Source: Burkholderiales bacterium Ga0077547 (GTDB lineage Bacteria; Pseudomonadota; Gammaproteobacteria; Burkholderiales; Burkholderiaceae_C). Taken from it: a stretch of 64,000 nucleotides of DNA. The notes beneath the pieces are model-generated. The model made no database searches and had not been told where the DNA came from. It was given only the letters and a program-made list of their open reading frames with translations. The stretch is from NCBI GenBank assembly GCA_001464195.1, contig LNEY01000021.1, positions 1-64,000 on the forward strand. Direction: 5' to 3'. A program made the position numbers and the translations under genes. Below are positions 1-64,000 of this stretch, one piece after another (within the stretch, counting starts at the first letter, position 1; every line of letters begins with the position of its first letter).

Positions 1-72
1 AACAGGACAGTGAAACGCCTCAGCGCCGATGATAGTGCGGGTTCCCGTGTGAAAGTAGGACATCGTCAGGCT
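1..72 (+). rRNA. rrf: 5S ribosomal RNA, 3' part
   Basis: The window opens inside a 5S rRNA gene. The stretch from the AACAGGACAGTGAAACGCC block to GGACATCGTCAGGCT matches the well-known betaproteobacterial 5S 3' half, and its last bases would pair with the usual TGCCTGATGA 5' end lying outside the window. An intrinsic terminator follows at once, so this is the end of an rRNA operon. Confidence 0.93.
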
Positions 73-81
73 ACTACCCTG

Positions 82-115
82 AAACCCCCGCGACCTCCAC
101 AGGTCTCGGGGGTTT
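82..115 (+). terminator. rRNA operon terminator
   Basis: An imperfect hairpin has arms AAACCCCCG and CGGGGGTTT with an inner CCT/AGG pairing, directly after the 5S rRNA. It is the expected intrinsic terminator of the rrn operon. Confidence 0.8.
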
Positions 116-166
116 CGCCTTTGGGGGCTGCGAAAATATCGGAAGTGGCGCGCAAAAGTGTCGCCG

Positions 167-802
167 TCATGAGATGAGCGTTTCTCCGTAAATGATGACG
201 GACAGAAATCGAATTGGTTTGTCCACCAGACGTTCAGGTCCGTGCGGTATCTGACCGGAAAACGTCAATGAATCACCGGGTTCCAAGACATACACCGTGT
301 TCCCGTGTCGATACTCCATCGTGCCCTCGAGCATGTGGATGAACTCGGTTCCTGGGTGTTCGAAAGTCGGGAAGCTCTCTGACTGCTCGTCCATTTCAAT
401 GAGGAATGGCTCGAACCGCTTGATCGGGCCTTGGTCGTAGGCCAGTAACTTGTAGGCGTGGCCGTTTTTGGTGCCTCGGCGCACCACCTCCATGCCCGTA
501 TCGCGTTTGACCAACTGTGCCGCGCCAGTTGGAACGTCGTAATTACGGAACAGCATCGACATCGATACCCCGAGCGCTCTCGCGATGCGGCTCAGCGTGT
601 CGAGGCCGGCCATGATCTGGCCCGTCTCGATTTTGGACAACATGCTGCTGCTGACATGAGCCTGTTCCGACACCTGTGCCAGCGTGAGCTGATGGCGCTG
701 ACGCAACTCGCGAATGGCGCCGCCCAACGACTTTTCCAGTGATGACGAAACATCGATAGCGCTCGGACTGGGTGTGGCGGTTGATTTCTTCATGGGAATC
801 AA
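167..802 (-). CDS. XRE family transcriptional regulator with cupin sensor domain
   Basis: A 211-residue protein with an N-terminal helix-turn-helix of XRE type (about residues 28-85, including LTLAQVSEQAHVSSSMLSKIE) and a C-terminal cupin_2 barrel (about 130-205, with HPGTEFIHMLEGTMEY and LEPGDSLTF). Such regulators bind a small ligand in the cupin and control a neighbouring amine or amino-acid pathway. It is divergent from the glnT-glxBCD operon with only 67 bp between the starts, so it is the likely regulator of that operon. An alternative start three residues downstream (at 793) is equally plausible. The ligand cannot be read from the sequence. Confidence 0.88.
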   Translation of the reverse strand: MIPMKKSTATPSPSAIDVSSSLEKSLGGAIRELRQRHQLTLAQVSEQAHVSSSMLSKIETGQIMAGLDTLSRIARALGVSMSMLFRNYDVPTGAAQLVKRDTGMEVVRRGTKNGHAYKLLAYDQGPIKRFEPFLIEMDEQSESFPTFEHPGTEFIHMLEGTMEYRHGNTVYVLEPGDSLTFSGQIPHGPERLVDKPIRFLSVIIYGETLIS

Positions 803-869
803 AATTGCTTAGGAAGAATCTAGCACGCGACACTGTTGCGGCGGTTGCTTCCACTTCCGGACATCCGAC

Positions 870-2252
870 ATGAGCCTCACGCCCAAGCCCTCCGACCCCG
901 TGGTGCCTTTGCGCTTCACGGCGCTGGATACGGCCACCGCCTACCTGGATGAGAAGGACGTCAGGTACGTGCTGGCGCAGTTCGTCGACATTCATGGCAC
1001 CGCGAAGGCAAAGGCAGTGCCTGTGGCGCACTTGTCCTCGGTGCTGAGCGAAGGTGCTGGCTTCGCCGGCTTCGCGATTTGGGGTGTTGGCATCGAGCCG
1101 CACGGTCCCGACTTCATGGCGGTTGGCGACCTGAACACGCTATCGCTGGTGCCGTGGCAGCCTGGCATGGCGCGCATCGTCTGCAATGGGCACGTCAACG
1201 GCGAGCCCTGGGCGTTCGATTCGCGTGTCACGCTGACGAAGCAAGTCGACCGACTCACCGCGCGCGGTTGGACGCTCAACACCGGTCTTGAGCCCGAGTT
1301 CTCGCTGCTCCAGCGCAACAGCGTCACGGGCGAGATCAAACCCTGCGATGGCACGGACACCCTGGCCAAGCCGTGCTACGACTACAAGGGACTTTCACGC
1401 AACCGTGCCTACCTTGAAAAGCTGACCGAATCGCTGCGCTCGGTCGGTATCGACGTCTACCAGATCGATCACGAAGACGCCAACGGCCAGTTCGAGATCA
1501 ACTACACCTACACCGACTGCCTGACCTCCTGCGACCACTACATCTTTTTCAAGATGGCCGCATCAGAAATCGCCAACGAGATGGGCATGGTCTGCACCTT
1601 CATGCCCAAGCCCTTCGCGCACCTACCGGGCAACGGGATGCACATGCATGCCTCGCTCGCCAGCGCAAGCGGCGCCAACCTGTTTGAAGACAAGAATGAT
1701 CCGCAAGGACTGAACCTCTCGCCGTTGGCCTATCACTTTCTCGGGGGGCTGCTGGCGCACGCACCCGCACTGACGGCGCTGGCGTGCCCGACGGTCAACT
1801 CCTACAAGCGCTTGGTCGTCGGTCGATCGTTGACAGGCGCAACCTGGGCGCCGGCGTACATCAGTTATGGCGACAACAACCGATCAACGATGGTGCGCAT
1901 CCCGAAAGGGCGACTGGAACTGCGCTTGCCCGATGGCTCGTGCAATCCCTATCTGACCACCGCCGCCGTGATCGCCGCAGGCCTGGACGGCATCGATCGA
2001 CAGCTGCATCCTGGCCCAGCCCACAACGAGAACCTCTACGATTTGTCACCCGCCGATCTGCGCGATCGTGGCATCTCGGTCTTGCCGCAGAACCTAGACC
2101 GCGCCATCGACGCGCTCGAAGCCGATCCATTGATCCTGGATGCCCTTGGGCCGGTCGGCTGCGAATTCATCCGGCTCAAGCGCATGGAATGGATCGAGTA
2201 CATGCGCCATGTGTCCGACTGGGAAATCAAGAGCTACCTTGAGTTCTTCTGA
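870..2252 (+). CDS. glnT: Glutamine synthetase type III-like / gamma-glutamylmethylamide synthetase-like ligase
   Basis: A 460-residue member of the glutamine synthetase superfamily, with the glutamate-binding [10 protein letters not shown] segment, the NRSTMVRIP nucleotide/metal loop and the C-terminal [15 protein letters not shown] motif. GlnT and GmaS enzymes ligate ammonia or methylamine to glutamate at the cost of ATP. The gene leads an operon with glxB, glxC and glxD (26 bp to glxB), the arrangement of GmaS with N-methylglutamate synthase in methylamine users, and of glnT-glxBCD in rhizobia. Whether the substrate is methylamine, another amine or ammonia cannot be decided from sequence. 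No N-methylglutamate dehydrogenase genes lie downstream. Confidence 0.85.
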
Positions 2253-2278
2253 ACCATCTTTGAAACGAGAGGCATCGC

Positions 2279-3190
2279 ATGTGCGGCATCGTGGGACTGC
2301 TGGTCAAGAAGCCAGCGCTGAAGGAGCATCTCGGCGCCTGGATGGTGCCGATGATGTTGGGCATGACCGAGCGTGGGCCCGATTCAGCAGGACTCGCGGT
2401 GTTTGGCGACGCCGTCGACGAGAGGCTTCGCAAGCTCAGCCTGTATTCCGGCCTGACTGCGGAAGGCGCGCTGTTCGACTGGAGCGCATTGGTCACGGGC
2501 TTGAATGCCACCATGCCCGCCGCGCGCGCCTCGGCACAGCCCACCGGCAACCACGCCATCCTCACCGTGGCGATCGACCCCGACGCGGTCAAGCTCTGGC
2601 TCAAAGAGTTGCATCCCAAACTACACATCCTGTCCACGGGCCGCTCGATCGATCTGTACAAGGACATTGGCACCCCGGGCGAGGTGGCGGCACGTTATGG
2701 ATTCGAGAGCCTGCAGGGCACCCACCTGGTGGGCCACACACGGATGGCCACCGAGTCGGCGGTGACGCCCGACCGTGCACACCCGTTCACCGCTGGTGAA
2801 GACTTCTGCCTGGTCCATAACGGCTCGCTGTCCAACCCCTATGGCGTGCGCCGAAAGCTGGAGCCGCTGGGCATCCATTTCGACACCGACAACGACACCG
2901 AAGCCGCATGCCGCTTCATCGAATGGCGCTTGCGCGATGGGGATGACTTGCCGACCGCATTGCAGCGCAGCTTCAATGAGCTCGATGGCTTCTACACACT
3001 GTTGATGGGCACCGCAGACCAGCTCGCACTGATTCGCGACCCGTTCGCCTGCAAGCCGGCCATGGTGGCCGAGACGGACGATTACGTCGCCATCGCGAGC
3101 GAGTTCCGCGCGCTCGCGCATTTGCCAGGCATCAACCACGCCCACGTGTTCGAGCCGGCACCGGAGGAAATGTACGTATGGAAGGCTTGA
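2279..3190 (+). CDS. glxB: Class II glutamine amidotransferase, N-methylglutamate synthase subunit A-like
   Basis: A 303-residue Ntn-type amidotransferase. Cys2 directly after the start Met (MCGIVGLLV) is the expected nucleophile; TERGPDSAGL and the VHNGSLSNPYGVRR segment are typical of the domain. It corresponds to the amidotransferase part of glutamate synthase, encoded separately. It would release ammonia or methylamine from the product of the upstream ligase and pass it to the FMN subunit GlxD. Its 3' end overlaps glxC by 13 bp, indicating translational coupling. Confidence 0.88.
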   Translation: MCGIVGLLVKKPALKEHLGAWMVPMMLGMTERGPDSAGLAVFGDAVDERLRKLSLYSGLTAEGALFDWSALVTGLNATMPAARASAQPTGNHAILTVAIDPDAVKLWLKELHPKLHILSTGRSIDLYKDIGTPGEVAARYGFESLQGTHLVGHTRMATESAVTPDRAHPFTAGEDFCLVHNGSLSNPYGVRRKLEPLGIHFDTDNDTEAACRFIEWRLRDGDDLPTALQRSFNELDGFYTLLMGTADQLALIRDPFACKPAMVAETDDYVAIASEFRALAHLPGINHAHVFEPAPEEMYVWKA

Positions 3191-3885
3191 TCGAGCAGGT
3201 GCCGTTCGATCTGTCGACGCAGACGGTGCGCGAGCTGAACCAGTTCCTGCACCAGCCCGCTGAAGAGCTTGCTGGCCATGAAGTCGTCGTCGCCAACCCG
3301 AACGGTGCGCACAACCTGGCGGTCGGCCTGAACGCGCCGGTCACGGTGACGGTGCATGGCCACGCTGGCTATTACGCCGCAGGCATGAATCAGTTGGCGA
3401 CCGTGGTCATCGAGGGCAGCGCCGGCACCGGTGTGGCTGAGAACATGATGAGCGGCCGGGTCCACGTGAAGGGTTTCGCCTCGAACTCGGCTGGGGCCAC
3501 GGCACACGGAGGGTTGCTGGTCATCGAGGGCGATGCGGGTCTGCGCTGCGGCATCTCGCTGAAGGGCGGCGACATCGTCGTCGGTGGTTCCGTCGGCAGC
3601 TTCTCGGCCTTCATGGCGCAGGCCGGGCACATGGTGATCTGCGGCAACGCTGGCGACGCGCTGGGTGACTCGCTGTACGAAGCCGTGCTGTACGTGAAGG
3701 GTCACATCAAGTCGCTGGGTGCCGACGCGCAAATCGAGCCGATGACTCCGGAGGATGTGGCCACTGTCGCGGCCCTTCTAAGCCAGGCTGGGCTGAAGAC
3801 CGAGCATGACCCGACAGCGTTCAAGCGCATTGCCTCGGCCCGCACGCTTTACCACTGGAATGCCGAAGCGGACCAGGCCTACTGA
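3178..3885 (+). CDS. glxC: GltB C-terminal-like (GXGXG) protein, N-methylglutamate synthase subunit B-like
   Basis: A 235-residue protein made of the glutamate synthase right-handed beta-helix (GXGXG) domain, with repeated glycine-rich turns such as GHAGYYAAGM, GSAGTGVAENMMSGRVHVKG and GGDIVVGGSVGSFSAFMAQAG. In GltB this domain is structural and packs against the FMN barrel. Here it is a free subunit between the amidotransferase and the FMN subunit, as in GlxBCD/MgsABC complexes. The start overlaps the end of glxB and has a GGAGGA ribosome-binding site about 10 bases upstream. Confidence 0.87.
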   Translation: MEGLIEQVPFDLSTQTVRELNQFLHQPAEELAGHEVVVANPNGAHNLAVGLNAPVTVTVHGHAGYYAAGMNQLATVVIEGSAGTGVAENMMSGRVHVKGFASNSAGATAHGGLLVIEGDAGLRCGISLKGGDIVVGGSVGSFSAFMAQAGHMVICGNAGDALGDSLYEAVLYVKGHIKSLGADAQIEPMTPEDVATVAALLSQAGLKTEHDPTAFKRIASARTLYHWNAEADQAY

Positions 3886-3895
3886 GACCCTGTCG

Positions 3896-5260
3896 ATGGA
3901 AAACTCTCCCTCCGCGCCGAAGCGCATCCAGACTGAAGAATCCGCCACCTTCGACCGCAGCACGCTCGACTACATCCACAACGCCGCTGCGCACGGGCTG
4001 TACGAAATCCGCGGCCTGGGTGCCAAGCGCAAGCTGCCGCATTTCGACGATCTGGTGTTTCTTGGCGCTTCGCTGTCGCGCTATCCGCTCGAGGGCTACC
4101 GTGAAAAGTGCCTGACCAAAACGGTGCTCGGCACGCGCTACGCCACCAAACCCATCACGCTCGACATCCCGATCACCATCGCTGGCATGAGCTTCGGTGC
4201 GCTGTCGGCCCACGTGAAGGAGGCATTGGGCCAGGCGGCGACTGCGATGGGCACCTCGACCACCACCGGCGACGGGGGGATGACGCCCGAGGAGCGCAAT
4301 TCGTCAAAGACACTGGTGTACCAATGCCTGCCCTCGCGTTACGGATTCAAGCCCGACGATGTGCGTCGCGCCGATGCGATCGAGATCGTCATCGGGCAAG
4401 GCGCCAAGCCGGGAGGCGGCGGCATGCTGCTCGGGCAGAAGGTCAATCCGCGCGTGGCGGCGATGCGCACCCTGCCGCAAGGCATCGACCAGCGCTCGGC
4501 CTGCCGCCACCCCGACTGGACCGGTCCCGACGATCTGGTCATCAAGATCCACGAGCTGCGCGAGATCACCGACTGGAAGACGCCGATCTACGTGAAGGTC
4601 GGCGCCACCCGCGTGTTCAACGACGTGAAGCTCGCGGTGCACGCCGGAGCCGATGTGGTCGTGCTCGACGGCATGCAAGGCGGCACGGCGGCCACGCAGA
4701 CCTGCTTCATCGAGAACGTCGGCATCCCGACGCTGGCCGCCTTGCGGCAAGCGGTCGACGCGCTCGAAGACCTGAACATGAAGGGGAAGGTGCAGTTGAT
4801 CGTCTCGGGTGGCATCCGCACCGGCGCCGACGTGGCCAAGGCGCTGGCGATGGGTGCCGATGCGGTGTCGATCGGGCAGGGCGTGCTGATGGCGCTGGGC
4901 TGCAACCATGAAAGCTACGAGCAGGACGGGCAGCGCATCGACGCCATGGCCGACTACGCCGCCCTCGGCGCGCGTCCGGGCTCCTGCCACCACTGCCACA
5001 CCGGCCGATGCCCGGTCGGGATCACCACGCAGGATGCGGTGCTCGAACAGCGGCTGCAGCCCGCGTCAGGAGCGCGGCATCTGAAGAACTACCTGAAGAC
5101 GCTGACGATGGAGCTGACCACCATCGCCCGCGCTTGTGGCAAGCAGAACGTGCACCACCTCGAGCCCGAAGACCTGGTCGCGTTGACCGTCGAGGCAGCT
5201 GCGATGGCGCGGCTGCCACTGGCCGGCACCCACTGGATCCCAGGCGTAGGTACCTACTGA
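3896..5260 (+). CDS. glxD: FMN-dependent glutamate synthase family protein, N-methylglutamate synthase subunit C-like
   Basis: A 454-residue FMN/iron-sulfur subunit related to the central barrel of GltB. Flavin-binding features include TIAGMSFGALS, the GAKPGGGGMLLG glycine loop and VSGGIRTGADVAKALAMGADAV split around position 280-300. The cluster motif CHHCHTGRCPVG is the expected [3Fe-4S] site. The start at 3896 lies 10 bp after the glxC stop; a longer reading frame back to 3806 only overlaps glxC and is not preferred. It would catalyse transfer of the amine group to 2-oxoglutarate or glutamate. Confidence 0.88.
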   Translation: MENSPSAPKRIQTEESATFDRSTLDYIHNAAAHGLYEIRGLGAKRKLPHFDDLVFLGASLSRYPLEGYREKCLTKTVLGTRYATKPITLDIPITIAGMSFGALSAHVKEALGQAATAMGTSTTTGDGGMTPEERNSSKTLVYQCLPSRYGFKPDDVRRADAIEIVIGQGAKPGGGGMLLGQKVNPRVAAMRTLPQGIDQRSACRHPDWTGPDDLVIKIHELREITDWKTPIYVKVGATRVFNDVKLAVHAGADVVVLDGMQGGTAATQTCFIENVGIPTLAALRQAVDALEDLNMKGKVQLIVSGGIRTGADVAKALAMGADAVSIGQGVLMALGCNHESYEQDGQRIDAMADYAALGARPGSCHHCHTGRCPVGITTQDAVLEQRLQPASGARHLKNYLKTLTMELTTIARACGKQNVHHLEPEDLVALTVEAAAMARLPLAGTHWIPGVGTY

Positions 5261-5314
5261 GTCCTGTGGGGCGGCTTGCACCGGGATGGTCCGGTCGTGG
5301 CAACATCCCGCCGC

Positions 5315-6226
5315 ATGAAGAAACTGCTTTTTCTTGGAGCTGGGGGCGTCGGCGGCTATTTCGGCGCGCGGTTGATCGAGGCCGGTATCGACGTCAGCTT
5401 TCTGGTGCGACCCGCCCGCGCGGCCACGTTGGCGGCCCAGGGCCTGCGCGTCACCAGCCCGCATGGTGATCTGACGCTGCCGGTGCGGTGTGTCACCCGC
5501 GACACGGTGCGGCCCGACTACGACCTCGTGATCCTGGCCCCCAAGGCCTACGACCTCGATGATGCAATGGACGCCATCGCTCCGGCCATCGGAAAGACGA
5601 CCTTTGTGCTGCCATTGCTCAACGGCCTCGCGCACCTGGATGCCCTCGATGCCCGCTTCGGCGCTGACCGCGTGCTGGGTGGCGTGGCGCACATCGTGGC
5701 CACGCTGGCTGCCGACGGTTCTGTCCAGCAGATGAACCCGATCCACACCCTCACGGCAGGCGGACGCGCAGCGGCCACGCATCAGGCGGCCACCGAGTTC
5801 ATTGGCCTGTGCGCGTCAGCCAAGTTCGACGCTGCGCTGTCGCCCGACATCCTTTCCGCGCTGTGGGACAAATGGGCATTCCTTGCGACGCTGGCCGCCG
5901 CAACCACGGTCACGCAAGGCTCGATCGGTCAGGTGATGGAGACCACGCACGGCGAGTCATTGCTGCGGCGTCTCTATGCCGAAGGCCTGACCGTGGCACA
6001 GCGCAGTGGCGCCAGCATCGACGAAGCGGCCCAAGCGCGGGCGCTCGGCCGGCTGACCCAGCGCGGATCGAGCATCACGGCCTCGATGCTGCGCGACCTG
6101 CAGGCGGGGCTGCGCACAGAGCACGACCATGTGCTGGGCGACTTGGTGCGGCGTGGGCAGCAACTCGGTGTCGACACGCCGCTGCTCGCCCTGGCCCATT
6201 GCCATTTGCAGGTGACGGCCGCTTGA
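5315..6226 (+). CDS. panE: 2-dehydropantoate 2-reductase (ketopantoate reductase family)
   Basis: A 303-residue NADPH-dependent reductase. The Rossmann motif LGAGGVGGYFGARL is at the N-terminus, the catalytic-lysine region is VILAPKAYDLDDA, and the C-terminal helical domain begins near KWAFLATLAAA. Members reduce ketopantoate to pantoate for coenzyme A synthesis, although many paralogues act on other 2-oxo acids. The ATG at 5315 places the nucleotide-binding strand at residue 4, as usual; an in-frame upstream start at 5276 adds 13 unlikely residues. Confidence 0.85.
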   Translation: MKKLLFLGAGGVGGYFGARLIEAGIDVSFLVRPARAATLAAQGLRVTSPHGDLTLPVRCVTRDTVRPDYDLVILAPKAYDLDDAMDAIAPAIGKTTFVLPLLNGLAHLDALDARFGADRVLGGVAHIVATLAADGSVQQMNPIHTLTAGGRAAATHQAATEFIGLCASAKFDAALSPDILSALWDKWAFLATLAAATTVTQGSIGQVMETTHGESLLRRLYAEGLTVAQRSGASIDEAAQARALGRLTQRGSSITASMLRDLQAGLRTEHDHVLGDLVRRGQQLGVDTPLLALAHCHLQVTAA

Positions 6227-6299
6227 TCGGGACGCGTGGCGGGCAACTACCGCGTTGATCATCGGCCATGAATGTCCGATGGATGCGAGACTGAACGCC

Positions 6300-7604
6300 A
6301 TGAGTGCGCGTGCGGTCACTGGCCTGGTTCTGACAGGCGGCGGTGCGCGCGCGGCGTATCAGATCGGCGTGCTCAAGGCGGTCACGCGCATCCGCCGTGA
6401 TTGCCAGGGCGTGGCAGGCAACCCTTTCGATGTGATTGCGGGCACCTCGGCCGGCGCCATCAACGCGGCGGCGCTGGCCTGTCGTGCCGATGATTTCGAT
6501 GCCGCGGTGCAGACCCTGTTCGACACCTGGTCCGGCTTCCATGCCGAGCAGGTGTACCGCGCCGACTCGCTGGGCGTGATCCGCACCGGAGCCCGCTGGC
6601 TGACGATGTTGTCGATCGGGTGGGTGGTGGCCCAATGGCGGCGCGCGCGCCCGCGCTCGTTGCTCGACAACAGCCCGCTGCGCGAACTGCTGGGGAAACT
6701 GGTGCCCCTGGATCGCCTGCAGCAGGTGATGGAGGGCGGTCATCTCCAGGCACTGGCTGTCAGCGCGTCCGGCTACGGCTCCGGCTTGCACGTCACCTTT
6801 TACGATTCCAAAGCCGACGTCGTGCCCTGGAACCGGTCACAGCGAGTCGCTGTCGCGCAGTCGATCAGCATCGACCATCTGCTGGCGTCATCCGCCATCC
6901 CGTTCGTGTTCCCAGCCGTCCCACTGGGTCCGAAAGGGCGGCGCGAGTACTTCGGTGATGGCTCCATGCGCCAGTCGGCACCGATTTCCCCGGCGGTGCA
7001 CCTGGGCGCTGAGCGCATCCTGGTCGTGGGAGCCGGGCGCATGCATGAGCCCGCGGTACCCATCGAAGCGCGCATCGGCAGCGACGAGTACCCGAGCCTG
7101 GCACAGATCGCTGGCCATGCGCTGTCGAACATCTTCCTCGACGCGTTGGCTGTCGACATCGAACGGCTGCAGCGCATCAACCGCACGCTGTCGCTGCTGC
7201 CCCCTGAAGCGCGATCGCGCAGCGGGCTGCGCTCGATCGATGTCCTGGTGATCGCACCCAGCCAGCGCCTCGACGACATCGCAGCACGCCATCTGACCAG
7301 CCTGCCTCCGTCCATCCGGACCTTGCTGCGCGGCGTGGGCGTGTCAGGCCACGGGCATGACGCACGCGGCGCGGCTTTGGCCAGCTACCTGATGTTCGAG
7401 GCGCCGTACACGCAGGAGTTGATGACACTGGGCGAGACCGACACCCTGAATCGCCGCGACGAGGTGGCCCAGTTCTTCGGCTGGGATCGTCGCCATCATC
7501 CGCGTGGACCCGACCACCCGCAGGCTCAGTACTCGCGGGCCGAGCAGGTCGATCTCGGCGGCGAAGATCGTGAGGGCGACGGTCACCCGGCTGCGCTGCA
7601 CTGA
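6300..7604 (+). CDS. Patatin-like phospholipase family protein
   Basis: A 434-residue serine lipase-type protein. It shows the oxyanion loop GGGARAAYQIG, the nucleophile elbow GTSAGAINAAAL and the catalytic Asp in GDGSMRQSAP, so the Ser-Asp dyad is complete. No signal peptide is evident, suggesting action on membrane lipids from the cytoplasm. Alternative in-frame starts at 6255 and 6279 exist; 6300 places the conserved strand VTGLVLTGGG close to the N-terminus. It follows panE by about 70 bp and may be read through with it. Lipid substrate unknown. Confidence 0.85.
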   Translation: MSARAVTGLVLTGGGARAAYQIGVLKAVTRIRRDCQGVAGNPFDVIAGTSAGAINAAALACRADDFDAAVQTLFDTWSGFHAEQVYRADSLGVIRTGARWLTMLSIGWVVAQWRRARPRSLLDNSPLRELLGKLVPLDRLQQVMEGGHLQALAVSASGYGSGLHVTFYDSKADVVPWNRSQRVAVAQSISIDHLLASSAIPFVFPAVPLGPKGRREYFGDGSMRQSAPISPAVHLGAERILVVGAGRMHEPAVPIEARIGSDEYPSLAQIAGHALSNIFLDALAVDIERLQRINRTLSLLPPEARSRSGLRSIDVLVIAPSQRLDDIAARHLTSLPPSIRTLLRGVGVSGHGHDARGAALASYLMFEAPYTQELMTLGETDTLNRRDEVAQFFGWDRRHHPRGPDHPQAQYSRAEQVDLGGEDREGDGHPAALH

Positions 7605-7644
7605 ACGATCCCCAACGCAAGCGCAACGGCGAAGCCTGCGGTGC

Positions 7645-8577
7645 TCAGCAGGCTCGGCCACCTGTGGCCAGATGCCAGGTGCGAAGTCGCCCGGCGGGGA
7701 TGTGGGTGGCCCCACTGCGCCTGCGTGACAGCTCTGCTGCCAGCGCCCACGACCTGCGATCGAGGGAGTCGCGCCACTCAACGAACGCAGTGACCACGCC
7801 GGGGCGCAGCCAGACGTCGAAGCGGTCGTCCAGCCCCTTCATGCCGATGTGGACGGTCTCGGCGAGGTGGCGCAATCGGCGTTCGGAGCGCTCGTCGGGA
7901 CAGACGGACTTCAGGTGCTTGATCAACGCGTTCTTGCCGGCCGGTCGGCTCACTTCGTTGGTGAACATCTGCTGCACTTGCTGAACCGCCGGCCGCACCG
8001 CGTGGTTGGGGATCGGTGCAGCCAATGGGATCACCGGCACCAGGTGCGGCCGATCAGCGAAGCAGGGCCCGAGCATCAAGGTGGCCAGTCGCAACCATTC
8101 GACTGGCGTCAATCCATGAGTGGGCTCGCTTTGTTGAGACAGGGCGTAGACCTGCTCATAACTCTTGTCGCCCTTGGCCGCATTGACAGCGGTGCTCATC
8201 ACGGCGAGGTTGTTGGGCACATAGGCGCCGTCGTTGTTAAGGCGGTCGATCGACCAATCACTGGGCAGCAGCGCGCCGTGCGTCAGGGCCATCTTGGTGA
8301 CGGGGCAATGCGTCACGTCGATTTGTTTCAGCAGTGCCGGCGTCACCTCGTCATTGACGATGCGGTTTCGGCGGTAAGCGCTCTGCCTCAACTGCAGCCA
8401 CTTGCGGGTGTAACGATCGGCGAGCCGGCGTGGCGTGGCACAGCCCCGTGCCTGCACAAAGCCTTCACGAACGGCGGCGTCCAAGTCGAACTCGTCCAGA
8501 TGAATGCGGAACCGGAACAGGTCGTGCCCCAGCGCTCGCCCGACTTCTCGGGCGTCGAATGCGTCCAGTGTGTACAT
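7645..8577 (-). CDS. Hypothetical protein with HNH-nuclease-like core
   Basis: A 310-residue protein without a clear family match. The central part (about residues 90-140) resembles an HNH/McrA-type core: HCPVTKMAL, then SIDRLNNDGAYVPNNLAV and NAAKGDKS, similar to the [C..C/S]-D-x-[IL]-N-x-x-Y-x-x-x-N-[LV] layout. Only one of the usual zinc cysteine pairs is visible, so it may be degenerate. The rest is Arg/Leu-rich and helical in appearance. It stands alone, tail-to-tail with the patatin gene. A hairpin AGCCTGC/GCAGGCT (7633-7654) covers its 3' end. Nuclease activity is a guess. Confidence 0.72.
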   Translation of the reverse strand: MYTLDAFDAREVGRALGHDLFRFRIHLDEFDLDAAVREGFVQARGCATPRRLADRYTRKWLQLRQSAYRRNRIVNDEVTPALLKQIDVTHCPVTKMALTHGALLPSDWSIDRLNNDGAYVPNNLAVMSTAVNAAKGDKSYEQVYALSQQSEPTHGLTPVEWLRLATLMLGPCFADRPHLVPVIPLAAPIPNHAVRPAVQQVQQMFTNEVSRPAGKNALIKHLKSVCPDERSERRLRHLAETVHIGMKGLDDRFDVWLRPGVVTAFVEWRDSLDRRSWALAAELSRRRSGATHIPAGRLRTWHLATGGRAC

Positions 8578-8594
8578 GAATATCCCCTACGCTG

Positions 8595-8616
8595 GCAGCC
8601 GCTTTGAAGCGGCTGC
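8595..8616. promoter_or_regulatory. Perfect inverted repeat upstream of the HNH-like gene
   Basis: GCAGCCGCTT and AAGCGGCTGC form a perfect 10-bp inverted repeat separated by 2 bases, 18 bp upstream of the start codon of the gene ending at 7645. It could be an operator or an mRNA leader hairpin. The rest of the gap to 8798 holds another small hairpin (8652-8667, CAGGGA/TCCCTG with a CGAA loop) and no gene that I can support. Confidence 0.45.
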
Positions 8617-8798
8617 GCGTCCCATTGCCGGCGTGATCAGTCAGCCTGCGTCAGGGACGAATCCCTGGGCCTCGTGGGTGCAAACGAGCCAAGCTCTACT
8701 GCTGCACGAGCCGTGGACTCGGCACGTGATGCCGAGCGATGGCTTGCAGGGCCGAAGCAGCGCTCTCACGGACCGCTGCACTGCCCTGATTCCAGGGA

Positions 8799-9302
8799 TC
8801 AGAAGCGTGGGGGACGTTCCAGGAGATGTGCGTGACCACTCGGGATGGCCGGGCATTCGCGGCGCGTCCAGCGCACAGAACGAGCCAACGGTGCGGTCAC
8901 CATCAGCAAGGCGAAGCCGCAGAGCATCATCGCCAGCGCACCGATCGCTGAGGCGGCGGCACCGTCGCCGACAGATTCTTCTGCCACGGCATCAAGCGAT
9001 TGCACCGTAGCGTCGTGGCTGTCGTGATGATGGCGTTGCAGCACGGTGTGAGCGTGCGCATGACCGCGCGCCAGACTGAGGGCCTCGTACCCGCGATCGA
9101 GCCGCCGAAAGTCTTCCAGCACCATTGCCGCAGCCTCGTCGACGTCATCTGAGGTGTGCGTGTGATGGCTCCCAAGCAACGTCACCACCACCGAGGTCAC
9201 GCCACTCAATGAGAGTGCGGCGAGCACGCACCACAACACCAGCCATATCCCGATGGATCGTCGGTGGGTCATGCCAGTGCGCCGTTGCTTCAAGAAATTC
9301 AT
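8799..9302 (-). CDS. Hypothetical His-rich membrane protein of metal locus
   Basis: A 167-residue protein with two hydrophobic segments (about residues 17-42 and 133-155) and a His-rich stretch between them (GSHHTHTS, ARGHAHAHTVLQRHHHDSHD). The loop looks suited to bind transition-metal ions, probably on the periplasmic side. It is the last gene of a reverse-strand run with two HupE/UreJ proteins and a TonB-dependent receptor, so a role in metal handling is inferred. A second possible start lies at residue 11. No named family recognised. Confidence 0.7.
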   Translation of the reverse strand: MNFLKQRRTGMTHRRSIGIWLVLWCVLAALSLSGVTSVVVTLLGSHHTHTSDDVDEAAAMVLEDFRRLDRGYEALSLARGHAHAHTVLQRHHHDSHDATVQSLDAVAEESVGDGAAASAIGALAMMLCGFALLMVTAPLARSVRWTRRECPAIPSGHAHLLERPPRF

Positions 9303-9323
9303 GCGCTTAGCCAGGTCATCACG

Positions 9324-9962
9324 TCAGCGTCGCATGGGGAGGGTGACTGCTCCGCCATCTTGGGTGGAAGCAGGACCGACGGCCTGCAACGCCAGCACCA
9401 GCACCGAGGCGGCCACCATCCACGATCCGACGACACGGATCAACACCGTGACCCACGGGCGTTTGCACTCTTCGAGCAAGGTCGCGCCGCTGATCGGGTA
9501 CAGGCAGGCACCGAGCCAGGTACCGGCGAGCGCGGCATATCGGCTGGCGCCCTGCAGGCTCTCGGGATTGGAGCCGAGACCGATGCCCAGGCCGATGCCA
9601 GCGGCCAGCAGCGGGTGAAGCGAATGGGGAAGCGGGCGTGCCGCCACCACGGCCAGACCTGTCAGCGCAGCAGCCACCAGCAGCGCGGTATCGGTAGGTA
9701 CGGAGAAGCCCATCGTGGCTGCCGTCAGACCAGTCGCTGTGGCAGCCGCCAATGACAGCAAGGTCGGGTTCGATGCCCGCATGCCTCGCTGCGCCATCAG
9801 CAGCAGCAGCGACAACAACGCGACGATGTGCGCAGGCTCGAACAAGGGGTGCAGAAATCCCCCCATGAAGTCACCCAAGCCCTGGACTGAACCGTGCGCA
9901 TGCGCGCGCGGCCCCAGCAGAAGCAGCGCGAGCCCCAGCGCGAGACGATGCAGCGTCACCAT
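9324..9962 (-). CDS. HupE/UreJ-like membrane protein (first paralogue)
   Basis: A 212-residue multi-span membrane protein with a signal-like N-terminus ending in AHAHGS and the HupE-type motif HPLFEPAHIVALLSLLLL after it. HupE/UreJ proteins are nickel or related metal permeases. The start at 9962 overlaps the end of the upstream paralogue by 7 bp, indicating coupling; a longer in-frame extension upstream is Arg-rich and unlikely. It is more diverged from the family than its neighbour. Metal specificity (Ni, Co or Zn) cannot be read directly. Confidence 0.8.
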   Translation of the reverse strand: MVTLHRLALGLALLLLGPRAHAHGSVQGLGDFMGGFLHPLFEPAHIVALLSLLLLMAQRGMRASNPTLLSLAAATATGLTAATMGFSVPTDTALLVAAALTGLAVVAARPLPHSLHPLLAAGIGLGIGLGSNPESLQGASRYAALAGTWLGACLYPISGATLLEECKRPWVTVLIRVVGSWMVAASVLVLALQAVGPASTQDGGAVTLPMRR

Positions 9963-10546
9963 GCGTGAAAGAGGAAGCCGCAGCCGCCGAGTGCAATGGC
10001 GCCGCCCAAGGCGCGAATCACCGTGGTGCCCGCTGACCAACGCGTCATTGCTCCGATGGCAATACCGCACAGGTGCAGCAGCCCTGTGGCCACCACGAAG
10101 CCCAGGCTGTAGGCCATCGGGTCGGCGGCAGTCGGCAACTCGGTGCCGTGGGCATGACCATGAAAGATGGCAAAGGCGCCAACGATCACCGCGGCCACCC
10201 CGATGGGCGGCCGAATGGCACCGGCCACCATGCCGCCGATCACAATGGCTGAGATCGCGATGCCGATTTCAACCCCGGGCAGCGGCACCCCCATCACCCC
10301 CAGGGCCCCGCCGAACGCCATGACCAGAGGGAACACCACCGGCAAGACCCAGATCGCCGGCGCGCCGAGAAAGGCACCCCACAGGCCCACCGCGACCATC
10401 GCAATCACGTGATCCCAGCCGAGGATCGGGTGCATGAAGCCGGTGGCAAAGCCACCCACCGTGCCGCCGTCCGTGTGGGCGTGAGCGACGGGCAACCAGA
10501 CCATCAGCGCCAGCGCGCACAGCCATCTGCCTTGTTTGTTGGTCAT
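9956..10546 (-). CDS. HupE/UreJ family metal permease
   Basis: A 196-residue membrane protein. A signal peptide ends at VAHAHTDGG and is followed by the family signature HPILGWDHVIAMVAVGLWG; several further hydrophobic segments include a FHGHAHGTELP loop with His residues. The family mediates nickel or cobalt uptake, and some members sit in zinc-regulated operons with TonB-dependent receptors, as here. The gene lies 46 bp downstream of the receptor gene and overlaps the second hupE-like gene, so all three are probably cotranscribed. Confidence 0.87.
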   Translation of the reverse strand: MTNKQGRWLCALALMVWLPVAHAHTDGGTVGGFATGFMHPILGWDHVIAMVAVGLWGAFLGAPAIWVLPVVFPLVMAFGGALGVMGVPLPGVEIGIAISAIVIGGMVAGAIRPPIGVAAVIVGAFAIFHGHAHGTELPTAADPMAYSLGFVVATGLLHLCGIAIGAMTRWSAGTTVIRALGGAIALGGCGFLFHAW

Positions 10547-10592
10547 CGATGACGACTCCGTTTTTGAGAGGGGTTGGCAAGCGCGCAGACGT

Positions 10593-12713
10593 TCAGAACT
10601 CCATCACCATCGTCACGCGGAAAGAACGTGATTCCAGCGGATGGAAATGGAAATCATCCACACCACCAGCAGCCTCGCCAGGAAGACGCGAGGTGTAGTA
10701 ATAGTCGATCGACGAATCCTTGCGGTTCGTCAGGTTGAAGCCCTCCAGCTCGATCTTGATGCTGGGCGTGATCTTGTAGCCGATGCGCCCATTCAGACTG
10801 GCGGTGCTGTCGGAGCGCACGCTGTTGTCTTCGAGCAGAGGGCGGGGGCCGAAGTAGCGCAGTTGCAGCGCACCGAACCAGGGTCCGAGGTTGTCGACAG
10901 AGGCCGCCAGCGACGCAACGCCCTCGACCGAGCCCGGGATGCGCCTGCCGGAGCCGTCGTCGCTGCGAAAGCGGGCGCGGGCGTAGGCCACGTCTGCATC
11001 CACGGTCAGCCAGTTCGACAACTTGTAGTAATTGGCCAATTCGAAGCCGATGCGGCGGCTGGCACGGCCCGCCTCGGTGTTCCCCGCGTCGCCGATGAAC
11101 ACGAGCTCCGAATCGAAGTCGAGCCGGTACAGCGCCAGCGAAGTTTGCAGGCCCGGCAAGGGTTCGGTGCGCACACCGACCTCATAGCCCTTTGATCGCA
11201 CCAGTGGCGACACCCGGGCCACTGGATCTCCCGATTTCGGGTCGAGCCTGATGGTGGTGCCGCGTGCGTCGTTGCTGTGGAAACCACCGCCTGCATTGAC
11301 ATAGAACTCGGTGCGGCTCCAGGGTCCGAAGATCAGCGCGAGCTTCGGGTTCACGATGCCTGCGGTCCTGTTGCCCGAATTGGCGTCGTTGTCACTGTCC
11401 ACATCGAATCGGTAGGTGTCACCGCGCACGCCGACGACGGTGCGAAACCAGGGCAGCCAGCGGGTGGCGTTTTCAGCATAGACACCGACGCTGCGCTCGA
11501 CCACATGGTCGAGCCGCGTCGTCGACACCACACGCCGCGCTTGCGTGGAGAGCAGGCCGTTGAAGATGTTGTCGTTCTGGAGTTGCAGGCCCAGGGTGTT
11601 CTGGCTGTCCAGTCCAACGCCGGGTTGGAACCAGCTGTGGCTGAGGTTCAGCCCGAACGTGAGGCGGCGGTCGCGCTGCTCGAACTGGTCACCGCGCACC
11701 GGGTCGTCGAGGAAATAGGTGAAGTTGGAAAACAGATCGAGCTTGGAATCGATGAAGTACGCGTTGACTTGCGTGTTGCTGGTCTCGGCGCTCTGCCGCC
11801 ATGCACCTGAGAGGCTGTAGCGGTGCGCCTTGCCACCATCGCTCGGGTCGATCAGATCGAAGCGGCCCAGACTTCCGTCGTCCACCGCGCGCCTGGGGAT
11901 CTGATCGGTGGCATTCCAGTGCGCCCGATAGGCCATCCCGGTCACATTGAAGCCACTGCTGGCGTTGCCTTCGCTGTACCGTAGAACACTGTTGAACTTG
12001 CGATATTTGTCTGGCCGATCGAACGGACCATCGTTGTTCAAGCCTTCGATGGCGTACAGCAGGTGGCCGTTGCCGAAAGCGGGCGAATCGGCCAGCAAGA
12101 CGCGGCGGTAGCCGTTTTCGCCGAGGCCAACCGACGCGATGCCTTTGTCCAGCGTGTCGGTGTATCTCACATTGACCGCACCCGCCGACGAGAAGTCGCC
12201 TTCGCTGGCGAAGTAGGGCCCCTTCTTGTACTCCAGACCGGAGGCCAGTTCGGGGATCAGAAAGTTCACATCGGTCCAGCCTTGGCCGTGCCCGTGTGTG
12301 CGCTGATTGACCAGCATGCCGTCGACCGTGGTGCGCAGGTCGGTGCCGTGGTCGAGGTTGAACCCTCGCAGGTAGAACTGGTTGGCCTTGCCCTCGCCGC
12401 TGTGCTGACTGACGATCAGACCCGGCGCCGATTCGAGCAATTCGCCGGGGCGGTAGACCGTGCGCGCGTCGAGCTGCTTCTTGGTCACCGTGCCGACGCT
12501 GGCCGAATCGGCCACGCCGACCAGGCTGGGTGTCGTGCTGCCTTTGATGACCACTGTTTCCAACGTTTGTTCGCCGCCGGCCCAGGCCGCTGGTGCAAGC
12601 AAGGTCAAGCCAGCGCATGAGAACGTTTGAACCACCGCGTCGACAGCGATGCGTGCACGGCGAGGAGAGGGCAGGCGCGAGCGTGGTCGCGCAAAGGGGG
12701 GAGCGAGTTTCAA
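10593..12713 (-). CDS. TonB-dependent outer membrane receptor
   Basis: A 706-residue outer-membrane receptor. It has a long N-terminal signal region ending near PAAWAGGE, a TonB-box-like ETVVIKG, a plug domain (YRPGELLESAPGLIVSQHSGEG, then FYLRGFNLDHGTDL) and a barrel ending in a terminal aromatic (MVMEF). The plug contains QRTHGHGQGW, a His-bearing loop. Next to HupE/UreJ permeases and His-rich proteins it probably imports a chelated metal (Zn, Ni or Co). A 164-bp gap to the next upstream gene on the same strand holds no gene. Confidence 0.88.
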   Translation of the reverse strand: MKLAPPFARPRSRLPSPRRARIAVDAVVQTFSCAGLTLLAPAAWAGGEQTLETVVIKGSTTPSLVGVADSASVGTVTKKQLDARTVYRPGELLESAPGLIVSQHSGEGKANQFYLRGFNLDHGTDLRTTVDGMLVNQRTHGHGQGWTDVNFLIPELASGLEYKKGPYFASEGDFSSAGAVNVRYTDTLDKGIASVGLGENGYRRVLLADSPAFGNGHLLYAIEGLNNDGPFDRPDKYRKFNSVLRYSEGNASSGFNVTGMAYRAHWNATDQIPRRAVDDGSLGRFDLIDPSDGGKAHRYSLSGAWRQSAETSNTQVNAYFIDSKLDLFSNFTYFLDDPVRGDQFEQRDRRLTFGLNLSHSWFQPGVGLDSQNTLGLQLQNDNIFNGLLSTQARRVVSTTRLDHVVERSVGVYAENATRWLPWFRTVVGVRGDTYRFDVDSDNDANSGNRTAGIVNPKLALIFGPWSRTEFYVNAGGGFHSNDARGTTIRLDPKSGDPVARVSPLVRSKGYEVGVRTEPLPGLQTSLALYRLDFDSELVFIGDAGNTEAGRASRRIGFELANYYKLSNWLTVDADVAYARARFRSDDGSGRRIPGSVEGVASLAASVDNLGPWFGALQLRYFGPRPLLEDNSVRSDSTASLNGRIGYKITPSIKIELEGFNLTNRKDSSIDYYYTSRLPGEAAGGVDDFHFHPLESRSFRVTMVMEF

Positions 12714-12877
12714 TGGAGTCTCCGCGCGCAGACAGCGCGTGGCTGCCTGCGTGATGCAAGGTGTCGTGACTCCCGCGTGATCGCTTGACGAAATCCGACG
12801 GCTTTAGCGGCGGCTGTCAGGTCTGCGAGGGCAGTGCGGGATCGGTGAGCTGTGTGGCACCCGCGGTGCCGCTGTGC

Positions 12878-13378
12878 TCACGCTTGCGGAGGACGCTCCA
12901 GCGGTGGCGTGATGTGGGAATTGAACGGGCTGGCCCTGGCGTCGGCCCAGTCCTGTGACCGTGGCTCAATGGCCTGGATCTCGAACGCAACCATCGGCCA
13001 TCCCAGATCGTGGGCGCTGCGGATCAGCGTGGCATGGGGGTTGGGGGACGAGACGCTGCCGCTGTCGGCCACATGGATCACGCCGGGCTGGACGAATTCG
13101 TGTTCGTGCTCCTGCGGATCGAGGTGGTTCAGCGCGGCATCGCTGGTGGGATCGAAGATTTCGGGCAGGTAGCGGTGCCCGTCCAGATCGCTCACAGACC
13201 TCGGCTGGGGCTCTGCCGAAGCCAGGTGGAAGTGATGACCGCCCAGCACCCGCTCAACCGACAAGGCCAGCCCCTGCGCACCCATGCAGCACGCCACGAT
13301 GCACAAAGCAAGCCGGCGACACCAGGCGGTGACCGCAGACCGGAGGCCGGTGGTACGGAATTGAGAATTCGCGAACAT
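12878..13378 (-). CDS. Hypothetical secreted protein of metal locus
   Basis: A 166-residue protein with an N-terminal hydrophobic segment (LALCIVACCMGAQGLALS) that could be a signal peptide, and scattered His residues afterwards (LGGHHFHLAS, LDPQEHEHEFV). No family recognised. The ATG at 13378 is preferred over an upstream GTG at 13414. It is the first gene of the reverse-strand metal run, facing the ArsR-type regulator, so it is probably controlled from the shared promoter region at 13379-13546. A periplasmic metal-binding role is only an inference. Confidence 0.65.
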   Translation of the reverse strand: MFANSQFRTTGLRSAVTAWCRRLALCIVACCMGAQGLALSVERVLGGHHFHLASAEPQPRSVSDLDGHRYLPEIFDPTSDAALNHLDPQEHEHEFVQPGVIHVADSGSVSSPNPHATLIRSAHDLGWPMVAFEIQAIEPRSQDWADARASPFNSHITPPLERPPQA

Positions 13379-13513
13379 CGTTCGATGCAAGTTTCGGCCC
13401 GGGAGTTGGCACACGTTTCGTCTCGGCCGTCGTGACTGTCATACGCAACGAGAGCTCTTTTGGATGCACTGTGAGTTGGGTCTGCTCAGAGGCGCATCGG
13501 ATTGACCGCCTTG

Positions 13514-13531
13514 AGTGATCAATCTATCATT
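13514..13531. promoter_or_regulatory. Candidate ArsR/SmtB-type operator
   Basis: An imperfect palindrome with outer halves GTGAT and ATCAT (AGTGATCAATCTATCATT) lies in the AT-rich divergent region, 16 bp upstream of the arsR-type start codon. Its size and position fit an autoregulatory site for that metal sensor, which might also control the reverse-strand transport genes. Confidence 0.45.
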
Positions 13532-13546
13532 CCAAAGAAATTCAGA

Positions 13547-13909
13547 ATGAAAAAGCCTTCGAAGCCCGTCAGCGACACATGCCAGCACGAGCCCCGCTCC
13601 AGCAGCGCGAGCCCTGAGTATTTGCCCAGGCAATTGGAGGTGGCCGCCAGCCTTTGCAAGGCGATGGCCGATCCATCGCGCTTGCGGCTGCTGATTTGGC
13701 TTTCCCAAGGCGAGATGTGCGTATCGGAGTTGGTCGAGCGAGCTGACGCGAAGCTCGGAAGCGTCTCTGCGCGCTTGCAGCTGCTGTTCAACGCGCGTCT
13801 CGTGACGCGACGACGCGAAACCAAGCATGTGTATTACGCGCTGGCAGACAAACATGTCCATGATCTGCTCAGCAATGTCCTGCATCACGCGGCAGAAGTC
13901 TCTGCCTGA
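13547..13909 (+). CDS. ArsR/SmtB family metal-responsive repressor
   Basis: A 120-residue winged-helix regulator: KAMADPSRLRLLIWLSQGEMCVSELVERADAKLGSVSARLQLL covers the DNA-binding helices (in pieces, residues about 40-85), and RRRETKHVYYAL is the beta wing. The C-terminal helix carries DKHVHDLLSNVLHHAAE, whose His/Asp spacing resembles the alpha-5 metal site of zinc/cobalt sensors such as SmtB and CzrA. The N-terminus also has a Cys-His pair (DTCQHEP). The ATG at 13547 is preferred to a TTG at 13502. Divergent from the transport genes and upstream of a His-rich protein. Confidence 0.85.
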   Translation: MKKPSKPVSDTCQHEPRSSSASPEYLPRQLEVAASLCKAMADPSRLRLLIWLSQGEMCVSELVERADAKLGSVSARLQLLFNARLVTRRRETKHVYYALADKHVHDLLSNVLHHAAEVSA

Positions 13910-13944
13910 GTGCTGCCCTATTCACCACCCCCTGGAGCCCTGAC

Positions 13945-14298
13945 ATGACCAAGTGCAATCAAAGCCATCACGACCACCATGAACACCAGCACGGCCCGCA
14001 ATGTGGCCATGTGGCGATACAGCATGAAGGGCACATCGACTATCTCCACGATGGTCATCTCCACCATGCACATGGCGACCATGTGGATGAGCACGTGCTT
14101 GCGGTCTCGCCGACCAATCCGAGCACTTGCACGCCAAAACACGCCTGCGCCTCACACGCTGCGGATCACGTTCATGGGCCTGGCTGCGGTCACCCAGCGG
14201 TGCCTCACGGCGACCATGTGGACTATCTGGTCAATGGCCACTTGCACCACCCGCATGGCGATCACTGCGACGACCACGGGCCCGTCACCCTGGCGTGA
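13945..14298 (+). CDS. His-rich two-repeat metal-binding protein
   Basis: A 117-residue, Gly/His/Asp-rich protein built of two similar units of about 36 residues. Each has the pattern HGPxCGHxAxxHxxHxDYL, followed by xxGHLHHxHGDHxDxH. The units share one Cys and many His at the same spacing, separated by a linker with two more Cys. No signal peptide is seen, so a cytoplasmic store, buffer or chaperone for Zn/Ni is inferred. It follows the ArsR-type regulator by 35 bp and is probably in its operon. Proteins of this pattern occur near zinc or nickel genes in related bacteria but have no assigned function that I know. Confidence 0.82.
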   Translation: MTKCNQSHHDHHEHQHGPQCGHVAIQHEGHIDYLHDGHLHHAHGDHVDEHVLAVSPTNPSTCTPKHACASHAADHVHGPGCGHPAVPHGDHVDYLVNGHLHHPHGDHCDDHGPVTLA

Positions 14299-14391
14299 AC
14301 CCCGGCGACCTGCCTGGCGGCTTGCAATCGCTGCAGCGACCGTACAAGGTCAGTTCTTGCCGGTCAACGGTTAACCCCTAGCGCGCCCAAC

Positions 14392-14419
14392 GCGCCATCA
14401 GGCTCTTTCCCGATGGCGC
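14392..14419 (+). terminator. Hairpin after the His-rich protein gene (possible terminator)
   Basis: GCGCCATC and GATGGCGC form a perfect 8-bp stem with a 12-base loop between the His-rich gene and the antiporter gene. There is no clear T-run, so it may be a weak terminator or an mRNA-stabilising hairpin. Confidence 0.35.
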
Positions 14420-14486
14420 TGGCGTTGCGGTAGAAACGGTCTCGGCGACACTTCGGTGCGTCAACCCGCTTTCTCACGCAGATTCC

Positions 14487-15737
14487 ATGTCTCCCATCGA
14501 ACTCATCGCTGCTGTCATCTTTGCGATCGCGCTGCTGCACACCTTTTCGGTCAAGTACTTCGAGCAGCTCGCTCATCGCAGTCCCCGTCATGCCGGGCTG
14601 TTCCATCTGCTCGGCGAGGTCGAGGTGGTGTTCGGCTTCTGGGCCTTTGTCCTCCTCGCGCTGATGGCGCTGGTCGTCGGCGGCGAGCAGGCCATTGCCT
14701 ACGCAGAGTCTCGGAAGTACACCGAGCCGCTGTTCGTCTTCGTCATCATGGTCGTGGCGGCGTCGCGCCCGGTGCTGGAGGCCATCAAGTCGCTGATCGA
14801 GAAGGTGGCCCGGCTGATGCCGCTGCGCACCGCGGTGGCGCGCGTCTGGTTGTGCCTGGCGCTGGTGCCGCTGATCGGCTCGCTGATCACGGAGCCCGCG
14901 GCGATGACGCTGGCCGCGCTGATGCTGGCGCCACTGGTGTTTCGCCCCGGCACCCCTGAGCGGCTGAAGTACGGTGCCCTGGGGGTGTTGTTCGTCAATG
15001 TGTCGATTGGCGGCACGCTGACGTCGTTCGCAGCGCCACCGGTGTTGATGGTGGCGTCCACCTGGCAGTGGGACAGCGCCTACATGGCCAGTGTGTTCGG
15101 TTGGCGGGCCGCGATCGCGGTCGTCATCAATGCGACGGTGGTGACTGCGCTGCTCAGTCGGCACCTGACCGAGCCCGCAGAGCACCTGCCTGGCGACCGC
15201 ACGCCACCCATTCCTCTGGCGGTCACGGCGGTGCACCTGCTGGTGCTGTCGGTGGTGGTCGCGTTTGCGCACCACCCGGTGATCTTCCTCGGCGTGTTCA
15301 TGCTGTTCTTGGGTTTCACGCAGGCGTACGCGCGCCATCAGAGCCCACTGATCCTGAAAGAGGCGCTGCTGGTCGGCTTCTTCCTGGCCGGCCTGGTCAT
15401 CCTGGGCGGCATGCAGCAATGGTGGTTGCAGCCCATCGTGTCGAGCCTGAATCCGACCCAGCTGTTCTTCGGAGCGCTGGGGCTGACCGCGATCACCGAC
15501 AACGCGGCACTGACCTACCTGGGCTCGCTGATCGAAGGCATGAGCGACGCCGCCAAGTACATGCTCGTCGCAGGTGCGGTGGCCGGTGGCGGCCTGACGG
15601 TGATTGCGAATGCGCCCAACCCGGCGGGCGTCACCTTGCTGAAGAACGGCTTCAACGATCACTCGATTGGCGCGGGTGGCCTGTTGTTGGGGGCATTGCT
15701 GCCGACAGCGGTCGCAGCCACCCTGTTCCTGCTGTGA
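14487..15737 (+). CDS. Putative Na+/H+ antiporter-like membrane protein
   Basis: A 416-residue protein with about ten to twelve hydrophobic segments. It resembles the putative Na+/H+ antiporter family (PF07399 type), with conserved-looking polar stretches [38 protein letters not shown] and [18 protein letters not shown], followed by ANAPNPAG. The paired TEPAAMT and TDNAALT segments suggest an inverted-repeat ion-transporter fold. It is preceded by a short leader of about 190 bp without a gene and is followed by the bufferin promoter. The ion is not established. Confidence 0.8.
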
Positions 15738-15774
15738 TCAATGCCCCACACGGCACAATGTTCTCGGCTTCAGG

Positions 15775-15803
15775 GGCTGTAAGAGCGCCCCATTCAGCGC
15801 GAC
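15775..15803 (+). promoter_or_regulatory. Candidate ECF-sigma promoter of the first bufferin operon
   Basis: GGCTGTAAG, a 16-base spacer and CGAC lie 71 bp upstream of bufA1. The same two elements with the same spacer occur upstream of bufA2 (18436-18464) and the spacers are unrelated. A GTAA-type -35 and CGA-type -10 element is typical of ECF sigma factors, and bufferin operons of other bacteria are known to be ECF-sigma controlled. Confidence 0.75.
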
Positions 15804-15874
15804 CCATGCGGGTGAGTGCCGATGAAACCGGACACCGCCATCCACCCAACCCCATCCACACCCTGGAGAATCTC

Positions 15875-16153
15875 ATGAACCACCGCCTCATCGCCTCTTC
15901 CGCCTTGGCCTCCGTCCTTGCCATGGGTCTGCTGTCGACCGCATCAGCCGCGGATGCACCTCCCAAGGAGAAGTGCTTCGGCATCGCGAAGGCCGGCGCC
16001 AATGATTGCGGCAACCTGTCGGGCACGCACTCCTGCGCAGGCCAGTCCACCGTGGACAACAGCCCTGAAGAGTGGAAGTTCGTCGCCAAGGGCACATGCG
16101 CCTCTTTGGGCGGCAAAACGACCGAAGAAGCCAAGAAGGCATTCAAGAAGTAA
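15875..16153 (+). CDS. bufA1: BufA1-type bufferin precursor (DUF2282)
   Basis: A 92-residue precursor with a clear signal peptide ([18 protein letters not shown], cleavage near ASA-AD) and the DUF2282 core containing [24 protein letters not shown] and [13 protein letters not shown]. The four Cys (residues 34, 45, 53, 73) are those conserved in BufA1 peptides, where the partner DUF692 oxidase modifies cysteines to give exported copper-binding RiPPs. It heads the operon bufA1-bufB-bufC-doxX, 18 bp before bufB, and has a GGAG ribosome-binding site. Confidence 0.9.
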
Positions 16154-16171
16154 GGCGTTCAGGCGCGCGCC

Positions 16172-17035
16172 ATGGCCGCATCCGCAACGCCTGCGCGCCT
16201 TGCGGGAATCGGCCTGCGGCACCCGCATTACAAACGCGTCGTCGAAGAGCAGCCCGCCGTCGGTTTCGTCGAGGTTCATTCAGAGAACTTCTACGCCGAC
16301 GGCGGTGCTGCGTTGGCCGTGCTCGATGCAGCACGTGAACATTACCCGGTCAGCCTGCATGGGGTCGGGTTGGCGCTGGGCTCGGCGGTCGGTGTCGATG
16401 CATGGCACCTCGATCAGCTTGAACGACTGGTCCAGCGGATAGACCCTTTGCGCGTGTCAGACCACGCCTGTTTTGCACGCGCGCCGACGCGCGACGCGGG
16501 TCCGGTGCTGCATGCCAGCGATTTGCTGCCCATCGCCCACAACGAAGCCTCGCTGACCCTCCTGGCCGGCAACGTGAGTCGGGTGCAGGACCGGCTGCGG
16601 CGACCGCTGCTGATCGAGAACCTGTCGGCCTATCTCTCGTTCGATGACAACACGCTGGCCGAGGCCGAGTTTCTGGCCTCGCTGTGCCAACGCAGTGGCT
16701 GCAGCCTGCTGCTCGATGTCAACAACCTGATGGTGAATGCGCTCAACGAGCGTGTGCCCGACCCCCTGGCGCACGGGCGTGCATTCATTGATGCGTTGCC
16801 GGCGGGCGTCGTCGGGGAGATCCATCTGGCGGGCTACTGCGAGACGCCAGACATCGTGATCGACGACCATGGCAGCCTTGTTCGGCCCGACGTGTGGGCG
16901 CTGTACGAGCACGCCTTGCAGCGTTTCGGCGCAGTGCCCACCCTGATCGAATGGGACACCGATGTGCCACCCCTCGAGGTGTTGCTGGGCGAGGCCCAGC
17001 AGGCCACGGATCGTCTGGCTCGGGTGCACGCATGA
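16172..17035 (+). CDS. bufB: DUF692 MNIO enzyme, bufferin-modifying (BufB, first copy)
   Basis: A 287-residue TIM-barrel multinuclear non-haem iron oxidase. Family landmarks visible in order are GIGLRHPHYKRV, VEVHSENFYADGG, LHGVGLALGS, RVSDHACFA, PIAHNEASL, IENLSAYLSF, LLLDVNNLMVNA, EIHLAGY and LIEWDTDVPPLEVLL. The His, Asp, Glu and Asn residues in these motifs form the iron site in known members. With the DUF2063 partner it would oxidise Cys residues of BufA1. It overlaps bufC by 4 bp (ATGA). Confidence 0.92.
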   Translation: MAASATPARLAGIGLRHPHYKRVVEEQPAVGFVEVHSENFYADGGAALAVLDAAREHYPVSLHGVGLALGSAVGVDAWHLDQLERLVQRIDPLRVSDHACFARAPTRDAGPVLHASDLLPIAHNEASLTLLAGNVSRVQDRLRRPLLIENLSAYLSFDDNTLAEAEFLASLCQRSGCSLLLDVNNLMVNALNERVPDPLAHGRAFIDALPAGVVGEIHLAGYCETPDIVIDDHGSLVRPDVWALYEHALQRFGAVPTLIEWDTDVPPLEVLLGEAQQATDRLARVHA

Positions 17036-17862
17036 GCCAGGCTGACGACATCGGCATCGCCCGCGAGGCGGCACGTCAGCAGGCGCTGGTGGCCGCGTTG
17101 TGGACGGCGGGTCCCCACGCCAGCGTCCCGCTGAACGGCTGGTGTCGCAACAGCCCGGTGACCGTGGCGCGAGGCCTGCAGGCTTACCGTGCCAACGGCG
17201 GCGCCAATGCGGCGCGTGCGTTGGCGACGGCGTACCCGACGGTGTGTGCGTTGATCGGAGACGACGATTTTCAGCACCTGGCGCGCGAATTGTGGTTCGC
17301 CCAGCCGCCCGTGCGGGGAGATCTCGCGCAATGGGGCGAGCATCTGCCGGCATGGCTGAAGGCACACGCCGCCCTGGGTGACTGGCCCTATCTTGCGGAC
17401 TGCGCTCGGCTGGATTGGGCCGTGCATCAATGCGGGCGCGCGGCCGATGCCGAGCTGGACGCGCCCTCGATCGCCCGGCTCGGCGACACCGACCCCGAGC
17501 GACTGCACCTGGTGTTGCACCCAGGACTCGCGGTGGTGGCGTCTTCCTGGCCGATCGCCACGATTCACGACGCCCACCGTGACGGTGCCCAAGCCGAGCT
17601 GCTGTCCAGCGCGCGTGAGGCTTTGCTGGCCGGCGTGGGCGAGTCCGCGCTGGTGTTTCGATCAGGGTGGAGCGCGCAGGTGCGCTGCGTCGACCACGCA
17701 ACCGCCATCTGGACGCAGCATCTGCTGGCAGGTGACTCCCTGGCAGCCGCCATGGAGGAGGTGTCGGCGGCCTGCGTTGACGATTCGTTCGACTTGGCGG
17801 CCTGGCTCGGTGCGGCGCTGGCGTCGGGCTGGCTGAAAGGAATCACGGTCGCAGACGACTGA
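17032..17862 (+). CDS. bufC: DUF2063 bufferin precursor-recognition partner (BufC, first copy)
   Basis: A 276-residue protein with the N-terminal DUF2063 helical domain (about residues 10-105, with GLQAYRANGGANAARALATA and YPTVCALIGDDDF) and a more variable C-terminal part rich in Ala/Leu. In MNIO systems this partner is thought to bind the leader or core of the precursor and present it to the oxidase. Its ATG overlaps the bufB stop, so the two are translationally coupled. A longer reading frame beginning within bufB at 16894 is not needed. Confidence 0.88.
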   Translation: MSQADDIGIAREAARQQALVAALWTAGPHASVPLNGWCRNSPVTVARGLQAYRANGGANAARALATAYPTVCALIGDDDFQHLARELWFAQPPVRGDLAQWGEHLPAWLKAHAALGDWPYLADCARLDWAVHQCGRAADAELDAPSIARLGDTDPERLHLVLHPGLAVVASSWPIATIHDAHRDGAQAELLSSAREALLAGVGESALVFRSGWSAQVRCVDHATAIWTQHLLAGDSLAAAMEEVSAACVDDSFDLAAWLGAALASGWLKGITVADD

Positions 17863-17886
17863 GCGGGGTCAACCTGGAGCACGTCG

Positions 17887-18435
17887 ATGAACCCCACCCC
17901 CCCGACCTCACTGCTGTACCGCTTGTGGACCTCTGCCGAGCTCGCCATCCGCGGGCTTCAGGCCTTGCAGCCCGCAGCGCAACTGCTGGCGCGCTGGTTC
18001 ATTGCCGGCGTGTTCTTTCGCTCCGGCCTGACGAAGATCGCCGATTGGGAAACCACCGTCGATCTGTTCACCTACGAGTACCAAGTGCCGCTGCTCAGCC
18101 CGCACATCGCTGCGGCACTGGGCACCAGCGCAGAGCTGGTGCTGCCGGCGATGATCCTGTTCGGCCTGGGTGGGCGCTTCGCGGCCGCGGGGCTGTCGAT
18201 CGTCAATGTGGTCGCCGTCATCAGTGTCGAGGACATGCCGATCCCGGCCTTGCAGCAACACATCTTCTGGGCCAGCGTGCTGGCCGGTCTGCTGCTGTGG
18301 GGTCCGGGCCGCTGGTCGATGGATCAAGTGCTGTGGCCACGACTTCGACAACGCCTGTTCGGCGCCAGCAGCATGCCGGCGTCGGTCACCGTGGCGCGGC
18401 CGTCCGACAGCGAAAACCGACTTTCCGCGCCCTGA
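17887..18435 (+). CDS. DoxX family membrane protein of the bufferin operon
   Basis: A 182-residue membrane protein with four hydrophobic segments and the DoxX features RWFIAGVFFRSGLTKIADW, YEYQVPLLSPHIAAALGT and AELVLPAMILFGLGGR. DoxX proteins are frequent companions of DUF692/DUF2063 genes; a role in quinone-linked redox balance or in export is discussed but unproved. It follows bufC by 24 bp, and the next promoter motif begins directly after its stop codon, so it closes the first bufferin operon. Confidence 0.85.
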   Translation: MNPTPPTSLLYRLWTSAELAIRGLQALQPAAQLLARWFIAGVFFRSGLTKIADWETTVDLFTYEYQVPLLSPHIAAALGTSAELVLPAMILFGLGGRFAAAGLSIVNVVAVISVEDMPIPALQQHIFWASVLAGLLLWGPGRWSMDQVLWPRLRQRLFGASSMPASVTVARPSDSENRLSAP

Positions 18436-18464
18436 GGCTGTAAGGAAGCGCAAGCCGAACCGAC
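18436..18464 (+). promoter_or_regulatory. Candidate ECF-sigma promoter of the second bufferin operon
   Basis: GGCTGTAAG, a 16-base spacer and CGAC, identical in both elements and in spacing to 15775-15803, starting at the base after the doxX stop and 91 bp upstream of bufA2. The repetition of both elements while the spacer differs argues for co-regulation by the same sigma factor. Confidence 0.75.
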
Positions 18465-18555
18465 CGAAGCCTGTGCATGGGAGCAGTCCAGGCCCCCAGC
18501 CACTCACCGCCTGCAATGTCTGCCGGCGAGTTTTTGAACCACACAGGAGTTCTTC

Positions 18556-18837
18556 ATGTTCACTGCTTCCAAGGGTTTCCAGATCGCTTCCGCTGCCGCT
18601 GCCCTGGCCTTGTCTGCCACCGCTTTCGCCGCCGAGGCGCCGAAGGGCAGCTCGGGCAAGGCCATTGCTGCCAGCGACAAGGTTCACTGCTACGGCGTGC
18701 ACAAGTGCAAGGGCAACTCAGATTGCAAGACCGCCGAGCACAGCTGCAAGGGCCAAAACGCCTGCCGCGGCCACGGCTTCAAGGGCATGCCTGCTGGCGA
18801 ATGCCTGAAGGCCGGCGGCACCATCGGCGATCTGTGA
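18556..18837 (+). CDS. bufA2: BufA2-type bufferin precursor
   Basis: A 93-residue precursor. A signal peptide (IASAAAALALSATAFAAEA) is followed by a short linker and a Cys-rich core with six Cys: HCYGVHKCKGNSDCK, HSCKGQNACRGHGF and GECLKAGG. The repeated C-x-G-x-x-x-CKG pattern matches the BufA2 class rather than the DUF2282 class of the first operon. It is preceded by its own promoter motif and sits 15 bp before a second DUF692 gene. The two precursors thus differ in class while sharing context. Confidence 0.88.
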   Translation: MFTASKGFQIASAAAALALSATAFAAEAPKGSSGKAIAASDKVHCYGVHKCKGNSDCKTAEHSCKGQNACRGHGFKGMPAGECLKAGGTIGDL

Positions 18838-18852
18838 TCGGTTGCTGATCAC

Positions 18853-19722
18853 ATGACCTCTGCGCAGTCACCGGCCGCGAACCCCGGTTTTGGGCTGGGG
18901 CTGCGCACCGAGCACTACCTTGATTTTCTCGACGCGCCCCAGCGTGTCGACTGGCTCGAAATCCTGTCTGATAACTATCTGGTGCCCGGTGGCAAGCCAT
19001 TGGTGATGCTGGACCAGATTCGAGCCAACTATCCCATCGTGATGCACGGCGTCGCACTGTCCATCGGCGCGGCCGATGGCCCCGATCGCAGCTACCTCGG
19101 TGCCCTGGCCGCACTGGCAAAAAGGGTCGAGCCCCTGTGGATTTCCGATCACTTGTGTTGGTCGGGTGTCCATGGCCGGGTGCTGCACGACCTGTACCCG
19201 CTGCCCTACACCGAGGCCGCGCTGGCCGTGGTGGTGCGCAACGTGCAAATCGCACAAGAGATCCTGCAGCGCCCTCTGGTGCTCGAGAACGTGTCCAGCT
19301 ATGTGAGTTTCCACGCCTCGGAGATGAGCGAGTGGGAGTTCATCCGCGAGGTCTGTCAGCGCACCGGCTGCCGACTGCTGCTCGACGTCAACAACATTTA
19401 CGTCAGCAGCGTCAATCACGGGTTTGACCCCCATGCCTTCCTGGATGGCATCCCCGCCGATCGGGTCCAGCAGATCCATCTCGCCGGGCACACCGATCAT
19501 GGCGACCACATCGTCGACACGCACGACCATCCGGTGGCCGATCCGGTGTGGGCGTTGTATGCCCGCGCACTGGCGCGATTCGGCTCGGTCGCCACCATGA
19601 TCGAGCGCGACGACCACATTCCACCTCTGGCCGAGCTGGTGGCCGAGCTCGATCAGGCCCGCGCTATCGCTGCCAAGGCCGAGTCGGCGTCACGCCGCGA
19701 ACTGGCGGAGAGCTGCGCGTGA
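18853..19722 (+). CDS. bufB: DUF692 MNIO enzyme, bufferin-modifying (BufB, second copy)
   Basis: A 289-residue paralogue of the DUF692 protein encoded at 16172. It has [97 protein letters not shown] and [14 protein letters not shown]. The metal-site motifs differ from the first copy (for example the GHTDHG and THDHP segments, which are typical of the branch paired with BufA2-like precursors). It overlaps bufC by 4 bp. Confidence 0.92.
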
Positions 19723-20504
19723 GCTTGTCGGTGCTGTCGATGCAGTTGCAGTTTCAGCAGCACATGCTGGGTGAGGCAGATGCCACGCCATTGATCTCCG
19801 GCACCGCCGCACGGCAGCGCCTGGGGCTGGACATCTACGCCAACGCCTATCGGTTGCGGCTGCTCGAAACGCTGGTTGATGCGTATGCGAAGACGCAGGC
19901 GGTCATGGGCGACATCGCCTTCGAGGCGGCCGCGTTCGGCTATATCGCAATTCACCCGCCCATCACCCGCAACCTGCGCTGGTACGGTGACCAGTTCAGC
20001 ACTTACCTCGCCGACCAACACGCTGATGCACCGGCCCTGGCCGAGATCGCGCGCCTGGATTGGGCATTGCGTACCGCCTTCGACGGGGCCGATTCCACCG
20101 TGATGACCGCCTCCGCCCTGGCCGCGCTCGAGCCAGCAGCCTGGGAAACCCTCAGTCTGGTGCCGGTACCGACGGCCGGGCTGTTGGTGTTTCGGCACAA
20201 CACGGTGGCCGTGTGGCAGGCGCTCGACGACGACGCGAACCCACCGCCCCTTGCGGCGTCGCCGATCGATGTCGACTGGCTGGTCTGGCGCAAGGGGCTG
20301 CAGCCGCACTTTCGGTCCTTGCATCAAGTCGAAGCCAGCCTGTTGCGCGCCATGCTGAAGGGCTTGTCTTTTTCTCAGGCCTGCGCGTGCGCCGGATCGC
20401 TGGCGGCCGAAGCCGGCCACAGCGAGGAGGAGGTCTCAGCGCTGATCGGTGGATTCATGCACCAGTGGCTGGAGGATGAGCTGCTCGCCTCAGCGACCCT
20501 CTGA
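19719..20504 (+). CDS. bufC: DUF2063 bufferin partner protein (BufC, second copy)
   Basis: A 261-residue DUF2063 protein. The N-terminal domain includes [20 protein letters not shown] and [21 protein letters not shown], and it is followed by a winged or helical C-terminal part. The start is best placed at a GTG (19719) that overlaps the stop of the preceding bufB in GTGA; a longer frame starting inside that gene is rejected. It is the last gene of the second bufferin operon; the next gene begins 138 bp later. Confidence 0.87.
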
Positions 20505-20642
20505 CAGCACACGGGCAGACGACCGGCGTGGCTCGATGGCGCGCCGCGCGCCTGGCTCAAGAGCAGGCCTCAACGACCGATACCAGACCAGAGACCTCCA
20601 CCGCTCGTCGAAGGGGGCGTGCACAGCTGTCTGGAGCCTGGG

Positions 20643-23075
20643 ATGAGCGTTGTCGACTCTGCCGCGATGCGGATTTTCTTGAAGCCGGGCATGACCTTGA
20701 TGCGGGGCTTGCGATTCCGCTCCAAGATCGTGCTGATGGCGATCGTGCTGATCGCTCCGTTGTCCTGGCTGACCGGCCAAGCCCTGCTTGCTTCGCACGA
20801 GTCGCTCGAATCGACGCGGCTTGAAGCGCGCGGAAATCCGCTGCTGCGTCTCAGCCTCGACGTGATCGCGCAGATCCAGAAGCATCGCGGTCTGGTCCAT
20901 CGACAACTGGCCGGCGACGCCACGGTCGAAGGCGAGCTTGCCAAGACACGGTCTGACTTGAAGGCCTCCGAAGGCGCTCTGCAATCGGCACTGCTGGAGC
21001 GACCTGAGTTTGAGCTTGGCACGCTGTGGCAACCCGTGCGCCAGGTGATCGACCAGATGGTCCAGGGTGAGGTTCCGGACAACGCAGCGCAGAGCTTCCA
21101 GCTGCATACCGAACAAATTGAGGCGATGCGCGGCCTGATCACGCGCGTCGCTGAGGTGAGCGGATTGCTGCTGGACCCTGAAGGACCGCCTTTCCACTTG
21201 ATGCACTTCTCGGTCGAGCCGCTGGTCGCCTGGACCGAATCGCTGGGCCAGCTGCGTGGACGCGGTGCGGCGCTGCTTCGCCAGGGCGAGGCGAGCGTCG
21301 ACGATCACGCCGAGATCGTCGCCCAGGTGCGGGTGCTGAATCACGTGGTCTCGTCCGCCGAGGACATCGTCGCTGCCCTCCAGCGCGCTGGCGAACCCGC
21401 GCCACAGGGTTTCGAGGCCGCCCTGGCCAGCACCCGCGACTTTGTACATCTTGCCGAGACGACCTTCGCAGCCGGTCCGCTGACGGGCAGCGCCGCGGCC
21501 TATTTCGATGCGGGAACCGGAGCGATCACGCAAGCACTGGGCACCGGGCAATCGGCGATCCAGCGGTTGCAAACCTTGCTCGATGAACGCGCCGAGCACC
21601 TGCAAGCCCTGTGGCTGCTGCAGTTGGCAGTGGGCATCGGCACCGTCCTCGGTGTCGCCTACCTGACGGCTGTGTTCTTCCGCACGTCGTTCGGCGCCAT
21701 CGGTGCACTGCAACGTTCGGTCAACCAGCTGGCTGCTGGTGATTTCGCGCTGCAGGTTCGGCTGCGCGGCACGGACGAGTTGTCGGTGGTGAGTCAGTCG
21801 CTGGATGCGATGACGGCGCGGCTGTCCGAGATGGTGGCCGACGTTCGCAGCAATTCGTCGATGGTCGCGCAAGCCGGGCTGAGCCTGTCAGCGGACACCA
21901 AGGCCTTGTCGGAACGCACGGAGGCACAGGCCTCCAGCCTGGAGCAGACCACGACCAGTGTCGAAGAGCTGAGCACCGCGGTGCGCAAGAACGCGCAAGG
22001 GGCTGAAGCCGCGAGCGGCATGGCCGCCAGGGTGCAGAGCATCGCCGAGCAGGGCGGCAGCGCGATCCAGTCTGCCGTGACGGCCATGCAGGACATCCAG
22101 TCGAGTTCGAGCCGCGTGCAGGAGATCGTCGGCGTGATCGAGGGGCTGTCGTTCCAGACCAACATCCTGGCGCTGAACGCAGCCGTCGAGGCGGCGCGCG
22201 CTGGAGAGCAGGGCAGGGGCTTCGCAGTAGTGGCGTCCGAAGTCCGATCGCTGGCGCAGCGCAGCGCAGAGTCTGCGCGCGAGATCAAGTCGCTGATCGC
22301 CGCATCGTCCCAGCATGTCAGCAGCGGTGTCACGCAGATCGATGGCGCCAGCCAGACCTTCGCCGAGATCGTGCAGGGCATCCGCGATGTGGCCACCCGA
22401 GTCCACGAGATCAAGACCAGCACGGCAGAGCAAAGCAGCGGCTTGGATCAGATTGCCCAGGCCGTGCGCCACATCGACGACATCACGCAGCGCAATGCCC
22501 AGATGGTTGAATCCGCGTTCAAGAGTTCATCGCAGCTCAGTGGCCGTGCCGACATGCTGAGCAAGGCAGTGTCGAACTTCAAGCTGCGACAGGGCAGCGC
22601 AGACGAGGCATTCGCGCTGGTCCACAAGGCCGTGGAGATGTACCGACGGGCAGGCCCTGCGGCGCTGGCGCAGATCACCGAGGCCGCGAACGGCCTGAGC
22701 GATCGCGACATGTACGTGTTCGCCTTCGACCGCCAGGGCACTTACCGCGCTTTCGCTGGCAAGCCGGAGAAGATTGGCACCTCGGTGCGCGACGTGCAAG
22801 GCGTCAATGGAGACAAGCTGGTGAAGGACGCCTTCGAACAGGCAGCGCACGGGGGTGGTTGGGTGGATTACGACTTCGCCAATCCGCAAACGGGCCAGCT
22901 GGGCTTGAAGACCTCGTACGTGGAGCCCGTCACGCCGGATCTGGTGGTTGGCTGCGGCGTCTACAAGGCTCGCGGCACATCGGAGGCACCCGCGCCGCGC
23001 GGCAGCCTGGCCACGCGCAGCCCTGCATCCCGGCGCGCGCCGTCGGCTTCGACACCATCCCTCGCCTCGGCATGA
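20643..23075 (+). CDS. Methyl-accepting chemotaxis protein with C-terminal Cache-like domain
   Basis: A protein of about 810 residues. A membrane segment lies near residues 24-45, then a large periplasmic helical ligand domain, a second membrane segment (about 322-346, LAVGIGTVLGVAYLTAVFF), a HAMP domain, and the signalling hairpin whose tip is QTNILALNAAVEAARAGEQG. Unusually, about 130 residues follow the methylation helices (HKAVEMYRRAG to VVGCGVYK) and resemble a single-Cache domain, here placed in the cytoplasm. The start at 20643 is one of several nearby ATGs. No che genes are in the window. Confidence 0.9.
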   Translation: MSVVDSAAMRIFLKPGMTLMRGLRFRSKIVLMAIVLIAPLSWLTGQALLASHESLESTRLEARGNPLLRLSLDVIAQIQKHRGLVHRQLAGDATVEGELAKTRSDLKASEGALQSALLERPEFELGTLWQPVRQVIDQMVQGEVPDNAAQSFQLHTEQIEAMRGLITRVAEVSGLLLDPEGPPFHLMHFSVEPLVAWTESLGQLRGRGAALLRQGEASVDDHAEIVAQVRVLNHVVSSAEDIVAALQRAGEPAPQGFEAALASTRDFVHLAETTFAAGPLTGSAAAYFDAGTGAITQALGTGQSAIQRLQTLLDERAEHLQALWLLQLAVGIGTVLGVAYLTAVFFRTSFGAIGALQRSVNQLAAGDFALQVRLRGTDELSVVSQSLDAMTARLSEMVADVRSNSSMVAQAGLSLSADTKALSERTEAQASSLEQTTTSVEELSTAVRKNAQGAEAASGMAARVQSIAEQGGSAIQSAVTAMQDIQSSSSRVQEIVGVIEGLSFQTNILALNAAVEAARAGEQGRGFAVVASEVRSLAQRSAESAREIKSLIAASSQHVSSGVTQIDGASQTFAEIVQGIRDVATRVHEIKTSTAEQSSGLDQIAQAVRHIDDITQRNAQMVESAFKSSSQLSGRADMLSKAVSNFKLRQGSADEAFALVHKAVEMYRRAGPAALAQITEAANGLSDRDMYVFAFDRQGTYRAFAGKPEKIGTSVRDVQGVNGDKLVKDAFEQAAHGGGWVDYDFANPQTGQLGLKTSYVEPVTPDLVVGCGVYKARGTSEAPAPRGSLATRSPASRRAPSASTPSLASA

Positions 23076-23200
23076 GGTGATGCCCGCGGGGCGTCAGGCC
23101 CGCGCATTCCTGGCGTCGCAGTCTCGGCGTGTCGCTTCAGCGTCGTTATATTCCACTAGAGTACGGCGCGTTGTGACGCCCATGACGCGCAGGAGCGACG

Positions 23201-24103
23201 ATGAAGCTGATGGACTACGGGCTGACGCCCATCGATTTTCAGAACCCGCCCGCGGTTGCCGATCCCCAACGCGACGATGGCCTATCGCGGCGCATGTTTG
23301 TGATGACATCGCTGGCCTCGGGCTTTGCGGTGGCGTCGAGCCCGGTGCTGGCCGAGGTGATCACCACCGACACGAAGGGCCTCGTGGCAGGCGAAGTCCG
23401 CATCCCTGTGGCTGGCGGCCAGATGCCGGCTTACCGCGCGATGCCATCCAAGCCCGGCAAGTACCCGGTGGTGCTGGTGGTGCAGGAGATCTTCGGCGTG
23501 CACGAGCACATCAAGGATGTGTGCCGCCGCTATGCCAAGCTCGGCTATTTCGCGATTGCGCCCGAGCTGTTCGCACGCCAGGGCGATGTGTCGAAGATGA
23601 CCGACATCGGTCAGATCCTGTCGACGGTGGTGGCCAAGGTGCCTGATGCGCAGGTCAATGCAGACCTCGACGCGACGGTGGCGTTTGCCCGGGCCAGCGG
23701 GCGGGCGCAGGCTGACCGGCTGGGGCTGGTCGGATTTTGCTGGGGCGGCCGCGCGGCCTGGGTGTACGCAAATCACAACCCGAAGCTGAAGGCAGCGGTG
23801 GCGTACTACGGCTTGCTCGACGGGATGAAGTCGGACATCAAACCGCAGGACCCGATTGAATTCGCGAGTGATCTGAAAGTGCCAGTGCTGGGCCTGTACG
23901 CCGGCACCGACGCCTACGTGAAGGCCGAGACCGTCGAAAAGATGAGTGCAGGCTTGCGAAAGTCCGGCAGCGGCTCCGAGATCGTCGTCTTCCCCAAGGT
24001 CGATCACGGCTTCAACGCCGACTATCGCCCCACCTACGACAAGACCACGGCCACCTACGCTGCCAAACTGGCACACAACTGGCTGAAGGACCACGGCGTC
24101 TGA
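23201..24103 (+). CDS. Dienelactone hydrolase family protein, probably Tat-exported
   Basis: A 300-residue alpha/beta hydrolase. The nucleophile elbow is GFCWGG (Cys), the acid lies in LYAGTDAYV and the His in DHGFNADYRP, which is the Cys-Asp-His triad of dienelactone hydrolases. About 30 residues in, a SRRMFVM motif followed by a hydrophobic stretch ending in SSPVLA looks like a twin-arginine signal. Substrate unknown; many such proteins hydrolyse lactones or carboxymethylene esters. It is followed by a clear terminator and appears to be monocistronic. Confidence 0.87.
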   Translation: MKLMDYGLTPIDFQNPPAVADPQRDDGLSRRMFVMTSLASGFAVASSPVLAEVITTDTKGLVAGEVRIPVAGGQMPAYRAMPSKPGKYPVVLVVQEIFGVHEHIKDVCRRYAKLGYFAIAPELFARQGDVSKMTDIGQILSTVVAKVPDAQVNADLDATVAFARASGRAQADRLGLVGFCWGGRAAWVYANHNPKLKAAVAYYGLLDGMKSDIKPQDPIEFASDLKVPVLGLYAGTDAYVKAETVEKMSAGLRKSGSGSEIVVFPKVDHGFNADYRPTYDKTTATYAAKLAHNWLKDHGV

Positions 24104-24134
24104 TCAGCGGCCTTGCGCAGATCTTCTCGGCCTG

Positions 24135-24156
24135 AAGGACCTGCGGGTCCTTTTTT
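24135..24156 (+). terminator. Rho-independent terminator after the dienelactone hydrolase gene
   Basis: AAGGACC and GGTCCTT form a perfect 7-bp stem with a TGCG loop and a run of T directly after it, 32 bp downstream of the hydrolase stop codon. Confidence 0.9.
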
Positions 24157-24308
24157 GCTGGGGGCGGTGAATCCACCGAACCTCAGCCCGTCTGGGGCAA
24201 GGTATGGTGCGAAAAAGTATGCCTATGCGTGCGGGCTGAGCACGAACGCGTGCGCGCGCCACGTATCTCCACATCGCCAGCGATGGGAGTGGAAGGGAAA
24301 GACCCACC

Positions 24309-27300
24309 ATGGAATTTCTGACGTCGTTCTTTGGCCGTGCGGGATTTCTGCCCCATGGCTACTGCTTCACCTGGTCACCCAGCGTGTTGTGGGCCATGGT
24401 GGGGTCAGACGCCATCATCGCCGCCGCTTATTTCTCCATTCCCATCGCGCTGGTGACCTTCGTGCGCAAGCGCGGCGACTCAGCGCTGAACTCGATGGCG
24501 TTGCTGTTCAGTGCGTTCATCTTCGCCTGCGGCCTGACGCATGTGATGGACATCTGGGTCATCTGGCGGCCGGATTACGGCCTGCAGGCGCTCACCAAGG
24601 CGGGCACCGCGGCGGTGTCGCTGGTCACCGCGCTCGCCCTCTGGCCCTTGATTCCCAAGGCGCTGAAGATTCCGTCCATCGACCGGCTCAACGCCGCCAT
24701 CGCCTCGCTCGAAGCCGAGGTCAGGAAGCGGCGCAGCGCCGAAGAGCAACTGATGGAGATCCAGCAGAACCTGGCTGTGACCCTCGCAAGCATCGGTGCG
24801 GGATTCATCGCCATCGACCGTGAGGGTCGTGTGACGGGCATGAATGCCATTGCAGAGCGGGTCACAGGATGGTCTCAGACGGACGCAAGGCAACAGTCCA
24901 TCTGGGAGGTATTCCAACGCGAAGACCGACCACTGTCTTACTTGGAGGCCAACCCTGTCGATCTGATGATCGAGCTCGGTATCACGGTCGACACGGTGCA
25001 TCGATACACCGCCGTGGCCCGGGACGGCACAAGGAGGCCGGTGGAGCTGCGGGCAGCGCTCACGCATGCCGAGGACGGATCGGCCTTGGGTATGGCCATG
25101 ATCCTCCGGGACCTGACTTCACAAGTGCAAGCTGAAACCGAGTCGAACCTGTTGGCTGCCATCGTTGAGTCATCCAACGACGCGATCGTCGGGAAAACAC
25201 TGGAGGGGCGAATCACGAGTTGGAACCAAGGCGCTCTGGACATCTTCGGCTACACCTCAGAGGAGGCGATCGGGCAGTCTGTGCTGATGCTGATCCCGCC
25301 GGAGCGCACCGCTGAGGAGGCTCGCATCATGGCCAGTGTGTCGAACGGCGAAAGGGTCCCCGCTTTCGACACCGTGCGCCTGGCCAAAGGCGGCCGCCAG
25401 CTCGATGTGTCGATCACGGTGTCACCGATCCGCGACGGTGAGGGCCGCATCGTCGGCGCCTCGAAGATCGCCCGCGACGTGACTCGTCAGCGGCGCGCCG
25501 AGGCCGCGTTGCGCGACAGCGAATCGCGGCTGCGCTTCACCCTCGAATCGGCCGCCATCGGCGACTGGATGCTGGATCTGTCCACCGGGCAGGCTCGGCG
25601 CTCGCTGCGGCACGACCGCTGCTTTGGTTACGACGAACTGCAGCCCGAGTGGACCTTCGACACCTTCATCGCGCATGTGCACCCAGAAGATCGGGAAGAC
25701 GTGGCCCAAAGCCTGCACGTGGCCATCACGGGCGAGCAGCCTTGGCATGCACAGTGCCGTGTGATCTGGCCAGATGGCAGCGTGCACTGGATCAGCGCGC
25801 ATGGACAGGTGCAGGCCGACGACGGGCACGCCAAACGAATGCTGGGCATCATCAGCGAGATCACCGAGCAGCGGCTGGCGGAAGACATCCGGCTGAAGGC
25901 GCAGCGGCTGGAAGCGGAGAACCGCCAGATCCAGGAGGCCAACCGGCTGAAGAGTCAGTTCCTCGCCAACATGTCGCACGAGTTGCGCACACCACTCAAT
26001 GCGGTGATCGGATTTGCCGATTTGCTGCAGTCCGGCACGGTGCGGCCCGACACACCGCAGCATGGCCAGTTCCTGGGCCACATCGGCAGCAGCGGCCGGC
26101 ATTTGCTGCAGCTGATCAACGATGTGCTGGACCTCTCGAAGGTCGAGTCCGGGAAATTTGACTTCTTTCCCGAGCCGCTGCAGTTGCCCGCGCTGCTGAC
26201 GGAGGTGACCGATGTGCTGCACACCGCCATCCAGCGCAAGCACATCCGCGTGCTCACCCACATCGACCCAACATTGACCGATCTGCACCTGGACAGCTCG
26301 CGGCTGAAGCAGGTGCTCTACAACTACCTGTCGAACGCCATCAAGTTCACACCCGACGGCGGAACAGTGTCGGTGCACGCGCTGGCGCAAGGTCCGGAGC
26401 ATTTCCGCATTGAGGTGCATGACACCGGCATCGGCATCAGCGAGGAGGACCTGCCGCGCCTGTTCGTCGAATTCCAGCAGCTGGATGCCGGCTACAGCAA
26501 GCAACACCAGGGCACAGGGCTCGGACTGGCACTCACGCGTCGTCTGGTTGAAGCGCAGGGCGGAAGCGTGGGTGTGCGCAGCAGCGTGGGCGCGGGCAGC
26601 GTCTTCCATGTGGTGCTCAATCGCGTGCACGGCACCGACGCGCAGCGGGCGACCCGCTTGTCTCAGGGCGCATCATTGCATCGGGTGCTGGTGATCGAGC
26701 CCGACCCTCAGATTTCAACGCAAATGGTGGAGGCGCTGGCCACCTCCGGCATCCAGGCCGATGCGGCATTCACGGGCGCTTTGGCGTTGACCCAGGCGCG
26801 CAGCACCGCCTATGCCGCCATCACCCTCGGCCTGCGACTCCCCGACCAGCCTGGGCTGACCGCACTCGACGGCATCCGCAGCGGAGGGGCCAGTGGCGAT
26901 GCCCCGGTCATCGGCGTGTCGATTCCGGCGGACGATGGGGCCTCGGCCACTTTTGCCATCACCGATGTGCTGTGCAAGCCGATACGCAGCGATGAAATCC
27001 TGAAGGCGATGGCGCGATTCCGCGGTGCGGCTTCACGCGCCACCACCGTGATGGTCGTGGATGACGATCCGCGCGCACTCGATCTGATGCAGGCGACGCT
27101 CGCCAGCATCGGTATCGGTGTCGTCTGCGTGCCAGACGGCCGCGAGGCCCTGCGCACACTGGCGCATCACCGACCCGACGCCATGATCCTTGACCTGATG
27201 ATGCCGGGCTTCGATGGTTTCGAGGTGCTGACCGCGTTACGCCAGATGCCCGAATGGCGTGATCTGCCCGTGTTCATCTGGACCAGCATGATGCTCACCG

Positions 27301-27431
27301 AGGCCGAGTATGCGCAGCTGTCCGCATCGGCCCGGCTGATTCTCGGCAAGGGCGGCGGAACGATTCCCTTGTGGCTGGAAAGCCTGCGCTCGTTTCGCGC
27401 GGCTCCCCTGGCGCCTGCCGCATCGAGCTGA
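24309..27431 (+). CDS. Hybrid histidine kinase with ethylene-receptor-like N-terminal domain
   Basis: A 1040-residue kinase. Residues 20-125 form three membrane helices with D34, Y41, I44, P45, C74 and H78, the same residues at the same spacing as Asp25, Tyr32, Ile35, Pro36, Cys65 and His69 that bind ethylene and Cu(I) in plant ETR1. Three PAS-type regions follow (about 155-520), then HisKA ([15 protein letters not shown], His near 557), an HATPase domain ([21 protein letters not shown]), a degenerate receiver in which Gly replaces the phosphorylated Asp ([12 protein letters not shown]), and an intact receiver ([12 protein letters not shown]). The response regulator gene starts 2 bp later. 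Ethylene or copper sensing is an inference. Confidence 0.92.
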
Positions 27432-27433
27432 TC

Positions 27434-27805
27434 ATGGCGACACCGCGCGTGCTGATCGTCGATGACAACGCGATCAACGTCGAGTTGGTCCGGTACATCC
27501 TCGAGCAGGAAGGCTTTGCGGTGGATGCCGCAGGCGATGCCCATGAGGCATTGCGCCGCATCGACAGCTTCAAGCCGGAGCTGATCCTGATGGACATCCA
27601 GATGCCGGGCATGGACGGCATTGAACTCACCCAGCGCTTGAAGGCAGATCCACGGTTGCAGCACATCATCGTCGTGGCGTTCACCGCCTACGCGATGCGG
27701 GGCGACGAGGCGAAGATGCGCGTCGCGGGCTGCGATGGATACCTCTCCAAGCCGATCAACGTGAGCACGTTCGCGGACAGCGTCCGTTCAATGCTGCCAA
27801 CCTGA
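27434..27805 (+). CDS. Single-domain response regulator
   Basis: A 123-residue stand-alone receiver. VLIVDDNAIN carries the acidic pocket, LILMDIQMPGMDG the phospho-accepting Asp, FTAYAMRGDE the Thr switch and LSKPIN the conserved Lys. There is no output domain, so it probably relays phosphate or acts by protein contact, as DivK-type proteins do. It starts 2 bp after the hybrid kinase stop codon and is surely cotranscribed with it. It ends 1 bp before the stop of the convergent lyase gene. Confidence 0.92.
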   Translation: MATPRVLIVDDNAINVELVRYILEQEGFAVDAAGDAHEALRRIDSFKPELILMDIQMPGMDGIELTQRLKADPRLQHIIVVAFTAYAMRGDEAKMRVAGCDGYLSKPINVSTFADSVRSMLPT

Positions 27806-27806
27806 C

Positions 27807-28748
27807 TCACGGCAACGGATATCGCCGTGTCGCCGGGCCGGCCTTCATGACCTGACCCGGCACGGGGTGCCCGACGATGTCGGGGAGTTGGCGTGCGAGC
27901 GTCAGCAGGCGCTCCAGATCGACACCGGTGTGCCGCCCCATGGCTTCGAACATGTGCACCATGTCCTCGGTGCAGACGTTGCCGCTCGCGCCGGGAGCGA
28001 AAGGGCAGCCGCCCAGGCCGCCGAGCGAGGCGTCGAAGTGGGTGATCCCCGCATCCAGCGCGGCAAGCGCATTGGCCAGGCCCATCGCCCGGGTGTCATG
28101 GAAATGCGCGGTGAAGGTCACTTCGGGCCAGCGCTCGGTCACTGCCACGAAAAGCCGCTTCACTTGTGCAGGGTTGGCCATGCCGGTGGTGTCGCACAAG
28201 GCGATGCGATCGATGCCCAGATCGACCAGCCGCGCGACCCAACCCATCACCACCTCGGCAGGCACATCGCCATCGAACGGACAGCCAAACGCGGTGGACA
28301 GCGAGGCGTTGATCGCCGCCTGGCCGGCCGCGGCACGCACGATGTCCGCGAACTGAGCCAGCGATTGCTCACGGCTCATGCGCAGATTGGCCTGACTGTG
28401 CGAAGCGCTGGCCGACATGACCAGATTGAGCTCGTCGACGGCGCAGGACAGCGCCCGCTCTGCCCCGCGCACATTGGGCACCAGCGCGGCGTACTCGACG
28501 CCCGCAACGCGGTCGATGCCGCGCATCACCGCTTCGGCATCCGCAAGCGCCGGGATCGCCTTGGGTGACGAAAACGACGTCACTTCGATCTTGGCCACGC
28601 CGCTGCGGCTGAGCGCATTCACCAACTCGATCTTGCGCTCGGTCGGAACGAACACCGGCTCGATCTGGAAACCGTCGCGCACGCACACCTCCTGGATGTG
28701 CAACGGCGCAGACGCTGTGGGTGTACCTGTGCGTGGAAGATCAGTCAT
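27807..28748 (-). CDS. mvaB: Hydroxymethylglutaryl-CoA lyase family protein
   Basis: A 313-residue TIM-barrel lyase. The N-terminal VCVRDGFQIE carries catalytic Arg-Asp, FHDTRAMGLAN carries the metal-binding His-x-Asp region, and GGLGGCPFAPGASGNVCTED contains the active-site Cys loop of the HMG-CoA lyase family. The reaction would be cleavage of HMG-CoA or a similar acyl-CoA to acetyl-CoA plus a keto acid. It lies in a reverse-strand group downstream of an XRE-cupin regulator and a flavin reductase, so the substrate may be a catabolic intermediate rather than leucine-derived HMG-CoA. Confidence 0.87.
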   Translation of the reverse strand: MTDLPRTGTPTASAPLHIQEVCVRDGFQIEPVFVPTERKIELVNALSRSGVAKIEVTSFSSPKAIPALADAEAVMRGIDRVAGVEYAALVPNVRGAERALSCAVDELNLVMSASASHSQANLRMSREQSLAQFADIVRAAAGQAAINASLSTAFGCPFDGDVPAEVVMGWVARLVDLGIDRIALCDTTGMANPAQVKRLFVAVTERWPEVTFTAHFHDTRAMGLANALAALDAGITHFDASLGGLGGCPFAPGASGNVCTEDMVHMFEAMGRHTGVDLERLLTLARQLPDIVGHPVPGQVMKAGPATRRYPLP

Positions 28749-28762
28749 GGCCGGCTCACGAT

Positions 28763-29284
28763 TCAGGACACGGTGTCGCCGATGGCATGCAGGCCCCCGT
28801 TGGCGTAAATCAAGGGCATCACGTCATCCTGGACCTGCACCGCTTCAACCGCCGCAATGATCACTGAATGGGTGCCGACGGCGGTCACGGAGGCCAAGCG
28901 GCAAAACAGATTGCACTGCGCGCCGTGCAGGTAGGGCAAGCCGCTGGTGTCGTCGACGCGCCAGTCGCCGAATGCGAAGCGATCTTCACCGGCCTTCTGG
29001 CCGCTGAAGTGCCCGACCAACTCATGGTGCGCAGGCATCAGCACGCTGATGCAGAAACGGCCTCGCTCGATCAACGGGGCGTGCAAGCTGGCGGTCCGGT
29101 TGACGCAGATCAGCAGGGTGGGGGGGTCCATCGTCACCGAGTTGACGGCCGTGGCCACCATGCCGTGACGTCGACCGGTGGGGTCAACGGTGGTGATCAG
29201 GGTCACGGTGGCGGCGAGTCGACGCATCGCCTTGCGGAAGTCAGGCACCAAGGCGGAAGCGAGTGTGTCGGTCATGTCGGTCAT
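28763..29284 (-). CDS. Flavin reductase domain protein (two-component monooxygenase partner)
   Basis: A 173-residue flavin reductase-like protein, with FRKAMRRLAATVTLIT, the nucleotide/FMN segment MVATAVNSVTMDPPTLLICV and GRFCISVLMPAH. Such proteins supply reduced FAD or FMN to an oxygenase component. The 4-hydroxyphenylacetate 3-monooxygenase-type protein encoded at 32856-34502 is the most obvious partner in the window, although it is about 3.5 kb away. It lies between the XRE-cupin regulator gene and the HMG-CoA lyase-like gene, 15 bp from the latter. Confidence 0.85.
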   Translation of the reverse strand: MTDMTDTLASALVPDFRKAMRRLAATVTLITTVDPTGRRHGMVATAVNSVTMDPPTLLICVNRTASLHAPLIERGRFCISVLMPAHHELVGHFSGQKAGEDRFAFGDWRVDDTSGLPYLHGAQCNLFCRLASVTAVGTHSVIIAAVEAVQVQDDVMPLIYANGGLHAIGDTVS

Positions 29285-29297
29285 CGGGTGCCCGTGA

Positions 29298-29957
29298 TCA
29301 GCGCTTGCGAGCGATCACCATGTAATACGTGCAATCCATTCGCGGGTCTTCGTTGAGGAAGCGATAGGGCGCCTGAACTTGGAAATAGATCGCGTCACCG
29401 GTGTGGAGCACATGCCGTTGATCATCGACGACCACGCTCAGTGTCCCCGAATGCACGGTGAGGTATTTTTCGGTCGGGCTGGCATACACCGGCAACAACC
29501 CCGTCGAGCAACCCGCGGGCAGGCGGTGCAAAACAAACTCCACCCCATTGTCAACGTGAGCAGGGGACAACATCCACCGCTCGAACCCGGTTTCAGGGTC
29601 GCGAAACACGATTCGATGCGCCGCGCGGATGACGGCAACGCTCGATGGATCAGGCTCGGCACCCAGCAAGGTCGACAACGAGATACCGAACCCGGCGGCG
29701 ATGCGGACGATGATCGGCAGCGTGGGGCTCTTTTCGCCGCGCTCGATGGTCGACAGCATGGCGCGGCTCACTCCTGAGCGCTGCGACAACTGTTCCAGCG
29801 TCAAGCCGGACCGCGCTCGCAGTGCCTTGATGCGCTGGCCCAAGGCCTGGCTGATCGCCTCGTCGGACGACGGCTTGGTCGCCAGCGCCAACCCGCGCTG
29901 CACGCTGGTGACCGCGGAGGCGCTGGCGCGTTTGGATGAGGGAGGCGGCTGATTCAT
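29298..29957 (-). CDS. XRE family transcriptional regulator with cupin sensor domain
   Basis: A 219-residue regulator with an XRE helix-turn-helix (about residues 40-95, LTLEQLSQRSGVSRAMLSTIE) and a C-terminal cupin (about 140-215, CSTGLLPVYASPTEKYLTVH, TGDAIYFQVQAPYRF). A related paralogue lies at 167-802. A palindrome TCTTCT-TT-AGAAGA sits directly before its start codon and a similar one lies in front of the divergent aldehyde dehydrogenase, so it probably represses itself and controls both directions. Ligand unknown. Confidence 0.88.
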   Translation of the reverse strand: MNQPPPSSKRASASAVTSVQRGLALATKPSSDEAISQALGQRIKALRARSGLTLEQLSQRSGVSRAMLSTIERGEKSPTLPIIVRIAAGFGISLSTLLGAEPDPSSVAVIRAAHRIVFRDPETGFERWMLSPAHVDNGVEFVLHRLPAGCSTGLLPVYASPTEKYLTVHSGTLSVVVDDQRHVLHTGDAIYFQVQAPYRFLNEDPRMDCTYYMVIARKR

Positions 29958-29971
29958 TCTTCTTTAGAAGA
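29958..29971. promoter_or_regulatory. Operator-like palindrome 1 of the XRE-cupin regulator
   Basis: TCTTCT-TT-AGAAGA is a perfect 6-2-6 palindrome abutting the start codon of the XRE-cupin gene and overlapping its purine-rich ribosome-binding region. Binding here would block its own expression. A related copy is at 30104-30117. Confidence 0.6.
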
Positions 29972-30103
29972 TGAAATGGGGTTGCCGACAGTCTAGCGTT
30001 GGCGCCTCTGCCCGTGGTTGTTCTCATGCAAGTTTTCCCGTTTCCAGCCACAACATGCGGGTTCACCTTGCCTTGACATGAACGCACAGCCGCGCGAAAG
30101 TTG

Positions 30104-30117
30104 TCTTCTATCGAAGA
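30104..30117. promoter_or_regulatory. Operator-like palindrome 2 upstream of the aldehyde dehydrogenase
   Basis: TCTTC-TATC-GAAGA repeats the half-sites of the palindrome at 29958-29971, about 40 bp upstream of the aldehyde dehydrogenase start. Two copies of one half-site motif between divergent genes suggest joint control by the XRE-cupin protein. Confidence 0.55.
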
Positions 30118-30157
30118 ATTTACAGAACAACCCAGCACCTCGACCAAAGGACTACAC

Positions 30158-31636
30158 GTGGAACGTTTTTGCATGCACATCGGCGGTCAGGCGGTCGACG
30201 CGGTCGGTGGTGAGCTGTTCGACAGCATGAATCCCGCCACCGGCGAGACCTGGGCGCAGTTCGCGAAGGCTGACGCACGCGATGTTGACCTGGCCGTGAA
30301 GGCTGCCCACCGCGCTTTCGAGGAGGGCCCTTGGCCACGAATGACGGCCAGCGCGCGCGGCCTGCTTCTGCACCGGCTTGGTGACCTGATCGCTGAGAAC
30401 GCCGAGCGCCTGGCCGACCTGGAGGTGCGCGACAACGGCAAGCTGCGGGCCGAGATGCTGGGCCAGATGAAATACCTGCCGCAGTGGTTCTATTACTACG
30501 GCGGCCTGGCCGACAAGGTCGAAGGCGCGGTGACGCCGATCGACAAGCCGGGCCTGTTCCACTACATCAGCTACGAGCCACTGGGCGTGGTGGCCGCCAT
30601 CGCGCCGTGGAACTCGCCGTTGTTACTGGCCGCCTGGAAGATCGCACCAGCGCTTGCGGCGGGCAACACCATCGTGGTGAAGCCGTCGGAGTTCTCGTCG
30701 GCGTCGACGGTCTACTTCGCCGAGTTGGTGGCGCAGGCCGGCTTCCCGCTTGGGGTGTTCAACGTCGTCACCGGCTTCGGTCTCGATGTGGGCGAGCCGC
30801 TGGTCAAGCATCCGCTGGTCGCCAAGGTGGCGTTCACCGGCAGCGAGGAGGGTGGGCGCCGCGTGTCGCTGAACGCGGCCGTCGATTTCAAGCGCGTGTC
30901 GCTCGAGCTCGGTGGCAAGTCGGCCAACATCGTGTTCGCCGATGCAGCGCTCGACGATGCGGTCAAGGGCATCGTGTCAGGCATCTTCGCCGCCACCGGC
31001 CAGACCTGCATGGCGGGCTCCCGCCTGCTGGTGCAGCGTGCGGTGCACGACGAGGTCGTGACGCGGCTGGTCGACTTCATGAAGACCGCGACGCTCGGTG
31101 ACCCGCTCGACAAGAGCACCAACGTCGGCCCGGTGTCGACGCCACCGCAGCTGGCCAAGGTGCTGCACTATATCGATGTGGCCCGCTCCGAAGGCGCCCG
31201 ATGCGTGCTGGGCGGCGAGCGCTCGAAGCGCCCCGGCTGCGAGAAAGGTCTGTTCGTCGAGCCGACGATCTTCACCGGCGTGCGCAACGACATGCGCATA
31301 GCGCAGGAGGAGGTCTTCGGCCCGCTGCTGGTGGTGATCCCGTTCGACACCGAAGACGAGGCGGTGGCCATGGCCAACGACACCCCGTACGGCCTGGCGG
31401 CCGGCGTATGGACGCGCGACCTGGAACGCGCGATGACGCTGCCCAAGCGCCTGAAGGCGGGCACGGTGTGGGTCAATGCCTACCGCGTGGTCAGCTACAT
31501 GGCGCCGTTCGGCGGCGTCAAGGCCTCGGGCCTCGGTCGCGAGAACGGCATCCGGGCCATCTACGAGTACCTGGAATCGAAGAGCGTCTTCATCAACCCG
31601 AAGCCCGGCATCGCCAACCCGTTCGTGCTGGGCTGA
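30158..31636 (+). CDS. NAD(P)-dependent aldehyde dehydrogenase
   Basis: A 492-residue aldehyde dehydrogenase with the cofactor loop FTGSEEGGRRVS, the general-base Glu in LELGGKSANIVF and the nucleophile Cys in TGQTCMAGSRLLV; APWNSPLLLAAWKIAPALAAG is the usual N-terminal cofactor segment. A GTG start at 30158 is favoured because an AAAGGA site lies at a suitable distance; a TTG at 30101 and an ATG at 30173 are alternatives. It probably oxidises an aldehyde produced in the neighbouring catabolic pathway and is likely controlled by the divergent XRE-cupin regulator. Confidence 0.9.
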   Translation: MERFCMHIGGQAVDAVGGELFDSMNPATGETWAQFAKADARDVDLAVKAAHRAFEEGPWPRMTASARGLLLHRLGDLIAENAERLADLEVRDNGKLRAEMLGQMKYLPQWFYYYGGLADKVEGAVTPIDKPGLFHYISYEPLGVVAAIAPWNSPLLLAAWKIAPALAAGNTIVVKPSEFSSASTVYFAELVAQAGFPLGVFNVVTGFGLDVGEPLVKHPLVAKVAFTGSEEGGRRVSLNAAVDFKRVSLELGGKSANIVFADAALDDAVKGIVSGIFAATGQTCMAGSRLLVQRAVHDEVVTRLVDFMKTATLGDPLDKSTNVGPVSTPPQLAKVLHYIDVARSEGARCVLGGERSKRPGCEKGLFVEPTIFTGVRNDMRIAQEEVFGPLLVVIPFDTEDEAVAMANDTPYGLAAGVWTRDLERAMTLPKRLKAGTVWVNAYRVVSYMAPFGGVKASGLGRENGIRAIYEYLESKSVFINPKPGIANPFVLG

Positions 31637-31664
31637 CGAGCCGGCGCGACAGCGGAGATCCGCG

Positions 31665-32780
31665 CTAGCGCTGCCCGAACTTCGCGGCTTCGAACAAGTC
31701 CTTGAACTCGCGCGGCTGTGAGCGCCAGTACTGCGGCGGTGCCGTGACCTTGGCGCCCAGCTTGGCAGCGGCGTGCCACGGCCAGCGAGGGTCGTACAAC
31801 ATCGCCCGCGCCAAGGCCACCGCATCGGCTTGCCCACTGGCGATGATCGCTTCGGCCTGCTCGGCCTCGGTGATCAGACCGACCGCGATGGTGGGGATGC
31901 CCACCTCGGCCTTGACGCGCTCGGCGTGTTCCACCTGGTAGCCGGGAGCCAGCGGGATGGCCTGCGCGGTTGACAACCCTCCGGTGGAGACATGCACCGC
32001 AGCGCAGCCGCGGGCCTTCAGCGCCTGCGAGAACGCGAGCGTGCCTTCGAGATCCCATCCGCCCGCGACCCAATCGGTGGCCGACACCCGTGTCCACACC
32101 GGCTTGTCGGCCGGAAAGACCTCGCGCACTGCGTCGAACACCTCCAGCGGAAAGCGCATGCGGTTCTCGAGGCTGCCGCCATAGTCATCGGTGCGCTGGT
32201 TCGACAGCGGCGACAGGAACTGGTGCAGCAAGTAGCCGTGGGCCGCATGAATTTCGATGCCATCGAAGCCCAGGCGCGACGCGCGGCGGGCGGTGGCCAC
32301 AAAGTCGTCGCGCACCTTGGTGAGACCGGCGCGGTCGAGCGCCAGCGGTGGTACCTCACCCGCTGAATGTGGCAAGTTCGACGCCGACACCGTTTGCCAG
32401 CCGCTGTGTTCATCAGGACGGATCTGGGTGCCCCCTTCCCATGGCGCGCGGCTCGATGCCTTGCGACCCGCATGGGCGATTTGCACGGCCACCGCGATCG
32501 GTGCGTGGGCGCGAATGGCGCTCAACACACGCGCCAGCCCAGCTTCGTTGGCGTCCGAATAAAGCCCCAGATCCTGTGGCGAGATCCGGCCTTCAGGCGA
32601 CACGGCGGTGGCCTCCAGGACCATCAGACCCGCGCCCGACAAAGCGAGATGTCCCAGATGGATCATGTGCCAGTCGCCCGGTGTGCCGTCGGTGGCCGAG
32701 TACTGGCACATCGGGGCGATGACGATGCGATTGGGAAGATGCAGCGCGTCGAGCTGCCAGGGTGAGAAAAGTTGACTCAT
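31665..32780 (-). CDS. Old yellow enzyme family NADH:flavin oxidoreductase (YqjM/NamA type)
   Basis: A 371-residue FMN barrel protein. RIVIAPMCQYSATDGTPGDW matches the thermophilic-like class of old yellow enzymes, with the regulatory Cys and Tyr of YqjM; FDGIEIHAAHGYLLHQFLSP, the RTDDYGGSLENRMRF signature and the C-terminal phosphate-binding region complete the fold. These enzymes reduce activated C=C bonds of enones. It is convergent with the aldehyde dehydrogenase (28 bp apart) and 75 bp downstream of the monooxygenase-type gene on the same strand. Physiological substrate unknown. Confidence 0.9.
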   Translation of the reverse strand: MSQLFSPWQLDALHLPNRIVIAPMCQYSATDGTPGDWHMIHLGHLALSGAGLMVLEATAVSPEGRISPQDLGLYSDANEAGLARVLSAIRAHAPIAVAVQIAHAGRKASSRAPWEGGTQIRPDEHSGWQTVSASNLPHSAGEVPPLALDRAGLTKVRDDFVATARRASRLGFDGIEIHAAHGYLLHQFLSPLSNQRTDDYGGSLENRMRFPLEVFDAVREVFPADKPVWTRVSATDWVAGGWDLEGTLAFSQALKARGCAAVHVSTGGLSTAQAIPLAPGYQVEHAERVKAEVGIPTIAVGLITEAEQAEAIIASGQADAVALARAMLYDPRWPWHAAAKLGAKVTAPPQYWRSQPREFKDLFEAAKFGQR

Positions 32781-32855
32781 CAGTTGTCCAGTTGCGCGGG
32801 TCCAGCAGCGAGGATAACGAAGCGCCTGGGAAACGGGCGCACAGGATCGCGCTCG

Positions 32856-34502
32856 CTAGCGGCTGTGCGGCTTCGGCAACGGCACCATCACCGCCTGCCC
32901 GGGCACGGTGCACCCCGTGTCGCAGCAGCGACCGGGTTGGCGGTTCTGGGTGATGACCCGGGTCTCGTCGTGCAGCACCCCGCGGTCCAGCAGGCGTTCA
33001 ACCAGATCGACCTTGTTGCCGACCGGATAGTGGCGCCAGATCTCCTGTTTCATCGCAGCGGGCGAGCCACCGCCGTGCAGACTGATCACCGAGTACCAGC
33101 CGCCCTGGTACGACGCGGTCAGGTCTTCCACGAAGCGCGCCACTTCGATGCGCTTGTCGTACGGCACGGCCGGGTTGGCGCGCAGCACTTCGGCCAGCGT
33201 GGCGGCGGTGGCCGGGTTGTGGTCTTCGTCGGGACCGGGCAAGGCCACGATGAGACCCCCCGAGACTTCATGCGCGAGCCGATGCATGTCGTAAATCTGT
33301 GTCGCGAGCAACAGCTTCCCAATGTTGCTGAACACCGGCTCGGGCATGAAGGTGTCGCTGTACTCGTCGGGGGCGCCGTAGACGCTGGCGGCGACGCCGC
33401 AGGCGAAGAAACCTTCGGTGATCTTGATCAGCTCGACCATGGGATCGCGCAAGCTGCTCATCTCGCCCGGGTCGAAGCCATTGGCTTCGCACATCAGGGC
33501 GCCTGCGCCGATCAGCAGATCGCCGAAGCCGGCGCGTGCACCAATGCAGCTGTGGCGGTGGTGCGTCGCGTAGTGATAGGTCAGCGTGCCGGAGTGCTCC
33601 CACTCATCGGCGAAGAACACCCGCTCCCACGGCACGAACACCTGGTCAAAGATCACCACGCCGGTCGATTGGCCGTAGCGGCGCGAGAACAACGGCGCAC
33701 CATGCTCGACCTTGTGTCCCGGCCGCCCCGCAGGCCGCGCGACGATGGTGATGCCCTTGGCATCAACCGGCACCGCGCAGCACACCGCGAAGGCCGCGTC
33801 TTCCGGGCCCATGTGGCGTCCCGGCATCACGAGGAATTCGTGCATGTAGGGTGCGCCGGTGACGATCGCCTTGGTACCCGAGATCACGATGCCCTTGGCG
33901 TTGCGCTCGACGATGTGAACGTAGGTGTCGGGATTTGCCTGCTGATGCGGCTTGCGCGAGCGGTCGCCCTTGGCATCGGTCATCGCAATGCCGATCGCCA
34001 AGTCCTCATCCTGCACACGCTGCAGGTACTGGGCAAAGCGGGCTCGGTGTTCGGTGCTGCCGCGGGCATCGTCGATGCGGGCGCTGACCTGCCCGATCGC
34101 ATTCAGCGCATCGTGCGCCAGATAGCGCTGAGCGCAGCCGGTTTCCTGGCACAGCAGCCGTACCGCCTCCAGCTTGTTGAGCAGGTCGCCGGCCGACTCA
34201 TTGATGTGCAGCATGCGGCTGATGCGCTTGCCAGAAGTGGAACTCTGCACCGCCGTCATCAGCGGCGCCATCGCCGGGTCGTGCGCGAAATCGTAGGTCA
34301 CGCCCAGGGCATTGACCCCCGGTTGCAAACTGGGTGCGTCGACCACGGAGTCGATCAGCTGCCCATCGACGTACACCACGGGCCGGTAGCGACGCAGCGA
34401 TTCGCGATAGTCACTGCCGGTCATCAGATGATCAGTCAGCACTGGCAGTCCGCTCGGATGGGCCAAGATGGGATCGGGCGTAGCGGCAGTCATGGAGCTC
34501 AT
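32856..34502 (-). CDS. 4-hydroxyphenylacetate 3-monooxygenase family oxygenase (HpaB-like)
   Basis: A 548-residue member of the HpaB/PvcC flavin-dependent phenol hydroxylase family, slightly longer than the usual 480-520 residues. Typical stretches are YRESLRRYRPVVYVDGQ, GTKAIVTGAPYMHEFLV, FDQVFVPWERVFFADEWE and SNIGKLLLATQIYDMHRLAH. It would use FADH2 from a separate reductase, with the gene at 28763 as candidate. It is divergent from a TetR-type gene across a 64-bp gap with a perfect operator palindrome. The related 4-hydroxybutyryl-CoA dehydratase branch cannot be wholly excluded, but no CoA-related context supports it. Confidence 0.85.
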   Translation of the reverse strand: MSSMTAATPDPILAHPSGLPVLTDHLMTGSDYRESLRRYRPVVYVDGQLIDSVVDAPSLQPGVNALGVTYDFAHDPAMAPLMTAVQSSTSGKRISRMLHINESAGDLLNKLEAVRLLCQETGCAQRYLAHDALNAIGQVSARIDDARGSTEHRARFAQYLQRVQDEDLAIGIAMTDAKGDRSRKPHQQANPDTYVHIVERNAKGIVISGTKAIVTGAPYMHEFLVMPGRHMGPEDAAFAVCCAVPVDAKGITIVARPAGRPGHKVEHGAPLFSRRYGQSTGVVIFDQVFVPWERVFFADEWEHSGTLTYHYATHHRHSCIGARAGFGDLLIGAGALMCEANGFDPGEMSSLRDPMVELIKITEGFFACGVAASVYGAPDEYSDTFMPEPVFSNIGKLLLATQIYDMHRLAHEVSGGLIVALPGPDEDHNPATAATLAEVLRANPAVPYDKRIEVARFVEDLTASYQGGWYSVISLHGGGSPAAMKQEIWRHYPVGNKVDLVERLLDRGVLHDETRVITQNRQPGRCCDTGCTVPGQAVMVPLPKPHSR

Positions 34503-34524
34503 CTTTGGGTCATCGGATCACTAT

Positions 34525-34539
34525 TTGAACACTGTTCAA
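34525..34539. promoter_or_regulatory. TetR-type operator palindrome
   Basis: TTGAACA-C-TGTTCAA is a perfect 7-1-7 palindrome midway between the divergent monooxygenase-type and tetR-type genes. Length, symmetry and place fit a TetR operator controlling both genes. Confidence 0.75.
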
Positions 34540-34566
34540 TTCGCAGCTGCAATGTAAGATTTAGGG

Positions 34567-35319
34567 ATGCCGCGAGCCAGCAAGACCTCGACTCTCGATC
34601 TGCCGTCCAGGGCTCGGATCGACAGCGCAGCGCGCAGCGTGCGACAGCAAGCCGTGACGGATGTGCGCCGCGCGCTGGTGCTGTCCGCCGCCCGTTCTGC
34701 ATTCCTGGAGTTGGGGCTCGAAGGCGCCAGCTTGCGAGAGATCGCCAAGCGCGCGGGCTACACGCCCGGCGCGATCTACAGCTACTTTTCAAGCAAGGAA
34801 GAGGTCTACGGCGCGCTGCTGGGCGAATCGCTGGAACGGCTCAATGCCTTTGTCGGCGCGGCCGAACCTGCGCCCTTCCCCCTGCCGCCCGCAGGTTCCG
34901 GCGACGCGATTCCGGCTGGGCAGGCACAGCGCACCTTGCGCGCCAAGGCCACCGCCTTTTTCGAGTTCTACCGCGAGAGCCCGCGCGACCTGGACCTCGG
35001 GTTCTACCTGTTCCATGGCATGCAACCCCGCGGCCTGACACCCCGCTTGAACGAGCAGCTCAATGCCCGCTTACGCGATGCGCTGGCGCCCACCCAGCAG
35101 GCACTGATCGCGCTGGGCCTGGGACAGGACGACGCTCAGGCCGAAGTCACCGCGCTGTTTGCGCACATCGTGGGCCTGCTGCTGCTCAGCCACACTGGCC
35201 GCATCCGGATGTTTCGGCAAGAATCGCAGGCGTTGTTCGACCGCTACCTTGACGCTGTGATCATCCGCACACGAGCCCAGGTGCCCCACGCGCCAGAGTC
35301 CCTCACCACCGAACCGTGA
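34567..35319 (+). CDS. TetR/AcrR family transcriptional regulator
   Basis: A 250-residue regulator. The N-terminal DNA-binding domain covers about residues 35-85 (FLELGLEGASLREIAKRAGY, then TPGAIYSYFSSKEEVYGALL), preceded by a basic tail, and is followed by a helical ligand domain. It is divergent from the HpaB-like gene with a perfect palindrome in between, so it probably represses that gene and itself. Its last bases overlap the GTG start of the isochorismatase-like gene (GTGA), which suggests cotranscription. Confidence 0.9.
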   Translation: MPRASKTSTLDLPSRARIDSAARSVRQQAVTDVRRALVLSAARSAFLELGLEGASLREIAKRAGYTPGAIYSYFSSKEEVYGALLGESLERLNAFVGAAEPAPFPLPPAGSGDAIPAGQAQRTLRAKATAFFEFYRESPRDLDLGFYLFHGMQPRGLTPRLNEQLNARLRDALAPTQQALIALGLGQDDAQAEVTALFAHIVGLLLLSHTGRIRMFRQESQALFDRYLDAVIIRTRAQVPHAPESLTTEP

Positions 35320-35861
35320 AACTCATCGACGCCGCGACCTCCTTGCTGGTTCTCGTTGATTACCAGCAGCGGTTGCTGCCGGCCATCCACCAAGGGGCCG
35401 ACGTGCTGGCGCAAGCCGTGCGCATGGCCGATGTGGCACGCGAACTCGGGGTCCCGGTCTACGGCACGGAGCAAAATCCGAAAGGTCTTGGGCCGAACGA
35501 CGACGCCATCCGGCAGCGGTGCCAGGCCACCTTGTCGAAGATGCACTTCGATGCATGCGCCGACGGGCTGCTCGAACTGCTGCCACTCGATGGCACGAAA
35601 GCGCCGCGCGAAATCGTCATCGCCGGCTGCGAGGCTCACGTGTGCCTGTATCAGACCGCGCTGGGCCTGTTGGCCGCAGACTTGAAGGTGTCCGTGATCG
35701 CGCAGGCCTGCGGCTCGCGAACGGCCCACAACCATGAACTCGCCATGCAACGCCTGCAACAGGCCGGTGCCGAGATCGTCAGCGTCGAGATGGTGGCCTT
35801 CGAGTGGCTGCGCAGCAGCAACCATCCGCAATTCAAGCCGGTGCTGGGCTTGCTGAAGTAG
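35316..35861 (+). CDS. Isochorismatase family cysteine hydrolase
   Basis: A 181-residue cysteine hydrolase. The Asp of LLVLVDYQQRLLPAI and the Cys of IAGCEAHVCLYQTALGL are the expected catalytic residues, with a cis-peptide region before the latter. Members hydrolyse isochorismate, nicotinamide, N-carbamoyl compounds and others; the short length and the YGTEQNPKGLG stretch resemble the YcaC/hydrolase subgroup, often annotated only by family. GTG start overlapping the tetR-type stop codon. Function within the cluster is unknown. Confidence 0.85.
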   Translation: MKLIDAATSLLVLVDYQQRLLPAIHQGADVLAQAVRMADVARELGVPVYGTEQNPKGLGPNDDAIRQRCQATLSKMHFDACADGLLELLPLDGTKAPREIVIAGCEAHVCLYQTALGLLAADLKVSVIAQACGSRTAHNHELAMQRLQQAGAEIVSVEMVAFEWLRSSNHPQFKPVLGLLK

Positions 35862-35885
35862 TCCTGCGGCGGGCGTCGAGGCGGT

Positions 35886-37178
35886 TCAGCGCAGCACCAG
35901 TTTGCGGCCGAAGGGCGCCAGCGCTGAAGCGTTCGCCTCGGGTACCGCCCAGATCACCGGCCAGCGGGGGCGAAAGTAGGCCGGACCATCGAGGTCGGTC
36001 AGCACGACACCGATGTCCGGCTGGTGCTGGTCCGCTTCCTCGAGCAGCGGCGTGAAGTCAGTGCCACCGCCGCCTTGAAAGACGATGTCGCGCAGACCGC
36101 TGCCCTGGCGCGTCGAATGTGTCGGCTCAAAGCGAGTCACCTCGCGCACCTGCTCGTCGCCGATCACCAGCACCAGACCCGCTTCCAGTCGGCGCACGAT
36201 CGCCTCGACCTCGGCCGCGAAGCGCGCCATCAACGCATCGTCAACCGAGCCCGACACATCGACGATCACCACCAGCCGGGGCGAGGCCTTCGAGGAACTG
36301 AAGCCCGGCTCCCACGGCATGCGACGGTTCGCACCCGCGCGGCCTTGGTTCGCCAGATAAGACCGTGACGGCCGCGACCACGAGATATCGCGCTTGGGTG
36401 CCAGGCTGCGCGCGAGCTGGGTTCGCAGCATTTGCTCCCAGGGTGTGTGCGTGGTCGGCAAGTCGGCGATCAAGGTGCGCAGCATCGAGAACTCACCGTC
36501 GCTGGCGTGCGCGCGCGTGATCCGCTCACCCCACTCACGGGCTTGCGCAGCGCTTTCTTCCGGCGCCTCCCGCGCGTCGGGGCCCGGCTTCAGATCGGCC
36601 TGATCCTGCTGCCCCAGCGCACGCACGCTGGCAGCACGCGGGCCATCGCGCTTGCCACCCCGATCCTGTGGCCTGCGGTCGTCGATCGCGCGGTACAGGC
36701 GCTCAACGTCCCATTCCAGCAGCGCCGCCTCGACGTTGTTCTGCATGCCGACTTCGGCGGCCAGCAGCTGGTCGATCGTCACGGCCTTGTCAGGCAGTTG
36801 CAGCCAGCTCAGGTGGTCGAGCGTGCTGTTGACGATGGCGTCGGCACACAGATTGAACAGCTGCAGATCGGCGTCGCCCAGCCGGTGCTGCAGATCCAGA
36901 AACCGCTGCGGATGGCGCAAGGCGATGTGCAGCACTTCGTGCGCAACCCAGCCCACCTGTTCAGCGAGCGGCAAGGCGTCGAAGGTGGCGCTGTAGCGGA
37001 TGGTGTGGCCATCGGTGGTGACAGGCGGCGCTGGCGCTTTCGCGGGGGCGCCCAGCTTGGGCGACTGAGCACCTTCGTCGGGCAGGTCCTGATGCTGCAC
37101 CCACAGGGCCAGCCCGCCGGTCGACGGCGCGTACTCGACCATGCGCTGAATCGCACGGGTGCCGCGGTGGTCAGCCAC
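35886..37178 (-). CDS. VWA-like metallopeptidase-domain protein (DUF2201 type)
   Basis: A 430-residue protein. The N-terminal half carries an HEVLH motif (QVGWVAHEVLHIALRHPQ), as in zinc peptidase-like DUF2201 domains, and the C-terminal half a VWA fold with the metal-ion-dependent adhesion motif VDVSGSVDD, then TDLDGP. A GTG start at 37178 overlaps the end of the upstream MoxR-type ATPase gene by 8 bp. MoxR/VWA pairs act as chaperone-like machines that insert cofactors or remodel proteins; the target is unknown here. Confidence 0.85.
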   Translation of the reverse strand: MADHRGTRAIQRMVEYAPSTGGLALWVQHQDLPDEGAQSPKLGAPAKAPAPPVTTDGHTIRYSATFDALPLAEQVGWVAHEVLHIALRHPQRFLDLQHRLGDADLQLFNLCADAIVNSTLDHLSWLQLPDKAVTIDQLLAAEVGMQNNVEAALLEWDVERLYRAIDDRRPQDRGGKRDGPRAASVRALGQQDQADLKPGPDAREAPEESAAQAREWGERITRAHASDGEFSMLRTLIADLPTTHTPWEQMLRTQLARSLAPKRDISWSRPSRSYLANQGRAGANRRMPWEPGFSSSKASPRLVVIVDVSGSVDDALMARFAAEVEAIVRRLEAGLVLVIGDEQVREVTRFEPTHSTRQGSGLRDIVFQGGGGTDFTPLLEEADQHQPDIGVVLTDLDGPAYFRPRWPVIWAVPEANASALAPFGRKLVLR

Positions 37179-38280
37179 TCTGGCTCTCTCGATGGCGGCG
37201 CTCGGCGTAGCGGCGATAGGCCGGGCTGTCGAGGATCGCGCCCTCAAGCCCCTTCTCGAGCGCCGACTGCATCAGCAGCTCCATCGCCAGCGTCTGCGCC
37301 TCTCGCACCGGCAACGCGACAGGGCTGCGCGCCTCAGGCAATTCTTCGATGATCTCCAGCGCGCGGGCCAGCGTGGTGTCGTCGGTGCTGGCGGCAAGCA
37401 GCCCGTAGACCATGCCGTAGAGGCCATCGAGCGTCTTCGGCAGCAAGGCCTGCGTTTCGGCACCGGGCTGGCAGCCCAAAAGGCGCACCACATCGACCGC
37501 GGCCTGCAGTTCACGCAGCACACCGAAGAATTCAGCCGCGTTGGCGGCCCCGATGCGACCTTGAACAAAGACGCGCTGCGCCTGCTCGGACAGGCCGGAC
37601 TGCAGCACGTTCGAGATGTCTTCCCAGCCGCGCGGGCTGGCACCGATCAGGTGGTCGTTGGCGAGCTGGGAGGGGGTGTCGTCCAGGCGATCCGGCCGCA
37701 CCTTCAGGTAGGCCATGACCTCGGGCGCAAAGCCGGACGCCAGGGCGTGTGCCAGAAAGGCATCGATCACCGTTTGCACATTGAAATGGAACATCCGATC
37801 GGCGAGGGCGGTGCCCATGTCATGGCTCACCGCGCCATGGAAGCTGGCATTGCCTGCGGCAACCACCTGCCAGCCATCGGGCAAACGGTAGTTGCCCACA
37901 CGACGATCCAGGATCAACGAATAGGCCGAGATCTGCAGCCGCTGGTCGGCCGCCGTCAGCTCATCAAGGAACAGGATGCCCGCGGGCTGGTCAGGCGGCG
38001 GCAGAAACTCGGGCGGAAACCAGACCGTCTTGCCCTGCACCTCATCGGCGTAGATGGCACCCCGGATGTCCACCGGTTCGATCGTGGTCAGGCGCAGATC
38101 GACCAGCGGCACGCCAAAGTGGGCCGCTACCTGTCGCACCACCGACGACTTGCCAACGCCGCGTGTGCCCCACAGCATGGTGGCTCGCTTGCGCAAGGTG
38201 GTGTCGGCGTACTGCTCGATCAGCGCGGCCTTGGCCGCGCTGATCGAGATTGGAGGAATGTTCATCGGGTTGCCGAGCAT
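37171..38280 (-). CDS. MoxR-type AAA+ ATPase
   Basis: A 369-residue AAA+ protein with Walker A GTRGVGKSS, Walker B ILFLDELTAADQRLQ, sensor 1 within VVAAGNASFHGA and an Arg-finger region in GTALADRMFHF. It is paired with the VWA protein encoded immediately downstream and overlapping by 8 bp. An alternative start (MNIPP, 38265) lies five residues in. The pair is distinct from BchI/BchD encoded divergently 1.4 kb away, although built on the same AAA+/VWA principle. Confidence 0.88.
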   Translation of the reverse strand: MLGNPMNIPPISISAAKAALIEQYADTTLRKRATMLWGTRGVGKSSVVRQVAAHFGVPLVDLRLTTIEPVDIRGAIYADEVQGKTVWFPPEFLPPPDQPAGILFLDELTAADQRLQISAYSLILDRRVGNYRLPDGWQVVAAGNASFHGAVSHDMGTALADRMFHFNVQTVIDAFLAHALASGFAPEVMAYLKVRPDRLDDTPSQLANDHLIGASPRGWEDISNVLQSGLSEQAQRVFVQGRIGAANAAEFFGVLRELQAAVDVVRLLGCQPGAETQALLPKTLDGLYGMVYGLLAASTDDTTLARALEIIEELPEARSPVALPVREAQTLAMELLMQSALEKGLEGAILDSPAYRRYAERRHRESQSG

Positions 38281-38290
38281 CGATCACCCA

Positions 38291-39313
38291 TCAGGTTGCA
38301 GTGTGGTTCACGGAGGAATGGCTGGTGGGCTCACCGCTGGCCATTGGAGTGTCCGCGGCAAACCAGTGGGGCTGTGTCAGCCGGCGCGGCCAGGGTGGGA
38401 TTTCGATCTGCGGCAATTCGCGGAAACAGAACACCAGCACCAGCAGCAACGGCGGCGACTGGAAGACCACCATGCGCCACAGGGAGTCCTCCGACAGGCC
38501 CATGCTGGGCACTGCCGCGGCGGTGCCGATCAGCGCCACCGTGACCGCGAGCGGCACAGCGCGCCGGAACGTCACGCCCCAACGCCGCTTCAACCAGCGC
38601 TCGTGGAAGCTGCGTGGTGATGCAGCCAGGGTCTGCACCAGGTGTGCGGCCGTTAGTTCGAATTTCTGTTCGGTATCGCGGCTGCGGGCCTCGGCCTTTC
38701 CGCGCACGCGCAGACTGCATTTCCAGCCGCCACCGGCCCGGATCAGGCGAGTCCAGCTCCAGCCGAGCACCGCAAGCAGATCCTCGGGGAAGCTCAGGCG
38801 TTCGGTCGCCATCTTCAACTCCAGCTCGGCTGGAATCCCACCCAGCGCGGGGAGCTTCAACTCGACGGTCAATGCGCCGACCTGCGCCGTGGCGTGCGTC
38901 AGGATCATCGCGGTGGCCGCCGCCTCTCGGCCGGACGACTTCGGTGCATCGAGCCGATGGTTCTCGGCAATCACGAAGCCAGACTGCCAGCGGATCTGGC
39001 GGCGCAGCGCGATGGCCTCAATGCGCGCCAGCAAGTCACCGGGATCGGCACCTTCGGTGTACAGCGTGGCTTCGAGTCCGCTGGGCAAGGTCAGGCGGCG
39101 TGTCAAACGGTAATCACTGACATCCCGGTTCTCCAGCACCAGCGTTTCACGCAGCTCGGGCGAACCATCGGCTTCGCCGGGATGGACAAGCGCCTTGAAC
39201 ACCAGCCGCCTTGCTGCTCGGTCGCTTGCCGCCAGATCGACATGCCGGCCGCGCGCAGTGAACGGGCCCACGAGTGTGAGGATTTCGTGATGCGTCAGTG
39301 GCGGTGCGGCCAT
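38291..39313 (-). CDS. Hypothetical membrane-anchored protein
   Basis: A 340-residue protein without a recognised family. About 245 N-terminal residues look soluble and beta-rich, with a DVSDYRLTRRLTLPSG region, and two hydrophobic segments near the C-terminus (about residues 252-275, RAVPLAVTVALIGTAAAVP; and 290-310, MVVFQSPPLLLVLVFCF) anchor it in the membrane. It ends 10 bp before the MoxR-type gene on the same strand and follows the DUF2805 gene, so it belongs to that small operon. The ATG at 39313 is preferred to a longer Arg-rich start. Confidence 0.72.
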   Translation of the reverse strand: MAAPPLTHHEILTLVGPFTARGRHVDLAASDRAARRLVFKALVHPGEADGSPELRETLVLENRDVSDYRLTRRLTLPSGLEATLYTEGADPGDLLARIEAIALRRQIRWQSGFVIAENHRLDAPKSSGREAAATAMILTHATAQVGALTVELKLPALGGIPAELELKMATERLSFPEDLLAVLGWSWTRLIRAGGGWKCSLRVRGKAEARSRDTEQKFELTAAHLVQTLAASPRSFHERWLKRRWGVTFRRAVPLAVTVALIGTAAAVPSMGLSEDSLWRMVVFQSPPLLLVLVFCFRELPQIEIPPWPRRLTQPHWFAADTPMASGEPTSHSSVNHTAT

Positions 39314-39332
39314 CTCAGCCCCTTCGTCCCTG

Positions 39333-39557
39333 TCATCGCCGCGCGCTGCGTGCAGCCGGACCGGCCGCGGATTTCGTACGTGCTGTCCAGACCTTGTAGG
39401 CATTCGGCGTCAACTCCCGCTTCAGCAAGGCAACCACCTGCCCGTGGGTCAACCCATGGGCACGCAGCACGGCGTCAAAGGGTGGACGGTCGTCCCAGGC
39501 GGTGGCGATGATGCGTTGAATGTCATCGGGGCTCAGACGCGGAACAGGTTTGGCCAT
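39333..39557 (-). CDS. DUF2805/TIGR03643 family small protein
   Basis: A 74-residue basic protein of the TIGR03643 family, with LSPDDIQRIIATAWDDRPPF followed by HGLTHGQVVALLKREL and TPNAYKVWTAR. The helix-turn-helix-like layout suggests nucleic-acid binding but the function is unknown. It is the first gene of the reverse-strand group and is divergent from bchI; the 167-bp gap must hold both promoters, and I see no PpsR-type palindrome in it. Confidence 0.85.
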   Translation of the reverse strand: MAKPVPRLSPDDIQRIIATAWDDRPPFDAVLRAHGLTHGQVVALLKRELTPNAYKVWTARTKSAAGPAARSARR

Positions 39558-39724
39558 GACGGCGATTGTCGATCACGGCTACTGACCACGGGAACATTGG
39601 AAACCAGCGGTGCTGTTGATCGTGTGCCGGTGCTGATCCGAATCGCCGGCATGCAGGCCGTGTGATAACGTGGTTTGCTCACTCCTAGCCGTCTTTCTCG
39701 CTGCCTCTTTGCCAGCCGCCGACC

Positions 39725-40753
39725 ATGTCCGTGCAGTTCCCGTTCTCCGCCATCGTCGGCCAAGACGAAATGAAGCTCGCCATCCTGATTGCCGCCGTCG
39801 ACCCCAGTGTCGGGGGCGTGCTGGTCTTCGGTGACCGTGGTACCGGCAAATCGACCGCGGTGCGTGCGCTGGCCGCGATGCTGCCAAAAATGCGCGCGGT
39901 GGTGGGCTGCCGCTACCACTGCGATCCTGAAGCGGGTGGCTCGGCCTGCCCAGAGTGCAAGGCGCTCAAGCTGGCCGGCACGCCGGTCAAGTCTCACCTG
40001 ATTCCAGTCCCCGTGGTCGATCTGCCGCTGGGTGCCACCGAAGACCGGGTGGTCGGCGCCTTGGACCTCGAGCGAGCGTTGTCCCAAGGTGTCAAGGCCT
40101 ACGAGCCCGGGTTGCTGGCGCGTGCGAATCGCGGCTTCCTCTACATCGACGAAGTCAACCTGCTCGAAGACCACCTGGTCGATCTGCTGATCGACGTGGC
40201 GGCGTCGGGCGAGAACGTCGTGGAGCGCGAGGGGCTGAGCGTGCGCCATCCTGCGCGCTTCGTGCTGGTGGGCAGCGGCAACCCGGAAGAAGGCGAGCTG
40301 CGCCCACAGTTGCTCGACCGCTTCGGACTGTCTGTCGAGGTGAAGACGCCCACCGATCTGCCATCGCGCATCGAGGTCGTGCGCCGCCGCGACCAGTTCG
40401 AGCGCGATCCTGCCGGCTTCACCGAGAAATGGAAGAAGGACGACGAGCGCGTGCGCCGCAGCATCGTCAAGGGCAAATCGCATCTGGCGGCCGTTGCCGT
40501 GACCGACGCGGCACTCGAACGCGCGGCCCAGTTGTGCATGTCACTCGGGACCGACGGGCTGCGCGGTGAGCTGACGCTCATTCGCGCGGCGCGTGCACTG
40601 GCCGCGCTGCAAGGTGATGCCGAAGTCACCGACGCGCATCTGAGGCGGGTCGCACCGCCTGCACTGCGGCACCGCCTGCGCCGCAATCCGCTCGACGACG
40701 CAGGTTCGACCGTGCGCGTCGACCGGGCCGTGGCGGAACTCTTCGGGGCATGA
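39725..40753 (+). CDS. bchI: Magnesium chelatase ATPase subunit I
   Basis: A 342-residue AAA+ ATPase. PFSAIVGQDEMKLA opens the domain, Walker A is GDRGTGKST, Walker B is FLYIDEVNLLEDH, and the RPQLLDRFGLSVEV segment carries the Arg finger. With BchD and BchH it inserts Mg2+ into protoporphyrin IX, the first committed step of bacteriochlorophyll synthesis. Its stop overlaps the bchD start by 4 bp. bchH is not in this window. Confidence 0.96.
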   Translation: MSVQFPFSAIVGQDEMKLAILIAAVDPSVGGVLVFGDRGTGKSTAVRALAAMLPKMRAVVGCRYHCDPEAGGSACPECKALKLAGTPVKSHLIPVPVVDLPLGATEDRVVGALDLERALSQGVKAYEPGLLARANRGFLYIDEVNLLEDHLVDLLIDVAASGENVVEREGLSVRHPARFVLVGSGNPEEGELRPQLLDRFGLSVEVKTPTDLPSRIEVVRRRDQFERDPAGFTEKWKKDDERVRRSIVKGKSHLAAVAVTDAALERAAQLCMSLGTDGLRGELTLIRAARALAALQGDAEVTDAHLRRVAPPALRHRLRRNPLDDAGSTVRVDRAVAELFGA

Positions 40754-42720
40754 CCCTGGCGTTGCCCGGTGCCGGGTCAGCGGCAACCGCACCGGAGTCA
40801 CGCTGGCGTTGCGCGCAGCCAGCGCTCTCGGTCGCCGCACTGCACGCCGCTGCGCTGTTTGCAGTGGACCCGGTCGGCACGGGCGGGGTCGTGATCCGGG
40901 CACTGCCCGGCCCGGCGCGCGAGGGCTGGCTGCATCGCCTGACTGACCTGCTGCCCGAGGGCACCCCAGTGCGGCGGGTACCGCTGCACATCAACGACGA
41001 ACGCCTGCTGGGCGGGCTCGATCTCGCCGCCACGCTGCAGGCCGGACGCCCCATCGCGCAGCAGGGCGTGTTGACGCTGGCCGACGGCGGCATCGTGGTG
41101 CTGGCCATGGCCGAGCGTCTGGCGCCTGCCACCGCAGCGCGGCTGGCGGCCGTGATGGACACGCAGGAGGTCGCCCTGGAGCGTGACGGTCTGGCCACGC
41201 GCCATGCCACCCGATTCGGTGTGATCGCGCTCGACGAAGGCCTGGCCGACGACGAGCGCGTGGCGCCCGCACTGATCGATCGACTGGCTTTTTCGATCGA
41301 TCTGCATCCGCTGCTCGAGGACGCAGCCAACCGCACCGAAGACGATCGGGCATTGGAAGAAGAACTGGCATCGATGCCGGGCTGGAGTGGCGACGATGTG
41401 GCCGCTGCGCGTGCCTTGCTGCCACAGATCGAAGCGTCGGCCGAGATCGTGCAGGCGCTGGTTTCGACGGCACTGGCACTTGGTGTGGCATCTCTGCGTG
41501 CACCCTTGTTGGCGGTGCGTGTGGCGCGCGCTTCGGCGGCGCTTGACGGGCGCCTGCGCATCACCGATGACGATGCCCAGCTGGCCGCGGCCTTGGTGCT
41601 GGCACCACGCGCCACGCAGGTGCCCGCACCACCCGCAGAACCCCTGCCCAACGAGGCGGAAGCGCCCGAGCCGCCTGCTGAACCCGATGAACCCGAGGAC
41701 TCGCCAGAAGACACCCCGGAGCCCCCTTCGCCCGAGAGTGAAGACGACACGCTTGACGACGACGAGACCCCAGAACCCCCGGTCGGCGATCTCGAAGACC
41801 GGGTGCTCGAGGCGGCACAGGCCGCCATCCCGGCCGGTCTGCTGGCGGCCTTGATGCTGGGGCAGGATCGCCGCGCGACCGCGCAGGCGTCAGGCCGTGC
41901 GGGTGCGGTCCAGCAAGGACAAAAGCGCGGGCGGCCAAGTGGTGCGCGCCGGGGAGAGCCACGTGCGGGAGCTCGGTTGAATGTGATCGAAACGCTGCGC
42001 GCAGCCGCACCGTGGCAAAAGATTCGGCATGCGGAAGTCGAGCGCGCACAGGCGCTGGATGCAGCCCGCATGGTGCGCGCTCGCGTGCAGGTGCGTCGCG
42101 ACGATTTCCACGTCACCCGCTACAAGCAGCGCAGCGCCACCACCACGGTGTTCGTGGTCGACGCCTCGGGCTCCTCGGCGCTCAACCGTCTGGCTGAGGC
42201 CAAGGGCGCGGTCGAACTGCTGCTGGCCGATTGCTATGTGCGGCGCGACCAGGTGGCGGTGCTGGCATTCCGCGGCAAAGGTGCCGAGCTGCTGCTGCCG
42301 CCGACGCGCTCGCTGGTGCGCGCCAAGAGAAGCCTGGCGGGACTGCCCGGTGGTGGTGGTACCCCCTTGGCGTCCGGGATCGATGCCGCTGCGGCGCTGG
42401 CAACGTCGATCGCCCGGCGGGGTGAAACGCCGATCGTCGTGCTGCTGACCGATGGCCGCGGCAACATTGCGCGCGATGGCAGCCCGGGTCGAGCCCGGGC
42501 GGGTGAAGATGTGCAAATGGCAGCGCGCCAGTTTCGCGCGGCCAGTCTGCGCGCGCTGTTGATCGATACCTCGCCCCAACCACAGGCCGCGGCGCGGCAG
42601 CTGGCGCAGGAAATGGGCGCCAGCTATCTGCCCCTGCCGTATGCCGGTGCGTCGGCGCTGTCGCGTGCGGTGGCCCTTGCGACGACATCGGTGTCGGCCG
42701 CGTCGGCGGTCAGCCGCTGA
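40750..42720 (+). CDS. bchD: Magnesium chelatase subunit D
   Basis: A 656-residue protein with an N-terminal inactive AAA+ region (about residues 20-260), a central Pro/Asp/Glu-rich linker (about 295-350) and a C-terminal VWA domain whose metal site is VFVVDASGSSALNR. This layout is that of BchD, the platform that couples the BchI ring to BchH. It overlaps bchI and precedes bchO by 12 bp, giving the operon bchI-bchD-bchO. Confidence 0.95.
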   Translation: MTLALPGAGSAATAPESRWRCAQPALSVAALHAAALFAVDPVGTGGVVIRALPGPAREGWLHRLTDLLPEGTPVRRVPLHINDERLLGGLDLAATLQAGRPIAQQGVLTLADGGIVVLAMAERLAPATAARLAAVMDTQEVALERDGLATRHATRFGVIALDEGLADDERVAPALIDRLAFSIDLHPLLEDAANRTEDDRALEEELASMPGWSGDDVAAARALLPQIEASAEIVQALVSTALALGVASLRAPLLAVRVARASAALDGRLRITDDDAQLAAALVLAPRATQVPAPPAEPLPNEAEAPEPPAEPDEPEDSPEDTPEPPSPESEDDTLDDDETPEPPVGDLEDRVLEAAQAAIPAGLLAALMLGQDRRATAQASGRAGAVQQGQKRGRPSGARRGEPRAGARLNVIETLRAAAPWQKIRHAEVERAQALDAARMVRARVQVRRDDFHVTRYKQRSATTTVFVVDASGSSALNRLAEAKGAVELLLADCYVRRDQVAVLAFRGKGAELLLPPTRSLVRAKRSLAGLPGGGGTPLASGIDAAAALATSIARRGETPIVVLLTDGRGNIARDGSPGRARAGEDVQMAARQFRAASLRALLIDTSPQPQAAARQLAQEMGASYLPLPYAGASALSRAVALATTSVSAASAVSR

Positions 42721-42732
42721 GCGGAGCCGGCG

Positions 42733-43683
42733 ATGGCAACGCGGCTGAATTGGGATCGCGATGGCCGCGATTGGCCGTATCGCGAGGCCAGTCAATTCGT
42801 CGAGGCCGGCGGCCTGCGCTGGCACCTGCAGCGGTTTGCGCGCGAAGCGCCTCCAGGCGCAGACGCCACTGCGACGCCGCTCGCGCTGCTGTTGCACGGC
42901 ACTGGGGCCTCGGCGCATTCCTGGTACCCGATGCTGCCGTGGTTGCGGCCACATGCCGATCTGCTGCTGATCGATCTGCCGGGTCACGCCTACACCGGCA
43001 TGGCGAGCCCCTGGCAGGCCTCACTGCCGGGCATGGCCTTGGCGGTCAAGTCCTTGCTCGATGTGCTGGCCGCGCAGCCGACGATCCTGATCGGTCATTC
43101 GGCAGGCGCTGCGCTGGGTGCACGCATGTGCCTCGACGGCCACATCGCACCGCAATGTCTGGTCAGCATCAACGGTGCGTTCATGCCGTTGGGCGGACTG
43201 GCCGGGCTGCTGTTCCCGCCGGCGGCCAAGCTGATGGCGTCGCTCCCGTTTGCGCCAGGTTTCGTAGCCCGACGTGCGGCCGATCCGCGTGCGATCGCGC
43301 GACTGGTCAGTGACACCGGCTCGGTGCTGGGGCCAGAAGGCATGGCACTGTACGGCCGCATCGTCAGCAATCCTGGGCACATCGAGGGCGCGCTGGCGAT
43401 GATGGCCAACTGGGATGTTCAACCGCTGCTGCGCGATCTGCCCCGCCTGGCCACGCCCGTCAGGTTGATCGTGGCGGACAAGGACCGTGCAGTGCCGCCT
43501 TCACAAGCGCAGCAGGTGCTGTCGATGCTGCCAGCGCAGTCTGGCTCCACGCTGATCCGCCTGAGCGGCGCAGGCCACATCGTTCACGAGGAGCAACCGG
43601 AGGTGGTGGCTGCGCTGTGCGTGTCGGCACTTGAAGGCGCAACAGCGGCGCGAGGGCAGGTCACGGCTGGACCGTGTCGATGA
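42733..43683 (+). CDS. bchO: Alpha/beta hydrolase BchO (magnesium chelatase accessory protein)
   Basis: A 316-residue alpha/beta hydrolase with oxyanion loop LLLHGTGASAHSW, nucleophile elbow IGHSAGAALGARM and the His in SGAGHIVHEEQP. Its family and its place after bchD identify BchO, which is conserved in photosynthesis clusters although its exact reaction is not settled. Its 3' end overlaps the convergent ccmI gene by 23 bp, so the two transcripts are antisense there. Confidence 0.92.
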   Translation: MATRLNWDRDGRDWPYREASQFVEAGGLRWHLQRFAREAPPGADATATPLALLLHGTGASAHSWYPMLPWLRPHADLLLIDLPGHAYTGMASPWQASLPGMALAVKSLLDVLAAQPTILIGHSAGAALGARMCLDGHIAPQCLVSINGAFMPLGGLAGLLFPPAAKLMASLPFAPGFVARRAADPRAIARLVSDTGSVLGPEGMALYGRIVSNPGHIEGALAMMANWDVQPLLRDLPRLATPVRLIVADKDRAVPPSQAQQVLSMLPAQSGSTLIRLSGAGHIVHEEQPEVVAALCVSALEGATAARGQVTAGPCR

Positions 43684-44974
43684 CGATCTGCAGCCCCTCC
43701 GTGCCCAGTGCGACGCCTGAAACCTGACCGCCCAGATCGCCCGCGCTCGGCAGCGCATTGCCCGACTTTGACACCCGCGCGCCAACGACTACGACCGGAA
43801 AGTTCGAGAGTTTCATCGCCGGTGACATCGCCATCGCGTCGTCGAGCCTGAAGCTGATCGGCAGATCGGCGACCGTACGGCGCAGGATGGCCAGCGGCAT
43901 GCGCGGGCCTTCGGCCGCACGCGCGAAGATGAAGACGGTGTCGCTCGGAGAGGTCTTGCCGGCCAACGCCGGTGACAGGCTGACCACGCCGGCCACGTGG
44001 GTGGCGTCGGACGCCGCGGGTGAAGTCGATCCAGTGGCTGCCGTGCCGACGGGTGCAGCCGCAGTGTCTGGTGCCGTCGCGGTACCGGGCGTACCCCCTT
44101 GCAGCGCACGTCGGGCATCGATCAGACTGCGATCGAGGTTTTCGGTGAAAGGCGTGTCCGGTGGCGCCATCTGGCGCGCCAGCGTCCAGTACTCGATGGC
44201 CTGCGGATATTGACCAGCCTCGTAGGCGGCACCACCGGCCAAGGCCAGTGCTTTCAGGTTCTTGGGATCGATCTGCAGCGCACGCGTTACCAGCCGCGCC
44301 GGCTCGCCTGAAATCTTCTGGCCTTGCAGCATCGCCAGTACGTCGGCGTGGTCGGCCAGCAACTGCGCGTCGTCGGGCGCCAGTACGGTGGCACGCGCAT
44401 ACGCCTTGCTGGCCTCGGGAAAGCGCTGCAGCACCGCATAGGTACGCGCCAGCAAGGTCCAGCCGGCGAGGTCGTCCGGTTTTTGCTCCATGGCCGCGGC
44501 GAGCTTCTTCACGAGTTCCTCGACCTCTGCGTCGGAGACGTTGTCAGCACCGAGTGAGGCGACCGGCGGCGGCGGTGGCGTGTCAATGGCCTGAGGCGAT
44601 CCGATCTGGCTGTAGATCGTGCCCAACAGCAGTGGAACGCCCAGCGTGAGGAGCCATGCGACCTTCCAGGGACGATCCGCGGGCGCACTGGCGATCGATG
44701 CCTTCGCAGTCGGGGCGCTGACGGGATCGGCTTCTTCGAGGACGCGCCGTTCGATGTCCTCGCGGGCGGCACGGTGCTGTTCAGCGTCCAGATGGCCCGA
44801 CGCCAGTTCAGCGTCGAGTTGCGCGGCTTGTTCTCGCAGGATGGCCAGCGTCGACGAGCGGCGCGCTGCCGCGTCGGCAGCCGCTAGGGCGCGACGCGGA
44901 CGAAACAAAACAGGCAGCACATGCGCCAGCGCGAGCACGGTCAGCGCCGCGGTCAGTATCCAGAAGAGGGTCAT
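43661..44974 (-). CDS. ccmI: Cytochrome c biogenesis protein CcmI
   Basis: A 437-residue protein. Two membrane helices lie at the N-terminus (residues about 3-23 and 95-115), followed by a periplasmic TPR region (DLAGWTLLARTYAVLQRFPE, PKNLKALALAGGAAYEAGQY) and a C-terminal domain. CcmI binds apocytochrome c and hands it to the CcmF/CcmH haem ligase. It is the last gene of the ccmABCDEFGHI run, overlapping ccmH by 4 bp and the convergent bchO by 23 bp. Confidence 0.92.
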   Translation of the reverse strand: MTLFWILTAALTVLALAHVLPVLFRPRRALAAADAAARRSSTLAILREQAAQLDAELASGHLDAEQHRAAREDIERRVLEEADPVSAPTAKASIASAPADRPWKVAWLLTLGVPLLLGTIYSQIGSPQAIDTPPPPPVASLGADNVSDAEVEELVKKLAAAMEQKPDDLAGWTLLARTYAVLQRFPEASKAYARATVLAPDDAQLLADHADVLAMLQGQKISGEPARLVTRALQIDPKNLKALALAGGAAYEAGQYPQAIEYWTLARQMAPPDTPFTENLDRSLIDARRALQGGTPGTATAPDTAAAPVGTAATGSTSPAASDATHVAGVVSLSPALAGKTSPSDTVFIFARAAEGPRMPLAILRRTVADLPISFRLDDAMAMSPAMKLSNFPVVVVGARVSKSGNALPSAGDLGGQVSGVALGTEGLQIVIDTVQP

Positions 44975-45435
44975 GGGCCTGGGGGAGATTCGTCAAGGAG
45001 CCGTCGGGCACGATCGGCATCGACAGGAGTCAGTGGTACCGCATGGCGTTGGCGGCCGCGGATGGCCCGCGTGAGCGAGTACGCCGCGATCAGCAGCAGC
45101 GCGAAGGGGCCGACCCATAGCAAGATGGTGCTGGCCTTGAGCACAGGGCGGTACAGCACGAAGTCGCCGTAGCGCTCGACCATGAAATCGAGGATCTGCT
45201 GCTCGGACTGTCCCTCGCTGAGCTTGTTGCGAATCTGCTTGCGCAGATCAACCGCCAGATCGGCGTGGGAGGCGGCGATGGTTTCGTTCTGACAGACCAG
45301 GCAGCGCAATTCCTCGGCCACCTTCAACACGCGAGCCTCGAGTACGGGATCGGCCGCCAGCGAGGCCGCCTCGGTGGCGCTCGCACTGTGCATCACGGAG
45401 GCCATGGTCAGCGCCATCAGGAGCCGGCGCATCAT
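44971..45435 (-). CDS. ccmH: Cytochrome c-type biogenesis protein CcmH
   Basis: A 154-residue protein with a signal peptide, the haem-ligase redox motif LRCLVCQN and a C-terminal membrane helix (TILLWVGPFALLLIAAYSL). CcmH keeps the apocytochrome cysteines reduced for haem attachment. The ATG at 45435 overlaps the ccmG stop (ATGA); a longer frame upstream only runs through ccmG. Confidence 0.94.
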   Translation of the reverse strand: MMRRLLMALTMASVMHSASATEAASLAADPVLEARVLKVAEELRCLVCQNETIAASHADLAVDLRKQIRNKLSEGQSEQQILDFMVERYGDFVLYRPVLKASTILLWVGPFALLLIAAYSLTRAIRGRQRHAVPLTPVDADRARRLLDESPPGP

Positions 45436-45962
45436 GGCGCCTGCTCCAGTTGCGCCACCAGTGGCAGCAGCTTGTCGCGCAAGGCCTCGGGCGTCACCGG
45501 GCCGATCTGCTTGAAGCGTATGACACCCTGCTTGTCGATGACGAAGGTCTCCGGCACGCCATAGACACCATAGTCGATGCCGACCAGCCCCTCGGTGTCC
45601 GACACCGACTGGAGATAGGGGTTGCCGTACTTGGCCAGCCAGCCGAGCGCATCGTCCCGCTTGTCCTTGTAGTTCAAGCCGTACAACTTGACCTGACCCG
45701 TCTTGGCCAGATCGACCAGCAGGGGATGCTCCTGGCGGCAGGCCACGCACCACGACGCCCAGACATTCAATAGCCAGACTTGTCCGCGCAAGTCCTTGGC
45801 AGCCAAGCGTTGCTCCGGCGCGGCCAGTTGCGGGAGATCGAAAGCCGGTGCGGGCTTGCCGATCAGAGGGGAGGGCACTTCGCGCGGGTCGAGCTTCAGG
45901 CCGATCGCCAGAAATCCGGCCATCACCACGAACACGAGCAGCGGCAGCAGATACCGCTTCAT
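45432..45962 (-). CDS. ccmG: Thiol:disulfide interchange protein CcmG/DsbE
   Basis: A 176-residue membrane-anchored thioredoxin: one N-terminal helix, then the active site WASWCVACRQEHP and GVYGVPETFVIDKQG with the cis-Pro. It reduces the cysteines of apocytochrome c, probably by way of CcmH. It overlaps its neighbours ccmF and ccmH by 4 bp each. Confidence 0.95.
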   Translation of the reverse strand: MKRYLLPLLVFVVMAGFLAIGLKLDPREVPSPLIGKPAPAFDLPQLAAPEQRLAAKDLRGQVWLLNVWASWCVACRQEHPLLVDLAKTGQVKLYGLNYKDKRDDALGWLAKYGNPYLQSVSDTEGLVGIDYGVYGVPETFVIDKQGVIRFKQIGPVTPEALRDKLLPLVAQLEQAP

Positions 45963-47992
45963 CGTGCGCGGAACTTGCGAACCAGCATGCCGATCAGCGA
46001 CATCGGTCGCGGCGGCGCACCGCGCCCGGCATCGACGGGTGCACTCTTGACGTCCGCCGTCCGACTCACCCGGTAGCGCCGGTCCAGCACCGCCAACATG
46101 CCGCCACCCGCCATCAGCAGGCAGCCGAGCCAGATCAGGTTGACCAAGGGCTTGTGATGCACGCGCACGCTCCAGGCCGTGGGGCTGACTGGCTCGCCCA
46201 GCGCCACGTACAGATCGCGCGCCAGACTGCGGTCGATGGCCACTTCGGTCTGTGGTGAGCGCGTCACGTTGTAGATGCGGCGTTCAGGCCACAAGGTGGT
46301 GACCTGCTTGCCATCCTGGGTGACACCGATCGAGGCCTGCGCCGCGACATAGTTCGGGCCCTTGACCTCGCGCACACCCTGCATCGTGAAGACATAGCCG
46401 CCCACGGTGGTGGTCTCACCGACCTGCATGCGCACATCGCTCTCGCTCTGGTAGCCGCTGACCACCGTGACGCCAACGACGAACACCGCCACCCCGACGT
46501 GCGCAAACAGCATGCCGTAGTAGCTGCCGGATTGCGCCGCCAGGCGGGCTGCGACCATGTCCAGCGAGCCACCGCGCACGCGGGCCACCAGGTTGAGCAG
46601 GGCGGTGCTTGTGATCCAGGCGGCCAGCAGCAGACCGAACCCGATCATTGGCGTCCAGTGGCCGAGCACAAAGGGGGCCACCACGGCGGAAATCGCACTC
46701 ACGCCGAATGCCCAGCGCAGGCGGCGTGCCAGGTCGATCGCGCCCGCCTGCCGCCAGCGTGCCAGTGGGCCGACACCCATCAGGAACAGCGCCGGCGCCA
46801 TCAACGGGACAAACACAGAGTCGAAGTACGGCGGGCCGACCGAGATCTTGCCCATGCCGAGCGCGTCGAGCACCAGCGGGTAGAGCGTGCCGAGCAACAC
46901 GGCCGCGGCTGCAACGACAAGCAGCACGTTGTTGGCCAGCAGCATGGACTCGCGGGAGACCAGATCAAAACCGCCACCCAGCCCGACCTTGGGCGCGCGC
47001 CAGGCAAACAGCAGCAGCGAGCCGCCGATCACCACGACCAGGAACCCGAGGATGAAGACGCCGCGCGCAGGATCTGTTGCAAACGCGTGCACGGAGCTGA
47101 GCACGCCTGAGCGGACGATGAAGGTACCGAGCAGCGACAGCGAAAACGCGAGGATGGCCAACAGCGCGGTCCACATCTTGAAGCCACCGCGCTTTTCCGT
47201 CACGGCCAGTGAATGGATCAGCGCCGTACCGACCAGCCAGGGCATGAACGAGGCGTTCTCGACCGGGTCCCAGAACCACCACCCGCCCCAGCCCAGTTCG
47301 TAATAGGCCCAGAAGCTGCCCAGCGCGATGCCGCAGGTCAGGAAGCACCAGGCCACGGTGGTCCAGGGACGCGACCAGCGCGCCCATGACGCATCGAGGC
47401 GGCCCGACAGCAATGCGGCGATGGCGAAGGCGAAGGCCACCACGAAGCCCACATAACCCATGTAAAGCATGGGCGGGTGGATCACCATGCCCGGATCCTG
47501 CAGCAACGGGTTCAGGTCGCGGCCGTCGAGGGCACCCGGGATCAGACGTTCGAATGGGTTCGAGGTGAACAGCGTGAAGAGGATGAAGCCGCAGCTGATG
47601 AGCCCCATCACACCGAGCACGCGGGCCACCGTGGGCTCGTCCAGCTCCTTCGAAAACGTGGCGACGGCCAACGTCCAACCGCCCAGGATCAGCGACCACA
47701 GCAGGATGGAGCCTTCGTGATTGCCCCAGACCGCGGTGTAGCGGTACATCAGTGGCAACGTCGAGTTGGAATGCTCGGCCGCCAGCAGCACCGAGAAATC
47801 ATTGTTGATGAAGGAGTAGGTGAGGCAGCCGTAGGAGATCAGCAGGAACACGAACTGGCCGCGCGCGGAGGGCCTCGCCAGCGACATCCAGGCCGCATCG
47901 CCGCGCTGCGCGCCAATCAGGGGCAAGACACTTTGAGCGATGGCCATCGCCAGCGCAAGGATCAGGGCGACGTGGCCCAGCTCAGGAATCAT
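45959..47992 (-). CDS. ccmF: Haem lyase subunit CcmF
   Basis: A 677-residue multi-span membrane protein with the tryptophan-rich [19 protein letters not shown] motif and conserved periplasmic His residues (for example [14 protein letters not shown]). CcmF, with CcmH and CcmI, transfers haem from holo-CcmE to apocytochrome c. Length and motifs are those of the standard family. Overlaps ccmE by 4 bp. Confidence 0.95.
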
Positions 47993-48492
47993 GGGGTCAC
48001 TCCGTAGGTCTTGGCACCGGACGGTTCACCGGAGGACGTCGTCATGGCGCCCGCAGGCATCTCGCCCTTGCGTGCCTTCGCCAACGCGTCAGCGGCTTCG
48101 GGCGGCATGTAGTTTTCATCGTGCTTGGCCAGCACCTGCTCCGCACGGAACACGCCGTCCGGGCCCAGCTTGCCCTGCGCCACGACTCCCTTGCCCTCGC
48201 GAAAGAGGTCAGGGAGCAAGCCGGTGTAGACCACAGGGATATTCTGCGCGAGGTCGGTCACCACGAAGTTGACCGTCAAGGTGTTCTCGTCGCGCTGGAT
48301 GCTCCCTTCCTCGACCAGTCCACCGATGCGGAAGCTGCGCTCGAGTGGCGCCTCTTTCTCCGCCACTTGGGTGGGGCTGAAAAAGAACACCATGTTGCTC
48401 TGGAATGCGTTCAGCACCAGCGCACTCGCCACACCCAATACGGCAAGGCCAATCACGATGGCCAAGCCGCGCTTGGTTCTGGGTTTCATCAA
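47989..48492 (-). CDS. ccmE: Periplasmic haem chaperone CcmE
   Basis: A 167-residue protein with one N-terminal membrane helix and a beta-barrel domain. The haem-binding motif HDENYMPPE contains the His that bonds covalently to haem and the following Tyr. It shuttles haem from CcmC to CcmF. The C-terminal tail beyond this motif is Ala/Gly-rich and unremarkable. Confidence 0.95.
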
Positions 48493-48668
48493 GCTTCTCC
48501 TGGCTCTGCACTGGCGGCATCGCGCACGCGCTGGCTCAAGGCTCGTCGACGGGCTCTCACGGACCAGATTTCAGCGGCCAGTACCGCAGCCGTCACGCCA
48601 AACGATCCCCATACATACAACCCATAGCCACCCATGGCCACGAAGTCCGACCAACTGTTCCAGACCAT
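48489..48668 (-). CDS. ccmD: Haem exporter protein CcmD
   Basis: A 59-residue protein with one membrane helix ([20 protein letters not shown]) and a basic tail ([10 protein letters not shown]), exactly the CcmD layout. It helps release holo-CcmE from the CcmABC complex. The ATG at 48668 overlaps the ccmC stop by one base (ATGA arrangement); an upstream frame to 48698 lies inside ccmC and is not preferred. Confidence 0.9.
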
Positions 48669-49414
48669 CAAACGGCACCCAGTTCGGCGCGCGCCCACTG
48701 CGCGTGCTGTTCACGTTCCAGGATGACGACACGCAGCCGAGCCAGCGCCATCGCGATGGCATACGCCCAGAACGCCAATGCCATCACCAACATGCCCAGC
48801 AGCATCGGCGTGGCAATCGTCGCCCCCTTGCTGAAGCTGATAGAGGCGCCTTGGTGCAAGGTGTTCCACCACTTCACCGAAAAATAAATGATCGGAACAT
48901 TGACCGCACCCACCAGCGCCAGCAGCGCTGCCGCCCGGTCGGCGCGGCGCGGGTCATCGATCGCGGCATGCAGTGACATGAATCCGATGTAGAGAAACAG
49001 CAGCACCAGCTCGGAGGTCAGGCGCGCGTCCCACACCCACCAGGTGCCCCAGGTCGGCTTGCCCCAGAGTGCACCGGTCCACAGCGCGATGAAGGTCATC
49101 AGAGCGCCTGATGGCGCCAGCGCGGTCGCCAACATGGCTCCCAGGCGTGCGTTGAAGATCAAGCCCATGGCGGCCCAGAACGCCATCGCCAGGTAAATGA
49201 TCATCGACATCCAGGCCGCCGGCACGTGGATATAAATGATTCGGTAGGCATCGCCCTGCTGGGCGTCAACGGGCGCCACCCAAAGCCCCACGTACAGGCC
49301 GATGAGGGTCAGCAATGCCGCCAGCCCACCGCACCAAGGGATGACGTGACCCGCGAGGGGATAGAAACGCTGGGGGGCAGCGTACTTGAACCAGTTGATG
49401 TCAGAAAACTGCAC
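48668..49414 (-). CDS. ccmC: Haem exporter protein CcmC
   Basis: A 248-residue membrane protein with six hydrophobic segments and the haem-handling motif WGTWWVWDARLTSELVLLFL. CcmC loads haem onto CcmE. An 83-bp gap separates it from ccmB, the only sizeable gap in the operon. Confidence 0.95.
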   Translation of the reverse strand: MQFSDINWFKYAAPQRFYPLAGHVIPWCGGLAALLTLIGLYVGLWVAPVDAQQGDAYRIIYIHVPAAWMSMIIYLAMAFWAAMGLIFNARLGAMLATALAPSGALMTFIALWTGALWGKPTWGTWWVWDARLTSELVLLFLYIGFMSLHAAIDDPRRADRAAALLALVGAVNVPIIYFSVKWWNTLHQGASISFSKGATIATPMLLGMLVMALAFWAYAIAMALARLRVVILEREQHAQWARAELGAV

Positions 49415-49497
49415 GAGGTCGGACTCCGGCTGTCACCGCTAGGACGCGCACGAGGCAGCCGCACACCATCCAGACAGCCCGCGATTGTGCAACGGCC

Positions 49498-50184
49498 TCA
49501 TTCGAGTGCGATCCTCAGGGCTGCTGCCGCGGCGATGGGTGCCGCAAAGAGCGCCAGCACCAGCATCGCACCGAGCAGCGAGTAGTGCGCGTCAGCCGAC
49601 AAGCCCGCGGCAACCGCCTCGACTGCACCCGCGCCGAAGATCAGCACCGGTACACACAAGGGCAGTACCAGCAGGGACAACAGCACGCCCGCACCGCGCA
49701 CCCCCACCGTCAGCGCCGCGCCGATGCCGCCGATCAGGCTGAGCAACGGCGTACCTATCAGCAGCGACATGACCAGGACGCCTATCGAGGACGCGGGCAA
49801 GTCGAACTGCAAGGCGATCAGAGGAGCCACCACGGTCAGCGCCAAGCCTGAACACAGCCAGTGCGCACCCATTTTCGACAGCACGATCAACGGCAACGGG
49901 CAGGCGGACAGCAACAGCTGCTCCAGCGTGCCATCTTGGTGATCGTCGGAAAACAGCCGACCGAGGGACAGCATCGACGCCAACAAGGCTGCCACCCACA
50001 CCACCCCGGGGGCCATGGTGCGAAGCAGGGCGGGCTCCGGACCGACGCCGAGCGGGAAAAGGCTGGCCACGATCACAAAAAAGAACAGGGCCGCCGCGGT
50101 GTCGGCGCGTCGACGCCAAGCCAGCCGCAGGTCGCGTACGAACACGCCGCGCATCGCATCGAAGACCGTGGCGGTCTGGCTCAC
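49498..50184 (-). CDS. ccmB: Haem exporter protein CcmB
   Basis: A 228-residue ABC-type membrane subunit with six hydrophobic segments; MRGVFVRDLRLAWRRRADTA, LFSDDHQDGTLEQLLLS and GGIGAALTVGVRG are typical. The start is a GTG at 50184 overlapping the ccmA stop (GTGA); a frame reaching further upstream lies inside ccmA. Confidence 0.93.
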   Translation of the reverse strand: MSQTATVFDAMRGVFVRDLRLAWRRRADTAAALFFFVIVASLFPLGVGPEPALLRTMAPGVVWVAALLASMLSLGRLFSDDHQDGTLEQLLLSACPLPLIVLSKMGAHWLCSGLALTVVAPLIALQFDLPASSIGVLVMSLLIGTPLLSLIGGIGAALTVGVRGAGVLLSLLVLPLCVPVLIFGAGAVEAVAAGLSADAHYSLLGAMLVLALFAAPIAAAAALRIALE

Positions 50185-50861
50185 AGGGTCAACGTCACTT
50201 GAGACAGCGATGGATCGATGGCCACCGGCTGGTGGCTGGTCAGCACCACGATGCCACCGCGACGCAGTTGATCTGTCACCACGCCCAGCAACCATTCGCA
50301 GGCGTCAGCGTCGAGTGCATTGAACGGCTCATCCAGGACCCACAAGCGCGGGTGGGGCGCCAGCAGCAGCCGCGCCAACACCACCCGACGACGCTGTCCC
50401 TGGGACAAGCTGCGTGCGCTTAACTGTTCGCGATGGCGCAGTCCGGCGGCCGTCAGTGCCTGCATCAATTCAGCTTGAGTAGGCTGCTGCCCGCCCAGCA
50501 GGCAGGCGGCGAGCAGGTTCTCGCGAGCCGACAGATCGTCCTTCAGTGCGGCGGCATGTCCGATGTAGATCAGCTCGCGGTGGAATTCGTCGCGCTGCTC
50601 GACCAATCCACGGCCATTCCATCGCACCTCTCCGCGGTCAGGCGAAGACAGGCCGCACAGCGTGCGCAACAAACTGGTCTTTCCTGCGCCATTGGCGCCT
50701 TGAACACGAAGCAGTTCGCCAGCGCGGACCACGGCATCGGCGCTGTCAAACAGGCGTCGCACACCACGCACGCAAGACACCCCGATCAGTTCGAGCGTGG
50801 CTGGGGTCGGTGTAGACAGGGGAGGGGCCAGCACGTCCATCGGGCCGGGGGCAGACATCAA
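50181..50861 (-). CDS. ccmA: Haem exporter ATP-binding protein CcmA
   Basis: A 226-residue ABC ATPase: Walker A GANGAGKTSLL, signature LSQGQRRRVVLARL and Walker B LWVLDEPFNALDAD. With CcmB it drives release of haem-loaded CcmE. First gene of the operon; its upstream region (50862-51092) is shared with crtE and contains two PpsR/CrtJ-type palindromes, so light/oxygen control of both directions is possible. Nearby in-frame Met codons (50858, 50840) are alternative starts. Confidence 0.93.
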   Translation of the reverse strand: MMSAPGPMDVLAPPLSTPTPATLELIGVSCVRGVRRLFDSADAVVRAGELLRVQGANGAGKTSLLRTLCGLSSPDRGEVRWNGRGLVEQRDEFHRELIYIGHAAALKDDLSARENLLAACLLGGQQPTQAELMQALTAAGLRHREQLSARSLSQGQRRRVVLARLLLAPHPRLWVLDEPFNALDADACEWLLGVVTDQLRRGGIVVLTSHQPVAIDPSLSQVTLTL

Positions 50862-51003
50862 GGCGTGGCGTGGGCTCGGTGGGACAGCCTCGGATTATCC
50901 AGATGCACCAGGGCTCCGGTCAAAAAATTCAGCAGGCTGACCTTCACGCCGAGCGCATCGCTCGCAACCATGGGGCCCGTGCTGTTGACGACGGACGGTG
51001 ACG

Positions 51004-51047
51004 TGTCTACATTAGTTGACACTTTCTCGCGACAAGCTGAATTGACA
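51004..51047. promoter_or_regulatory. Tandem PpsR/CrtJ-type sites upstream of crtE (and ccmA)
   Basis: Site 1 (51004-51021) is TGTC...GACA with TGT-N12-ACA spacing. Site 2 (51030-51047) is a degenerate version, CGACAA...TTGACA, read over the same 18 bases. They are exactly 8 bp apart, the spacing known for cooperative CrtJ binding at bchC. A TTGACA hexamer at the end of site 1 could be the -35 element, with a TGAATT -10 inside site 2. Confidence 0.72.
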
Positions 51048-51092
51048 GTTTCGCGTCAACACCCCGCCATGAGGCGCCCGCCGGAGTCACGC

Positions 51093-51974
51093 ATGAAGCC
51101 CATCACCCGTATCGAACAGGCCCTGGCCGTCGCCATTGCATCCGGAGAAGAAGAAGGTTGCCCGCCGAAGCTGGCCGGCGCCATCCGCCACGCGGTGTTC
51201 CCCGGTGGTGCCCGCATCCGCCCCCAGCTGTGTCTGGCGGTCGCCCAGGCCTGCGGCGATGACGATCCGGTGCTCTCCGAAGCTGCGGCCACGGCCATCG
51301 AGTTGTTGCACTGCGCCTCTCTGGTGCACGACGATCTGCCGTGCTTCGACGACGCCGCCACGCGCCGCGGTCGCGCTTCAGTGCATTTCGCCTTCGGCGA
51401 ACCGCTGGCCGTGCTCGCCGGTGATGCCTTGATCGTGCTGGCCTTCCAGACGCTGGGCACGGCGGCCACCAAGTCACCGTTGCGCCTGCCCTCGTTGCTG
51501 AGAACCATCGGCCGCGCCACCGGGATGCCGCACGGGATCGTCGCCGGACAGGCCTGGGAATGCGAGCCGCGGGTGTCGCTGGCTGACTATCAACGTGCCA
51601 AGACCGGCTCCCTGTTTGCAGCCGCCACCATTGCGGGGGCGCAAGCCGCAGGCGCCGATGCAGCGCCCTGGCAAGCGCTGGGCGAGTGGCTGGGCGAAGC
51701 CTACCAGGTGGCTGACGACATCCGGGACGTCGCCTGCGACGCGAAATCGCTGGGCAAGCCGCCAGGGCAGGACGTGGCACTGTGCCGCCCCAGCGCTGCT
51801 CGGGAATTGGGACTTGAGGGTGCCATCCACCATTTCGATCGCTTGGTTGCCGCGGCGATTGCGGCCATCCCGCCGTGCCCCGGCGCCGCGCAGATGCGTG
51901 CCCTGGTGCGACTGGAGGCCGAGCGACTGGTCCCCAAGGAGATTGCTGAGGAAGTGGTCCGCATCGAAGCATGA
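51093..51974 (+). CDS. crtE: Geranylgeranyl diphosphate synthase CrtE
   Basis: A 293-residue polyprenyl synthase. The first aspartate-rich motif is DDLPCFDD followed by TRRG, the second is DDIRD, and FPGGARIRPQLCLA is the substrate-binding Arg region. It makes GGPP for carotenoids and the bacteriochlorophyll tail. A GGAG site 8 bp upstream supports the ATG at 51093; an ATG at 51069 is an alternative. It overlaps crtF by 4 bp. Confidence 0.93.
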   Translation: MKPITRIEQALAVAIASGEEEGCPPKLAGAIRHAVFPGGARIRPQLCLAVAQACGDDDPVLSEAAATAIELLHCASLVHDDLPCFDDAATRRGRASVHFAFGEPLAVLAGDALIVLAFQTLGTAATKSPLRLPSLLRTIGRATGMPHGIVAGQAWECEPRVSLADYQRAKTGSLFAAATIAGAQAAGADAAPWQALGEWLGEAYQVADDIRDVACDAKSLGKPPGQDVALCRPSAARELGLEGAIHHFDRLVAAAIAAIPPCPGAAQMRALVRLEAERLVPKEIAEEVVRIEA

Positions 51975-53140
51975 GCGCTCTGAGCGAGAAAGCAGATCTG
52001 TCGTCTCCCCCATCGCTGTTCGATCGGCTGCTCGATCGCTGGCTGGCGTGGCGAGACGGGCTCACCGGCAGCCGCAGCTTCCGACGCTGGGCAGCGGCTT
52101 TTCCGCTGACGCGCCCCATCGCGCAGCGACGCGCCAGCGGGCTGTTCGATCTGGTCGCCGGCTTCGTCTATTCGCAGATCCTGCTCGCCTGCGTGCGCCT
52201 GCACCTGTTCGATCTGCTGGCGGAAGAGCCACAAACCCTGTCAGCGCTGGCGCCACGCCTGGGTCTGACCGAAGACGCAGCACAGCGCCTGCTGGCCGCG
52301 GCGGTATCACTGAAGCTGGTTGAGAAGCGCAGCCGTGGCCGATACGGCCTTGGGCCGCTGGGAGCCCCCTTGGTGGGAGACGCGGCCATCAGTTCGATGG
52401 TCGAGCACCACGCTGAGCTGTACGTCGACCTCGCCGACCCGGTGGCCTTGCTGCGTGGGGAAGCCCGCACCTCTGCGCTGGCGCAGTACTGGCCGTACGC
52501 GGCAGCGGAGGCACCTGACGCACTGGCCACCGATCACGTGAGCCCTTATTCGGCGCTGATGTCAGCCTCGCAGACGCTGGTGTCCGACGAGGTGCTGGAG
52601 GCGTACTCGTTCGACAAGCACCGCCAACTGCTCGATGTCGGCGGTGGCGAGGGCACATTTCTGTCCGCGGTTGCGGCGCGCGCGCCACATCTTCAGCTCG
52701 TTCTCTTTGATTTACCTGCCGTGGCAGAGCGCGCCCGCACCCGTTTTGCCGAGCAGGGACTCTCCGAGCGCACCACCACCTGCGGTGGCAGCTTCTTCAG
52801 CGACCCGCTGCCCACGGGCTGCGACCTGATCAGCCTGGTGCGTGTGATCTTCGACCACGACGATGCCCGTGCACTGATGATCCTGAAAGCCGTGCGCCGC
52901 GCGTTGCCGGATGACGGAACGCTGCTGCTGACGGAACCGATGTCTGGCACGCCGGGCGCAGAGGCCATGGGCGACGCCTACTTCGGTTTCTATCTGTTGG
53001 CGATGGGCAAGGGCCGCTCACGCAGCGCGGCGCAACTCACTCAGTTGCTGCACGACGCCGGGTTTGGCGAGGTTCGGTTGCTTCGAAACCACATGCCCTT
53101 GCAGACCCAGTTGATCGTCGCGCATCCCGTTCGCGCGTAA
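51971..53140 (+). CDS. crtF: Demethylspheroidene/hydroxyneurosporene O-methyltransferase CrtF
   Basis: A 389-residue SAM-dependent O-methyltransferase with an N-terminal dimerisation/winged-helix domain (GFVYSQILLACVRLHLFDLL) and the SAM motif LLDVGGGEGTFL, later LVLFDLPAV and SLVRVIFDHDD. CrtF methylates hydroxylated carotenoids in the spheroidene pathway. It overlaps crtE (ATGA) and lies just upstream of bchC, the common order in purple bacteria. Confidence 0.92.
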   Translation: MSALSEKADLSSPPSLFDRLLDRWLAWRDGLTGSRSFRRWAAAFPLTRPIAQRRASGLFDLVAGFVYSQILLACVRLHLFDLLAEEPQTLSALAPRLGLTEDAAQRLLAAAVSLKLVEKRSRGRYGLGPLGAPLVGDAAISSMVEHHAELYVDLADPVALLRGEARTSALAQYWPYAAAEAPDALATDHVSPYSALMSASQTLVSDEVLEAYSFDKHRQLLDVGGGEGTFLSAVAARAPHLQLVLFDLPAVAERARTRFAEQGLSERTTTCGGSFFSDPLPTGCDLISLVRVIFDHDDARALMILKAVRRALPDDGTLLLTEPMSGTPGAEAMGDAYFGFYLLAMGKGRSRSAAQLTQLLHDAGFGEVRLLRNHMPLQTQLIVAHPVRA

Positions 53141-53157
53141 ACCCTCGAAGAAATAAC

Positions 53158-53201
53158 TGTAAATGCAAGTTGACAGTTCAAAATGTCAGCTTAGCATTAC
53201 A
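53158..53201 (+). promoter_or_regulatory. Tandem PpsR/CrtJ sites and promoter of bchC
   Basis: Two palindromes with perfect TGT-N12-ACA spacing, TGTAAATGCAAGTTGACA (53158-53175) and TGTCAGCTTAGCATTACA (53184-53201), are 8 bp apart. A TTGACA (53170) and TAGCAT (53192) with a 16-bp spacer place the -35 in site 1 and the -10 in site 2, as described for the Rhodobacter bchC promoter under CrtJ/PpsR control. Confidence 0.88.
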
Positions 53202-53289
53202 TACATGTTGAAGAGGTCGAGAGAATGCACTTGAGGTTCCCCGTTTACCTGCTCTGCGGAAGTGCTACACCCCGCACGGGAGCGGTGAC

Positions 53290-54228
53290 TTGAACACGAT
53301 GGCTGTCGTCCTTGAGCGACCTGAGCAGCTCGTGCTCAGTCGTTTGGACCTGACCGACGCGACCGACGAAGACGTGACGGTCGACATCGAATGGAGCGGC
53401 ATCAGCACTGGCACCGAACGCCTGCTGTGGTCGGGGCGGATGCCCGCCTTTCCGGGCATGGGCTACCCGCTGGTTCCAGGTTATGAATCGGTGGGGCGAG
53501 TGGCCAAGGCCGGCTCCCAGTCAGGCCGCCAAGTAGGTGAACGCGTCTTCGTGCCGGGCGCGAAATGCTTCGGTGACGTGCGAGGCCTGTTCGGCGGTGC
53601 CGCGGCCCACGTGGTCCTCCCGGGCGCGCGGACGATCCCATTCGCCGAAGATCTGGCAGAGCAGGGCGTGTTGCTGGCGCTGGCAGCGACCGCCTATCAC
53701 GCGCATTCGATGGAGGGGCTGACGCAGCCCGATTTGATCATTGGTCACGGCGTGCTGGGTCGCATGATCGCGCGCTTGGCCGTGGTGGCAGGCGCCTCGC
53801 CCACCGTATGGGAAACCAATCCTGCGCGTCGTGAGGGCGCCATGGGATACGAGGTGATCGACCCCTCAACGGACGCGCGGCGCGATTACCACTGCATCTG
53901 CGACGTCAGTGGCGATTCTTCGTTGCTCGACACACTGATTTCGCGCCTCGCACCCGGCGGCGAAGTGGTGCTCGCCGGTTTTTACGACGAACCACTGTCC
54001 TTCGTGTTCCCACCGGCCTTCATGCGTGAAGCCCGCATTCGTATCGCCGCGCAGTGGCTGCCCAGCGATCTGGTTGCGGTGAAGAACCTGGCCGAGTCCG
54101 GCCGGCTGTCACTTGACGGCCTGATCACACACCGTGCCGACGCCATGGAGGCCGACTCGGCCTACCGCACAGCGTTCGGCGACCCGACGTGTTTGAAGAT
54201 GATTTTGGATTGGAGGTCTTGCCCATGA
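53290..54228 (+). CDS. bchC: Bacteriochlorophyllide a dehydrogenase BchC
   Basis: A 312-residue zinc-alcohol-dehydrogenase-type protein: VDIEWSGISTGTERLLWSG, VPGYESVGRV, then a nucleotide-binding half around GHGVLGRMIARLAVVAGA. BchC oxidises the 3-hydroxyethyl group in late bacteriochlorophyll a synthesis. The start is probably a TTG at 53290, placed 7 bases after a GGGAG site; an ATG three codons later (53299) is too far from that site. It overlaps bchX (ATGA). Confidence 0.93.
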   Translation: MNTMAVVLERPEQLVLSRLDLTDATDEDVTVDIEWSGISTGTERLLWSGRMPAFPGMGYPLVPGYESVGRVAKAGSQSGRQVGERVFVPGAKCFGDVRGLFGGAAAHVVLPGARTIPFAEDLAEQGVLLALAATAYHAHSMEGLTQPDLIIGHGVLGRMIARLAVVAGASPTVWETNPARREGAMGYEVIDPSTDARRDYHCICDVSGDSSLLDTLISRLAPGGEVVLAGFYDEPLSFVFPPAFMREARIRIAAQWLPSDLVAVKNLAESGRLSLDGLITHRADAMEADSAYRTAFGDPTCLKMILDWRSCP

Positions 54229-55250
54229 GTACCACTGAATCGACGCTGAGTTCCGCCAAGGCAACTCCCGTGACCATCATGATGAAAGACCTGCGCAACG
54301 AAGCCGCCGTCGAACCCCCTCCCGTGTCCCCCGGCCCGGTGACGAAGGAAACGCAGATCATCGCGATCTACGGCAAGGGCGGCATCGGCAAGAGCTTCAC
54401 GCTGGCCAACCTCAGCTACATGATGGCGCAGCAAGGCAAGAAGGTGCTGCTGATTGGCTGCGACCCGAAGAGCGACACCACCAGCCTGCTGTTCGGCGGC
54501 CGCGCCTGCCCGACCATCATCGAAACGAGCTCGAAGAAAAAGCTGGCCGGGGAGGCCGTCGCGATCGGCGACGTCTGCTTCAAGCGCGATGGCGTCTACG
54601 CAATGGAGCTCGGTGGCCCTGAAGTCGGTCGCGGTTGCGGTGGTCGCGGCATCATCCACGGCTTCGAGCTGCTCGAAAAGCTCGGCTTCCATGAGTGGGG
54701 CTTCGACTACGTGTTGCTCGACTTCCTGGGCGACGTGGTCTGCGGCGGCTTCGGCCTGCCGATCGCCCGCGACATGTGCCAGAAGGTCATCGTCGTCGCC
54801 TCCAACGACCTGCAGTCTCTGTACGTCGCCAACAACGTCTGCAGCGCGGTCGAGTACTTCCGCAAGCTCGGCGGCAACGTCGGCGTGGCGGGCATGGTGA
54901 TCAACCGCGACGACGGCACCGGCGAGGCGACCGCCTTCGCCGAGCAGGTCGGCATCCCGGTGCTGTCGGTGATCCCGGCCAACGACGACATCCGCCGCAA
55001 GAGCGCGAGCTACGAAATCATCGGCCGCCCGGATTCGCCGTGGGGCCCGATGTTTGCGCAGCTGGCTGAGAACGTCGGCACGTCGGTGCCGATCCGTCCG
55101 AAGCCGATGACGCAGGACGCACTGCTCGGCTTGTTCTCCGCCGCTTCGGTCGGCCGCGATGTGGTGCTTGAACCCGCCACGCAGTTCGACATGTGCGGCA
55201 AGACCGAAAGCAAGAAGGAAACGCTCGAAGTCGTCTACGACGAAGTCTGA
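54225..55250 (+). CDS. bchX: Chlorophyllide a reductase iron protein BchX
   Basis: A 341-residue NifH-like ATPase with P-loop YGKGGIGKSFT and the cluster-ligating Cys residues in GRGCGGRG and GDVVCGGFG. The BchX dimer passes electrons to BchYZ for reduction of chlorophyllide a to bacteriochlorophyllide. The ATG at 54225 has a GGAGG site and overlaps the bchC stop codon. Confidence 0.96.
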   Translation: MSTTESTLSSAKATPVTIMMKDLRNEAAVEPPPVSPGPVTKETQIIAIYGKGGIGKSFTLANLSYMMAQQGKKVLLIGCDPKSDTTSLLFGGRACPTIIETSSKKKLAGEAVAIGDVCFKRDGVYAMELGGPEVGRGCGGRGIIHGFELLEKLGFHEWGFDYVLLDFLGDVVCGGFGLPIARDMCQKVIVVASNDLQSLYVANNVCSAVEYFRKLGGNVGVAGMVINRDDGTGEATAFAEQVGIPVLSVIPANDDIRRKSASYEIIGRPDSPWGPMFAQLAENVGTSVPIRPKPMTQDALLGLFSAASVGRDVVLEPATQFDMCGKTESKKETLEVVYDEV

Positions 55251-55277
55251 GCCCTCTCGCACATCACCCTCCGCACC

Positions 55278-56867
55278 ATGTCCAAGACCATCCCCATCAT
55301 CGCAGCGGCGCAGGCAGCCACACCGGCGTCGCCCACGGCTCCGGGCGTGCCCTCGACCACGCTCGACGGTGACGGCATGGGCTGCCATGCCGGAGGCGAT
55401 CAGCTGCTGGCTGCTGCCAAGTCGGCTGGCAAGTCAGAGGTTCTGGACCAGTACGCGAAGGACTATCCGAAGGACCCTAAAGCCGGTCCGCACGACCAGC
55501 CGCAGAGCATGTGCCCGGCCTTCGGTTCGCTGCGTGTCGGTCTGCGGATGCGTCGCACCGCGACCATCCTGTCGGGCTCGGCGTGTTGCGTGTATGGCCT
55601 GACCTTCACCTCGCATTTCTACGGTGCGAAGCGCAGCGTCGGCTACGTGCCGTTCAACAGCGAATCGCTGGTCACCGGCAAGCTGTTCGAGGACATCCGC
55701 GAGGCCGTCCACAAGGAAGCCGATCCGGCGAAGTACGACGCCATCGTCATCATCAACCTGTGCGTGCCGACGGCCAGTGGCGTGCCGCTGCAGATCCTGC
55801 CTAAGGACATCAACGGCGTGCGCATCATCGGCATCGACGTGCCGGGCTTTGGCGTGCCCACGCATGCCGAAGCGAAAGATGTGCTCGCAGGCGCGATGCT
55901 GAAATATGCACGCAACGAGGTCTTGGCAGGCCCCGTGCAAGCGCCGCGCACGGGTCGCTCCGACAAGCCGACCATCGCGCTGCTCGGCGAGGTCTTCCCA
56001 GCCGACCCGGTGATCATCGGCATGATGCTCGAGCCGATGGGTCTGGCGGCAGGGCCGGTCGTTCCGACCCGCGAATGGCGAGAGCTCTATGCCGCGCTCG
56101 ACTGCACCGCAGTCGCCGCGATCCACCCTTTCTACACCGCCAGCATCCGCGAATTCGAAGCAGCAGGGCGCCCCATCGTGGGCTCGGCACCTGTGGGCTA
56201 TGACGGCACCGAAGCCTGGCTGCAGGCCATCGGCCAAGCGACCAACACATCGCAAGACCTGATCGATGCGGCAAAGAACCGCATCCTGCCCGCCATCCGT
56301 GGCGCGCTGGCGAAGACGCCGATCAAGGGACGCATCACGCTCAGCGGCTACGAAGGCTCCGAATTGCTGGTCGGCCGCTTGCTGGTTGAAAGCGGCGCTG
56401 ACCTCCGCTACGTCGGCAGTGCCTGCCCACGCACCGCCTGGAACGAAGCCGATCTGCAATGGCTGCAGGCCAAGGGCGTGCAGGTTCAGTTCCGCGCATC
56501 GCTCGAACAAGACTTGGCCGCAATTGCCGAGTACCAGCCCGATCTGGCCATCGGCACCACGCCCGTCGTTCAGTACGCCAAGGCACAAAGCACACCATCG
56601 CTGTACTTCACCAACCTGATTTCGGCGCGCCCACTGATGGGCCCGGCAGGCGCCGGCTCGCTGGCCACGGTGATCAACGCCGCCATCGGTAACAAGGCGC
56701 GCTTCACGCAGATGAAGGACTTTTTCGGCGCGGTGGGCGAGGGCCATTCCTCTGGCGTGTGGGAGCCGGCCAATGGCATCCCGAAAGACCGCCCCGAATT
56801 CAAGGCCGACCAGCGCCGCCAGGCTGAAAAGCTGGCGAAAAAGCGCAAAGCCGAGGAGATGATCTGA
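55278..56867 (+). CDS. bchY: Chlorophyllide a reductase subunit BchY
   Basis: A 529-residue NifD/BchN-like subunit. Cluster-ligand candidates lie in [14 protein letters not shown] and [15 protein letters not shown]; further conserved stretches are [17 protein letters not shown] and [20 protein letters not shown]. With BchZ it forms the catalytic component of chlorophyllide a reductase. It starts 27 bp after bchX and its stop shares one base with the bchZ start (TGATG). Confidence 0.95.
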
Positions 56868-58345
56868 TGCTGGTTCTCGATCACGATCGCGCAGGCGGCT
56901 ACTGGGGTGCCGTGTACGTCTTCACGGCCATCAAGGGCCTGCAAGTCGTCATCGACGGCCCGGTGGGCTGCGAAAATCTGCCGGTCACATCGGTCCTGCA
57001 CTACACCGACGCGCTGCCGCCGCATGAGTTGCCCATCGTCGTCACCGGTCTGGCTGAAGAGCAGCTCGGACGCGAAGGCACCGAAGGCTCGATGCGCCGC
57101 GCGCATGCCGCGCTCGACCCCGATTTGCCATCGGTGGTGGTCACCGGGTCGATCGCCGAAATGATCGGTGGCGGCGTCACGCCGTCGGGTACCAACATCC
57201 AGCGATTCTTGCCGCGCACGATCGACGAAGACCAGTGGCAATGCGCGAATCGCGCGATGTTCTGGCTGTGGAGCGAGTACGGCATGAAAAAAGTGCCGGC
57301 GCGCAAGCCTTATGCAGAGCGGCCGGCCGGCGAAAAGCCACGCGTCAACATCATTGGCCCGTGCTACGGCACCTTCAATTGCCCCAGCGACCTGGCCGAG
57401 ATTCGGCGCCTGGTGCAGGGCATCGGTGCCGAAGTGAACATGACCTTCCCGCTCGGCAGCCACCTGGCGGACGTGTCGAGGCTGGTCGAAGCCGACGTCA
57501 ACATCTGCATGTACCGAGAATTCGGGCGCATGCTGTGCGAGGCGCTTGATCGCCCGTACCTGCAAGCCCCGATCGGCCTGCACAGCACCACCAAGTTCCT
57601 GCGCAAGCTGGGTGAATTGCTGGGTCTCGATCCCGAACCCTTCATCGAACGCGAAAAGCACACCACGATCAAGCCGATCTGGGATCTCTGGCGCTCCGTG
57701 ACGCAAGACTTCTTCGGCACCGCCAGCTTCGCTGTGGTGGCCAACGACACCTACACCCGCGGCATCCGCCACTTCCTCGAAGACGAGATGGGCTTGCCGT
57801 GCCAGTTCGCGGTGTCCCGGCTGCCAGGCGCCAAGACGAATAACGAAGAAGTGCGCCAGTTGGTGAAAGACAAGACGCCGCTCGTGATGTACGGCAGCTA
57901 CAACGAACGCATCTACCTCGCCGAATGCGGCGGCGGTTCGATGATGAAGGCGAGCTTCATTCCCGCCTCGTTCCCATTGCCCATCATCCGCCGCCACACC
58001 GGCACGCCGTTCATGGGTTACTCCGGTGCGACCTACATCGTGCAGGAGTTTTGCAACGCACTGTTCGACGCGCTGTTCCACATCCTGCCGCTGGGTACCG
58101 ACCTCGACCGCGTCGACCCGACGCCCGCACGCATCGATGGTCAGGCGCCGAGCCCGTGGGATGTAGACGCGCAGGAACTGCTTGACGAGATCGTGCAGAC
58201 CGAGCCCGTCCTGGTGCAGATATCAGCTGCAAAACGTTTGCGTGACCGCGCAGAACGAGACGCGCGCAGAGCTGGCGAGGACCGCGTCACGGCGGCGCGG
58301 GTGGCGACCTCGCGTGACGCCATGAGGCAGGGAGAGCCGGCATGA
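56867..58345 (+). CDS. bchZ: Chlorophyllide a reductase subunit BchZ
   Basis: A 492-residue NifK/BchB-like subunit, with [35 protein letters not shown] and [16 protein letters not shown]. The C-terminal 50 residues ([20 protein letters not shown] onward) form the usual small helical tail. The gene ends 144 bp before pufB. No pufQ-like frame is visible in that gap. Confidence 0.95.
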
Positions 58346-58377
58346 GGCCCAGTGCATCAGCCGTTGTAGATGAATTC

Positions 58378-58396
58378 GTTCAGCCCCAAGCTGAAC
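58378..58396 (+). other. mRNA hairpin 1 between bchZ and pufB
   Basis: GTTCAGC and GCTGAAC form a perfect 7-bp stem with a CCCAA loop. It may stabilise or punctuate the transcript entering the puf operon. No T-run follows. Confidence 0.5.
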
Positions 58397-58455
58397 ACAC
58401 CGAATGTCGTGGCGCAGTGCCGCGGCTGCCTCGATCGCGCGGGCTCTGCGCGATA

Positions 58456-58471
58456 ACGGCCACGTGGCCGT
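58456..58471. other. Perfect 16-bp palindrome before pufB
   Basis: ACGGCCACGTGGCCGT is a perfect palindrome ending 18 bp before the pufB start codon and just upstream of its TAAGGAG ribosome-binding site. It could be an mRNA 5' stabilising hairpin or a protein site. Confidence 0.55.
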
Positions 58472-58489
58472 CCTTAAGGAGTAAATCCT

Positions 58490-58636
58490 ATGGCTGAAAG
58501 AAAAGGCTCTATATCAGGCCTGACCGATGAAGAGGCACAAGAGTTTCACAGATTCTATGTGCAAGGCTTCATCGGCTTTACTGCTGTTGCAGTGATAGCG
58601 CACTTCTTGGTGTGGGCTTGGCGTCCTTGGCTCTGA
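58490..58636 (+). CDS. pufB: Light-harvesting complex 1 beta polypeptide
   Basis: A 48-residue LH1 beta chain: [20 protein letters not shown], one membrane helix, His38 in AVIAH as bacteriochlorophyll ligand, His20 upstream, and the terminal aromatic WAWRPWL. A strong TAAGGAG site precedes the ATG. The codons are visibly less GC-rich than in flanking bch genes. First gene of the puf operon. Confidence 0.95.
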
Positions 58637-58660
58637 TTTGAATCCCGGAAGGGGAATGCT

Positions 58661-58885
58661 ATGGCTGATACAACGAATCTCTCTTTGCAGCAGATATTGA
58701 AGAACGACTCAAAAGCGTATCTTGGAATCTTTGCAGTGAGCTTTTGCTTGTTGTTGGTGGTTGCCTTGTGCGCGCAAGCGATGACATGGCAATGGCGTTC
58801 CTGGTTACCCGGGGCAGAGGCAGAGAAATCATTGATCGGCGGCGTCAAAGGTGCCGTTTATACCTTTATGTCCCATTTACATTAG
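58661..58885 (+). CDS. Small beta-like membrane protein inserted between pufB and pufA
   Basis: A 74-residue protein with one membrane helix (about residues 20-41) and its own GGAAGGGG ribosome-binding site. Its first 49 residues align without gaps to PufB at an offset of one: the terminal WAWRPWL of PufB matches WQWRSWL (43-49), and Ala34/His38 match Ala35/Gln39, so the bacteriochlorophyll-ligating His is Gln. Overall identity outside these points is low. A 25-residue tail (PGAEAEKSLIGG to FMSHLH) follows and is absent in LH1 beta. It lies 24 bp after pufB and 10 bp before pufA, so it must be cotranscribed. Function unknown; an LH1 ring accessory subunit is inferred. Confidence 0.85.
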   Translation: MADTTNLSLQQILKNDSKAYLGIFAVSFCLLLVVALCAQAMTWQWRSWLPGAEAEKSLIGGVKGAVYTFMSHLH

Positions 58886-58895
58886 GAGATAGACC

Positions 58896-59096
58896 ATGTG
58901 GAGAATTTGGCGTTTGTTCGACCCACTTCGTACGATGGTTGCGCAAGGCGTTTTTCTGTTCGGCTTGGCTGTACTGATTCATTTGGTGCTGCTGAGTACA
59001 TCGACCTTCAACTGGATCGATGGCGCGAACTCCAGGGCCAAATTGGCGCAACAAGCGTCAATGCCTGCAGAAACGACTTCACCCGTCGTCAAGTGA
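58896..59096 (+). CDS. pufA: Light-harvesting complex 1 alpha polypeptide
   Basis: A 66-residue LH1 alpha chain beginning [20 protein letters not shown], with His29 in AVLIH as bacteriochlorophyll ligand and FNWIDGA after the helix. A polar Ala/Gln/Thr tail of about 20 residues follows. TTAGGAG precedes the start. In most purple bacteria it follows pufB directly; here a 74-codon gene separates them. Confidence 0.95.
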
Positions 59097-59101
59097 CAGC
59101 A

Positions 59102-59153
59102 TCGGGCTTGCGCCCGAGGTAGACGCGGCGCGGGCTCACGCCCGGCCCCGTCT
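59102..59153 (+). other. Two tandem hairpins between pufA and pufL
   Basis: TCGGGC-TTGC-GCCCGA (59102-59117) is a perfect 6-bp stem with a tetraloop. AGACG...CGTCT (59121-59153) encloses GGGC-TCAC-GCCC with small bulges. Comparable intercistronic hairpins protect the pufBA segment of the Rhodobacter puf mRNA from decay and raise LH1 over reaction-centre synthesis; the same role is inferred here. Confidence 0.7.
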
Positions 59154-59212
59154 GCCAACACGATTTTCGCCCTCGGCAATCTGGTATTGCCTGGGGCCCG
59201 GAGGAGTAGCCC

Positions 59213-60037
59213 ATGGCCACGCTCAGTTTTGAAAGAAAATACCGTATCCGCGGAGGGACCCTGGTCGGAGGGGATCTTTTCGATTTCTGGGTCGGGCCGT
59301 TTTATGTCGGATTCTTCGGCGTCACGACTTTATTTTTCAGCTTGCTCGGTACTGCGCTGATCTTGTGGGGCGCGGCCATCGGTGGCACCTGGAATGTCTG
59401 GCAGATCAATATTGCACCCCCTGACCTGAAATACGGTCTTGGCTTTGCGCCTTTGCGCGAAGGGGGGCTGTGGCAACTGATCACGGTCTGTGCCATTGGT
59501 GCATTCGGATCCTGGGCACTTCGAGAAGTTGAGATTTGTCGAAAACTCGGCATGGGCCTACACGTGCCGGTTGCCTTCTCATTCGCGATATTCGCTTATG
59601 TCACACTGGTCGTGGTTCGACCGGTTTTGATGGGCGCATGGGGTCACGGTTTCCCGTACGGAATATTGAGTCACCTCGATTGGGTTTCGAATACAGGTTA
59701 TCAATACCTGCACTTTCATTACAACCCGGCGCACATGCTGGCGATCACCTTCTTCTTCACCACCTGCCTCGCGTTGTCGCTGCATGGCGCGCTGGTGCTG
59801 TCGGCTACCAATCCGAAAGCGGGCGAAACCGTCAAGGCGCCGGAGCATGAAGACACCTTCTTCCGCGACACCATCGGCTACTCCATCGGCACCTTGGGCA
59901 TCCACCGCCTCGGCCTCTTTCTGGCACTGTCGGCCGTGTTCTGGAGTGCGGTGTGCATCGTGATCAGCGGCCCGTTCTGGACACGTGGCTGGCCTGAATG
60001 GTGGGGCTGGTGGCTGAATCTTCCCATCTGGCATTGA
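59213..60037 (+). CDS. pufL: Photosynthetic reaction centre L subunit
   Basis: A 274-residue five-helix membrane protein starting [20 protein letters not shown], with [20 protein letters not shown] (chlorophyll-ligand His region) and [20 protein letters not shown] (quinone/iron His region). It binds half of the special pair with PufM. GGAGGAG precedes the ATG. The first two thirds use visibly more AT-rich codons than the end of the gene. Confidence 0.97.
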
Positions 60038-60061
60038 TGCGCGTGCACCAGGAGACAACCC

Positions 60062-61036
60062 ATGGCTGAATACCAGAACATCTTCACCGCGGTACAAGCG
60101 GTTGGCCCGATCCACCACGGCATCGAGCACAAAACACAGAGCACGCGCCTCGGCGAGCCCTTCCTCGTCCACTTGATCGGCCGCATCGGCAATGCGCAGA
60201 TCGGGCCGGTCTACCTCGGCGCCCTCGGATTGGCCTCGATCTTTTTCGGCACGCTGTCGATCAACATCATGGGCTTCAACATGTTGGCGTCTGTGAACTG
60301 GGATCCAGTTCAGTTCATTCGTCAGCTCTTCTGGCTGGCACTGGAACCACCGGCACCCAGCAATGGCCTGGGACTGGCGCCCCTGAACCAGGGCGGCTGG
60401 TGGCAGATTGCGGGCTTGTTCCTGACGATGTCTATCCTGCTGTGGTGGGCCCGAACCTACCGCCGTGCTCGCGAGCTGGGCATGGGCACGCACGTGGCCT
60501 GGGCATTCCTGGCCCCGATCTGGCTGTTCTTGGTGCTGGGCCTCTTTCGTCCGGTGTTGATGGGCAGCTGGGGTGAGGGCGTTCCGTTTGGCATCTTCCC
60601 GCACCTGGATTGGACCGCGGCCTTTTCGATCCGCTACGGCAACCTGTTCTACAACCCGTTCCACATGCTGTCGATCGCGTTCCTGTACGGCTCAGCACTG
60701 CTGTTCGCCATGCACGGTGCGACCATCCTGGCGGTGAGCCGCTTTGGCGGCGAACGCGAGATTGAGCAGATCACGGACCGCGGAACCGCCTCGGAGCGCG
60801 CCGCGCTGTTCTGGCGCTGGACCATGGGCTTCAACGCCACGATGGAATCGATACACCGCTGGGCATGGTGGTTCGCGGTTCTGACGCCCATCACCGGCGG
60901 CATCGGCATCTTGCTGACCGGCACGGTGGTGGACAACTGGTATCTGTGGGCGGTGAAGCACGGTGTCGCGCCAATGTACCCAGCGGTGTGGGCTCCAGTG
61001 ATCGACCCGTCGACGCTGCAGGGAGTCAAGCCATGA
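60062..61036 (+). CDS. pufM: Photosynthetic reaction centre M subunit
   Basis: A 324-residue membrane protein with [20 protein letters not shown] and the iron/quinone region [20 protein letters not shown]. It pairs with PufL in the reaction-centre core. It begins 24 bp after pufL and overlaps pufC by 4 bp (ATGA). No pufX follows. Confidence 0.97.
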
Positions 61037-62118
61037 ATAGGAACTTCACAATGACACTGCGCTTGCTCTTGCTTGCTGCTGCAACGCTGCTGGCAGGTTG
61101 CGAAAGGCCACCGATTGAAGCGGTGCAGCATGGCTTTCGTGGCACCGGCATGGCCGAAATCTACAACCCTCGAACCCTGGATGCCCAGGCGCCGCTGAAC
61201 CAGGTGCCAACGGCACTGGCGCCAGCCGCGCCCGGAGGCCCGGCTGCGACACTCGTCTACCAGAATGTTCAGGTTCTCAACGACCTGAGCGTGGGCGAGT
61301 TCACACGGTTGATGGTCGCCATGACAGCTTGGGTGTCGCCGGAGCAAGGTTGCACCTACTGCCATAGCGCCGAGAATTTCGCGTCGGACGACAAGTACAC
61401 CAAGGTCGTGGCTCGCAAGATGCTGCAGATGACGCGCAAGATCAACACCGACTACAAGACCCACGTGGCGGAAACCGGCGTGACCTGCTACACCTGCCAC
61501 CGCGGAAACAATGTCCCGGCCAACGTTTGGTTCAAGGCCGAGCCTGAGAAGCGATCTGTTGGCTTGTTGGGTGACCGGGCAGGGCAGAACACGGTATCGA
61601 CCGTCGCGAACCTGTCTTCTTTGCCTGAAGATCCTTTCACACCGTTCCTGCTCGGTTCCGAGGAAATTCGTGTGCACGGTACGACGGCGTTACCCACGGG
61701 AAACAAGCACACCATCCAGCAAGCGGAATGGACTTACAGCCTGATGACGCACATGTCGACGGCACTTGGTGTGAATTGCACTTACTGTCACAACAGCCGC
61801 TCGTTCGCGGCATGGGAAACCAGCCCCCCGCAGCGCGCAACCGCTTGGTACGGGATCCGCATGGTGCGGGATCTGAACAACGAGTACATGGAGCCGATCA
61901 CCAAAGTGTTCCCAGCCCATCGACTCGGCCCAACGGGTGACGTGGCCAAGGCCAACTGCCAGACCTGCCACCAAGGCGCATACAAGCCGCTGTACGGTGC
62001 CAGCATGCTGAAGGATCACCCGGAACTGGCTGCGCAACGACCGTCACCGGCTGCTTCCGCCGTTGAAGCGCCCGCAGCGCAGGCGCCGGCCAAACCGGTG
62101 GACGTGGCGGCGAAGTAG
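61033..62118 (+). CDS. pufC: Reaction-centre tetrahaem cytochrome c subunit
   Basis: A 361-residue lipoprotein: the signal peptide ends in the lipobox LLAGC. Four CXXCH haem sites are present at about residues 107 (CTYCH), 152 (CYTCH), 249 (CTYCH) and 309 (CQTCH). It re-reduces the photo-oxidised special pair from the periplasm. Haem attachment needs the Ccm system encoded within the same cluster. The tail is Ala/Pro-rich. It overlaps pufM and is followed by a terminator. Confidence 0.96.
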
Positions 62119-62140
62119 GGATTTCTGCCGCCAAATGAAC

Positions 62141-62164
62141 AAAGGCGACCCGAGGGTCGCCTTT
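62141..62164 (+). terminator. Terminator of the puf operon
   Basis: AAAGGCGACC and GGTCGCCTTT form a perfect 10-bp stem with a CGAG loop 22 bp after the pufC stop, followed by a T-rich stretch (GTCTTTGTTG). Confidence 0.9.
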
Positions 62165-62183
62165 GTCTTTGTTGCTACTCTAT

Positions 62184-62202
62184 TGTATTTACATAATATA
62201 CA
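62184..62202. promoter_or_regulatory. AT-rich near-palindrome downstream of puf
   Basis: TGTATTTACATAATATACA lies in a strikingly AT-rich patch about 40 bp before the possible micro-ORF at 62245. It has TGT/ACA ends but 13 instead of 12 intervening bases, so it is not a proper PpsR site. It may be part of a promoter. Confidence 0.35.
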
Positions 62203-62244
62203 TAGTCGTGCATTTGTAGCCGGATCGATGGGAGGGCTCCTCCT

Positions 62245-62388
62245 ATGAAAATCCAGCTTCAGAGCATCCGCCACGCCCCAGCGGATGTGCCATTTTGGCA
62301 AACGCTGGATGGCTTATGTCAACCATCGCCGAGCGAGTTGGCTGAACTGCCGGCGGCGCAGACGTCACGCGTGCAGGCCTGTGCCTGA
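62245..62388 (+). CDS. Possible micro-ORF (47 residues) after the puf terminator
   Basis: An open frame starting MKIQLQSIRHAPADVPFWQT and ending VQACA, with a GGGAGG site 9 bases before the ATG and an AT-rich promoter-like patch upstream. Codon choice is plausible for the genome. No signal peptide or membrane helix; two Cys. No homologue recognised, and chance cannot be excluded. The 135 bp up to the next gene show nothing else. Confidence 0.4.
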   Translation: MKIQLQSIRHAPADVPFWQTLDGLCQPSPSELAELPAAQTSRVQACA

Positions 62389-62523
62389 TAGAACTGCGTG
62401 TAGCCCGACTGTCTGATCTACCACGCGCCGTTCATGCGCTGCCTCCGATGAACTGGGCGTCGCTGACACGGGCGCCTCATCCCCGTGAGCACCGCGGCGT
62501 TGTCGCCCGAGGCGACGTGCCGA

Positions 62524-62718
62524 TCAGTTGCTCTGATCGATCCGACGGTCGTACGCAGCGACGTCAGCCGGTGTGTTTCCGAGGATGGGCTTGTCGAGCG
62601 GCCTGAAAATCTGGCCTTGCAATCGAGCCAGTGACTCTGACTTCTCGACGGCCTGCAGGACAACCTCAGGATGGGTCATCAGCACGAATGGGTTACTTGC
62701 GAATTGGCTGGATTGCAT
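62524..62718 (-). CDS. Small conserved hypothetical protein
   Basis: A 64-residue acidic protein beginning MQSSQFASNPFVLMTHPEVV and containing ESLARLQGQIFRPLDKP, then a tail AAYDRRIDQSN. Proteins with the NPFxLMTxPE...RPLDKP pattern occur in other Burkholderiales, as far as I recall, without an assigned function. An AAGGAGT site precedes the ATG at 62718; a longer frame to 62850 lacks such a site. It lies downstream of the ankyrin gene on the same strand. Confidence 0.75.
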   Translation of the reverse strand: MQSSQFASNPFVLMTHPEVVLQAVEKSESLARLQGQIFRPLDKPILGNTPADVAAYDRRIDQSN

Positions 62719-62846
62719 CGCGGACTCCTTGAATGGATGGGTCCACTGTAATTTCGCGGTGTCTACTGACAAGTCGTCCTGCCACCATAAGCCGTGTCGG
62801 AAGCGCGCTGACAAACGGTTACGTGCGTGGCCGCCAAACTCGAAAT

Positions 62847-63494
62847 TCAAGGTGACGAAATTCGCCGACCGAGCTGATCTGCCAGCCGGTCACGGCCTCG
62901 TTGGCGAGCAAAGTCGACAGCGGTCAGGCCGAGATCGTTTTTCAGATCAACCCGGGCACCGGCGGCCAGCAGCAGATCGACGCAGGCTGACGGGCCGTAG
63001 TCGGCAGCCATCATCAACGGTGTGGTGCCATTGGGCGAGCGCGCATCGACGGCCGCACCGCGTGCCAGCAGCAACTTCATCGGCGCTTCGTCGGGCGCAG
63101 TGGCCGCGTAGTGCAACGGAGACCATCCCACGCGATTCACCGTAGCCCCGCGTTGCAGCAACCGCTCGACGATGCGCGCCTGGCCTCGAAGGCTGGCCAT
63201 CATCAGCGCCGTTTCGCCTGAGCGATTGACAGCTTCCAGCTGCAACCCGTCGCTGCTGGCCAGAGCCTCGGCGACCTCATAAGACTCGATGAGCAGCGCC
63301 ACGACGATGCCTGGCTGACCGTCTTCATTCACCGTATTCGGGTCGAAACCGCGCTGTAACAGCCCTTCCACGGTATGGCGATGATCGCGCTTGATGGCCG
63401 TGAAAAAATCATCGTAAGATCCGGCTATCGCAGGAGAAAAGCACAATGCGACAGATAGATAGACAATAAATTTAAAGTAATTTCTGTGATGCAT
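62847..63494 (-). CDS. Secreted or periplasmic ankyrin-repeat protein
   Basis: A 215-residue protein with an N-terminal signal peptide (FIVYLSVALCFSPAIAGS) and four to five ankyrin repeats, for example SGETALMMASLRGQARIVER, WSPLHYAATAPDEAPMKLLL and GTTPLMMAADYGPSACVDLL. Small exported ankyrin proteins downstream of tatD are common in this group; they probably mediate protein contacts. Its start overlaps the tatD 3' end by 23 bp. The first codons are AT-rich compared with the rest. Confidence 0.87.
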   Translation of the reverse strand: MHHRNYFKFIVYLSVALCFSPAIAGSYDDFFTAIKRDHRHTVEGLLQRGFDPNTVNEDGQPGIVVALLIESYEVAEALASSDGLQLEAVNRSGETALMMASLRGQARIVERLLQRGATVNRVGWSPLHYAATAPDEAPMKLLLARGAAVDARSPNGTTPLMMAADYGPSACVDLLLAAGARVDLKNDLGLTAVDFARQRGRDRLADQLGRRISSP

Positions 63495-64000
63495 GTTCGT
63501 ATATCAGCGGCTGTATCTTGAACAGCGACTCGAAATTGGCGCTGGTAACCCGCCCGATCTCTTCCACGCTGAGACCTTTCAACTCGGCCAGTTGCTTGGC
63601 CACCCACGGCAGCAACGCGGGCGTGTTGGTCTTGCCACGAAACGGTGCTGGCGCCAGGTAGGGGCTGTCGGTTTCGATCAGACACCGGTCCAGGGGCACG
63701 AAGCGCGCCACCTCCTGCAGATCCTTCGCGTTCTTGAAGGTCAGGATGCCGGAGAACGAGATGTAGAAACCCAGATCCAGGGCTGCTCGGGCCACGTCGA
63801 GGGTTTCGGTGAAGCAATGGAACACGCCGCCAACGCGACGCTCGCCTTCAGCGGTCAGCACCCCAAGCGTGTCACGCGAGGCGCTGCGGGTGTGGATCAC
63901 CAGGGGCAGCCCGGTGCGGTGCGCCGCCTGAATGTGCACGCGAAAGCGCTCGCGCTGCCATTCCATGTCGGCCTCTGAGCGCCCGTTCAATCGGTAGTAG
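63472..64000 (-). CDS. tatD: TatD family metal-dependent deoxyribonuclease, 5'-truncated by the window edge
   Basis: The C-terminal 176 residues of a TatD-type TIM-barrel hydrolase. LPLVIHTRSASRDTL, VGGVFHCFTETLD and CLIETDSPYLAPAPFRGKTN carry metal-binding His, His and Asp of the family. The frame runs on past the window end (the preceding residues read YYRL, as in full-length TatD). In TatD, FHCFTG is usual; here the last Gly is Glu. It acts as a 3'-5' exonuclease or DNase in repair in known members. Confidence 0.9.
   Translation of the reverse strand, partial: YYRLNGRSEADMEWQRERFRVHIQAAHRTGLPLVIHTRSASRDTLGVLTAEGERRVGGVFHCFTETLDVARAALDLGFYISFSGILTFKNAKDLQEVARFVPLDRCLIETDSPYLAPAPFRGKTNTPALLPWVAKQLAELKGLSVEEIGRVTSANFESLFKIQPLIYEHASQKLL

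Follow-up and report, generated by a model that had tools for sequence, protein, structure and literature searches.

The window, by which we mean the whole 64,000-nucleotide stretch of DNA analysed here, comes from a Burkholderiales genome of 2.84 Mb (33 contigs, 88% complete) and carries a puf operon on its forward strand (Table 1). An earlier note on this DNA had reported a 74-codon gene between pufB and pufA with its own strong ribosome-binding site, and the coordinates of this gene, ORF74, agree with that description, as does the predicted pairing of its Shine-Dalgarno stretch (-11.5 kcal/mol, vs. -7.7 for pufB and -7.3 for pufA). Across operons, the median predicted energies are -9.4 for ORF74, -8.2 for pufB and -7.3 for pufA; the picture is mixed and these energies are a weak guide: the pufB site is predicted to be stronger than that of ORF74 in 49 of 91 operons, the pufA site in 32 and both in 27.

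Table 1. Features of the puf operon in the window.
Feature	Position	Strand	Basis
bchZ	56867-58345	+	named by synteny with annotated bchZ-pufQ-pufB
pufB, short LH1-beta, 48 aa, ends WRPWL, without tail, both His	58490-58636	+	Pfam LHC, E 6.3e-14
Shine-Dalgarno stretch of ORF74, GGAAGGGGAA	58647-58656	+	sequence; predicted pairing -11.5 kcal/mol
ORF74, His-less tailed LH1-beta paralogue, 74 aa, ATG start	58661-58885	+	sequence comparison, selection
ORF74, likely membrane span, residues 22-44	58724-58792	+	boundaries read off the LH1-beta alignment
ORF74, Gln39 codon, where beta has its BChl-ligating His	58775-58777	+	alignment, 92 homologues
ORF74, WRSW motif, residues 45-48, common to beta	58793-58804	+	conservation in 92 homologues
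ORF74, C-terminal tail, residues 50-74, homologous to long LH1-beta tails	58808-58882	+	tail-only hhalign
pufA, LH1-alpha, 66 aa	58896-59096	+	Pfam LHC, E 1.1e-13
two predicted RNA hairpins 3' of pufA	59102-59156	+	fold of 59085-59212
pufL	59213-60037	+	Photo_RC, E 1.5e-100
pufM	60062-61036	+	Photo_RC, E 2.8e-109
pufC, multihaem cytochrome, 4-base overlap with pufM	61033-62118	+	four CxxCH motifs; named by place and motif

Neither spacing nor a profile search revealed a PufQ-like gene in the 144 bp between bchZ and pufB. This leader (58346-58489) is conserved at the DNA level in an alignment of about 30 operons and carries the repeats GCGCGGG..CGCG and GGCCG..GGCC directly 5' of the pufB ribosome-binding site. 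A 51-codon ORF in it (58342-58497) shifts frame among congeners and looks non-coding. Downstream of pufA, the fold of 59085-59212 has a z-score of -2.61, and 2 of 200 shuffles were equally stable. A hairpin after pufA stabilises the transcript in other puf operons, and the placement of the two predicted hairpins would fit stabilisation of the pufB-ORF74-pufA part of the transcript. Farther upstream, two adjacent TGT-N12-ACA sites (53158-53201) precede the gene at 53290; we take them to resemble PpsR/CrtJ sites. Over the whole window this pattern occurs 14 times vs. 9.2 expected, which is not clearly above chance.

The gene is already in print, contrary to the earlier note, which had called it undescribed: it appears as ORF2 of Rubrivivax gelatinosus (PMC12817894) and as ORF74 of Roseateles (PMC10037100). 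The former paper (2025, citing a 1994 paper) describes two ORFs of unknown function, ORF1 5' of pufB and ORF2 5' of pufA; it tested and rejected ORF2 as a source of pufA2 (LH1-alpha) and noted the missing His, and the relation of ORF2 to beta is not stated in its section on outer-ring origin (PMC12817894). By locus number, ORF74 of Roseateles depolymerans lies between pufB and pufA, and the three genes are co-transcribed on a major 1-kb transcript that showed the greatest changes on carbon starvation (PMC10037100, 2023). Thus, in Roseateles, ORF74 RNA is made together with that of LH1. In the Roseateles locus list, an ORF77 is numbered between pufM and pufC, whereas in the window pufC starts inside the end of pufM (61033-61036). 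Within the literature searched, from which subscription papers were mostly absent, we found no statement of ORF74 as a beta copy or of a kinship between PufQ and beta.

Relationship of ORF74 to LH1-beta

Residues 2-49 of ORF74 align without gaps to residues 1-48 of PufB, with 10 identities and 19 positives over 48 positions. The best local ungapped score is 58; 2000 shuffles with the hydrophobic block left intact reach at most 42. W45, R46 and W48 fall on the same residues in PufB, Gln39 stands at PufB His38 and Leu21 at PufB His20, and 25 residues follow Leu49; the alignment, the Gln, the missing upstream His and the tail are all as first described for this DNA. Searched as a single sequence against the PDB (phmmer), ORF74 retrieves beta chains (best E 2.9e-10), and its family profile retrieves LH1-beta chains with E down to 1.3e-16. 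Up to E 10 the profile has 44 matches, which are light-harvesting chains plus four proteins unrelated by name; the names PufX, W, Y, U and gamma do not occur among these chains. Neither PDB search returned a close relative of ORF74 itself, the matches being beta chains only, and the PufX Pfam model gave E 0.27, below cut-off, for one of six proteins scanned.

When our own sequence set is searched with the ORF74 profile, a threshold of E<1e-3 admits all 21 long betas, 94 of the 96 short ones and none of the decoys (20 shuffles per sequence). Profile-profile comparison links ORF74 to long beta (99.5%, E 5e-23), PufQ-like proteins (97.8%, E 8e-13), short beta (97.3%, E 2e-11) and, over 34 columns, PufQ proper (53.5%, E 1e-4). 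Derivation from LH1-alpha was rejected for lack of signal (2.4% probability in the profile comparison and no match among 108 LH1-alphas). Family models are less informative: the window protein has no match to Pfam LHC (PF00556) at E up to 1, 4 of 42 relatives match it at E up to 0.01 (best 4.4e-6), and no Pfam or NCBIfam model covers ORF74. Scattered hits to DMT_YdcZ, DUF2567 and other Pfam models were below cut-off and judged to be hydrophobic chance; a 32-residue match in a viral contig (L034), where the local ORFs look unrelated, was likewise judged to be chance.

ORF74, PufQ-like proteins and beta each form a single clade (support 97/85, 100/98, and 98/91, respectively) in a tree built on 83 rows and 73 alignment columns (34 of the 92 ORF74s, 20 PufQ-like proteins and 29 betas), which is short and unrooted, has neither outgroup nor PufQ proper, and does not allow a sister pair to be derived. 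ORF74 is not nested within the sampled betas, which implies either an old duplication or very unequal rates. On these comparisons of sequence we conclude that ORF74 is a true, divergent LH1-beta paralogue and a conserved gene of the puf operon.

Both conserved His residues are present in all 107 betas. Among the 92 ORF74 homologues, by comparison, position 39 is Q in 70, T in 7, A in 4, K in 3, L in 3, S in 2, and C, H and G in one each, and the upstream position, 18 residues before the ligand site, is His in two. The occurrence of Ala or Leu in seven homologues and Gly in one argues that ligation is not the conserved task of ORF74. The sole homologue with a ligand-site His (L070, genome G146) belongs to a lineage with low-scoring PufA and PufB. 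The WRxW motif persists, with W45 in 91, R46 in 89 and W48 in 85 of the 92, and the mean frequency of the top residue is higher in the tail (0.70) than in the helix (0.56). Judging from the His loss, the conserved motif and a tail conserved above the helix, ORF74 appears to have abandoned pigment ligation and retained an interface motif and the tail.

The median dN/dS over all usable pairs among twelve genomes is 0.097 for ORF74 (60 pairs), compared to 0.076 for pufB (52) and 0.153 for pufA (64). With the window gene as reference, dN/dS is 0.013-0.138 in 10 of 11 comparisons, the partners being ten congeners plus a single further member of the family, for which synonymous sites are saturated. 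ORF74 is therefore a real gene under purifying selection. The earlier note had proposed a divergent LH1-beta paralogue, and the PDB matches, the profile matches to betas of our own set and the missing alpha signal bear this out; abundant homologues and a median dN/dS of about 0.10 are clearly far from the absence of homologues together with a ratio near 1 that it had named as telling against its proposal. The His-to-Gln replacement that it described is not uniform across the family: nine residue types occupy the site among the 92 homologues, and no new ligand is fixed.

Tails, spacing and occurrence in Burkholderiales puf operons

The helix part of ORF74 is related to all beta-like groups, so the tail was compared separately (n = 91, one of the 92 without a readable WRxW being left out). 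Tail-only hhalign links ORF74 to the long betas with 96.3% probability (E 1.7e-9); 77 of the 91 ORF74 tails score above the top 1% of shuffles with the long-beta-tail profile, and the ORF74-tail profile, used in reverse, places 10 of the 21 long-beta tails above that cut-off. As a hint, the amphipathic moment of the tail is matched by a median of 3% of shuffles for ORF74, 11% for long beta and 43% for PufQ-like proteins. Spacing follows a similar division: ORF74 ends a median of 12 nt before pufA (10-29, n = 92) and long pufB 11-26 nt before it (n = 11), vs. 47-73 nt for short pufB in operons without ORF74 (n = 4). The tail match, the spacing to pufA and the clade structure make a long beta the most likely ancestor of ORF74, with the descent in place; it is the direction of this duplication that we infer.

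Phototrophs were found by PF00124 in 64 of 399 genomes of a family sample and 48 of 399 of an order sample (four in both). Five congeners were added (G002, G005, G006, G007, G010), which are biased toward ORF74 because they were found through ORF74 itself; among 14 congeners searched, ORF74 was present in ten, with no match in G001, G004, G011 and G013. The puf starts were taken from 112 of 113 genomes (in G700, left out, pufL runs off the contig), and five of the 112 were unreadable (contig ends in G201, G261, G458 and G551; other DNA upstream in G424). In 92 of the 107 readable operons (87 of 102 without the biased five), ORF74 is flanked by pufB and pufA, always in the same strand and order and always paired with a short beta of 47-50 residues. 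The others lack ORF74: eleven encode a long beta (76-78 residues), and four (G168, G475, G592, G622) combine a short beta with a PufQ-like ORF in the bchZ-pufB interval. Operons with two, or none, of ORF74, long beta and PufQ-like gene were not found among the 107, five of which (G006, G548, G587, G728, G765) have under 450 bases upstream of pufB and could hold a PufQ-like gene there. Three of 95 ORFs initially scored as ORF74 were reassigned as PufQ-like, being upstream of pufB. That ORF74 alternates with a tailed beta or a PufQ-like gene is new here, as is its occurrence in 92 of 107 operons; for a gene this common, no function is stated in the literature searched. Among individual genomes, pufB, ORF74 and pufA are present in a named and hence perhaps cultured strain, Rivibacter subsaxonicus DSM 19570 (L033), and G161 has two Photo_RC genes beside them.

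Two genera hold both states: g75, with long beta in G088, G655 and G684 and ORF74 in G481, G523, G561, G740 and G765, and g141, with long beta in G254 and ORF74 in G446. On a bchZ+pufL tree (101 of 107 rows) the state changes seven times. Switches between tailed beta and ORF74 or PufQ-like gene number five on the best tree and one independent switch on supported branches; given this single supported switch, the trade-off between ORF74 and long beta is not statistically proven, and a similar pattern could arise if puf operons were transferred whole. Outside the order, samples of a class (369 genomes), a phylum (299) and the class of G1171 (240), with few gammaproteobacterial phototrophs, showed no ORF74-like protein between pufB and pufA in the loci scanned, while profiles found betas and PufQ-like ORFs upstream of pufB in the same samples. 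PufQ-like ORF and long beta coexist in several alpha- and gammaproteobacteria (labels taken here from kinship codes and named plasmids), and hence the two are not mutually exclusive in general.

Possible roles of ORF74

Our preferred reading, to which we assign a probability of roughly 0.5, is that ORF74 arose by duplication of a long beta followed by a division of labour and acts alongside LH1 as a beta-like partner that carries no pigment. A long tailed beta would have been duplicated and its tasks split between the copies: the short PufB would have kept the BChl-holding His and lost the tail, and ORF74 would have kept the membrane helix, WRxW, the tail and the place beside pufA and lost both His residues. 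The protein would most likely be produced near the level of LH1. By analogy with beta, its helix would probably run from an N-terminus on the inside to a tail at the periplasmic face. In association with the ring, or with LH1 under assembly, it may take over the role of the long-beta tail, either as a lasting ring member or as a transient assembly partner.

The main rival, which we consider unlikely but worth weighing, gives ORF74 the role of PufQ. In Rhodobacter sphaeroides, PufQ binds ferrochelatase and channels porphyrin toward BChl (PMC5725709). ORF74 would replace PufQ in Burkholderiales, steering porphyrin to bacteriochlorophyll via ferrochelatase and coupling pigment supply to LH1 assembly. 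Several observations favor this. All four short-beta operons without ORF74 have the PufQ-like gene, and their bchZ-pufB gap is 372-383 bp, compared to at most 208 bp in 89 others (bchZ was not found in 14 operons, and the value of -30 for G740 is a misread). In the three g200 genomes the bchZ stop and the start of the PufQ-like ORF overlap, an arrangement also seen for annotated pufQ in five Roseobacteraceae plasmids. In 53 whole genomes (52 of the 107 plus G261), a search with the PufQ-like profile, three of whose nine rows come from genomes of this set, gave matches up to E 0.01 solely at the puf place, with no second copy, and ORF74 and a PufQ-like gene occur together in none of the 53. By profile, PufQ-like proteins are linked to ORF74 (97.8%), to long beta (98.5%) and to PufQ proper (91.2%).

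On the other hand, the tail of ORF74 resembles neither that of the PufQ-like proteins (5.8%; 3 of 91 above decoys) nor that of PufQ (0.1%), and it was this tail-only comparison that weakened the idea of a relocated PufQ, which we had initially preferred. The ORF74 profile matches 11 of 20 PufQ-like proteins and none of eight PufQs, ORF74 sits elsewhere in the operon than PufQ, and the cut-off of PF05398 (PufQ) was reached in none of 69 genomes. Furthermore, the four PufQ-like operons are explained by two changes on the tree, and 11 operons lack both ORF74 and a PufQ-like gene.

Alpha- and gammaproteobacterial genomes, as well as four from betaproteobacteria, carry PufQ-like ORFs, either in the bchZ-pufB interval or simply upstream of pufB, that PF05398 misses where tested (n = 20; L093, L107, L111, L082, L130-L132, L139-L141, L143, L144, L146, L166, L174-L177, L179, L180). 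The profile of these 20 sequences matches six of eight PufQs at E<1e-3, and no shuffle at that threshold; with a smaller set of 12 the probability of the link to PufQ proper is 38%, not 91.2%. The PufQ-proper profile matches none of the 20, the PufQ-like and PufQ tails compare at 2.8%, and a direct profile comparison of PufQ proper with beta gives 0.3%. We tentatively suggest, while thinking it rather less probable than its opposite, that a single tail-bearing, LH1-beta-like module is borne by beta, by the His-less ORF74 or by a PufQ-type protein, that PufQ is an old LH1-beta derivative found more widely than its Pfam model suggests, and that Burkholderiales swap carriers within the same operon. 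If so, antenna building and pigment supply would share a single origin. The chain from beta through PufQ-like proteins to PufQ would suggest a source of PufQ and, if it holds, would make PufQ an old LH1-beta derivative that is commoner than PF05398 shows.

A ring accessory subunit is plausible in itself, but the earlier note's fuller proposal, in which such a subunit would hold the LH1 ring open or brace it and perhaps form a quinone gate, is an improbable alternative. PufX, proteins W, Y and U, and LH1-gamma are extra small membrane proteins of LH1 rings. ORF74 is a single-helix, beta-like protein that retains WRxW and, in Roseateles, is transcribed with LH1 (PMC10037100). The RC-LH1 structure 8k5o, from Halorhodospira halochloris (PMC12817894), may hold a precedent for a lone odd beta-like chain in a ring, as its chain 4 is one 105-residue LH-domain chain alongside 16 beta copies. 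Nevertheless, we found no evidence for a gap or for quinone gating, no PDB profile match bears the name PufX, W, Y, U or gamma, and the long-beta relatives manage without ORF74.

Still less probable is a pigmented minor beta with its BChl held by Gln39. Gln can ligate chlorophyll, and it stands at this site in 70 of 92 homologues; W48, at a position that in beta hydrogen-bonds BChl, is retained in 85. However, Ala, Leu or Gly occupies the ligand site in eight homologues and Lys or Thr in ten, and just two have the upstream His. Finally, that ORF74 acts as a spacer or translation gate within the pufB-pufA unit, comparable to pufK of Rhodobacter (PMC5725709), with its protein irrelevant, is very hard to reconcile with selection on its amino acids (dN/dS of about 0.1 and near-invariant protein positions).

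Comparison with known systems

ORF2 of Rubrivivax and ORF74 of Roseateles occupy the same position 5' of pufA, and we equate them with the window gene by place and name. PufX, W, Y, U and gamma, including a gamma-like polypeptide described as an extra protein of the LH1 ring (PMC9640540), are likewise small ring proteins; ORF74 differs from them in being beta-derived and in having no profile match so named. PufQ (PF05398), like ORF74, is a small one-helix puf protein, and the two are linked via the PufQ-like genes and were not found together in the operons examined. Nonetheless, the PufQ gene overlaps the end of bchZ, before pufB, whereas all 92 ORF74 genes are flanked by pufB and pufA; the tails of the two are unrelated by profile, and ORF74 has no PF05398 match above cut-off.

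The closest likeness is to the long LH1-betas of Burkholderiales (for example, that of G088), which share with ORF74 the one helix, the WRxW end, the C-terminal tail and the spacing to pufA. The PDB chains 8z81_B, 9m8m_B and 7xxf_B likewise have one helix, a WRxW end and a C-terminal tail; no publication on the long-beta structures 8z81 and 9m8m was found in the literature searched. In contrast to LH1-beta, ORF74 lacks both conserved His residues and accompanies a normal beta, and such a beta copy, free of the pigment ligand, offers a direct test of the role of the beta tail.
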